NCBI GenBank assembly: GCA_019510335.1
Contig: JAEKKO010000107.1
Span: 1-41,108 of the forward strand
DNA from: Novosphingobium sp.
GTDB lineage: Bacteria > Pseudomonadota > Alphaproteobacteria > Sphingomonadales > Sphingomonadaceae
Direction: 5' to 3'
Length of the DNA: 41,108 nucleotides
A model generated the notes under the pieces. The model saw only the letters and a list, made by a program, of their open reading frames with translations. It was not told the DNA's origin and did no database searches. A program made the position numbers and the translations under genes. Each line of letters starts with the position of its first letter. The first letter of the stretch is position 1. Positions 1-41,108 of the stretch are shown here, piece by piece.

Positions 1-77
1 GACGCCCCGACGCGAGAGCCACAGGCCTGCGTCGATCCGTGACTGCAAGGGCAGTCCACCAAGGAGGAATTATATAC

Positions 78-2597
78 ATGCGCTTGCCCCGCCATCTCGC
101 TTACGCGAGCGTGAGCCTGCTTACCCTTGCCGCTCCGGCATTCGCGCAAGAGGCGCCGCCGGCCCAGGCCACTCCGGGCGACCAGCCGCCGACCGATGCG
201 GTCGAAGCCGCCAAGGAAAGCAATGAGATCATCGTCAGCGCCCGCCGCCGGGACGAGCGGCTGCAGGACGTGCCGCAGACCGTGAACGTCGTCACCTCGA
301 CCGAGATTGACAAGCTCAACTTGCGCAACCTGCAGGACGTGCAGGCGCTGGTGCCCGGTTTGACGATGACCTCCAACGGCAGCTTCTCGAGCTCGGCAAC
401 GGTGCGCGGCGTCGAGTTCCGGCCCGAGGCGAGCGGCAACAACCCGACCGTCGAGTTCTACCTCAACGACGCGGTGATCTCGTCGAACTTCCTGTTCCAG
501 TCGATCTTCGACATCGGCCAGTTCGAGCTGCTGCGTGGTCCCGTCGGCACGCTGCGCGGCCGCGCCGCGCCGTCGGGTGCGATCACGGTTACGACGCGCC
601 GGCCGGACCTCCATGAAGCCGGCTTCGTGATGAACGTCAGCCAGTCCGACCGACACGCCCGCAAGGTCGATGCCGCGCTCAATTACCCGATCATCCCCGA
701 CGTCCTGGCGATCCGCCTCGCTGGCGTGATCGACAACAACCGCGGCAACGACGTGTTCACGGTCAAGGAAGCGAGCGATCCGACTCACAACCCGAGCCCG
801 TTCCGCTACACTCGGGCGGGGCGCGCCAGCGTCCGGTTCAAGCCGACTGACTGGATCGAAGGCAACTTCATGTACCAGAAGCTGCATGCCACGCAGCGGC
901 AGTACGGGGCGGTCGAATCGGCCTCGCTGGTCGATGGGTCGGCGCCGGCTGGCCAGCTCATCGGACCCTTCGATCGGCTGTCGATCGACGATATCGGCAA
1001 CCCGACGCGCCAGGCGTTCAACGCCTACATCGGCAACCTCGACGTGCGCTTCGCCGGCCAGAAGCTCAGCTACGTCGGCTCGTGGAACACCCAGGACTTC
1101 GACACTATCGGCGGCAGCGATGCGGGCGACTACTTCGCACCGCCGCTGTTTCCGATCGCCGATCGCCAGTTCGCTGACCCGGTGGGCTTCGAAGCAGTCT
1201 GCGGCGGCGGCGCCGTGCGCACCGGTGTGAACATCAACAACCAGAATTATTTCCAGTGCACGCACAGCCTGGCTCGCCGGCGGTCGCATGAACTTCGACT
1301 GTCGTCCGAGGAGCGGATCGCGGGAGTCTTCGATTACACGATCGGCGCCTTTTACGATCACAACCAGAATGATAACAATCTGACGTCGGAGACGCCGATC
1401 CTGATTTCGCCGTCGCGCCTTGCGACGATTAGCCTGACGCCGATCGTCACCTCAGGTCATTCGACGGAGAAGTCGGCGTTCGCCAACGTCACGGCGCACC
1501 TCGGCACTGCAATCGAGCTTTCCGGCGGGCTGCGCTACATCGACTACAAGGATTTCAACTCGATCACGATCAGCGGCGTCGCCCCGACGCCCAATACCAG
1601 CGACCACTTCCACGCGACGATCTACAACGCCTCGGCCAAGTATCGCTTCAGCGAAGACCTGATGGTCTACGCCACCGTCGGCAGCTCGTGGCGCCCGGGA
1701 ACCCACGTCATTGGGGACTTCAGCACCGCACGCTCGGCCCGCGAGACGCAGTTCCTCGACTTGCCGCCTGAGAAGTCGACCTCGTTCGAGATCGGCCTCA
1801 AGTCCTCGTTCCTCGACAAGCGCGGCCGCCTGAACATCGACTTCTACCACCAGAAGTTCAGCAACTACGTCTTCCGTGGCCCGTCGGTCTATTTCATCAG
1901 CACGTCGGCCACGGGCCCAGCGCCGAGCACCTTCAACTTCGTCGCGGGCGTGCCCGCCGTGGTCGATGGCGTCGAGGCCGAAGCGTCGTTCCAGATACTG
2001 CCGAACTGGAGCATCAACGGCAACTTCAGCTACGCCAACGGCCGGATCAAGAACGGCACGATTGCCTGTACCGACTTGGACCGCAACGGCGTACCGGACA
2101 CCAACGTCTCGGCGCCGACGCTGGCGCAGCTCCAGGCCGCGGTTGGACCGGGACAGACCGTCTCGCAATGCGCATTCAGCGGGCGGGCGGTGTTCGTGCC
2201 GAAGTGGAGCGCGAACATCCAGAGCGAGGCGAAGTTCCCGATCGCAGACAGAACCGAGGCGTTCATCCGCGGTCTGGCAACGATCTACCCGTCGAACACC
2301 CAGGACCCGAACAACACGTTCGACGACGTGCCGTCCTACGCGCTGGTCAACCTTTATGGCGGCGTGCGCGATCCGCATGGCCGCTGGGAGTTGCAGGTGT
2401 TCGCCAAGAACGTGTTCAATCGCGAGGTGATCCTCAATCGCGGCAGCGCGCCGCTCTCGACAACGCTGCGCACGCTGCAGCCGCCGACGTTCCGGTCAGT
2501 GGCGACTTCCACCTTCACCGCGCCGTATTATTCGATCACCACGACACCGCCGCGGGAAGTGGGCGTAAGCTTCCACCTCGCGCTTGGATCACGCTGA
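78..2597 (+). CDS. TonB-dependent receptor
   Basis: Signal peptide MRLPRHLAYASVSLLTLAAPAFAQ; plug-like EIIVSARRRDERLQDVPQTVNVV; long beta-barrel; aaggagga RBS-like sequence just before ATG at 78. Confidence 0.93.
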   Translation: MRLPRHLAYASVSLLTLAAPAFAQEAPPAQATPGDQPPTDAVEAAKESNEIIVSARRRDERLQDVPQTVNVVTSTEIDKLNLRNLQDVQALVPGLTMTSNGSFSSSATVRGVEFRPEASGNNPTVEFYLNDAVISSNFLFQSIFDIGQFELLRGPVGTLRGRAAPSGAITVTTRRPDLHEAGFVMNVSQSDRHARKVDAALNYPIIPDVLAIRLAGVIDNNRGNDVFTVKEASDPTHNPSPFRYTRAGRASVRFKPTDWIEGNFMYQKLHATQRQYGAVESASLVDGSAPAGQLIGPFDRLSIDDIGNPTRQAFNAYIGNLDVRFAGQKLSYVGSWNTQDFDTIGGSDAGDYFAPPLFPIADRQFADPVGFEAVCGGGAVRTGVNINNQNYFQCTHSLARRRSHELRLSSEERIAGVFDYTIGAFYDHNQNDNNLTSETPILISPSRLATISLTPIVTSGHSTEKSAFANVTAHLGTAIELSGGLRYIDYKDFNSITISGVAPTPNTSDHFHATIYNASAKYRFSEDLMVYATVGSSWRPGTHVIGDFSTARSARETQFLDLPPEKSTSFEIGLKSSFLDKRGRLNIDFYHQKFSNYVFRGPSVYFISTSATGPAPSTFNFVAGVPAVVDGVEAEASFQILPNWSINGNFSYANGRIKNGTIACTDLDRNGVPDTNVSAPTLAQLQAAVGPGQTVSQCAFSGRAVFVPKWSANIQSEAKFPIADRTEAFIRGLATIYPSNTQDPNNTFDDVPSYALVNLYGGVRDPHGRWELQVFAKNVFNREVILNRGSAPLSTTLRTLQPPTFRSVATSTFTAPYYSITTTPPREVGVSFHLALGSR

Positions 2598-2621
2598 GCA
2601 CAAGCTCAGGCGCTACAACTG

Positions 2622-2653
2622 CGGCCGGCGGGAAACTGCCGGCCGTTTTTCTT
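2622..2653 (+). terminator. Intrinsic terminator downstream of the TonB receptor
   Basis: cggccggc(ggaaact-type loop)gccggccg followed by ttttt. Confidence 0.8.
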
Positions 2654-2713
2654 TGCCGCGGATCAACGCTGGCCCTTGGCATTAGCCAACATTGCTGATT
2701 AGTTGTGGGAACG

Positions 2714-3457
2714 ATGGCCGCCACCGCAATGATCAGTAGCCCGGCGACGACCGGCGCCACGGCCGGCGCCGCCGTGAAGGACCGCCGCCGCTCGCGCGAT
2801 CCGGGGGCGACGCGGGAGGTGATCCTCGACGCTGCGCTCACGTTGCTCGCCAAAAGCGGCCCCGATGCGCTGAGCCTGTCGGAGGTCGCGCACCTTGCCG
2901 GGGTCAACCGCGGCACCGCCTATCAGCACTTCGAAACGCGTGAAAAGTTGATTCAGGCGACTGTCGCTTGCGTCTCGGACAAGCTCTACCGCGCCGCCTT
3001 CGGCGACCCCGCGACGGCGGCCGAGAGACGGCTCGAGGACATCGATCCCGCGGTCCAAGCGGAGCACATTGCCGGGTTCGCCATCGAGAACCCTGAGCTG
3101 TGCCGCATCTGGCTGCTCCAGCTGCTCGATTCCGATGATCCGAAAGCCGACCCGTTCTGCCGCGAGTACATGAAATGGTTGGCCCAGTGGGCGAGCACCG
3201 ATCTCGCCGAGCCGAACATCGACGTCGAAGTCCACGCGATCACGATGCTTGCCGGCACCTTCCTGTGGCCGGTCTGGGCCCGCGCGCACGATCACGACGC
3301 GGCTGGTCGGGCGGCGCTCGCCCGCCGCTTCGCGCGCGAGAACTTGCGCCTGTCGATGTACGGCACCATGCGCAGCGCGTGCTACCCAGAGATCGCCGCG
3401 AGGGTGACGCAACCGATAGATTCCGCCGATTGCCAGTCCCGCCTGGCTGGCGAATAG
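2714..3457 (+). CDS. TetR/AcrR family transcriptional regulator
   Basis: N-terminal HTH: ATREVILDAALTLLAKSGPDALSLSEVAHLAGVNRGTAYQHFETREKLIQA. Confidence 0.9.
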   Translation: MAATAMISSPATTGATAGAAVKDRRRSRDPGATREVILDAALTLLAKSGPDALSLSEVAHLAGVNRGTAYQHFETREKLIQATVACVSDKLYRAAFGDPATAAERRLEDIDPAVQAEHIAGFAIENPELCRIWLLQLLDSDDPKADPFCREYMKWLAQWASTDLAEPNIDVEVHAITMLAGTFLWPVWARAHDHDAAGRAALARRFARENLRLSMYGTMRSACYPEIAARVTQPIDSADCQSRLAGE

Positions 3458-3571
3458 ACCCGCATCGCTGCCGCGATGGATCACTTGGGGAATTGCGCCG
3501 CTGTGCTCAATCCCGCTTGAACGCCGACACGTTCCGGGCCGATTTCGGCCCCGCCAGCTTGGGGAGTAGCC

Positions 3572-4558
3572 ATGTTTTCCGCGATCCTGATCGAGAAGAA
3601 CGACGAAGGTAAGACCGTCTCGTCGCTGAAGCAGCTCGACGAGAGCCAGCTCCCCGAAGGCGACGTGATGATCGACGTCGCCTACTCGACGATCAACTAC
3701 AAGGACGGCCTGGCGATGACCGGCGAGGGGCCGGTGGTGCGCCGCTGGCCGATGGTCCCGGGGATCGATCTGGTCGGCACGGTCAGCGAGTCCAGCAACT
3801 CCGATTTCAAGCCCGGCGATGTCGTCCTGCTCAACGGCTGGGGCGTCGGCGAGGTCCACTGGGGCGGCCTGGCCCAGAAGGCGCGGCTCAAGGGCGACTG
3901 GCTGATCCCGCTCCCCAAAGGGTTCACGCCGGCCCAGGCCGTGACGATCGGCACTGCCGGCTACACCGCGTCGTTGAGCGTCGATGCGCTGGTCAAGTTC
4001 GGCGTGAAGCCCGAGGACGGCGAGATTCTCGTTACCGGAACCCCGGGCGGCGTCGGCTCGGTCGCCGTCGCGCTGCTCAAGAAGGCGGGCTACACCGTCG
4101 TCGCTTCGATCGGCGATGATTCAGAGATCGATTACCTCAAGACGCTCGGCGCGACCGACTTCGTCAAGCGTGAGGATTACGCCGGCCCGGGCAAGCCGCT
4201 GCAGAAGGAGCGCTGGGGCGGTGTGGTCGATTCGGTCGGCAGCCACACGCTAGTCAATGCCATTGCCCAAACGAAGTACCGCGGCGCTGTCACAGCCTGC
4301 GGGCTGGCGCAAGGCGCGGACCTCCCGGGAACCGTGATGCCGTTCATCTTGCGCGGGATCACCCTGCTCGGTATCGATAGCGTGATGTGCCCGAAGGGGC
4401 CGCGGCTCGCCGCGTGGGACCGATTGGCGCGGGATCTCGATCCGGCCCTGCTCAATGTCATTGGCGCCGAAGTGGGATTGTCGCAGGCGATGCAGGCGGG
4501 ACGCGATATCATCGACGGCAAGATCCGCGGCCGGGTGATCGTCGACGTGAACCGCTGA
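3572..4558 (+). CDS. acuI: MDR-family NADPH-dependent oxidoreductase, AcuI/YhdH-like (acrylyl-CoA reductase type)
   Basis: AYSTINYKDGLAMTG...VPGIDLVGTV...VTGTPGGVGSVAVALLKKAGYTVVAS; C-terminal GKIRGRVIVDV, typical of the YhdH/AcuI family. Confidence 0.82.
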   Translation: MFSAILIEKNDEGKTVSSLKQLDESQLPEGDVMIDVAYSTINYKDGLAMTGEGPVVRRWPMVPGIDLVGTVSESSNSDFKPGDVVLLNGWGVGEVHWGGLAQKARLKGDWLIPLPKGFTPAQAVTIGTAGYTASLSVDALVKFGVKPEDGEILVTGTPGGVGSVAVALLKKAGYTVVASIGDDSEIDYLKTLGATDFVKREDYAGPGKPLQKERWGGVVDSVGSHTLVNAIAQTKYRGAVTACGLAQGADLPGTVMPFILRGITLLGIDSVMCPKGPRLAAWDRLARDLDPALLNVIGAEVGLSQAMQAGRDIIDGKIRGRVIVDVNR

Positions 4559-4589
4559 TCCTCAACCATCAGAGCGGGAGAGATACGAT

Positions 4590-5783
4590 ATGGCAGATTA
4601 TTCGGGTAACGAAGGACCGCAGATGGACCTCAGTGACGTCGAGCCGCGGCTTGGCAAGCTGGTCGGCGGAGGACAGCTAATCGAGCCGTGCGCGAAGAGC
4701 GACATCCGCCGCTGGGTGATGGCGATGGACTACGTCAACCCGCTGCACTGGGACCAGCAGTTCGCCCAGAACACGAAGTTCGGCGACATCATCGCGCCGC
4801 AATCGATCGCGGTTGCGCTCGACTACGGCCACGGCTGCCAGCCCGCCTGCGTCGGGCACATTCCCGGCTCGCACCTGATCTTCGGGGGCGAAGAGTGGTG
4901 GTGGTACGGCACTCTCGTCCGTCCCGGCGACAAGCTGTTCCAGCAGCGCCGGTTCTACGACTACAAGGTCACCGACACCAAGTTCGCCGGCCCGACGATG
5001 TTCTCGCGCGGTGACACCACCCACCGCAATCAGCACGGTGACCTCGTCGCCAAAGCGCGCTCAACGGGGATCCGCTACCTTGCCGCCGAGGCCGAGAAGC
5101 GCAAGATGTACGAGACCACGGCCGGCACGCTGAAGCGCTGGACTCGCGACGAGATCAAGGAAATCGACAAGATCCGCCACGCGTGGCTGATGTCGAACCG
5201 CGAGGGCAAGTCGCCGCACTGGGAGGAAGTCCAGATCGGCGACAAACTGCCGAGGCGGGTGCTCGGCCCGCACACCATCGCCAGCTTCACCACCGAGTAC
5301 CGCGCCTTCGTGTTCAACATCTGGGGCACGTCCGAGTGGGTCGCGCCCGAAGGCGTGGAGGACCCGTGGGTCAACCAAGATCCGGGCTGGGTCGAAGGCT
5401 TCGGCTTCGACGAGCAGCTCGCCGAGTTCGACCCGCGGGCGCGGGACGGGCTCTACGTCGGCCCATCGCGCGGCCACATCGATGACAGCTACGCCAGCGA
5501 AGTCGGGATGGCCCGCGCTTACGGCTACGGCGCGACTATGGCCGCCTGGAACACCGATTACCTGGCGTTCTGGGCCGGTCACGACGGCATGGTCCGCCAC
5601 GCCAAGTCCGATTTCCGCGGGCCGGCGTTCGAGGGGGACGTGACCTATTTCGACGGCGAAGTCGTCGACAAGATCGAGAACTCGCAGTGGGGCTTCCCTG
5701 TCGTCCAGGTGAAGGTCAAGCTGACCAACCAGGACGGCGCCACCGTGGTTTCGTCGCTGAACGAAGTCGAGCTGCCGTACTGA
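4590..5783 (+). CDS. MaoC-like / FAS1-like dehydratase-domain protein (probable enoyl-CoA hydratase)
   Basis: MaoC-dehydratase-N-like AMDYVNPLHWDQQFAQNTKFGDIIAPQSI; 397 aa; directly upstream of an acyl-CoA ligase. Confidence 0.7.
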   Translation: MADYSGNEGPQMDLSDVEPRLGKLVGGGQLIEPCAKSDIRRWVMAMDYVNPLHWDQQFAQNTKFGDIIAPQSIAVALDYGHGCQPACVGHIPGSHLIFGGEEWWWYGTLVRPGDKLFQQRRFYDYKVTDTKFAGPTMFSRGDTTHRNQHGDLVAKARSTGIRYLAAEAEKRKMYETTAGTLKRWTRDEIKEIDKIRHAWLMSNREGKSPHWEEVQIGDKLPRRVLGPHTIASFTTEYRAFVFNIWGTSEWVAPEGVEDPWVNQDPGWVEGFGFDEQLAEFDPRARDGLYVGPSRGHIDDSYASEVGMARAYGYGATMAAWNTDYLAFWAGHDGMVRHAKSDFRGPAFEGDVTYFDGEVVDKIENSQWGFPVVQVKVKLTNQDGATVVSSLNEVELPY

Positions 5784-5787
5784 CGCC

Positions 5788-7497
5788 GTGGACACCGCGA
5801 CAATGCTCAAGACTGGCGAGGCCGCGGACGATCTGTCGATCATCCGCGGCATTCCGCTGGCCGAGGAAAAGGGCATCGGCGGGCTGACGCTGGCCGGCTA
5901 TGTTCGCGAGATCACCGAACGCTACGGCCCCCGCGAGGCCGCGGTCATTTACCTCGACGGCGAGGTCCGGCGCTGGACCTACACGGACTTGTGGGAACGA
6001 TCGTTCGAGGTGGCGCGGGCGCTGCTCGCCTGCGGCACCGGCAAGGGCACGCGCGTCGGCATTCTCGCGACTAATCGGCTCGAGTTCCTTTCTTGCGTTT
6101 TCGGTACCGGGCTCGCCGGCTGCGTGCCGGTTACGATCAGCACATTCTTCACCGCAGCGGAGATCGACACCGTCCTCAAGATGGCCGGCTGCTCGGTGTT
6201 GCTGCTGGAGCGCCAGGTCCTCAAGAAGGATTTTGCCGAAATCCTTGCCGAGCTCGAGCCGCAAGTCGCGACCGCCGAGGGTGGCAACCTCGCGTCCAGC
6301 CGGTTCCCGTTCCTTCGCCATCTCGCCATGGTCGATACAGACGAGAGCTTTGGCGCGATCGAGGGCTGGAGCACGTTCCTGGCGCGCGGACGGACGGTGG
6401 CGCCCGAGCTGGTTGAAGCGGCCGCCGCGGCAGTGACGCCAGCAGATCCCGGAATCCTCAAGTTCTCTTCAGGTTCGACCGGGAAGGCCAAGGGCATTCT
6501 CTCGGCCAATCGCGCGGTGTGCCTGCAGCTGTGGCGCTGGCCGCAGTGGTACGCGATCCAGGAGCCACCGCGGACCTGGTCGGCGAATGGCTTCTTCTGG
6601 TCGGGCAACTTCGCCATGGCGCTCGGTGGGACGCTTTCGGCCGGAGGGTCGCTGGTGCTCCAGCGCTGGTTCGACGCCGAGGAAGCGTTGCAGCTGATGG
6701 AGACCGAGAAGGTCACGATGCTGCTCGCCTGGCCGCACCAGTGGGCGCAGCTGATCGCTGCTCCGAACTATGAGAACGCGGACCTGTCGAATCTCTATTA
6801 TATCGACTGCACGACGCCCGTGGCTCGGCACCGGACCGTGCATACCCAATGGCGCGAGCCGGCGCAGGCATACGGCAATACCGAGTCGTTCACGCTGATT
6901 TCGGTATTCGCCTCCGGCACTCCGGAGGACATAGCTGGAAAGACCCACGGGGCTCCCACTGCCGGTTCGACCATCAAGGTCGTCGACCCCCTCACCGGAG
7001 TGACGGTGCCGCGTGGGGAGCGGGGCGAGATCGCCTTCAAGGGCCCCACCCTGATGCTCGGCTACGTCGGCATCCCGCTCGACGAGTCGCTCGACGATGA
7101 GGGCTTCTTCCGCACCAACGACGGCGGCTATGTCGACGACCGCGGCCGCCTCGTCTGGGAAGGCCGCCTTAACGACATCGTCAAGACCGGCGGCGCCAAC
7201 GTATCGCCGCTCGAGGTCGACGAGATCATCCGCGCGTGCCCCGGCGTGAAGCTCGTCCAGACCGTCGGGGTGCCCGACGAGCTCCTCGGCGAACTGGTCG
7301 TCAGCTGCATAGTCCCGCACCACGGCGCGACCCTCGACGAGCCGACGATCCGCGACTTTGCCCGCGAGAAGCTGGCCAGCTTCAAGGTCCCGCGGCGGGT
7401 GCTGTTTTTCGCCGAGGACGAGCTCAAGACCACCGGCAGCGCCAAGATTAAGACCGCCGAACTGCGCAAGCTCGCCGCGGAGCGGCTGGCGGGCTGA
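5788..7497 (+). CDS. AMP-dependent synthetase/acyl-CoA ligase (ANL superfamily)
   Basis: P-loop-like LKFSSGSTGKAKGI; YGNTESF; FRTNDGGYVDDRGRLVWEGRLNDIVKTGGANVSPLEVDEII; C-terminal KTTGSAKIK. Confidence 0.92.
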   Translation: MDTATMLKTGEAADDLSIIRGIPLAEEKGIGGLTLAGYVREITERYGPREAAVIYLDGEVRRWTYTDLWERSFEVARALLACGTGKGTRVGILATNRLEFLSCVFGTGLAGCVPVTISTFFTAAEIDTVLKMAGCSVLLLERQVLKKDFAEILAELEPQVATAEGGNLASSRFPFLRHLAMVDTDESFGAIEGWSTFLARGRTVAPELVEAAAAAVTPADPGILKFSSGSTGKAKGILSANRAVCLQLWRWPQWYAIQEPPRTWSANGFFWSGNFAMALGGTLSAGGSLVLQRWFDAEEALQLMETEKVTMLLAWPHQWAQLIAAPNYENADLSNLYYIDCTTPVARHRTVHTQWREPAQAYGNTESFTLISVFASGTPEDIAGKTHGAPTAGSTIKVVDPLTGVTVPRGERGEIAFKGPTLMLGYVGIPLDESLDDEGFFRTNDGGYVDDRGRLVWEGRLNDIVKTGGANVSPLEVDEIIRACPGVKLVQTVGVPDELLGELVVSCIVPHHGATLDEPTIRDFAREKLASFKVPRRVLFFAEDELKTTGSAKIKTAELRKLAAERLAG

Positions 7498-7513
7498 ACA
7501 GCCGGGCCGTCGT

Positions 7514-8041
7514 TCAGCCCACCGACATCCCCGAAGGCGGCTGCTCATGCCACCAGCGCGAGCGGGCTTCGTTCACCGTGCCCAGCGCTTTGGCCCAGTA
7601 AGCCGGGTTGTTCGCCAGCATCTTGATGTCGAACTTGTCCGCCGTGCGGATCTCGAGCACTTCGACGCCCCGCTCGCCCGGGGTGTAGGTGTAGGGGACG
7701 TCGCGCCCGACGAAGAAGCCGTCGCCGGGACCCAGCTCCTCGGCGCCGACGCGCAGCGACCCGGCGATGATGAAGTACGCGCAGTCGGCGTCGTGGCTGT
7801 GCCGGGGCAGGGGATAGCCGCTCTTAAACCACACATATGTCAGCGACAGCCCCGGACGGGCGAACAGCAGCTTGACCTGGCTGCCCTCGAGCATCCCGGC
7901 TTCGACCAGCTCGGCGGAGGCTTTGGCGGCGGCTTCGCTGAGCGGCGCCCCTTCCATTACGCCGGCCTCCGCGTAATCGATCGCGTTACGTGCGCGGAAG
8001 ACGGTGAAGGGCAGGCCGATGCTGTCACGGAGGGAGGGCAT
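7514..8041 (-). CDS. Cupin-domain protein
   Basis: LPRHSHDADCAYFIIAGSLRVGAEELGPGDGFFVGRDVPYTYTPGERGVEVLEIR; start at MPSLRDS. Confidence 0.78.
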   Translation of the reverse strand: MPSLRDSIGLPFTVFRARNAIDYAEAGVMEGAPLSEAAAKASAELVEAGMLEGSQVKLLFARPGLSLTYVWFKSGYPLPRHSHDADCAYFIIAGSLRVGAEELGPGDGFFVGRDVPYTYTPGERGVEVLEIRTADKFDIKMLANNPAYWAKALGTVNEARSRWWHEQPPSGMSVG

Positions 8042-8057
8042 GCCCGGGATTATCCGC

Positions 8058-8081
8058 AATTTTGCTCACCCTGTCAAAATT
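8058..8081. promoter_or_regulatory. Candidate MarR operator in the cupin/MarR divergent region
   Basis: Perfect inverted repeat aattttg-N10-caaaatt between divergent starts at 8041 and 8121. Confidence 0.4.
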
Positions 8082-8120
8082 AGGCTGGAATATAGTCAGC
8101 ACTGCTATTATTGCGTGGGT

Positions 8121-8567
8121 ATGGAAGACAACATCGGCACCATGCTCGGCCAGGTCGCCCGGCTGCTGCGCCGCAGCTTCGACGAGCGCGCGCGGATCAT
8201 CGGCGTCACCCGACCGCAGTGGCAGGTGCTGACGCTTCTCTCCCGTAATCTCGGGATCAATCAGGGGCGCCTCGCCGAGCTGCTCGAGGTCGAGCCTATC
8301 ACGCTCGGGCGGATGATCGATCGCCTGCAGGACGGCGATCTGGTTGAACGGCGCGCGGACCCGGCGGACCGCCGGGCGTGGCGGCTGTTCCTCACCGACA
8401 AGGGTAACGCCCTGATCGAGCAGCTGATGCCCTTCGCCGACGAGACTCTCGCCGAGGCGCTGGACGGCATCGACCCGCCAGCGCAGCAGCGGCTGATGGC
8501 GATGCTCGACCGTATCCGTTCGAATCTTTCCCGGCGGCCTCTCGTCGAGGTGGCGGTCAATGGCTGA
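8121..8567 (+). CDS. MarR family transcriptional regulator
   Basis: MEDNIGTMLGQVARLLRRSFDERARIIGVTRPQWQVLTLLSRNLGINQGRLAELLEVEPITLGRMIDRLQDGDLVERRADPADRRA. Confidence 0.92.
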   Translation: MEDNIGTMLGQVARLLRRSFDERARIIGVTRPQWQVLTLLSRNLGINQGRLAELLEVEPITLGRMIDRLQDGDLVERRADPADRRAWRLFLTDKGNALIEQLMPFADETLAEALDGIDPPAQQRLMAMLDRIRSNLSRRPLVEVAVNG

Positions 8568-9630
8568 GAGCGATCCCGTCTTTGACGCGCCGCTGCGGCA
8601 GGCAACCGCGATCCACGTGCCGCCTTCCGGGCGTGGCAAGGCCTTGCGCCGCGTGGCGCTGCTGGCTTGCATCCCGCTGCTGCTGATCGGCGGCGCCGTC
8701 TTCTATTATCTGCAGGGACTGCATACCGTCTCAACCGACAACGCGTACGTCCGCCAAGACAAGATCGCGGTCGCCCCACTGGTCAACGGGCGCATCGTTG
8801 GCGTCGCGGTCAAAGAGAACCAGACGGTTCGACCGGGCGACCTGCTCTTCCGCATCGATCCCGAGCCATACCGGATCGCAATAGCCCAGGCCGATGCGCA
8901 GATCGCTGCGGCCCAGGCGCATATCGTCGGGCTGCAGACCGATCTCTCGACGACGAACGTCGACATCGAAGGTGGCCGCCGCGACGTCGCGTTCTACGAA
9001 AAGGAATACCAGCGGCAGTCCGAGTTGATGGGGCGCGGCTTCAACACGCGTTCGCATCTTGATCAGGCGCAGCACGACCTCGACGATGCGCGCAACAAGC
9101 TCGCCAGTGCCGAAGCGACCGAATCCAAGGCGCGGGCGGCGCTTGCCACCGGATCGATCGCGCCGGGGGTCAATCCCGCGCTGCTCGAAGCCCAAGTGCA
9201 GAAGCGCAAGGCCGAGCTCGACTTGTCGCACACCGTGGTCCGCGCTCCGATCTCCGGCAAGGTCAGCCAGGCGAGCAAGCTGTTGCCGGGCCAGCTCGCC
9301 TTGACCGGCATGTCGACGCTGACGATCGTGCGCAGCGAGCAGAGCTGGGTCGAGGCCAACTTCAAGGAAACCGACCTCGCCGAGATGCATGTCGGACAGC
9401 CGGCGATCCTGACGTTCGACGCCTACCCGGAGCTCAAGCTGCACGGCCACGTCGCCAGCCTTGGGGCCGGGACCGGCTCGGAGTTTTCGATTCTGCCGGC
9501 GCAAAATGCCAACGGCAACTGGGTCAAGGTCACCCAGCGGGTGCCGGTGCGGATCGCGATCGACGACAGCTCGCCGCGGCCGCTCATCGCCGGCCTCTCG
9601 GCCAAAGTCACCATCGACACGCACCGCTAG
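8560..9630 (+). CDS. emrA: HlyD/EmrA-family efflux periplasmic adaptor
   Basis: N-terminal TM segment; VSTDNAYVRQDKIAVAPLVNGRIVGVAVKENQTVRPGDLLFRID; overlaps marR stop by 8 bp. Confidence 0.88.
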   Translation: MAESDPVFDAPLRQATAIHVPPSGRGKALRRVALLACIPLLLIGGAVFYYLQGLHTVSTDNAYVRQDKIAVAPLVNGRIVGVAVKENQTVRPGDLLFRIDPEPYRIAIAQADAQIAAAQAHIVGLQTDLSTTNVDIEGGRRDVAFYEKEYQRQSELMGRGFNTRSHLDQAQHDLDDARNKLASAEATESKARAALATGSIAPGVNPALLEAQVQKRKAELDLSHTVVRAPISGKVSQASKLLPGQLALTGMSTLTIVRSEQSWVEANFKETDLAEMHVGQPAILTFDAYPELKLHGHVASLGAGTGSEFSILPAQNANGNWVKVTQRVPVRIAIDDSSPRPLIAGLSAKVTIDTHR

Positions 9631-9634
9631 TCCG

Positions 9635-11209
9635 ATGGCCGCTGCCATTCCCGTCCCGCCCGAGGGCTTCGCGCCCCAGGACGACCGCGCGACCCTGCCG
9701 GTCAAGCACCGCATGACCCTGATGTGGGCGATCATGTTCGTGTCGATCTGCCAGTTCCTCGACCTCACCATCGCCAACGTCGCGCTGCCGCACATGCGCA
9801 CCAGCCTCGGCGCCTCGTTCGACACGATCAGCTGGGTCCTGACGAGCTTCATCATGGCCGGCGCGATCGTCACTCCGATCACCGGGTGGCTGTCCGACCG
9901 GATCGGCTCGCGCCGGCTGTTCCTGATTGCGACCGCGACCTTCCTCGGTTCCTCCGCCTTGTGCGGGGCCGCCCACTCGCTGACCGAGATGGTGGTCTTC
10001 CGGGCGCTCCAGGGGGCGGCTTCGGCGCTGATGGGGCCGCTCTCGCAAACCGTGATGTTCGACATCAACCCGCCGAGCAAGCAACCAGGGGCGATCACGT
10101 TGTGGGGCACGGTGTCGATGGTCGCGCCGATCAGCGGGCCGTTTCTCGGCGGCTTCCTGACAGAATACCTCAATTGGCGCTGGGTCTATTACGTCAACCT
10201 GCCGCTCGGCATCCCGGCGCTGATCATCATGTGGATGCTGCTGCCGTCGCGGCCATTGTCGTTGCGGCCGCTCGACCGCTTCGGCTTCGGCACGATCGCA
10301 CTGGGGCTTGGCTCCCTCCAGCTCCTACTGGATCGCGGTCAGTCGCAGGATTGGCTGAACAGCTGGGAGATCATCATCGAGCTGGTCGTCGCGATCTCGT
10401 GCTTATGGATGTTCGTGGTGCAGACCACTAGCTCGAAGAAGCCGCTGTTCAACCCGGCGCTTTACAAGAACACGAACTTCCTCATCGGCATGGTCTTCAT
10501 GATCATGATGGGGCTGACCAACATCGCACTCTCGGCGACGCTGCCGACGATGTACCAGACGGTCTATGGGTATTCGGTGATCACCACCGGCATGCTGATG
10601 GCCCCGCGCGGGATTGGCCTGACGGTGACGATGTGGATGACCAACTATCTGGCCAAGCGCGTCGATTTCCGCTGGCTCGTCGGCGTCGGCTTCTCGATCC
10701 TGGCCTATGCGATGTGGACGATGTCGCAGTGGGCGCTGGAAATGGGGCGCGACTACATCGTCTATTCCGGTCTCCTTCAGGGGGCGGGGCTGGGGATGAT
10801 ATTCACGCCGATCAATCTCGTCGCGTTCCGTTCGCTGTCGCCTGAGCTGCGTACCGATGGCGCTGCCGTGCTGTCGCTCGCCCGCAGCCTCGGCGGCTCG
10901 TTCGGGATCTCCTACATCGTGACGATGATCGCGCGGGTCGGCCAGACCAGCCACGCCGACATCGCCGCCAGCGTCACCGGCGGGACGACCCCAATCGTAG
11001 ATTTGTCGACGCTGGTCGGGCTGGGCGGCGACACCGGGGCCGCCGTTCTCGCGATGATCAATGGCGAGGTCGACCGCCAGGCGGCAATGATCGCCTATCT
11101 CGACAACTTCCATTTGTTCACGATCGTACTGCTCGCATTCATCCCGATGACGCTGCTGTTGCGCAAGGCGCCGCCCTCGGTGTTCACGGAAATGCCGGTC
11201 GAGCACTGA
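9635..11209 (+). CDS. emrB: DHA2-family MFS drug efflux permease (EmrB-like)
   Basis: FLDLTIANVALPHMRTSLGASFDTISWVLTSFIMAGAIVTPITGWLSDRIGSRRLF; multiple TM segments; follows emrA. Confidence 0.9.
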   Translation: MAAAIPVPPEGFAPQDDRATLPVKHRMTLMWAIMFVSICQFLDLTIANVALPHMRTSLGASFDTISWVLTSFIMAGAIVTPITGWLSDRIGSRRLFLIATATFLGSSALCGAAHSLTEMVVFRALQGAASALMGPLSQTVMFDINPPSKQPGAITLWGTVSMVAPISGPFLGGFLTEYLNWRWVYYVNLPLGIPALIIMWMLLPSRPLSLRPLDRFGFGTIALGLGSLQLLLDRGQSQDWLNSWEIIIELVVAISCLWMFVVQTTSSKKPLFNPALYKNTNFLIGMVFMIMMGLTNIALSATLPTMYQTVYGYSVITTGMLMAPRGIGLTVTMWMTNYLAKRVDFRWLVGVGFSILAYAMWTMSQWALEMGRDYIVYSGLLQGAGLGMIFTPINLVAFRSLSPELRTDGAAVLSLARSLGGSFGISYIVTMIARVGQTSHADIAASVTGGTTPIVDLSTLVGLGGDTGAAVLAMINGEVDRQAAMIAYLDNFHLFTIVLLAFIPMTLLLRKAPPSVFTEMPVEH

Positions 11210-11355
11210 CGCGCCTTCAGCTACTCGGCGCGCTCGTAGAGGCGACATCCGGGTAAGCTCGGCGGAGTAATCGCGCGCGCGATGCGGTGCCCCCTTGTCC
11301 CTTGGCAGCGTTGCTGTGAACCCCGGCGCCTGCAAACGGGACGTCGGGAGAAAGC

Positions 11356-12093
11356 GTGGCCAAGACGATCGTCATTACCGGCGCCGGCGATGGACTGGGG
11401 CGGGCGCTCGCCCGTCGCTTCGCCCGCGATGGCGAAACCGTCATTCTGCTCGGCCGGACATTGGCTAAAGTTGAGGCGGTGGCGGAGGAGTTGGGCACGC
11501 CCGCGCTCGCGATCCAATGTGACGTGACGTCGCCGGAGTCGGTGCGCGCCGCGTTCGACCGGATCGCCGAACATCATCCGCGGATCGACGTGCTCATCAA
11601 CAACGCGGGCATGTTCGAGCCGTTCGCGCTCCATGAAGCCTCGGATGACAAGATCCTCGGGCTGGTGCTGACCAACCTTGCCGGCCCGATCTTTTGCGCC
11701 CGCGAAGCGCTGCGGTTGCTTGGTCGCGGTGGCCACCTCGTCAACGTCACCAGCGAGTCGGTGCGGGTGAAGTTCCCGATGCTGTGGATGTACGAGGGTA
11801 CCAAGGTTGCGCTCGAGCACATTTCGGAAGCGGTCGGCCGCGAGCTGGAAGGCGAGGGCATTCGGGTCAGCGTGGTTCGCGCCGGGCCGATGATGGACGA
11901 GACCAAGACCGCCTCGACGTGGCCGGTCGACGTGGCCATGCGGTTCCACCAAGCCTCGGCCGCGGTGGGGCTCGACCTCCGTACGCGGCCCGTATCCCAC
12001 TACGATTCCGTCACCGACGCCTTTCGCGCGGTGATCGACATGCCGCCCGACGTCAATTTGCCGCTCGTCGCGATCGGTGCCTGGAAGGCCTGA
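11356..12093 (+). CDS. SDR family oxidoreductase
   Basis: VITGAGDGLGRALARRFARDG; INNAGMFEPF; MYEGTKVALEH (YxxxK). Confidence 0.9.
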   Translation: MAKTIVITGAGDGLGRALARRFARDGETVILLGRTLAKVEAVAEELGTPALAIQCDVTSPESVRAAFDRIAEHHPRIDVLINNAGMFEPFALHEASDDKILGLVLTNLAGPIFCAREALRLLGRGGHLVNVTSESVRVKFPMLWMYEGTKVALEHISEAVGRELEGEGIRVSVVRAGPMMDETKTASTWPVDVAMRFHQASAAVGLDLRTRPVSHYDSVTDAFRAVIDMPPDVNLPLVAIGAWKA

Positions 12094-12124
12094 CCCGCTT
12101 CCGCTCAATAGGAAAGTTAAGAAC

Positions 12125-13591
12125 ATGCCTAATCTTCCCGATGCCAAGCTGTTCATCGACGGCGAGCTGCGCGATGCCGCCAGCGGCAAAACTTACGACA
12201 TCATCGGGCCGTGGACCGGTCAGCCGGTCGGCAAGGCCGCCGATGCGGGCGCGGTGGACGTCGAGGCCGCGATCGTCGCCGCGCGCCGCGCCTTCGACGA
12301 GACCGACTGGTCGACCGCCCACGACAAGCGCCTTGAGCTGGTCAAGAAGTATCGCGAGCTGTTCGAGCGCCACAAGGACCGGCTCGTCCAGCTCGCCGTG
12401 CAGGAAGCTGGCGCCGCGCAAGGCGCCGTCCAGCGCGCGCATGTGCACATGGCGCTCGATGGGTGGGACGACTACATTCGCGTCTTCCCGCAAGTGAAGT
12501 GGGAGCATGAGTATCCTAAGCGCGAGGCGTTCGGCTCGATGCACAGGCGGTTCGCCGTCTATGAGCCGGTCGGGGTGGTCGGGGCGATCACGCCATGGAA
12601 CGTGCCGCTGTACGTCAACATCGGCAAAGTCGTCGCGGCGCTGCTCGCCGGCTGTACGGTCATTCTCAAGCCGGCGCCGAACACGCCGGGGATGGGCGCG
12701 ATCTTCGGTGAGCTGGCGAACGAAGCAGGCTTCCCCAAGGGCGTGATAAACGTCGTGTTCGGCCAGGATCCGGTGCTCGCCGGCGAGATGCTGGTGACCG
12801 ATCCCCGCGTCGACCTGATCTCGTTCACCGGCTCGACCGGCGTCGGCAAGCGGATCATGGAGCAGGGCGCCAAGACCCTAAAGCGCGTGTTCCTCGAGCT
12901 CGGCGGCAAGTCGGCCAAGATCGTGCTCGAGGACGCTCCGAACTTCGCCCAGGAAGTCGCGCAGACGATGCTGGTGTTCCACGCCGGGCAGGGCTGCGCC
13001 GTGCAGTCGCGGCTGCTCGTCCCGCGCAGCCGGTATGAGGAAGCCAAGCAGATCCTCAAGCACGCTTACCAGTCTTACGGCGACAGCTGGGGCGACCAGA
13101 ATGATCCGCAGCACATCATGGGTCCCGTCATCTCGCAGCGCCAGATGGAGCGGGTGATGAGCTACATCGAGCTCGGCAGCCAGGAAGGAGCGACCCTGCT
13201 CCACGGCGGCCAGGCGCGCCCCGACAAAGGCGGCGGCTACTTCATCGAGCCGACGGTTTTCGTCGACGTCACCAATGACATGCGGATTGCGCAGGAGGAG
13301 ATCTTCGGTCCGGTGCTGGTCGTGATCCCGTTCGAGGACGACGAAGACGCAATCCGCATCGCCAATGAGAGCGCCTATGGCCTCTCGGGCGGGGTCAGCT
13401 CCGGCGATCAGGAACGGGCGATGCGTGTGGCGCGACGCATCCGCACCGGGTCGGTGAGCGTCAATGGCGGCATGTGCATTGCCGGCGACATTCCCTTCGG
13501 CGGCTACAAGGCGAGCGGCATCGGCCGTGAGTGGGGCTTGGAAGGGATCGAGGAGTTTCTGGAGACCAAGATCATCGCCGTCGCGGCGTAG
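12125..13591 (+). CDS. NAD(P)-dependent aldehyde dehydrogenase
   Basis: ITPWNVPL; SFTGSTGVGKRIM; FLELGGKSAKIV; FHAGQGCAVQSRLLVP; QEEIFGPVL; FGGYKASGIGREWGLEGIEEFLETK. Confidence 0.94.
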   Translation: MPNLPDAKLFIDGELRDAASGKTYDIIGPWTGQPVGKAADAGAVDVEAAIVAARRAFDETDWSTAHDKRLELVKKYRELFERHKDRLVQLAVQEAGAAQGAVQRAHVHMALDGWDDYIRVFPQVKWEHEYPKREAFGSMHRRFAVYEPVGVVGAITPWNVPLYVNIGKVVAALLAGCTVILKPAPNTPGMGAIFGELANEAGFPKGVINVVFGQDPVLAGEMLVTDPRVDLISFTGSTGVGKRIMEQGAKTLKRVFLELGGKSAKIVLEDAPNFAQEVAQTMLVFHAGQGCAVQSRLLVPRSRYEEAKQILKHAYQSYGDSWGDQNDPQHIMGPVISQRQMERVMSYIELGSQEGATLLHGGQARPDKGGGYFIEPTVFVDVTNDMRIAQEEIFGPVLVVIPFEDDEDAIRIANESAYGLSGGVSSGDQERAMRVARRIRTGSVSVNGGMCIAGDIPFGGYKASGIGREWGLEGIEEFLETKIIAVAA

Positions 13592-13607
13592 CGGTCTGGA
13601 GGAGCAC

Positions 13608-14345
13608 GTGGCTGAGCCCAAACCGGGCACGGGGGCGCGGCGCGAGGACAACGCGCCCGCTTCCCGTGGGCGCGCCAGCCAGGATGCGCTCAGCCATAAC
13701 CTCAGTGGCCAGCGTCTCGGCCGCAAGGGCCGGGACACTCGCGAGCGCATTCTCAGCGCTGCGGTCGAGCTGCTTTACAAATCGCCGACCGATACGCCGA
13801 TCTCGATGAGTGCGGTCGCCCGCTTCGCCTCGCTCGGGATGACCTCGCTCTACAACTACTTTGCAGACCTCACCGAGCTGCTGCTGGCGGTGCTCGAGCC
13901 GGTCATGGCTACGGCCGAGCAAGCTTACCTCGCGCCGTTGCGCACGCGCTGGAGCGATGACGAGCTTGGGGAGCGGTGCACCGCCTTCGTCGCGGCGTAC
14001 TTTGCATTCTGGCACCGCCACGCCCGCCTGCTGCACTTGCGCAACCAGATTTCCGACCGGGGCGATCATCGGATGACCATGGACCGCATCCGCGCCACCC
14101 AGGCGATCATCCGCCTCGTTGTCGTGCAGATGGACGGTGATCCGGGCACGCCGCGTTCCTGTGAATTCGCCATGGCAACGATGCTGATGATCGCGATCGA
14201 ACGCTCCGTGACGCTCTCGACGACCTTCGAGCTGCCCGCCCTGGTTGCGCAAAACATCCAGCACGACGACGAGCACTTCCTGCGCCCCGGTGCGCGCCTG
14301 CTCGAGCTGGCGATCCGCGATATGCGGAGGGGGAAGGGCGCGTAG
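13608..14345 (+). CDS. TetR family transcriptional regulator
   Basis: KGRDTRERILSAAVELLYKSPTDTPISMSAVARFASLGMTSLYNYFADLTELLLAV; GTG start preceded by ggaggag. Confidence 0.85.
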   Translation: MAEPKPGTGARREDNAPASRGRASQDALSHNLSGQRLGRKGRDTRERILSAAVELLYKSPTDTPISMSAVARFASLGMTSLYNYFADLTELLLAVLEPVMATAEQAYLAPLRTRWSDDELGERCTAFVAAYFAFWHRHARLLHLRNQISDRGDHRMTMDRIRATQAIIRLVVVQMDGDPGTPRSCEFAMATMLMIAIERSVTLSTTFELPALVAQNIQHDDEHFLRPGARLLELAIRDMRRGKGA

Positions 14346-14377
14346 TTCGCGCTATTGGGCGAGAGGAGTCCGCCCGC

Positions 14378-15196
14378 TCACCCCTTGCCCTTGCCGCCGA
14401 CGCCTTTGAGGTACTTTTCCATTCCGGTGAGATAGTCGGGGTTCAGCATCAGCGCGCTGTTGGCCATGCGCTCGACGTGGCGGCCCATCTCCGGGCCGAC
14501 TTCGGCGGCGAGCTCGATCGCGATCTTGGCCGCGCCCATCTGCTCGCCGTTCTGCTTGGCCAGGTGGCGGCAGAAGGCCATGACCTCGTCCGCGAAGCTC
14601 TCGTTCGGGAACACCTGGTGGACGAGCCCCATCGTGTACGCCATTTCCGCCGGGGCAGGCTTGTTCGCCATGATCAGCCAGCGCGCCCAGTGGGGCCCGC
14701 ACATCCGTGACAGGCGGCTGACGCCGTTGGAGGCCGGCAGCACTCCGAACAGCCCTTCGGGAAAGGCATAGCCGGCGCTTGTCGCCGCGAGACGGAAGTC
14801 GCACGACAGGCTCAGCTCGAGCCCGCCGCCGACGCACATCGCGTGATGAGCGACCACGAACGGTTTTTCGATGTGCTCCATCTCGTCCCACAACTGCTGC
14901 ATGTTGTTGAGATTGAGGCGGTGGTTCTCGCGGATGCCGCGGGCGGTGTTCCCGGTCGGCGAGATCTGCTTCTGGTTGCCGGACTTGAGGTCGGCCCCGG
15001 CGCAGAAATAGCGCCCGGTGGCGCGGATCAGCATGACCTTGAGATCGTCGGTGTCCCGGAAGTGGATCACCGCGTCGCTCAGCAGGTCCATCATTTCGCG
15101 GGTGATGGCGTTGAGCTTGTCCGGGCGGTTGAGCGTGCAGACGATGATCCCCTCTTCGGGGGTGTCGACCAGCAGGTGGGGGGCTTCGTCAGGCAT
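14378..15196 (-). CDS. Enoyl-CoA hydratase/isomerase (crotonase) family
   Basis: LNRPDKLNAITREMMDLLSDAV; YFCAGADLKS; MCVGGGLELSLSCDFRLAATSAGYAFPEGLFGVLPASNGVSRL. Confidence 0.92.
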   Translation of the reverse strand: MPDEAPHLLVDTPEEGIIVCTLNRPDKLNAITREMMDLLSDAVIHFRDTDDLKVMLIRATGRYFCAGADLKSGNQKQISPTGNTARGIRENHRLNLNNMQQLWDEMEHIEKPFVVAHHAMCVGGGLELSLSCDFRLAATSAGYAFPEGLFGVLPASNGVSRLSRMCGPHWARWLIMANKPAPAEMAYTMGLVHQVFPNESFADEVMAFCRHLAKQNGEQMGAAKIAIELAAEVGPEMGRHVERMANSALMLNPDYLTGMEKYLKGVGGKGKG

Positions 15197-15207
15197 TTCC
15201 GGGTTCC

Positions 15208-17418
15208 TCAAGCGCGCGTGCGGGGCAAGCCGAGGCCTTTCTCGGCGATCATCGAGCGGTGGACCTCACTGGTTCCGCCGTAAATCGTCGTTCCCTGGGC
15301 GTGGCGGTAGCACTGGTTGACCAATGCCGCGGCGCCTTCGCGCTTGGACAGCGACAGCGGCGCGGTGAGGTCGAGCAGGTCACGGGAATCGCTGAGGAAT
15401 TTCTCGGACGAGTACATCTTGCTCATCGGCCCGTAGGCGAAGTTCGGCTTCTTCTCGACGCTCGCCCACTGGGAGCGGTAAGTCAGCATTTCGGAGATCC
15501 ACAAGTGCGCGGTTGAGCGGGCGAGACGCACTTGCGCTTGCAGGTCCTCGATCAGCGGGCGGCCCTGCCACTGGATCTCGCGGGACAGTTCCTCGGCCGC
15601 TTCGATCATCTTGCGCATGACTTTCCCGAAGCCGCCGCCGTGCTCGAGCTCAAGGCTCGCGCTCATCGTGCGGACGCCCTCGTCGACGCCGCCAAGGCGC
15701 CAGCTGTCGGGGATGCGGACACCGTCGTAAAAGGTGATGTTGGTCCGCTCGTCCTGGAAGGTGTAGACCGGCTGGATCGTCACCCCTTCTGCCTTGAGCG
15801 GGACGATGAACATGGTCAGGCCCTTGTGCTTCGGCACCTCGGTGTTGGTGCGTGTCAGCATCAGGACGTAATCGGCGAGGTTGGCGCCGCTGGTGAACAT
15901 CTTGGTGCCGTCGATCCGCCAGCCGTTGCCATCCGGCGTGGCGCGGCACTGAGCCGCGAACACGTCCGAGCCCGAGCCCGGCTCCGAATAGCCGAGGCTG
16001 CACAGCGCATCCCCGTTGAGCACCCGCGGCAGGACCTCGCGCTTCAGCTCGTCGCTGCCGAAGCGGTGCATGATCATCGCGACCATCGCCGCGACGTTCG
16101 CGGCCGGGGTGTTGTAGCCGTTGTGCTCGAACGCCCCCATCGCCGCGATCTTGGCATAGGGCGTGATGTTGCGCCCGGACAGCTCCTGCGGCAGGCCGAG
16201 GAACAGCAACTTGGCTTCGGCCAGCGCCTTGTGAACCTCGGGCACATAGCCTTCCCACGAATAGTGGAACTTGGCGCGCATCTCGTCGGTGACTTTGGTC
16301 CGGAAGAACTCGTTGATCTCCTCGACCATCGCCCGCGCCTCGTCGCCAAGGTCGAAGTCGATCGGCACCTCGCCCGCGTCCGGCAACTGCGCCGCCTCGC
16401 CAGAGTAGATTCGGCGGGCCGCTTCCTCGAGGCAGCGTTGCGGGTCTCCGAACACCAGCGGCCACGCTTTGGCGCGCAAGGTGAAGAGGTGAATGTCGTA
16501 CTCGGTTGTCAGGCCGTAGCCGCCAAAAGTGTGAAGCGCCTGGGCGACGCTGCGGCCGGCGGCCTGGCTGGAATACCAGAACGCGAGGCTGATCGCGGCG
16601 CCGGCCTCGTCCGAGCGGTCGGCGATGTCGCGGATCGCCTTCCACACCAGGAACTTGCCGCCATCGACTTCGCAGATGAGGTCGGCAAGCGGGTGCGAGA
16701 TGCCCTGGAAAGTGCCGATCAGCTGGCCGAATTGCTTGCGCTCGTTGGCATAAGCCGAGGCGAGCCGCAGGGATTCGCGGCCGATGCCGGAGAGGCCCGC
16801 GGCGATCAGCAGTTTCCATTCCTCGATCGCGGCGTCGAACGCGGCAACCGCAGCGCTGCCGCTAGCGAGGGTCGTCGACTTCAGCGCCCCGAGGTCGATC
16901 TCCGCGAGCGGGGTCGAGGAGAGGTTGTCCTCGGCTTTGCGCGCGCTCGCCGTCACCTCGACCAGCACGACCGCGTCGCCACGGCGAGCGACGACCGTTT
17001 CAGCAACCGCGCCTCCGCCGATCCATTGCTTGGGCTGCTCTCTCAAATCGTGCAACGCGATACTCGCTACCGCCTCGCCTGCGACAACTCGGCCAAGCAG
17101 GTCGCCATGGCTCTCGCCGCCGAGCTGACCGAGCAGCCGCGCCGCAACCAGCACTTCGGCGAGCGGGCCGGAGACGAGCGTGCGCCCAGCCTCCTCCATC
17201 AGCAGCGTCGCGTCGAACAGCCCCAGGCCCATCCCGCCGGCGGCTTCAGGGACGCGCATTCCGAACGCGCCCAGCTCGGCCAGCCCGCGCCACATCTCGG
17301 CGTCGAACCCGCCGGTCTCGTTCGCGGCGCGGACGCGGACCATCGAGCTGGTGTCGTCGAGGAACCGCGCGAAGCTGTCGCGCATCATCTGCTGTTCGTC
17401 GGTGAGGTCGAAATTCAT
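15208..17418 (-). CDS. Two-module (fused) acyl-CoA dehydrogenase, 736 aa
   Basis: N half MNFDLTDEQQMMRDSFARFL...LHTFGGYGLTTEYDIHLFTLRAKAWP; C half LCSLGYSEPGSGSDVFAAQCRATPDGNGWRIDGTKMFTSGANLADYVLMLTRT...IYGGTSEVHRSMIAEKGLGLPR. Confidence 0.9.
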   Translation of the reverse strand: MNFDLTDEQQMMRDSFARFLDDTSSMVRVRAANETGGFDAEMWRGLAELGAFGMRVPEAAGGMGLGLFDATLLMEEAGRTLVSGPLAEVLVAARLLGQLGGESHGDLLGRVVAGEAVASIALHDLREQPKQWIGGGAVAETVVARRGDAVVLVEVTASARKAEDNLSSTPLAEIDLGALKSTTLASGSAAVAAFDAAIEEWKLLIAAGLSGIGRESLRLASAYANERKQFGQLIGTFQGISHPLADLICEVDGGKFLVWKAIRDIADRSDEAGAAISLAFWYSSQAAGRSVAQALHTFGGYGLTTEYDIHLFTLRAKAWPLVFGDPQRCLEEAARRIYSGEAAQLPDAGEVPIDFDLGDEARAMVEEINEFFRTKVTDEMRAKFHYSWEGYVPEVHKALAEAKLLFLGLPQELSGRNITPYAKIAAMGAFEHNGYNTPAANVAAMVAMIMHRFGSDELKREVLPRVLNGDALCSLGYSEPGSGSDVFAAQCRATPDGNGWRIDGTKMFTSGANLADYVLMLTRTNTEVPKHKGLTMFIVPLKAEGVTIQPVYTFQDERTNITFYDGVRIPDSWRLGGVDEGVRTMSASLELEHGGGFGKVMRKMIEAAEELSREIQWQGRPLIEDLQAQVRLARSTAHLWISEMLTYRSQWASVEKKPNFAYGPMSKMYSSEKFLSDSRDLLDLTAPLSLSKREGAAALVNQCYRHAQGTTIYGGTSEVHRSMIAEKGLGLPRTRA

Positions 17419-17562
17419 GGCCCGGCAGGTCCCCGCTTGGCAAAAAAGCGGAAACCTCGGCGGGCCCGCTGCGCGGCCTGCCTGATCACGAAACCTCGAG
17501 CGGTCGCAATTGCTTTCGAGAACCAATCGCCGGTGCGATCAGCGATTGCGAATGGCGCGTCG

Positions 17563-17598
17563 AAAGAAAGGGCGGGCCGCCCGAAGGAAGCCCGCCCC
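17563..17598 (-). terminator. Intrinsic terminator downstream of TonB receptor 2
   Basis: gggcgggc/gcccgccc stem; minus-strand tail tttcttt. Confidence 0.65.
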
Positions 17599-17620
17599 GG
17601 TTGCTCGGTGGCTGCCGGCC

Positions 17621-20281
17621 CTAGCGGCCGAACTTGTAGCGCAAGCGCGCTCCCCACATCCGCGGCTCGCCGATGATGTTGGAGACGAAGCCCGACGCCG
17701 CCTGGACGTTCGAGTGCAGGTAGACGTGCGCATTGGTGACGTTGGTCACGAACACGCCGAGGTCGACCGGCATTCCGCCAACATTATCCCACGTCGCATT
17801 CAGGTTGAGCAACTTGCTGCTCGGCAGCACGCCGAACTCGCTGGCGAAGGAGTAAGGCTGGACCGCCACGAAGTTCGAACCCTGCTGGACGCCGACGAAC
17901 GGGTCCGACACGGCCCTGTACCGCGACGTGTAAACCCACGTAGCACCCACCGTGACCTTGCCGACGCTCGGCGGCAGCGGGAACGTGTAGTTGCCGCTGA
18001 GAACCAGCTTGTGCGGGATGGAGTTCGGGATGACCGATCCGACCGGCAGCGGCCGGATATCGGTGAACGGCAGCCCGCGCGCGGTGACCAGGCCTTGCAG
18101 ATCGACGATGCTCAGGATCTTGGTGTTCAGGTAGGCGTAGGATGCCTCGAGCCGGAGTCCCTCGAAGGGGGTGATCCCGGCCTCGACCTCGACGCCCCAC
18201 AGCCGCGACTTCGCGGCATTGATGATCGCCGTGGTCTGGGCACACAGCGACACCGGCAGACAGCTCAACCCGATCTGCAGCTGCTGGTTTCGGAAGTCGT
18301 TGTAGAAAGCCGAGACGTTGAAATAGCCGGGCATCATCCCGCGCCAGCTGGTCTTCGCGCCCACTTCGTAAGTGTCGACCTTCTCCGGCCCGTAGTCCTG
18401 CAGGGTATCGGCGGCGAACGAGGCGACCGCTCCTTGACGGTAACCGCGGGACCACTTGGCGTACAGTAGGACGTCCTGCATCGGCTTGAAGTCGACGTCG
18501 AGCAGCCACGTCGGAGCATGGCTCTTTACGTTGTGGTGCTCGGTGCACGCGCCGAAGCGCTGGTCCAGCGGGCGGTACTGATTGGTGGCCGAGCCGGGCC
18601 TGCCAAAGGTCACGTCGTTGAGGCAGTAGAAGTAGGTCCCTGCCGGAAAGGTGATCGGCGTCCCGTTGAGGACCGAGGCGACTGGAGCCGAGTAGATGCG
18701 CTCGGCGGTGATCCGGTAGATGCTGTCGACCTCGTCCCAGGTGTAGCGGATGCCGCCAGTCAGCTTGAGCTTGTCGGTGACGTCGTAGCTGGTCTGGAAG
18801 TAGATCGCCTTGTCGCGGAACTTGGTCAGCGTGTCCTGATAAGCGAGACGGCCGAGCGAGCTGCCGTTCTGACCCGGGACGCAGTTGAAGGTGGCAAGGT
18901 CAATGCACGGTGTCTGTGTCGTCGACTGGATGCCCGATACGCCGAGCGGATCGCTGTTCTCCAGGTAGAAGCCGCCCTGCCAGATCCACCGGCCACCATC
19001 GGAACGGCCCTGGAACTGCAGCTCTTCGACGAACGAGGATTCGCGGTTGCTGTAGCCGTTGGGGATCGAATGGGTGACGTTGAACGGCTGGACGTTGTTC
19101 GGGCTGGTCTCGGTCCCGCGCACGGGAACTACGGCGCTGCCGAGGTTCGGCACGATCTTGTAGGCGCCGAACAGGTCAAGGTCGGTGATGCCGCGCAGCT
19201 CGCCGTAGCTGAGGATGTTCTTCACCGTGAGGTTGTCGCTGGCGCGCCAAGTGGTGTTGTTGATGACCTGCCACGTCTCGAGATCGGATTGCTCGTCGGG
19301 CAGTGGGTTGGACACCGACCAGAACCCGAGCGTCGCTTCGCGCGCCATCTGGTCGCAGGCCTGCTGGCCGGTGGCGACCGTCGAAGCGGAGAACGCCGCG
19401 TATCCGGGAGGCGCCGCGGTGAAGCAGCGGGTGATCTTCGGGATCAGGCCAGTGCTCTTCGACTTCGACCAGTTGGCGACCGTGTAGTTCTCGATGTCGG
19501 GCGTGAAGTCGGCGACGACGCTGACCCGGGCCGCCCAATAGTCGACGCTACCGCCGGCGTTGCCGTTCGGACCGAAGCCGATCGTGCCGGCGTTCTTGAG
19601 GTAGCCGTCGCGCTTGTTGCGATCGAGGCCGAAGCGCACTTTGAAGGTGTCGTTGATCGGGACGTTGAGCACCGCCTGCACCCGACGCAGATTGTAATCG
19701 CCAAGCTGGCCTTCAACGTAGCCCTCGAGCCGGTCGGTCGGCTTCTTCGGCACGATCAGCACCGCGCCACCGGTCGAGTTGCGGCCGAACAGCGTGCCCT
19801 GGGGACCTTTGAGGACCTGCACGTTCTGCAGGTCGAACAGATAGCCCGGGCCGGCGCCTTCGCCGCCCTGGGTCGCGCCCGAGGCGCGCGGCATCACGAC
19901 GTCGGCGAAGAACGTACCAACGGTCGCCGTGGTGCGCTGCTCCTGGGTGAAGCCCCGGATGGTCCACGTGGTGTTGTCGGCGCCGTAGCGGTTGTTGGTC
20001 GACAGGCCCGGGGTGTAAGTTGCGATATCGCGGGCCGACTGGATGTTGTTGTTGGTCAACTTGGTCTCGTCGAACACCGTGATCGAGATCGGCACGTCCT
20101 GCAGGCGCTGTTCGACCCGCTGGGCAGTGACGATGATGTCGTTGGCGTTGGCCGGATTGCTCGCCTGGTCGGTCTCCCCGGTCGACTGCGGCGCGGTCTG
20201 CGCCAGGGCCGGAGCGGCCATGGCGGCGGTCAGCGCGGATGCCGCCAGCAACGCGATTTTCCACTGTTGATTAAACTGCAT
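17621..20281 (-). CDS. TonB-dependent receptor (tandem paralog A)
   Basis: Signal peptide ending ALAQ; DIIVTAQRVEQRLQDVPISITVFD; NVQVLKGPQGTLFGRNSTGGAV; C-terminal MWGARLRYKFGR. Confidence 0.95.
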   Translation of the reverse strand: MQFNQQWKIALLAASALTAAMAAPALAQTAPQSTGETDQASNPANANDIIVTAQRVEQRLQDVPISITVFDETKLTNNNIQSARDIATYTPGLSTNNRYGADNTTWTIRGFTQEQRTTATVGTFFADVVMPRASGATQGGEGAGPGYLFDLQNVQVLKGPQGTLFGRNSTGGAVLIVPKKPTDRLEGYVEGQLGDYNLRRVQAVLNVPINDTFKVRFGLDRNKRDGYLKNAGTIGFGPNGNAGGSVDYWAARVSVVADFTPDIENYTVANWSKSKSTGLIPKITRCFTAAPPGYAAFSASTVATGQQACDQMAREATLGFWSVSNPLPDEQSDLETWQVINNTTWRASDNLTVKNILSYGELRGITDLDLFGAYKIVPNLGSAVVPVRGTETSPNNVQPFNVTHSIPNGYSNRESSFVEELQFQGRSDGGRWIWQGGFYLENSDPLGVSGIQSTTQTPCIDLATFNCVPGQNGSSLGRLAYQDTLTKFRDKAIYFQTSYDVTDKLKLTGGIRYTWDEVDSIYRITAERIYSAPVASVLNGTPITFPAGTYFYCLNDVTFGRPGSATNQYRPLDQRFGACTEHHNVKSHAPTWLLDVDFKPMQDVLLYAKWSRGYRQGAVASFAADTLQDYGPEKVDTYEVGAKTSWRGMMPGYFNVSAFYNDFRNQQLQIGLSCLPVSLCAQTTAIINAAKSRLWGVEVEAGITPFEGLRLEASYAYLNTKILSIVDLQGLVTARGLPFTDIRPLPVGSVIPNSIPHKLVLSGNYTFPLPPSVGKVTVGATWVYTSRYRAVSDPFVGVQQGSNFVAVQPYSFASEFGVLPSSKLLNLNATWDNVGGMPVDLGVFVTNVTNAHVYLHSNVQAASGFVSNIIGEPRMWGARLRYKFGR

Positions 20282-20370
20282 TTCCGTCCCTCATGTTCAA
20301 AAAAAGACCGCGAGCGGGACGCTCAACCGGCCGGATGGAATCCTGAATTCTGAATAAGCCCCAAATCCAG

Positions 20371-20400
20371 CCACCAATTCGCACGAATCCGCACCAATCC
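20371..20400. repeat. Three consecutive degenerate 10-bp direct repeats upstream of TonB receptor paralog A
   Basis: ccaccaattc/gcacgaatcc/gcaccaatcc; copies 2 and 3 match 9/10. Confidence 0.5.
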
Positions 20401-20515
20401 CAAGGTGGATCGGTTAAAGCAGGTCTCTATTTACCCGAATTTCGCTGCTCGTGATAAAATCGCAACAGAGCGAGGATCGGCCATTCGGGGGGCGGCGATG
20501 CGGCCAATTCTGCGG

Positions 20516-20532
20516 ATTGCACAAAGTGCAAT
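20516..20532. promoter_or_regulatory. Perfect palindrome attgcac-aaa-gtgcaat (candidate operator)
   Basis: 7-bp perfect arms in the intergenic region between the two tandem receptor genes. Confidence 0.35.
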
Positions 20533-20574
20533 AACCTAGCTCGGCTCACCTTGGGTGGCCGTGCGCCAAATGCG

Positions 20575-20605
20575 AAAGGGCGGACGTCCCGGAGGACGCC
20601 CGCCC
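20575..20605 (-). terminator. Intrinsic terminator downstream of TonB receptor 3
   Basis: gggcggacgtcc...ggacgcccgccc stem with one mismatch; minus-strand tail tttcgca. Confidence 0.55.
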
Positions 20606-20628
20606 TCTTTAGTCGCGCAGGCAGTCGG

Positions 20629-23358
20629 TTAGCCGCCGAACCGGTAGCGCAGGCGAAAGCCCCACATCCGCGGCTCGCCGATAGTCGACGAGATGAAGCC
20701 GCGCTGCTGGTTGTCGTTGATCTGCAGGATCACGTGCTCGTTCGTCACGTTGGTCATGAAGAACGACAGGTCGACGGGCAGCTGGGCGACGTTCTCCCAG
20801 GTGGCGTTGAGGTTCAGCACCGTCGAGGCCGGAGCAATACCTCCGCCTGAGGTGGTCACGAGGCCGTCCGCCGCCGTCTGCGCCAGCGCGAGTATCTTTC
20901 CATCGCTGTTGCGAATGACGACACCATCCGAAACGATTCGGCGACGCGACTGGTAAACCAAGGTTCCACCGACGGTGAACTTTCCGACCGTTGCGGGAAG
21001 CGGGAACGTATAGTTGGCGGAAGCCACCACCTGATGCGGCGGGCCCGAATTGGCAATCGTGTTGCACTGTTCGCCGGCGCATAGTTTGCCGCCGGAGTTT
21101 ACCAGCGGTGCGGTGAAAGCGTTGTACGGCGGGAGCACGGTTGGCACGTTGACTGCCAGCAGGCGCGCGTTGATGTAACCATAGGCGAGATCGAGGCGGA
21201 GGCCTTCGAAGGGCGAGACGTTGAAGTCTGCCTCGATACCCCAGATACGCGACTTGCCCGCGTTGATGATCGTGGCGTTGCCGCCGCAGATCACGGTGAA
21301 ATTGGGCAACGCCGGATTGCAGGCGACACCCAGCTGCAGCTGCTGGTTGCGCAAGTTGTTGTAGTAGCCGGATAGGTTGAAGCTTCCCGGCATGGCGCCG
21401 CGCCAGCTGGTCTTCGTACCCACCTCGAACGTGTCCACCGTCTCCTTGTCGTAGGGCTGGAGCGGATCGGGACCGAAGATCGCCAGGCCGCCCTGGCGAT
21501 AGCCGCGCGACCACTTGCCATAGACCATGACGTTATCAACTGGCTTGTAGTCGGCCTGGAGCAACCAGGTCGGCGCCTGTGTGTTCTTCTCCAGATTCTG
21601 GGCGCAGTGGTTAAGGCGGTCGGCGTAAGTGAAGTAGGTCGCAAAGGCCGCGGCCGTCGCCGCGGGCGGTCCATTGTAGCCAGGGGCCGTCGGATTGCTG
21701 CACGCGAACCGGACGTTGCTGGGGGTCGTGGAGAATACTGACGTCTCATTGATCAGAAACGTGTGCATCTTATCCCAGGTGTAGCGAATGCCCCCGGTCA
21801 GCGTTAGCTGATCGGTCAGCTTGTAGCTGGCCTGCGCATACAGCGCGTAGTCGCGGAACTTGGTCTTCTGGAGTGAGTACGAGCCCGTGCCGCCTGAGAT
21901 ACCCCCTGCGCCATTCACTCCAAATGTAAAGGAAGGGCCGCCAAGCCCCGACGAGGGAAGGCAGGCGAACGTGAGGATGTCCGTGCAGGCCGTGAACGAG
22001 GCGGTCTGGACGCCGGAAATGCCCAGCGGGTCACTGATTTCGGCATAGGCACCTGCCTGCCAGGTAAAACGGCCGCCCGCCGGATGGCCCTGGAACTGCA
22101 GTTCCCCGACCATCGATCTCTCGGCATTGGTATAGCCGGTATCGCCATTGTTATGCGTGAAGGCGAAGCCGCGAACCTGGCTGGTCGTCTCGGTGCCGGC
22201 GACAACTCCCGGAAGCAGCGAGTAGTTGCCGAACAGGTCGAGGTTGGTCTTGCCCTTGAACTCGCCGTAGGAGAGGATGTTCTTGACCGTCAGGCTGTCG
22301 CTCGCCCGCCAGGTCAGCGTGTTGATCACCTGCCACTGGTCGCTGATCGCTTCGGAATCGGGCAGTCGATTTGACACCGTCCAGAATCCGTAGGGCGCCT
22401 CACGCGCCATCTGCGCGACCGACTCGTTGCCGAAGAATGCCTGATTGGAGCTGGCCGGGCATGGCGGCGTGACGCCAAAGGCGCAAGGAAATGCCGTGGT
22501 TACCTTAGGGATGACGCCATTACTTTGAGAATGCGTGTACGTGGCTATCGTGTAGTTTTCGAGGTCAGGTGAAATGTCGAGCACCGCACTCACGCGCCCG
22601 GCCCAGTAATTCACATCGCCCAAACCGCGGTTGCCGAAGTGGCCGTCACCGAAATTACCAATGTTCTTGAGATAGCCGTGCCGGTCCATGTGATCGAAGC
22701 CGGCCCGCAGCTTGAAGCTGTCGGATACCGGGATGTTCACAACGCCCTGCAGGCGCCACATGTTGTAATTGCCAGCGCTGCCTTCGACATAGCCCTCGAG
22801 CTTGTCGGTCGGCTTCTTCGGCACAAGCAGCACCGCGCCACCGGTCACGTTGCGGCCGAACAGGGTGCCCTGCGGGCCCTTCAGGACCTGGACGTTCTGG
22901 AGGTCGAACAGCGCACCCGGCCCGGCGCCGTCGCCGCCGAAGGTCGCGCCGCTGCCGCGCGGGGCGACGACGTCGGCGAAGAATACGCCGACTGTCGCGA
23001 AGCTGCGCTGCTCCTGATAGAACCCGCGGATGGTGAAGGTCGTGTTGTCCGCACCGTAGCGGTTGTTGACCGCGAGGCCGGGCGTGTAGTTGGCAAGCTC
23101 CCGGACGCTGCTGACGTTTGCGCTGTCCAGCTTGGCCTGATCGAATACCGTGATCGAGATCGGCACGTCCTGGAGCCGCTGCTCGACGCGCTGGGCAGTG
23201 ACGATGATGTCGTTGGTGTTCTCTGCCGGCGGCTGGTCGGCCGACTGGTCGGTGGTCTGGGGTGGCGCGGCGGTCTGGGCAAATGCCGGTGCGGCGCAGG
23301 CGACGGTGAGTGCCGATGCCCCAAGCAGAGCACTCTTTACGGTTTGGTGAAGTTGCAT
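20629..23358 (-). CDS. TonB-dependent receptor (tandem paralog B)
   Basis: DIIVTAQRVEQRLQDVPISITVFDQAKL; NVQVLKGPQGTLFGRNVTGGAVLLVPKKPTDKLEGYVEG; C-terminal MWGFRLRYRFGG; start MQLHQTVKSALLGAS signal peptide. Confidence 0.95.
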   Translation of the reverse strand: MQLHQTVKSALLGASALTVACAAPAFAQTAAPPQTTDQSADQPPAENTNDIIVTAQRVEQRLQDVPISITVFDQAKLDSANVSSVRELANYTPGLAVNNRYGADNTTFTIRGFYQEQRSFATVGVFFADVVAPRGSGATFGGDGAGPGALFDLQNVQVLKGPQGTLFGRNVTGGAVLLVPKKPTDKLEGYVEGSAGNYNMWRLQGVVNIPVSDSFKLRAGFDHMDRHGYLKNIGNFGDGHFGNRGLGDVNYWAGRVSAVLDISPDLENYTIATYTHSQSNGVIPKVTTAFPCAFGVTPPCPASSNQAFFGNESVAQMAREAPYGFWTVSNRLPDSEAISDQWQVINTLTWRASDSLTVKNILSYGEFKGKTNLDLFGNYSLLPGVVAGTETTSQVRGFAFTHNNGDTGYTNAERSMVGELQFQGHPAGGRFTWQAGAYAEISDPLGISGVQTASFTACTDILTFACLPSSGLGGPSFTFGVNGAGGISGGTGSYSLQKTKFRDYALYAQASYKLTDQLTLTGGIRYTWDKMHTFLINETSVFSTTPSNVRFACSNPTAPGYNGPPAATAAAFATYFTYADRLNHCAQNLEKNTQAPTWLLQADYKPVDNVMVYGKWSRGYRQGGLAIFGPDPLQPYDKETVDTFEVGTKTSWRGAMPGSFNLSGYYNNLRNQQLQLGVACNPALPNFTVICGGNATIINAGKSRIWGIEADFNVSPFEGLRLDLAYGYINARLLAVNVPTVLPPYNAFTAPLVNSGGKLCAGEQCNTIANSGPPHQVVASANYTFPLPATVGKFTVGGTLVYQSRRRIVSDGVVIRNSDGKILALAQTAADGLVTTSGGGIAPASTVLNLNATWENVAQLPVDLSFFMTNVTNEHVILQINDNQQRGFISSTIGEPRMWGFRLRYRFGG

Positions 23359-23596
23359 CTTTCCCCCTGTGCTGGCTCGGACGCGTCGTCGCGTGCGTCC
23401 CTGACCGATTGTTCCGGCGGCCGAATCAAGGCTAACGGCCCCGTTCCCGGTCCTCATCGCAACATTATTATGCAAATCAAAGCCTGGGGGGTGCCAAACT
23501 TTGCCCTGGCAGGAAATAATTCCCAATGATGTCAAATCGGCAACAGGTGCATCCACGCGGTCGGATGGACGCGGGCGGCGACAATTTAGTGCCCTT

Positions 23597-24424
23597 TTAG
23601 GCCTTTGCGCGCGACATCATCCGGCTGAGGTCAACTTGCCCGGTTGTGACTCCGCCCATGAACCCGCCGTCGACCGGCAGGACCACGCCGTTGACGATCG
23701 TCGCCATCGCGCTGTTGAGGAACACCAGCGGTGCGGCCTGCTCGTACGGAGTGGAGTAGCGGCCGAGCGGCTCGGCGGCAGCGTCGACGATTTCCTTGCC
23801 CGCAGTGGCGTGGAACGCCGCCATCATCGGGGTTTGCGTCGGCGACGGCAGGGTGCAATTGATGCGGATGCCGCGCTTGATCAGGCTGGCGCCCATGAAC
23901 TGGGTCCAGACGATCACCGCTTCCTTGGAGAAAGCGTAGCCTTCCGCGACGGTGTCCGCGTTGGCCGCGCACCAGTCGACGGCCGCCTGAAATCCTTGGG
24001 TGGCGATCAGCTCCATGTTCGTCGGCACGCGCTGGCTCCAGCCGAGGCCGCCGGTCGAGGCGATCGATGCGATCGCGCCGCCTTCGCCCATCCGCTCGAG
24101 CACCTTCTCGGTCACGTGGCGGGTGCCGATGAAGTTGACCTTCATCGTTTCGATCGGCGGGAAGGCGCCGCCTCCGGGCAGCCCGGCGCAGTTGAACAGC
24201 GCGTCGACATTGCCGCCGACCGCGGCGACGCCGGCCTCGATCGAGGCGGGATCGCGCAAGTCGACCTTGTTGAAGCTGGCGAGCGGAAGGGCGACGTCCT
24301 TGTAGTCAAATCCGTGCACTTCGGCGCCGAGGTCCAGCAGGAGCCTGGCAGCCGCCTCGCCCATCCCCGAAAAGCAGCCGGAAACAATAACGCGCTTGCC
24401 CTTGTAGCCGAGAACGTCCGCCAT
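23597..24424 (-). CDS. SDR family oxidoreductase (3-alpha-hydroxysteroid / coniferyl-alcohol dehydrogenase-like)
   Basis: MADVLGYKGKRVIVSGCFSGMGEAAARLLLDLGAEVHGFDY; ASIASTGG; EGYAFSKEAV; RGIRINCTLPSPTQTPMM; VNGVVLPVDGGFMGG. Confidence 0.85.
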   Translation of the reverse strand: MADVLGYKGKRVIVSGCFSGMGEAAARLLLDLGAEVHGFDYKDVALPLASFNKVDLRDPASIEAGVAAVGGNVDALFNCAGLPGGGAFPPIETMKVNFIGTRHVTEKVLERMGEGGAIASIASTGGLGWSQRVPTNMELIATQGFQAAVDWCAANADTVAEGYAFSKEAVIVWTQFMGASLIKRGIRINCTLPSPTQTPMMAAFHATAGKEIVDAAAEPLGRYSTPYEQAAPLVFLNSAMATIVNGVVLPVDGGFMGGVTTGQVDLSRMMSRAKA

Positions 24425-24695
24425 GATCCTGGTTCCTTCCGTGGCCGCCAATGGCCGCAAATCGCGACCGCATAAGCTGGAAGGCTGGGCCACAATCAAT
24501 TGCGGCAAGGTCAAATCGCCGCGGCGATGGCCGCGGAGCCGGTAAGGCGCTCCTTTTTCCGATGCTTGCAAATCGCGCGGCTGCGAGACCTTGCGCCAAC
24601 CGCCACTTGCGCCATGATCGGGAGTGCGACGGAATCGCGCCGGGAGAAACTTCGATGGCCGATCTGGATCGTCACTTGCTGGGGCGCGCCTGAAC

Positions 24696-25451
24696 GTGGC
24701 CACGGCAGCCGCCAACCAACCGGAGCGCACCGCGCCGCGCCCGGGGTTTCGCCGCCGGATCGCCATCCGACCGCAATCAGGGTCGGTCACAGCTGCGCTC
24801 GAGGATGATTACCATCGGATGACGGTCGACCTCTACCACGACGGGCGGACGATAACGTCCGTCGAGCCTGCGATGGAGCGCTGGCCATGGACGACGTGTC
24901 CGGGCGCGGAAGCCGTGCTCCGCGAAACCTTCACCGGAGTTGAGCTTTGGGCAGCGGCGCGACGTGGGGGCAAGACCGCTAACTGCACGCACTTGTACGA
25001 CCTCGCTGTTTTCGCGGCGGCGCATGCGTCCGACACGGCATCGACGATCTACGACATGGCAGTGTCCGATCCCGTCGACGGGGAAATCATTGCCGAGCTT
25101 TCCCGCAACGGCAAACCGATGCTGCGCTGGGTTCTGCGCGACGATCGCCTGCAAGAGCCGCCGTTCCTTGCCGGCAAGCACTTGCGGGAGTTGCGCGAGT
25201 GGATTGCGACGCTGCCGGCGGACGAGCGCGAGGCTGCGCGGATCTTGCAATGGGGTGGCATCCTCGCCCATGGCCGGGCGATGGCGCTCGACTTCCTGTC
25301 CGATCCTGCGGGCCGCCCGCCGAGCTGCTATACCTATCAGCCGGAGAACGCCGCGGGGACGGTCCGCATCGGCGAGATCATCGACTTCAGCCGGGCGGCG
25401 CGCCAGCCGCTTGCCGATCCCGGCGAGGCGCAGCATAGCAAGCGGGTGTGA
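24696..25451 (+). CDS. DUF2889-domain protein (start uncertain; ORF open from 24624)
   Basis: RRRIAIRPQSGSVTAALEDDYHRMTVDLYHDGRTITSVEPAMERWPWTTCPGAEAVLRETFTG...CTHLYDLAVFAAAHA. Confidence 0.68.
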   Translation: MATAAANQPERTAPRPGFRRRIAIRPQSGSVTAALEDDYHRMTVDLYHDGRTITSVEPAMERWPWTTCPGAEAVLRETFTGVELWAAARRGGKTANCTHLYDLAVFAAAHASDTASTIYDMAVSDPVDGEIIAELSRNGKPMLRWVLRDDRLQEPPFLAGKHLRELREWIATLPADEREAARILQWGGILAHGRAMALDFLSDPAGRPPSCYTYQPENAAGTVRIGEIIDFSRAARQPLADPGEAQHSKRV

Positions 25452-25494
25452 GCGCGAGCTTAGCGCGCACCTGCGATACATTGGGAGAAAGATC

Positions 25495-26820
25495 ATGGAG
25501 ATGAACGACTTGGTGATCGTCAGCGTTGATGATCACATCAGCGAGCCACCCGACCTGTTCGACAAGCACGTGTCCGGGGCAGACCTCGAAACCGCGCCGA
25601 AGCTCATCACCGACGTCACCGGCGGGGAGATGTGGGTCTACCAGGGAATGCAATTCCCGTGCGTGGGGCTCAACGCAGTCGTCGGCCGTCCGTTCGAGGA
25701 ATACGGAATGGAGCCGACCTCGCTCGAGCAGATGCGCAAGGGCGTTTATGACGTCCACGCCCGCATCGGCGACATGGACGTCAACGGAATCGCCGCGTCG
25801 CTGAACTTCGGCAGCGTGTTCGATTTCGCCGGCGGCAGGCTTGCGCGCGCGCCTGACAAGAAGCTCGCCGTCCGCCACCTCGCCGCCTACAACGATTGGC
25901 ACATCGACGAGTGGTGCGGGGCTTACCCGGGGCGGTTCATTCCGTGCGCGATCCTCCCGACGTGGGACATGGATGCGACCATCGCCGAGATCAAACGCGT
26001 GTCCGACAAGGGCTGCCACACCGTCTCGATCAACGAGAACCCGACGGTGATCGGGCTGCCGAGCATCCACAACGACTACTGGGATCCGTTCTTCAAGGCG
26101 ATCAACGACTACGACGTCACGATCTGCCTGCACATCGGCGGGGGCAACCCGGCGCCGCATGCTTCGATGGAGACGCCGATCGAGGCGTGGATCTCGACGA
26201 TGCCGCTGACCATCGCGGTCGGCGCGGCGGACTGGCTGCAACTGGAGGAGTTGCAGCAGTATCCCAACCTGCGGATCGCCTTGTCCGAGGGCAGCATTGG
26301 CTGGGTGCCCTACTTCCTCGAGCGGGCGGACTTCTCGAATTCGCGGCACAAGGCGTGGACCAACTCGCGCTTTCCCGGGGACAAGAAGCCGAGCGACACC
26401 TTCAAGCAGCACTTCCTCAACTGCTTCATCGACGACGCGTTCGGGCTGCAGAACATCCAGTACATCGGCGAGGACATGATCGCCTATGAGTGCGACTACC
26501 CGCACTCCGACACCTTGTGGCCGGAGGTTCCCGAACGGCTGTGGCCGACGATCAACCACCTCACCGACGAGCAGATCGACAAGATCACTCACCGCAACGC
26601 CATGCGGTTCTTCCGCTTCCCACTCTTCGATCACTTCAAGCGCGAGGAAATCACAGTGGGGGCGCTGCGCGAGCGGGCAAGGGCGGCGGGCGTCGACACG
26701 ACCCCGAAGTCGTCGGGCGGCGAGCGCCCGCTGGCCGAAGGTGAAACCCGGCCGGTGACCTCGGGCGACATCATGAAGATGTTCGCGCGCCACGAAGACG
26801 AGCGCAAACAGGCGGCCTGA
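25495..26820 (+). CDS. Amidohydrolase-family (amidohydrolase 2 / ACMSD-LigW-like) metal-dependent hydrolase
   Basis: VIVSVDDHISEPPDLFDKH; YNDWHIDEWCGAYPGRFIPCAILPTWD; ICLHIGGG; IAYECDYPHSDTLWPEVPE; ITHRNAMRFFRFP. Confidence 0.86.
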   Translation: MEMNDLVIVSVDDHISEPPDLFDKHVSGADLETAPKLITDVTGGEMWVYQGMQFPCVGLNAVVGRPFEEYGMEPTSLEQMRKGVYDVHARIGDMDVNGIAASLNFGSVFDFAGGRLARAPDKKLAVRHLAAYNDWHIDEWCGAYPGRFIPCAILPTWDMDATIAEIKRVSDKGCHTVSINENPTVIGLPSIHNDYWDPFFKAINDYDVTICLHIGGGNPAPHASMETPIEAWISTMPLTIAVGAADWLQLEELQQYPNLRIALSEGSIGWVPYFLERADFSNSRHKAWTNSRFPGDKKPSDTFKQHFLNCFIDDAFGLQNIQYIGEDMIAYECDYPHSDTLWPEVPERLWPTINHLTDEQIDKITHRNAMRFFRFPLFDHFKREEITVGALRERARAAGVDTTPKSSGGERPLAEGETRPVTSGDIMKMFARHEDERKQAA

Positions 26821-26824
26821 ATGA

Positions 26825-26858
26825 GAACGGCCGCGCGGGGGACACCGCGCGGCCGTTC
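26825..26858. terminator. Bidirectional hairpin between convergent amidohydrolase and IclR genes
   Basis: gaacggccgcgcgg-gggaca-ccgcgcggccgttc, perfect 14-bp stem; no strong T-tract. Confidence 0.6.
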
Positions 26859-26878
26859 ATTGCGTCCCTAATGGCGAC

Positions 26879-27700
26879 TCAGGCGGCGTTGGGCAGTTGC
26901 TCGACGCGGCTGCCATCGACCGTCTCGGTCAACAGGCAGTGGCGGACGCCGTCCTCGAGGCAGGCGCGCAACGCCTCGCTCTGGACGCGCGCGTCGGGCG
27001 CGTAAACGAAGCCGACGGCGAGGGGGTGGCCCGGCTCGGTGCCCGGCAGCAGCATCGCGAGGGCATCGGCGCCCGAGCCGAAGCCCATGCGTCCCTCGAG
27101 CCACTCGGCGTCGCGGCAGTGCTGGAGCCGCGCATTCATTTCACCGAACGAGAACTTGCGCTCTTCGGGCGCCTCGGAAATCAGCCGGCGAACGACGCCG
27201 TCGCAGCGCGGCTGTGCAATCGTCGAGAGCAACAGGCACCCGGGCGCCGAATAAGCGAGCGGCTCCTGCAGACCGCCGTAGAGGCCACGCGTGGCGCTGC
27301 CTCCGTTGCGGGCGCTGGCGCGCCAGGTGACGATCTGGGCATTGAGCCCGACCATGCCGAACATCGCGACCGCGAGTCCCGTCTGGGCGGCGAGCCGGTC
27401 GACCAGGCGGACCAGGCGGCCATCGCGCACGAGCCCGGTCTGCCCGGCGGCGCCGAGCAGCGCAGCGCGCGGCGTCAGGCTATAGGAGCGCGCGTACGGA
27501 TCCTTGTACAGGAGCCCGAGGTCGACCAGGCTCGAGAGCAGTTCCGAGGTGCTCGACTGGGGACGATTGTAGCGTCGGACGATGTCCATCACCGTGGCTT
27601 CGCGGTGGGCATCGTCGAAATACTCGAGCACTTCGACCACCCGCCGGGCAATCTTGGCCTTGTTGGAAGATTGCTTCGCGGGCCCAGCTGAAGACGGCAT
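26879..27700 (-). CDS. IclR-family transcriptional regulator
   Basis: KIARRVVEVLEYFDDAHREATVMDIVRRYNRPQSSTSELLSSLVDLGLLYKD; effector-like domain follows. Confidence 0.82.
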   Translation of the reverse strand: MPSSAGPAKQSSNKAKIARRVVEVLEYFDDAHREATVMDIVRRYNRPQSSTSELLSSLVDLGLLYKDPYARSYSLTPRAALLGAAGQTGLVRDGRLVRLVDRLAAQTGLAVAMFGMVGLNAQIVTWRASARNGGSATRGLYGGLQEPLAYSAPGCLLLSTIAQPRCDGVVRRLISEAPEERKFSFGEMNARLQHCRDAEWLEGRMGFGSGADALAMLLPGTEPGHPLAVGFVYAPDARVQSEALRACLEDGVRHCLLTETVDGSRVEQLPNAA

Positions 27701-27762
27701 GATTCGTTCTCCCAAACGCGATTTTCCCGGGACAGTTGATTCCTGCCCCCGGGTTGTCAACA

Positions 27763-27785
27763 AAAAACGAGACGCTCTCGTTTTT
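27763..27785. terminator. aaaaacgaga-cgc-tctcgttttt palindrome: MAPEG terminator and/or IclR operator
   Basis: Perfect 10-bp arms; minus strand reads ACGAGA-GCG-TCTCGT-TTTTT. Confidence 0.6.
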
Positions 27786-27857
27786 GGTCCGCAACCGCGC
27801 GCGGAGTCGTGTCGCGCTCGCGGCGAAGGGCGGCCGCGACGAGTCGGACAGAGGTAC

Positions 27858-28247
27858 CTAGACTACCTGTATGGCGATCAGCACGGCAGCGATCGCCATG
27901 CCGACTTCGATGAGCATCGTCGCCATCGTCCCGGCCGCTCGTCCCCACTTCAGCGCTCCGTCCATGCCGATGCCGTGGGCGATCCGTGCAAGGATGAACA
28001 GGGCCCCTACCAGCGGCAGCCACGCGCCGCCTTTCCCGGCAAGCTCGATTGCCCCAATCAGGATCAGGACCAGCGGTACGTTCTCGGCGAAGTTGAGTTG
28101 AGCCCGAATCCGGCGCGCCAATAGTTCGTTCCCGCCGTCGCCGATCGAGATCTTCTCGGCATGGCGGATCCGTCCTATGCGGTTGGCGAGCCAGACGTTG
28201 ACCAGCGCCGCCGCGGCCGCGATCGACAGAGTCGTTCCCAATAGCAT
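27858..28247 (-). CDS. MAPEG-family membrane protein
   Basis: NRIGRIRHAEKISIGDGGNELLARRIRAQLNFAENVPLVLILIGAIELAG...ARIAHGIGMD; four hydrophobic segments. Confidence 0.85.
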   Translation of the reverse strand: MLLGTTLSIAAAAALVNVWLANRIGRIRHAEKISIGDGGNELLARRIRAQLNFAENVPLVLILIGAIELAGKGGAWLPLVGALFILARIAHGIGMDGALKWGRAAGTMATMLIEVGMAIAAVLIAIQVV

Positions 28248-28401
28248 ATCGTCCCCCCGTGCATGGCGGCCGTTCCGGGCCACCCGGCGGCGCTTGCAAC
28301 CGCCATGAAATTCGCTATAGGCCCGCCTTCATCGCCGCCGCCCCGGGGCCTTACGCGCGGCCATCCTTAGTCGAACAGAATTTGCAGGAACAGGTGCCGT
28401 C

Positions 28402-28581
28402 ATGGCTGTCCCCAAGAGAAAAACCTCGCCCTCACGCCGCGGTATGCGCCGCAGCCACGATGCGCTGAAGGCGGAAGCATTCCACGAATGCTCAAACTGT
28501 GGCGAGCTCAAGCGGCCGCACATGCTGTGCACCGCTTGCGGCCACTACAACGGGCGCGAGATCGTCGCGGTCGGCCTCTGA
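28402..28581 (+). CDS. rpmF: 50S ribosomal protein L32
   Basis: 59-aa ORF absent from the supplied track (<60 aa): [59 protein letters not shown]; 4-Cys zinc ribbon; upstream of plsX. Confidence 0.97.
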
Positions 28582-28607
28582 GCCGTCGCTGAGCTCAGGA
28601 TAGCGCA

Positions 28608-29669
28608 ATGACCCTGCCGCGTATCGCCGTCGATGCGATGGGCGGCGATGAAGGCGTGCGCGCGATGGTCGCCGGTGCGGCGCTCGCCCGCCGCCGCCAT
28701 GACCGGTTCAAGTTCCTCCTGGTCGGCGACGAAGCGCGTATCAAGCGCGCGCTCGACAACCATCCGAACCTGCGCGGCGCGTCCGAGGTGCTGCACAGCC
28801 CCGACGTGATCAGCGGCGAGGAAAAGCCGAGCCAGGCGCTACGCCGGGCCCGCACCACCTCAATGGGCATGGCGATCGAGGCGGTGAAAAAGGGCGACGC
28901 GGGCGCGGCGGTCAGCGCTGGCAACACTGGCGCGCTGATGGCGATCGCCAAAGTCGCGCTGCGGACGATGCCGGGGATCGATCGGCCCGCGCTCGCCGCG
29001 CTGCTGCCGACGCTCGGCGCCAACGATCTAGTGATGCTCGACCTGGGCGCTAACACCGATTGCGACGCGCGCAACCTCGTTCAGTTTGCGATCATGGGCG
29101 CGGCTTATTCTCGGATCGTCACCGGTCTTGCCGAACCGCGCGTGCGCTTGCTCAATATCGGCACCGAAGAGATCAAGGGCACGGACGTGCTCAAGGAAGC
29201 CGCCAACCAGCTCAAGGCTGCCACCGGAGAGCTCGCGCTCTCGTTCGACGGATTCACCGAGGCCGACAAGCTCAGCCGCGGCGACATCGACGTGGTCGTC
29301 ACCGACGGCTTTTCGGGCAACATTGCGCTGAAGGCGCTGGAAGGGACGGCGCGGTTCGTCGCCGACCTTTTGCGCCGTAGTTTCGCCAGTTCGTTGCGCT
29401 CGAAAGTCGGATTCCTGATCTCGCGCCCGGCAACCGAACTGCTGCGCCATCACCTCGACCCCAACAACCATAATGGGGCGGTGTTCCTCGGGCTCAACGG
29501 CGTCGTGGTGAAAAGCCACGGCAGCGCGACCGCGCTCGGTATCGCTAATGCCGTCGCGGTCACGGCGCGGCTGCTCGAGGAAAACCTCACGGAGCGGATC
29601 ACCGCCGATCTCGCCCGCCTCGGCGAGGACAATCTCAAGAAGCGCGTTCGCGCCGCAGAGAAGGCGTAA
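28608..29669 (+). CDS. plsX: Phosphate acyltransferase PlsX
   Basis: [76 protein letters not shown]. Confidence 0.97.
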
Positions 29670-30637
29670 TGCGGCGCTCCGTTCTCCTCGGCACCGGCTC
29701 GGCACTGCCCGAGCGTGCGGTCAGCAACCTCGAGCTTGCCGAGCAAGTCGACACCAGCGACGAGTGGATCGTCGAGCGCACCGGCATTCGCAACCGCCAC
29801 ATCGCAGGCGAGGGCGAGACGACCGGCAGCCTCGCCGTCGCTGCCGCACGCCAGGCGCTTGCAGCGGCGGGCATCGAAGCGAAGGCGATCGACCTGATCA
29901 TCGTTGCTACCGCGACACCGGATCAGACCTTCCCCGCCACCGCGACCAGCGTCCAGCACATGCTCGGCTGCAATGGCGGGATCGCGTTCGACGTGGCAGC
30001 GGTCTGCTCCGGGTTCCTTTATGCGCTGGGCGTTGCCGATTCGATGCTGCGCACCGGCATGGCCACGCGCGCGCTGGTGATCGGCGCGGAGACTTTCAGC
30101 CGGATCCTCGACTGGGAAGACCGCGCGACGTGCGTCCTGTTCGGCGACGGCGCCGGCGCGATTGTGCTGGAAGCGCGCAACAGCGACGATGCCGATGCGC
30201 CCGGCGTGCTCGTCACCAAGCTCCATGCCGATGGCGCCTACAACGAGCTGCTCTACGTCGACGGGGGCCCGGCGACCACCGGCACGGTCGGCAAGCTGCG
30301 GATGAAGGGCCGGGAGGTCTTCCGCCATGCGGTCACCAACTTGTCCGACGTGCTACGCGAAACGCTCGACGAGGCGGGGATCGAAGTGTCCGATCTCGAC
30401 TGGCTCGTGCCGCACCAGGCGAACGGCCGCATCCTCGATGCGACCGCGCGCAAGCTCAGGATGGCGCCGGAAAAGGTGGTGGTCACGGTCGACCGCCACG
30501 CCAACACGTCGGCCGCATCGGTCCCCCTGGCGCTCGACGCCGCAGTTCGCGATGGGCGGATCAAACCGGGTCAGCTGATCATGCTGGAAGCGATGGGCGG
30601 GGGCTTCACTTGGGGCGCCAGCCTGATCAGGGTCTGA
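29669..30637 (+). CDS. fabH: Beta-ketoacyl-ACP synthase III
   Basis: [77 protein letters not shown]. Confidence 0.97.
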
Positions 30638-30763
30638 CCCCTGAGGCTTAACCGCTGAAAAAAATCTTTCGTTTGCATTCGGATGGTTGCGTTATTCCTG
30701 CTTTAATCTATGTTAATCCCCGGGGATGGGCGAGGGGGCCGGTAGATGGGAATGATGCGCTGT

Positions 30764-31048
30764 ATGAGTACGCTGACTCGAGCCGATCTGGCTGAAGCCC
30801 TGAACAACCGTATCGGCTTGTCGCGGGCTGAATCGCTGTCGATGGTCGAATCGATTTTGAGGCACATGTGCGATGCCCTCAGCAACGGCGAGAACGTCAA
30901 GATCTCCGGTTTCGGCACGTTCCTGCTGCGCGACAAGTCGGAGCGGATCGGGCGCAATCCGAAGACCGGCGTGGAAGTGCCGATCACGCCGCGCCGGGTG
31001 ATGACCTTCCGCGCCAGCCAAATGCTCAAGGAGCGCGTCGCCGAGTGA
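30764..31048 (+). CDS. ihfA: Integration host factor subunit alpha
   Basis: [92 protein letters not shown]. Confidence 0.95.
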
Positions 31049-31449
31049 GCAGCGACACCGCCCTCGGGCTCTTCGACGACGGCAAGGCGCCGGAAGCGTT
31101 CCGCACGATCGGCGAAGTGGCGCGGGCGCTCGGCATTCGCCAGCACGTATTGCGCTACTGGGAAGAGCAGTTCCCGATGCTGCGCCCGGTCAAGCGCAGC
31201 GGCGGGCGGCGCTACTACCGCCCGGAAGACGTACGCCTGATCGAGACGATCGACCGGCTGGTCCACCGCGAGGGCTATACGCTGCGCGGAGCGCGACAGT
31301 CGCTCGAGGGCGGCGCGAAGCCGACCGCGCGCGTTGCGACGCCACCGGCCGCTGCACGTCCAGGCGCCGCCGAAAAGGCGCCAGGCGCGAGCATCGTTCC
31401 CGAGTTGCGGGCAATCTGCAAGCTGCTTGCAGACGCCCTCCAGGCCTGA
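31045..31449 (+). CDS. MerR family transcriptional regulator
   Basis: [72 protein letters not shown] start overlaps ihfA stop by 4 bp. Confidence 0.92.
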
Positions 31450-31494
31450 GCCAGGGCCCTTCGCCAGCAAGACAGTGGTTCACCGGGAGCCGGC

Positions 31495-31977
31495 TCAGCC
31501 GCCGCGCAGCGCCCGCCACCTTGCGGCGCCGCTTTCCCCATAGATGCGGGGGACGTCGCGTCCGGAATAGAACTGTCCGAAGCGCTCGGCACCCTCGGGG
31601 ATGACCACCCACGGCTGCTTGCTTTCGGTGAAGATATGGACTTCGGGCGGGCAATCGTCGGGATCGTCGAGGGTGCCGACCCGGATGAAGCTCGCCGCCT
31701 CGCCTGCGCCGCCGTAGTGGCTCCACACCGCGACCTTGCACGTCGGGCAGCGCAGGATCGCCTGGCCGCGGCCACTTTGCGATGGCGTGTCGATTCGCTC
31801 CGGCGCGCCTCCGAGCAGCTCGACTTTGGCGGACTCAATGACCGCGTTTAGCGCGAAGGCCGTGCCGGTCTCGCGCTGGCACCAACGGCAGTGGCAGCAA
31901 TGGACGACGATCGGCGCGTCGTGCAGCCGGTAGCGGACTTGCCTGCAGTCGCAGCCCCCTTCGGCGCTGATTCTCAT
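31495..31977 (-). CDS. GFA-family (glutathione-dependent formaldehyde-activating enzyme-like) protein
   Basis: GGCDCRQVRYRL; HCCHCRWCQRETGTAFALNAVI; LRCPTCKVAVWSH zinc-ligand pattern. Confidence 0.9.
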   Translation of the reverse strand: MRISAEGGCDCRQVRYRLHDAPIVVHCCHCRWCQRETGTAFALNAVIESAKVELLGGAPERIDTPSQSGRGQAILRCPTCKVAVWSHYGGAGEAASFIRVGTLDDPDDCPPEVHIFTESKQPWVVIPEGAERFGQFYSGRDVPRIYGESGAARWRALRGG

Positions 31978-32429
31978 GCGTTGGCTTCGCACAGAGCCTT
32001 GAGCTGGTCGGCGACGACGCCCCAGCCGTCCTCGAAGCCCATCGCCTTGTGCTGCTCGACCGCTGCGTCGGTCCAGTGCCGGGCGGACGCGGTGTAGCGG
32101 GTGCCTGTGCCCTCCGGGGCGATCTCGAAGATGCCAATCATGAACGGCCCTTGCGGCTGGAGGTCGGCGGTCATGGCGTCGGTGAAGGCGAAACGGCGGC
32201 CTTCGTCCCACGCCACGAACATACCCTCTTGGGGATGTTCCTCGCCGTCCGGTCCCTTCATTACCATTGCCGAGCGTCCCCCGGGGCGCCGCTCCCAAGC
32301 GGTGATCTCGGCCCGCCACGGCTTCGGACACCACCACTCGGCAGTGCGCTCGGTCAGCACCTCCCAGACTTTCTCGGGCGGCGCGGCGATGGTGCGGCTG
32401 ACGGACAGTTCACGGGTGGACTGGGTCAT
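31974..32429 (-). CDS. SRPBCC / AHSA1-like domain protein
   Basis: RELSVSRTIAAPPEKVWEVLTERTAEWWCPKPWRAEIT...GTGTRYTASARHWTDAAVEQHKAMGFEDGWG. Confidence 0.9.
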   Translation of the reverse strand: MTQSTRELSVSRTIAAPPEKVWEVLTERTAEWWCPKPWRAEITAWERRPGGRSAMVMKGPDGEEHPQEGMFVAWDEGRRFAFTDAMTADLQPQGPFMIGIFEIAPEGTGTRYTASARHWTDAAVEQHKAMGFEDGWGVVADQLKALCEANA

Positions 32430-32812
32430 CGCTTGGGCACTCCATACTGGGTAGTGATCATTTCGAGGAAGTGGCCGTCGGGATCCTCGAAATAAACGCC
32501 ACGGCCGCCGTCGTTGTGGTTGATCTCACGTTCGCGCTGGCGGGCGGGATCGGCCCAGTACCGCAAGCCGAGATCGGCGATCCGCTGCATCCCGCGATCA
32601 AACCCGGCGTCATCGACCAGGAAGGCATAATGCTGGCGAGCGATCGCGCCTTCCCTGGTCATGAAGTCGAGCGACACGCCATTGTCGAGCTCCACGACCA
32701 TGAAGTGATGGAACCGCTTGGGAGGCGGGCGCCCGAGCATGTCCGCGAGGAACTGCGCCGAGCGCTCGTTGTCGCGGCACCAGACGATCGTGTGGTTGAG
32801 CTCGGCGGACAT
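32426..32812 (-). CDS. VOC (glyoxalase-like) family protein
   Basis: LNHTIVWCRDNERSAQFLADMLGRPPPKRFHHFMVVELDNGVSLDF...GRGVYFEDPDGHFLEMITTQYG. Confidence 0.9.
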   Translation of the reverse strand: MSAELNHTIVWCRDNERSAQFLADMLGRPPPKRFHHFMVVELDNGVSLDFMTREGAIARQHYAFLVDDAGFDRGMQRIADLGLRYWADPARQREREINHNDGGRGVYFEDPDGHFLEMITTQYGVPKR

Positions 32813-32823
32813 GGCGCTCTCCC

Positions 32824-33477
32824 TCAGTCCCGGTCGGGCGCGCCCGGCGGGAAGAAATGGCGGTACGGCCGCGCCGCCTCGACGCAGCGCTTGACCGGCG
32901 GCAGGGCCAGCAGGTGCTTGCGCCAAGCGGCGAGGCGGGGGCAGTCCGCGCCAATCGGTTCGACCCAGTCGGCGTAGAACAACGCGGGCGCGGCGGCACA
33001 TTCGACGAGCGTGATCTGATCGCCCGCCGGATAGTACGCGAGCCAGCCTTCGAGCCACGCATAGCTGCGCCGCAGCCGCTGCTTGGCGGGGCCGGTGCGG
33101 GCCAGGTCAGGCGCGTCCGAACTCGCGATGTATTCCTCGACGATCGCTTGCATCGGGCTCATCACATAGTTGTCGAACACCCGATCGAGCATGCGCGCGC
33201 CGATTGCCGCATCGCGGTCGCCGGGGATGAGCGGGTGCTCACCGGCGAAGTGCGCATCGAGATATTCGATGATCGACGTCGATTCGAAAATTACGGACTC
33301 ACCGTCCTCGAGCACTGGGAACTTTGCGAGCGGCCCTCCCTGCGTGGCGACGAACTCGCCGTTCTCCGGATGATCATCGTCGACGACCCGAAACTCGAAC
33401 GGCTTGTCATTGGCGTAAAGCGCGATCAGCGCCTTCCAGGTGTAGGACGAGAAGGGGTGACCGTAGAGCGCAAGCAT
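32824..33477 (-). CDS. Glutathione S-transferase family protein
   Basis: LALYGHPFSSYTWKALIALYANDKPFEFRVV; FPVLEDGESVIFESTSIIEYLD. Confidence 0.9.
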   Translation of the reverse strand: MLALYGHPFSSYTWKALIALYANDKPFEFRVVDDDHPENGEFVATQGGPLAKFPVLEDGESVIFESTSIIEYLDAHFAGEHPLIPGDRDAAIGARMLDRVFDNYVMSPMQAIVEEYIASSDAPDLARTGPAKQRLRRSYAWLEGWLAYYPAGDQITLVECAAAPALFYADWVEPIGADCPRLAAWRKHLLALPPVKRCVEAARPYRHFFPPGAPDRD

Positions 33478-33496
33478 CCGAGAAAACTCCTTCGCG

Positions 33497-34228
33497 TCAG
33501 TAGTTTACCTTGGGGAAGAAGTCCATCCCGCGCCCTTCCGGAGTAGTGTCGAGCAGGCCCCAGACAGGATCGATGAAGTCGAGCCCGCGGTGGTTCTGCC
33601 CGGGGTCTTCCGGGGCGAAGACAAGCTCGCTGCCCCAGAAGTGGCGGATCGTCTCGCCGTCACGCACGAACACGTTGAGCATCGGCTCATCCGACACTTT
33701 GCTTTCGGGATACCCGCGCTCGGCGCGCATCGCCGGAGTCAACGCGGCGGTGTCGCCGTAGTAACGTGCGTCGTAGTCGTTGCCGGCGGTCGACAGCAGC
33801 TGGAGGTGCTGCCAGCCGCGGGCTTGGGCCCAAGCGGCGAGGCGGGCGATCGGCGACTTGGCGACGGCATAAAGCGCCGCCTTCTGCGGCACGTGCCGCG
33901 CCGCGCCGTCGACACAGTCGAGCAAGTGCGTGCAGCCGGGGCAGGGCGAGTCGCGTTCCGGGCCGAACATGTAGCTGTAGAGGAGCAGCGTGGAGTGCTC
34001 GCCGAATAGTTCCGACAGCTTCACCCGCTCCGGCCGGAAATTCGCGCCGATCCGCTCGAACACCAAGTCCTCGGGCAGTTCGCCGCCGGGCGGCAACGCC
34101 CTGCGCATGGCGGCGACTGCTTCGGTCTGTCGGCGCAGCGCGACCTCGGCATCGAGCAGCGCGTTGCGCGCCTTGCGATAATCGGGGCTTTCGTTCGGGA
34201 AAGCCATTCGGGCGAATTCTTCGGCCAT
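33497..34228 (-). CDS. DUF899 (thioredoxin-like) family protein
   Basis: YRKARNALLDAEVALRRQTEAVAAMRRALPPGG; LLLYSYMFGPERDSPCPGCTHLLD; DFIDPVWGLLDTTPEGRG. Confidence 0.9.
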   Translation of the reverse strand: MAEEFARMAFPNESPDYRKARNALLDAEVALRRQTEAVAAMRRALPPGGELPEDLVFERIGANFRPERVKLSELFGEHSTLLLYSYMFGPERDSPCPGCTHLLDCVDGAARHVPQKAALYAVAKSPIARLAAWAQARGWQHLQLLSTAGNDYDARYYGDTAALTPAMRAERGYPESKVSDEPMLNVFVRDGETIRHFWGSELVFAPEDPGQNHRGLDFIDPVWGLLDTTPEGRGMDFFPKVNY

Positions 34229-34266
34229 GGCTCAGGTTTCCGCGTGTTTTCCCGGGAGCGCGAGCA

Positions 34267-34929
34267 TCACCAGGTTCCCGCTGCGATCTTGCGGCGCCGC
34301 TCGAGTTCCCGGTCGCTCGGCTCGTCCGCGCCGAACGATCCGGTTTGCACCTGCCCGGCGGGCTCGTAGCTGGCGATCACGACGCCTTTGGCGGTTACCG
34401 CGTGCTCGACCAGCCGCAGCGCGCGAGGAGGCGTGCCGTCGCCGAAGAGGCGCTTGCCGGAGCCGAGCAGGAGCGGACCGATCATCAGGGTCAGCCGGTC
34501 GATCAGGCCGCGGGCGAGGAGCTGCGGATAGAGCGTGGAGCTTCCCTGAATGAGCAGGTCGGGACCGTCGCCATTCTTGAGCGCAGCAACGGCGTCAAGA
34601 TTGGCGAGCCGATGACTCCCGCCCCATTCAAGCGGCGCGTCCGAATTCGTCAGCACGTACTTGTCGGTGCGGTTGAACGCCTCCGCGATCGGATTGTCCG
34701 AGGGCATGAAAGGCCAATAGGCGGCGAAGATGTCGTAAGTGCGCCTCCCAAGGAGCAGGGCGAACGGCTTTTCAAACCACGATCCGATCATGCCGTCGGA
34801 TTGCTCGTCGTGCTGCGGGACCCACCAGCCGCCATGGTCAAAGCCATCCCGCGTATCCTCCTGTGTGCCGCCGGGCGCCTGCATCACGCCGTCGAGCGAG
34901 ACGAACGCCGCTCCGAGAATCTTACGCAT
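34267..34929 (-). CDS. Dihydrofolate-reductase-like (RibD C-terminal) family protein
   Basis: RKILGAAFVSLDGVMQAPGGTQEDTRDGFDHGGW; LLLGRRTYDIFAAYWP; LLIQGSSTLYPQLLARGLIDRLTLMIGPLLLGSGKRLF. Confidence 0.9.
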   Translation of the reverse strand: MRKILGAAFVSLDGVMQAPGGTQEDTRDGFDHGGWWVPQHDEQSDGMIGSWFEKPFALLLGRRTYDIFAAYWPFMPSDNPIAEAFNRTDKYVLTNSDAPLEWGGSHRLANLDAVAALKNGDGPDLLIQGSSTLYPQLLARGLIDRLTLMIGPLLLGSGKRLFGDGTPPRALRLVEHAVTAKGVVIASYEPAGQVQTGSFGADEPSDRELERRRKIAAGTW

Positions 34930-35416
34930 CGGCTGATGTGCCTGCCACCGCCGCCTCGATAGCGGCGACGTCGATCTTCTTCATCGTCATCATCGCCTCG
35001 AACGCGCGCTTGCGTGCTGGCTCGTCGGGGCTGCTGATTGCCGCGCTCAGAACGCGCGGGGTGATCTGCCATGACACGCCCCACTTGTCCTTGCACCAGC
35101 CGCACTGGCTCTCCTGGCCGCCGTTCCCCACGATCGCGTTCCACAAGCGATCGGTCTCTGCCTGGTCATCGGTGGCAACCTGGAATGAAAAGGCTTCGGT
35201 TTGTGGGAACGCGGGCCCCCCATTGAGGCCGATGCACGGGATACCCATGATGGTGAACTCGACAGTAAGGACATTGCCTTGCTTGCCGTCCGGGTAGTCG
35301 CCCGGGGCACGGTGGACTCCCGTGACCTCGGTGTCGGCGAACGTCGCGGCGTAGAACCGCGCCGCCTCCTCCGCAGTGCCGTCGAACCACAGGCAGACGA
35401 GAGCTTTGCCGGTCAT
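34922..35416 (-). CDS. VOC/PhnB-like (3-demethylubiquinone-9 methyltransferase domain) protein
   Basis: CLWFDGTAEEAARFYAATFADTEVTGV; CIGLNGGPAFPQTEAFSFQVATDDQAETDRLWNAIVGNGGQESQCGWCKDKWGVSWQITP. Confidence 0.9.
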   Translation of the reverse strand: MTGKALVCLWFDGTAEEAARFYAATFADTEVTGVHRAPGDYPDGKQGNVLTVEFTIMGIPCIGLNGGPAFPQTEAFSFQVATDDQAETDRLWNAIVGNGGQESQCGWCKDKWGVSWQITPRVLSAAISSPDEPARKRAFEAMMTMKKIDVAAIEAAVAGTSADA

Positions 35417-36039
35417 TTGCGCCTCTCCGCGATCAGGGCATTATCGACCGCTTTGGCTGCCTTGTAGGCGTCGCGCTGCTGGAGACGCTCGGCATAAGCG
35501 GCGAAGGCGCGGTTGGGCGGCATCGTGCCGAAGGTGAGTCCCCAGTCGACCTGACTGCCGACATAGACATCGGCCATGGTGAAGCGCTCCCCGCACACCC
35601 ATTCGCGGTCGGACATCCAGCTTTCGAGTGCACCGAGCGCCCGTTCGACGCTGCCGAAACCGACCATTGGCTCCTGCTCGGGCGTGGGCTCTATCTTGAG
35701 CGCCTTGCAGGTGGTCATCTGCTCAATCGGCCCGGCCGCGAAGAACATCCAGCGGTAGTAGTCGGCCCGCTCGGTTTCGCGTGGCGCCAGTTCGGCGAGC
35801 GGGTGCTCGTCGGCGAGGTAGGCGCAGATCGCCGCCGCTTCGGAAATCACCCGGTCGCCGCTGAGGGCGTGATGGATCACCGTTGGCACTTTGCCCATCG
35901 GGTTGGCGGCAAGGAAGTCGGCCGGCTTGTTGCCCCAGTCGACCAGCACCTGATCGTACTCGGCGCCGGCCTCGTGGAGCGCCCACCGCGCGATCTGGCC
36001 GCGCGACATCGGATTGGTGAAGAACGTGTACTCGGCCAT
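35413..36039 (-). CDS. Glutathione S-transferase family protein
   Basis: TFFTNPMSRGQIARWALHEAGAEYDQVLVDW; NPMGKVPTVIHHALSGDRVISEAAAICAYLAD. Confidence 0.9.
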   Translation of the reverse strand: MAEYTFFTNPMSRGQIARWALHEAGAEYDQVLVDWGNKPADFLAANPMGKVPTVIHHALSGDRVISEAAAICAYLADEHPLAELAPRETERADYYRWMFFAAGPIEQMTTCKALKIEPTPEQEPMVGFGSVERALGALESWMSDREWVCGERFTMADVYVGSQVDWGLTFGTMPPNRAFAAYAERLQQRDAYKAAKAVDNALIAERRK

Positions 36040-36042
36040 CGC

Positions 36043-36825
36043 TCAACCCTTCCGCGCGCCGACAAGGCAGAAGAACGCGCCTTGCGGATCCGCGCCCTGG
36101 ATGATCCAGTCGCCGGTCGGGACCTGCATCGGCCCGGTCATCACACGGCCGCGGCCCGATTCGACCGCACTCTGTGCGCGGTCGATGTCGTCGACGCGGA
36201 AGTAGTAGTTCCAGAGCGAGGGCCGCCCGCCCTGGGCAGTCGTCACTGCGCCCAGCCGCGCCCCGTCGTGGTCGATGAAGCAGTAGTCGCCCATCTCCCC
36301 CATCGGCATCTTGTCGGTCGAGCTCATCCCGAAATGGCGCGCATAGAACCGCAGGGCGCCCGCCTGGTCGGTGGTGACCAGCTCGTTCCAACCGCAATGG
36401 CCGACGCTGTCCGGAGAGAATGCCCGGCTCTGCGCGTCGGGCTGGTCCGGTGGCGGGATCGGAGTCATCACGTAAAACGGTGCCCCTTGCGGATCGGTGA
36501 CCATCGCCATCCGCCCGACGTTGGCCATGTCCATCGCCGGCATCCGCACCTGCCCGCCTTCGGCAGTGATCGAGGCGACGGTCGCATCGACATCGCCGAC
36601 GTGGAGGTAGCCGAGCCAGACGGGGCGGGCGCCGTGCTGCTCCATCTCATGCGTGAGCTGCATCATGCCGCCGACGAAATCTCCGTCCGGGGCTTTGAGG
36701 TGGTAATAGCCCTCGTTGCCGGGCCCCCCGATCGACCAGCCGACGACCTCTTCATAGAAGGCCTTCGCTGCTTCCGCGTCGGCTGTCAGAAGCTCGTACC
36801 AGATGAAGCGTCCGTGGTTCGTCAT
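36043..36825 (-). CDS. Two-domain VOC family protein
   Basis: GRFIWYELLTADAEAAKAFYEEVVGW...HCGWNELVTTDQAGALRFYARHFGM; two VOC modules. Confidence 0.9.
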   Translation of the reverse strand: MTNHGRFIWYELLTADAEAAKAFYEEVVGWSIGGPGNEGYYHLKAPDGDFVGGMMQLTHEMEQHGARPVWLGYLHVGDVDATVASITAEGGQVRMPAMDMANVGRMAMVTDPQGAPFYVMTPIPPPDQPDAQSRAFSPDSVGHCGWNELVTTDQAGALRFYARHFGMSSTDKMPMGEMGDYCFIDHDGARLGAVTTAQGGRPSLWNYYFRVDDIDRAQSAVESGRGRVMTGPMQVPTGDWIIQGADPQGAFFCLVGARKG

Positions 36826-36827
36826 GG

Positions 36828-37199
36828 TCACTCTCCCAAGGTCACGATCGGCACGAAGCCGCCGAAGATCATCCGCTTGCCGTCGAACGGCATCGGGGTC
36901 TGCTGGGGATCGAAGCGCGGATCGGTCTTCATCATCTCCTCCATCTTCTGATGGACGGCATTGCGGGTTTCCTTGTCCGGCCACTCGACCCAGCTGAAGG
37001 CGATCGTCTCATCCTCCTTCGCCTCTACGGCGCGCCGGAAGTCGGTGACTTTTCCGTCAGGCACGTCGTCGCCCCAGCATTCGAGGATGCGGCGTGCGCC
37101 GTGGTCGATCAGCAGGGAGTCGAAGATTTTGGCATGCTCGACGAATTGGTCTCGATTCGCGGTCGGCACCGGAATGACGAAGCCGTCTACGTAGCTCAT
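36828..37199 (-). CDS. DUF1428-domain protein
   Basis: MSYVDGFVIPVPTANRDQFVEHAKIFDSLLIDHGARRILECWGDDVPDGKVTDFRRAVEAKEDETIAFSWVEWPDKETRNA. Confidence 0.92.
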   Translation of the reverse strand: MSYVDGFVIPVPTANRDQFVEHAKIFDSLLIDHGARRILECWGDDVPDGKVTDFRRAVEAKEDETIAFSWVEWPDKETRNAVHQKMEEMMKTDPRFDPQQTPMPFDGKRMIFGGFVPIVTLGE

Positions 37200-37864
37200 G
37201 CGGGTTCTCCTTGCTTGAGGCCGGCGATCTGATCGGCGAGCGCCTGGCTAAATGCGGGGCGCGCTTCGCCGCGCGCCTGGTAAGCCGCGACGGCGGGGAA
37301 GCCCGCAACGATCTCCGTGTGGCGCAAGTTGCGCAGCACCGTGACCATGGCGATGTCGGCGATGGTGAAGCGGCCGGCTAGCCAGTCCTTGTCGCCGAGC
37401 GCATCGGCGAGGCGGGCGAGGCGCTGCTCGGCAAGGGCAACGGCGCTCGGCCGCGCGTCCGCCGCCCACGGCTTGCCGACGTAGAAAATGTCGAGCGTGA
37501 CGATCTGCATCAGCATCGGCTCGACGCTGTTGAGCGCCGCAATCAGCCAGGCTGTCGTATCCCAACGCCGCTGCCCGGCAGCCGGCAGCAGCCGCTCGTC
37601 CTGCTCGCCCAGATAGAGCAGGATTGCCCCGCTCTCGAACAGCCGGACCTTGCCGTCGGCGAATGCCGGTACTTGCCCGAACGGCTGCCACTGCAGATAT
37701 TCGTCGGCGCGTGGCTTCATCGCATCGTACAACTCGGTCCGGTATGGCCGCCCGATCTCCTCAAGCGCCCAGCGGATGCGGATGTCGCGGACGATGCCGT
37801 GGGCGAACTCGGGGGTGTTGCGGAAGCCGGTGACGACGGTTTCGGCGGCGGGGTCGAGCGGCAT
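37196..37864 (-). CDS. Glutathione S-transferase family protein
   Basis: IRIRWALEEIGRPYRTELYDAM; WQPFGQVPAFADGKVRLFESGAILLYLGE; FTIADIAMVTVLRNL. Confidence 0.9.
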   Translation of the reverse strand: MPLDPAAETVVTGFRNTPEFAHGIVRDIRIRWALEEIGRPYRTELYDAMKPRADEYLQWQPFGQVPAFADGKVRLFESGAILLYLGEQDERLLPAAGQRRWDTTAWLIAALNSVEPMLMQIVTLDIFYVGKPWAADARPSAVALAEQRLARLADALGDKDWLAGRFTIADIAMVTVLRNLRHTEIVAGFPAVAAYQARGEARPAFSQALADQIAGLKQGEPA

Positions 37865-37880
37865 TGGTCAGCCTTCCAGC

Positions 37881-38312
37881 TTAAGCAGTGGCTTCGGAAA
37901 CGTGCGCCTCACCTTCGGCGACTGCCGGGTCCATCCACATCGGCTCCCACACGTGCCCGTCCGGGTCGGCGAAGCTTCGGCTCATCATGAAGCCGTGGTC
38001 CTGGGCCGGGTTGATTTCGGCCGTGCCGCCGTTCGCGCCGGCGGCGTCGGCCATCCGGTTGACCTCGTCACGGCTGTCGCAGGCGATGCACAGCATGACC
38101 TCGCTCGCGCCGACTGCCGGGATCGGCCGCTCGGTAAAGCTGCGCCACTTGGGATGGGTCAGCAGCATCACGAAGATGGCTTCCGACCAGACCATGCAGG
38201 CCGCAGTTTCGTCAGAGAAGCGCGGTTCGTTGGTGAAGCCGATCGCTTCGTAGAAGGCCCTGGCGCGGGGCAGGTCGGCGACCGGCAAGTTGACGAAAAT
38301 CATCTTCGGCAT
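37881..38312 (-). CDS. VOC family protein
   Basis: KMIFVNLPVADLPRARAFYEAIGFTNEPRFSDETAACMVWSEAIFVMLLT...DHGFMMSRSFADPDGHVWEPMWMDP. Confidence 0.92.
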   Translation of the reverse strand: MPKMIFVNLPVADLPRARAFYEAIGFTNEPRFSDETAACMVWSEAIFVMLLTHPKWRSFTERPIPAVGASEVMLCIACDSRDEVNRMADAAGANGGTAEINPAQDHGFMMSRSFADPDGHVWEPMWMDPAVAEGEAHVSEATA

Positions 38313-38338
38313 GGCGTCTCTCCCTCGCCTGGCGAATC

Positions 38339-38403
38339 ACTGTTGCATTTTGCTGCCATTCTGAGTTACAAAAAGCAACTGTGGAGTCACGAAAAGAAAC
38401 TGA
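38339..38403. promoter_or_regulatory. Candidate HxlR operator array: two 20-nt direct repeats plus a partial inverted copy
   Basis: gagttacaaaaagcaactgt (38363-38382) and gagtcacgaaaagaaactga (38384-38403), 16/20 identical; inverted gcaaaatgcaacagt (38339-38353). Confidence 0.5.
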
Positions 38404-39070
38404 AACGCCCCGCAGGCACGGTAAGTGGTATAACGATGCCTGCGGCACCGCATTTGCGCTCGAATTGATCGGGGAGCGCTGGTCGCTGCTGATCGTGCGT
38501 GAGCTGATGTTCGGTGGGCGGCGCTTTTCGGACTTGCGGGCGGCGCTCCCCGGCATCAGCGCCAAAGTGCTGGCCGAGCGTCTCGACGGCCTCGAGCAGG
38601 CCGGCATCGTCCAGCGCCGCCGGCTGCCGCCGCCCGCCGCCTCGCAAATCTATGAGCTGACCCCGTGGGGCTACGATGCGGAGGAGGCGATTCAGGCGCT
38701 CGGCCGCTGGGCTGCCGCCTCGGCAGACCACGATCCGACACTGCCGCTCTCGGCGGCGTCGCTGATGGTGAGCTTTCGGACGATGTTCGACCCTAAGCGG
38801 GCGAAGGCGCTCGCCTGCACGGCGACGATTTGGGTCGGCGAAGAGAGCTTCCGTCTGAGGGTTGCCAAGGGGCACCTGAGCATCCGCCGCGGTGAGGCCA
38901 AGGCTCCCGACTTCACCATCGCCGCGCCGGTCGCCGCGCCGATCGCGGCGCTGGTCTACGTCAAGGTGCCGGCCGCCGAACTTGCGGCAGCCGGGCTCTC
39001 GCTCGATGGCGACCTCGCGGTCGCGGCGCGGTTCGTCGACTTGTTTCATCTCCCCGCCAGAGCCGCCTAG
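38381..39070 (+). CDS. HxlR-family winged-helix regulator with C-terminal (possibly SCP2-like) extension
   Basis: ACGTAFALELIGERWSLLIVRELMFGGRRFSDLRAALPGISAKVLAERLDGLEQAGIVQRRRLPPPAASQIYELTPWG, then ~110 extra residues. Confidence 0.88.
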   Translation: MESRKETETPRRHGKWYNDACGTAFALELIGERWSLLIVRELMFGGRRFSDLRAALPGISAKVLAERLDGLEQAGIVQRRRLPPPAASQIYELTPWGYDAEEAIQALGRWAAASADHDPTLPLSAASLMVSFRTMFDPKRAKALACTATIWVGEESFRLRVAKGHLSIRRGEAKAPDFTIAAPVAAPIAALVYVKVPAAELAAAGLSLDGDLAVAARFVDLFHLPARAA

Positions 39071-39714
39071 GCCGGCGCGAAGCGGGCGGCCTGCTGGTCC
39101 TCAATCGCCGCGACCTCGCGCCATGCTGGGCGCGCGGCGACGCGCTCGTACCAGGCGGCGGTCGCCGGCCGTTTCGCCGGGTCTGGGCCCCAGCCGACGT
39201 AGAGCAGCGTGCGCAGCATCGTCGCCATCGCGATGTCGGCGATCGAGAAGCAGCCGTCGACGAGCCAGCCTTGCGCCGGCGCCTGGGTTTCCAGCCAATC
39301 GAGCAACGGCGGCAGCGCCGCCTCGCCTTTGGCAGCCGCCTCTTCGTCACCGGGCCGGCCGAGCACCTTCGGCGCGACGAAGCGGTTGAAGACGATGCTT
39401 GCCCCGGCCGGGCCGATTAGCGTGTCGGCGACTTCCTCGAACCACACCGCCTTTCCGCGTTGCCGCGGCTCCGCCGGATAGAGCGGCGGCTCGGGATGCT
39501 TGGCGTCGAGGTAGGCGGCGATCGCGGTCGAATCGGCGAGGGTGAAGTCGCCGTCGCGGATCGCGGGAATCTTGCGGAACGGGCTCGCCTCGAGGAACCC
39601 GGGCGAGGGCTGGCCCGGGGTGAACGGCGCCGGTTCGACCGCCACGCCCTTTTCGGCGGCGACGAGGTAAACCTTGCGGACGAAAGGCGAAAGCGGACTG
39701 CCGTAAACCTGCAT
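39067..39714 (-). CDS. Glutathione S-transferase family protein
   Basis: MQVYGSPLSPFVRKVYLVAAEKGVAVEPAPF; SPFRKIPAIRDGDFTLADSTAIAAYLDAKH; FSIADIAMATML. Confidence 0.92.
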   Translation of the reverse strand: MQVYGSPLSPFVRKVYLVAAEKGVAVEPAPFTPGQPSPGFLEASPFRKIPAIRDGDFTLADSTAIAAYLDAKHPEPPLYPAEPRQRGKAVWFEEVADTLIGPAGASIVFNRFVAPKVLGRPGDEEAAAKGEAALPPLLDWLETQAPAQGWLVDGCFSIADIAMATMLRTLLYVGWGPDPAKRPATAAWYERVAARPAWREVAAIEDQQAARFAPA

Positions 39715-39791
39715 GAGCGACTCCTCTCTTGCGTGACTCGACGGCGCAAACCTTATTGCAGGCCTTGGCCGCCGGGTATAGGCGCGGCTCG

Positions 39792-40784
39792 ATGAGCGAC
39801 ATTCCGAATATCCAGCCCGACAGCCGCGACGACACGATCCTCGCCGCCCCGGACCGCGAGCTCAGCGTGCGCGACGTCTTCGGCATCGACACTGATATGA
39901 AAGTGCCGGCGTTTTCCGAAGCCGACGAGCGTGTACCCGACGTCGATGATACCTATGTGTTCGATCCGGACACGACGCTGGCGATCATCGCCGGCTTCGC
40001 CTTCAATCGCCGGGTGATGATCCAGGGCTATCACGGCACCGGCAAGTCGACTCACATCGAGCAGGTCGCCGCCCGGCTCAAATGGCCATGCATCCGCATC
40101 AATCTCGATGCCCACATCAGCCGCATCGACCTCATCGGCCGCGACGCGATCGTGCTGCGCGACGGCTTGCAGGTCACCGAATTCCGCGAGGGCCTGCTGC
40201 CGTGGGCGCTGCAGACGCCGACCGCGCTGGTGTTCGACGAGTACGACGCCGGCCGCCCCGACGTGATGTTCGTGATCCAGCGCGTGCTCGAGGCCGAGGG
40301 TAAGCTGACCCTGCTCGACCAGAACCGGGTGATCCGCCCGAACCGCTGGTTCCGCCTGTTCTCGACCGCCAACACGGTCGGCCTCGGCGACACCAGCGGG
40401 CTCTACCACGGCACCCAGGCGATCAATCAGGGCCAGATGGACCGCTGGAACATCGTTGTCGCGCTCAACTACCTCGAGGCCCAGGTCGAGAGCGAGATCG
40501 TGCTCAAGAAGGTTCCGGAAATTCCGCAGAAGACCGTCGCCGAGATGGTCAAGGTGGCCGAGCTGACCCGCCAGGGCTTCATCAACGGCGACATCTCGAC
40601 CGTGATGAGCCCGCGCACGGTGATCACCTGGGCTCAAAATACCGCTATCTTCAAAGACACCGGCTTCGCCTTTCGCCTGTCGTTCCTCAACAAGTGCGAC
40701 GAGACCGAGCGGATGCTGGTGGCCGAATACTACCAGCGGGTGTTCGGGACCGATCTGCCCGAGAGCGTGGTGGGGAAGGCCTAA
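39792..40784 (+). CDS. cobS: Cobaltochelatase subunit CobS (AAA+ ATPase)
   Basis: [98 protein letters not shown]. Confidence 0.95.
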
Positions 40785-40810
40785 GAGGAGTCCTCGGCGT
40801 CACGCACGGC

Positions 40811-40878
40811 CTTCGACAGGCTCAGGACGAGCGGCGTTTGTGCAATTCTGAAGTCCGCTCGTGCTGAGCTTGTCGAAG
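40811..40878. repeat. Intergenic inverted repeat (cttcgacaggctcaggacgagcgg ... ccgctcgtgctgagcttgtcgaag)
   Basis: 24-nt arms with 2 mismatches and a 20-nt loop, between convergent cobS and truA. Confidence 0.85.
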
Positions 40879-40897
40879 CACGCGCGCTGCGGTTGCC

Positions 40898-41108
40898 TCA
40901 ATACCGCGCCCTCACGAAATACAGCCCCTCGGCCGGCGCGTTGAGGCCCAGCGCCTGCCGGTCACGCGTCGCCAGCGCGTCGCGGATCCGCTGCTCGGGC
41001 CAGCGGCCGAGGCCGACCAGCGCAAGGCAGCCGACCATTGAGCGCACCTGGTGGTGGAGGAAGCTGCGCGCCGCGGCCTCGATCAGCACCGACTCGCCCT
41101 CGCGTCCG
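40898..41108 (-). CDS. truA: tRNA pseudouridine synthase A, C-terminal part (5' end beyond the window)
   Basis: [61 protein letters not shown]. Confidence 0.92.

Follow-up and report, generated by a model that had tools for sequence, protein, structure and literature searches.

A conserved array of two near-palindromes around the start codon of hxlR in Novosphingobium sp. and its orthologous loci

The window (the whole stretch of DNA analysed, 41,108 nucleotides) contained the regulator gene hxlR, a divergent detoxification-type operon, and an array of two near-palindromes, op1 and op2, placed on either side of the hxlR start codon. The features of this locus were as follows:
31495..38312, minus strand: divergent detoxification-type operon (assigned by Pfam; ORFs closely spaced or overlapping, and presumably co-transcribed).
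37881..38312, minus strand: VOC/glyoxalase-like protein gene, the first gene of the divergent operon (Pfam Glyoxalase, 8e-06).
38334..38338, no strand assigned: GAATC, a CcrM-type GANTC site.
38343..38348, plus strand: TTGCAT, probable −35 of hxlR.
38350..38355, minus strand: CAGCAA, possible −10 of the divergent operon, a tentative assignment.
38364..38380, plus strand: op1 AGTTACAAAAAGCAACT, a near-palindrome with 5/6 symmetric half-site pairs, abutting the start codon.
38367–38372, plus strand: TACAAA, putative −10 of hxlR, covered by op1.
38381..38383, plus strand: GTG start codon of hxlR, flanked by op1 and op2.
38381..39070, plus strand: hxlR (229 aa), encoding an HxlR/DUF24 winged-helix regulator with a C-terminal SCP2-like domain and an invariant Cys21.
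38385..38401, plus strand: op2 AGTCACGAAAAGAAACT, the second copy, spanning hxlR codons 2–7.

The hxlR product harbored an HxlR winged-helix domain (Pfam PF01638, 3e-22, above the cut-off); its best solved relative was YodB (1e-14), and HxlR, HypR, and QsrR were also found. The AlphaFold model (pLDDT 84) gave Foldseek matches to YodB, HypR, HxlR, alkylsulfatases, and UbiJ-SCP2, and no significant match in the viral fold library. Cys21 was invariant in 18 aligned orthologs (alignment A1), and at least 100 of 109 orthologs had a Cys where expected; the product thereby appeared to share the family trait of an N-terminal candidate redox-active Cys located before the winged helix. The Cys-x-Lys crosslink pair of the B. 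subtilis HxlR formaldehyde mechanism (Cys11, Lys13) was absent, the window having Cys21-Gly22-Thr23 and the orthologs no Lys. The C-terminal half (window 38732–39067) was SCP2-like, comparable to UbiJ and to the alkylsulfatase C-terminus; its Pfam matches to SCP2 and to the alkylsulfatase C-terminal domain were sub-threshold, and it is possibly a hydrophobic-ligand domain fused to a DNA-binding domain of thiol-sensor type.

The array was composed of two 20-nt repeats, gagttacaaaaagcaactgt (38363–38382) and gagtcacgaaaagaaactga (38384–38403), which were 16/20 identical at an offset of 21 bp. These properties, claimed by the initial annotation, were borne out both by the letters and by their uniqueness, since 16/20 identity at offsets 18–24 was not reached by any further pair of 20-mers in the window (2 of 287,469 positions, both being the array itself). 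Its description of them as direct repeats stood as to the two copies and the fixed offset, but the copies were better described as two tandem near-palindromes with a 17-bp core each. The op2 of the window was among the weaker copies, with AGTCACG in place of AGTTACA. A second GANTC (GAGTC) was present at 38384–38388, within op2, where nearly all relatives had AAGTTA. In the window's genome, GTTRC-N5-GYAAC occurred at five places only, and the A-tract centre was found only at the array.

Named genomes, together with 201 genomes of the family and 337 of the class, supplied the HxlR relatives, whose upstream DNA was fetched; 109 loci were left after duplicate removal, with an HxlR protein identity of 39–73%. 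Conservation at orthologous promoters, a test named beforehand, was found in 107 of these 109 loci, all of which carried op1 (AGTTAYNAAAAGCAACY), the start codon, and op2 (AGTTACAAAAAGAAACY) in this order and with an op1–op2 offset of exactly 21 bp. The two loci without the array, L112 and L113, encoded the most diverged proteins (39–40% identity). Across the 107 loci, mean pairwise identity was 0.76 in the array versus 0.30 in the flank, and mean information per column was 1.36 bits in the array versus 0.10–0.12 in the flanks; this difference indicated that selection acts on the array, which appeared to be kept for that reason and not through recent common descent. Both op1 and op2 were symmetric at four or more of six pairs in about 80% of the loci, compared with 5% of background 17-mers, and they were consistent with the HxlR/DUF24 operator form, namely, a short dimer-sized palindrome near the own or a neighbouring promoter. 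Compensatory covariation from arm to arm was rejected, because symmetry hardly exceeded the independent-column expectation and rested on the consensus. One locus, L085 (G089:C2:183246-183291), contained three in-frame tandem 21-bp units, of which the third was partial, and its regulator started with MKLQKETMKLQ.

The operator-like array was conserved together with its gene partners. The divergent operon of the window encoded VOC, GST, DUF1428, double VOC, GST, PhnB/3-dmu-like, RibD_C, DUF899, GST, VOC, AHSA1, and GFA products; the first divergent gene came from this same pool in 98 of 109 loci (tblastn), with the array unchanged, and was VOC1 in 64, DUF1428 in 12, GST in 12, DUF899 in 4, and others in the remainder.

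The position of op2 within codons 2–7 raised the question of what the conserved letters serve. GTG 38381, proposed earlier as the hxlR start, was well supported, being the first start codon in the HxlR frame and lying at a position used by 93 orthologs (82 with ATG and 11 with GTG). In these 93 orthologs, (i) codon 3 was TTA in 80, while TTA made up 1.0% of leucine codons elsewhere in the same genes (66% G+C); (ii) codons 2 and 4 varied at the first base (K/E/Q and Q/E/P/L/K, respectively) and were nearly fixed at the last base, the reverse of coding constraint; and (iii) codon positions 1, 2, and 3 within op2 held 1.42, 1.41, and 1.32 bits, respectively, compared with 0.67 bits at third positions in the gene body. 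Moreover, L019, L081, L098, L109, and L110 still had op2 although all their in-frame ATG/GTG/TTG/CTG codons lay downstream of it, and the non-coding op2 of L081 and L098 was a near-perfect to perfect palindrome, GTTATTATTTATAAC. Because op2 is kept where it is non-coding, these alignments exclude a purely protein-coding reason and argue that op2 is an intragenic DNA element.

The same observations bore on the explanation that no operator is present, op1 being a core promoter only and op2 an A-rich coding start that aids translation without a Shine-Dalgarno sequence. The early codons were indeed A-rich, and hxlR had no Shine-Dalgarno sequence; this explanation was nevertheless considered highly improbable, given the retention of non-coding op2, the specific palindromic ends AGTTA/AAC with the exact 21-bp offset, and codons 2 and 4 being fixed at the third and variable at the first position.

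The array was confined to one gene. A composite pattern (op1, the start codon, and the start of op2; at most one mismatch) gave 58 matches in 57 of 201 genomes, all of them at hxlR ortholog starts as determined by coordinate comparison with the ortholog list, and the reversed control pattern gave one match in the 201 genomes. The op1 core GTTAYNAAAAGCAAC gave 35 matches in the same genomes, 34 of them at hxlR and the 35th within an unrelated 843-codon frame; a wider regulon was rejected on this count of exact matches. Since the site travels with one regulator gene only, the array was best read as the operator of that regulator, as would be expected for a local autoregulator. That a different regulator binds these sites and happens to control hxlR was judged very unlikely, because across 201 genomes the array never occurred apart from hxlR, and because the conserved neighbourhood of the hxlR loci showed no further regulator gene.

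Promoter elements were placed around the array by comparison of the orthologs. In 95 of 107 orthologs, a TTG stood at position −20 or −21 relative to op1; the −10 (TACNAA) would then fall within op1, and transcription would begin at the start codon or right beside it. A Shine-Dalgarno sequence (duplex energy ≤ −4 kcal/mol) was detected in 3% of hxlR genes versus 66% of divergent VOC genes; together with the predicted transcript start, this suggested that hxlR mRNA is probably leaderless. TG at −10/−9 from op1 (window 38354–38355) was kept in 87 of 107 loci amid variable DNA, and it may, tentatively, belong to the divergent promoter's −10, which would read CANNAA on the minus strand with a 17-bp distance to the TTGCTT of op1. 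The proposed −10 boxes of both promoters were without the usual last T, and a consensus promoter scan gave no match, so the map of both promoters is a provisional one. The third, inverted copy noted by the initial annotation at 38339–38353 was present as letters, with four mismatches to the 15-bp op1 core, but it was not conserved and was rejected as part of the operator, nearly all orthologs having 5–8 mismatches at best in that region; the conserved items there were the TTG of the probable −35, which the copy overlaps, and GANTC just upstream.

GANTC is the methylation site of CcrM. Of the 107 loci, 99 had a GANTC in the −60 to −15 interval, compared with 0.06 expected per locus; it was always preceded by C, its middle base was A in 54, C in 38, T in 5, and G in 2, and it usually lay 4–7 bp upstream of the TTG. 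A CcrM-type RAMA protein was encoded in the window's own genome; GcrA was present in 31 of 32 good relatives and was not found in the window's own genome, which was 81% complete. With its conserved GANTC, the hxlR promoter region would resemble promoters of the CcrM/GcrA type. In Caulobacter, a GANTC close to a promoter accompanies cell-cycle-timed transcription, and YGAKTCK-type sites are the proposed targets of GcrA (PMC4287350; PMC7987155).

With its position unchanged in 107 of 109 related gene copies, the array is very probably the regulator's switch for itself and for the neighbouring detoxification genes, one half of it lying within the first seven codons of hxlR. Sequence comparison supported the array, its fixed geometry, its constraint at the DNA level, its restriction to the locus, and its gene partners; the binding partner, the sign of regulation, the leaderless start, and the inducer are what we infer from it. 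The reading we favour, and consider likely, is a dedicated HxlR operator through which the regulator represses itself and controls the divergent GST/VOC/DUF899 operon. It agrees with the proposal of the initial annotation that the bound regulator would block its own gene while also sitting at the operon promoter. Two HxlR dimers, one on each 17-bp near-palindrome, would sit on the same DNA face, two helical turns apart; op1 would cover the hxlR −10 region plus the −35 side of the divergent operon, and op2 the first codons, such that the bound regulator would block its own, probably leaderless, transcript and repress the divergent operon. Release might follow when an electrophile or oxidant modifies Cys21, or when the SCP2-like domain holds a hydrophobic ligand.

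Regulation of the divergent operon could also be positive in sign, as B. subtilis HxlR is an activator whose DNA binding is activated by formaldehyde (PMC7835342). HxlR would then bind the array, repress itself only, and switch the divergent operon on, in the manner of B. subtilis HxlR at hxlAB; this alternative was kept because of that precedent and the weakly defined promoter map, the divergent promoter being without a good −35/−10, and tandem sites upstream of an operon would suit an activator. However, the distance of about 47–72 bp from op1 to the start of the divergent VOC gene (orthologs with long flanks) leaves little room for a promoter clear of op1, and Lys13 of B. subtilis HxlR, which is required for the formaldehyde crosslink, is absent from the window's protein (Cys21-Gly-Thr). 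Activation of the operon was thus regarded as rather unlikely, and repression through op1 and op2 remained the preferred reading.

On a broader and doubtful proposal, the locus would represent an apparently undescribed, widespread Sphingomonad-type unit, in which a detoxification operon and an HxlR sensor of two domains (thiol plus lipid-like ligand) are served by a single operator, one half being promoter and the other protein code, and in which the methylation site couples the switch to the replication cycle via CcrM/GcrA. The search of the open-access literature found no description of the operator, of HxlR-SCP2 proteins, or of this common HxlR subfamily, for which an operator sequence with more than 100 natural variants is now provided. 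The locus also offers a clear example of selection on a regulatory site that lies within coding sequence (codons 2–7), visible as the forced rare TTA, and the conserved GANTC points to a possible link between DNA methylation and detoxification.

Three known systems were compared with the hxlR locus. The MarR/DUF24 (HxlR) thiol sensors YodB, HypR, QsrR, and HxlR have in common with it the winged helix, the conserved N-terminal Cys, dimer-sized palindromic sites, and adjacent detoxification genes; the window's regulator differs in its extra SCP2-like C-terminal domain and its other operator sequence, and the second operator here lies inside the opening codons of the regulator gene itself. B. subtilis HxlR acts at hxlAB through two tandem 25-bp sites, BRH1 and BRH2; it belongs to the same family and likewise has two tandem sites at one promoter, but it is an activator on hxlAB, its own start codon is not straddled, and its Lys13 crosslink residue has no counterpart in the window's protein. 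The lambda cI gene expressed from PRM is a leaderless autoregulated repressor gene, and the likeness consists in an operator at the promoter of a regulator mRNA that is leaderless (probably so for hxlR), whereas at hxlR one of the operator copies is protein-coding, a 21-bp unit of 7 codons that stays in frame in about 100 loci.
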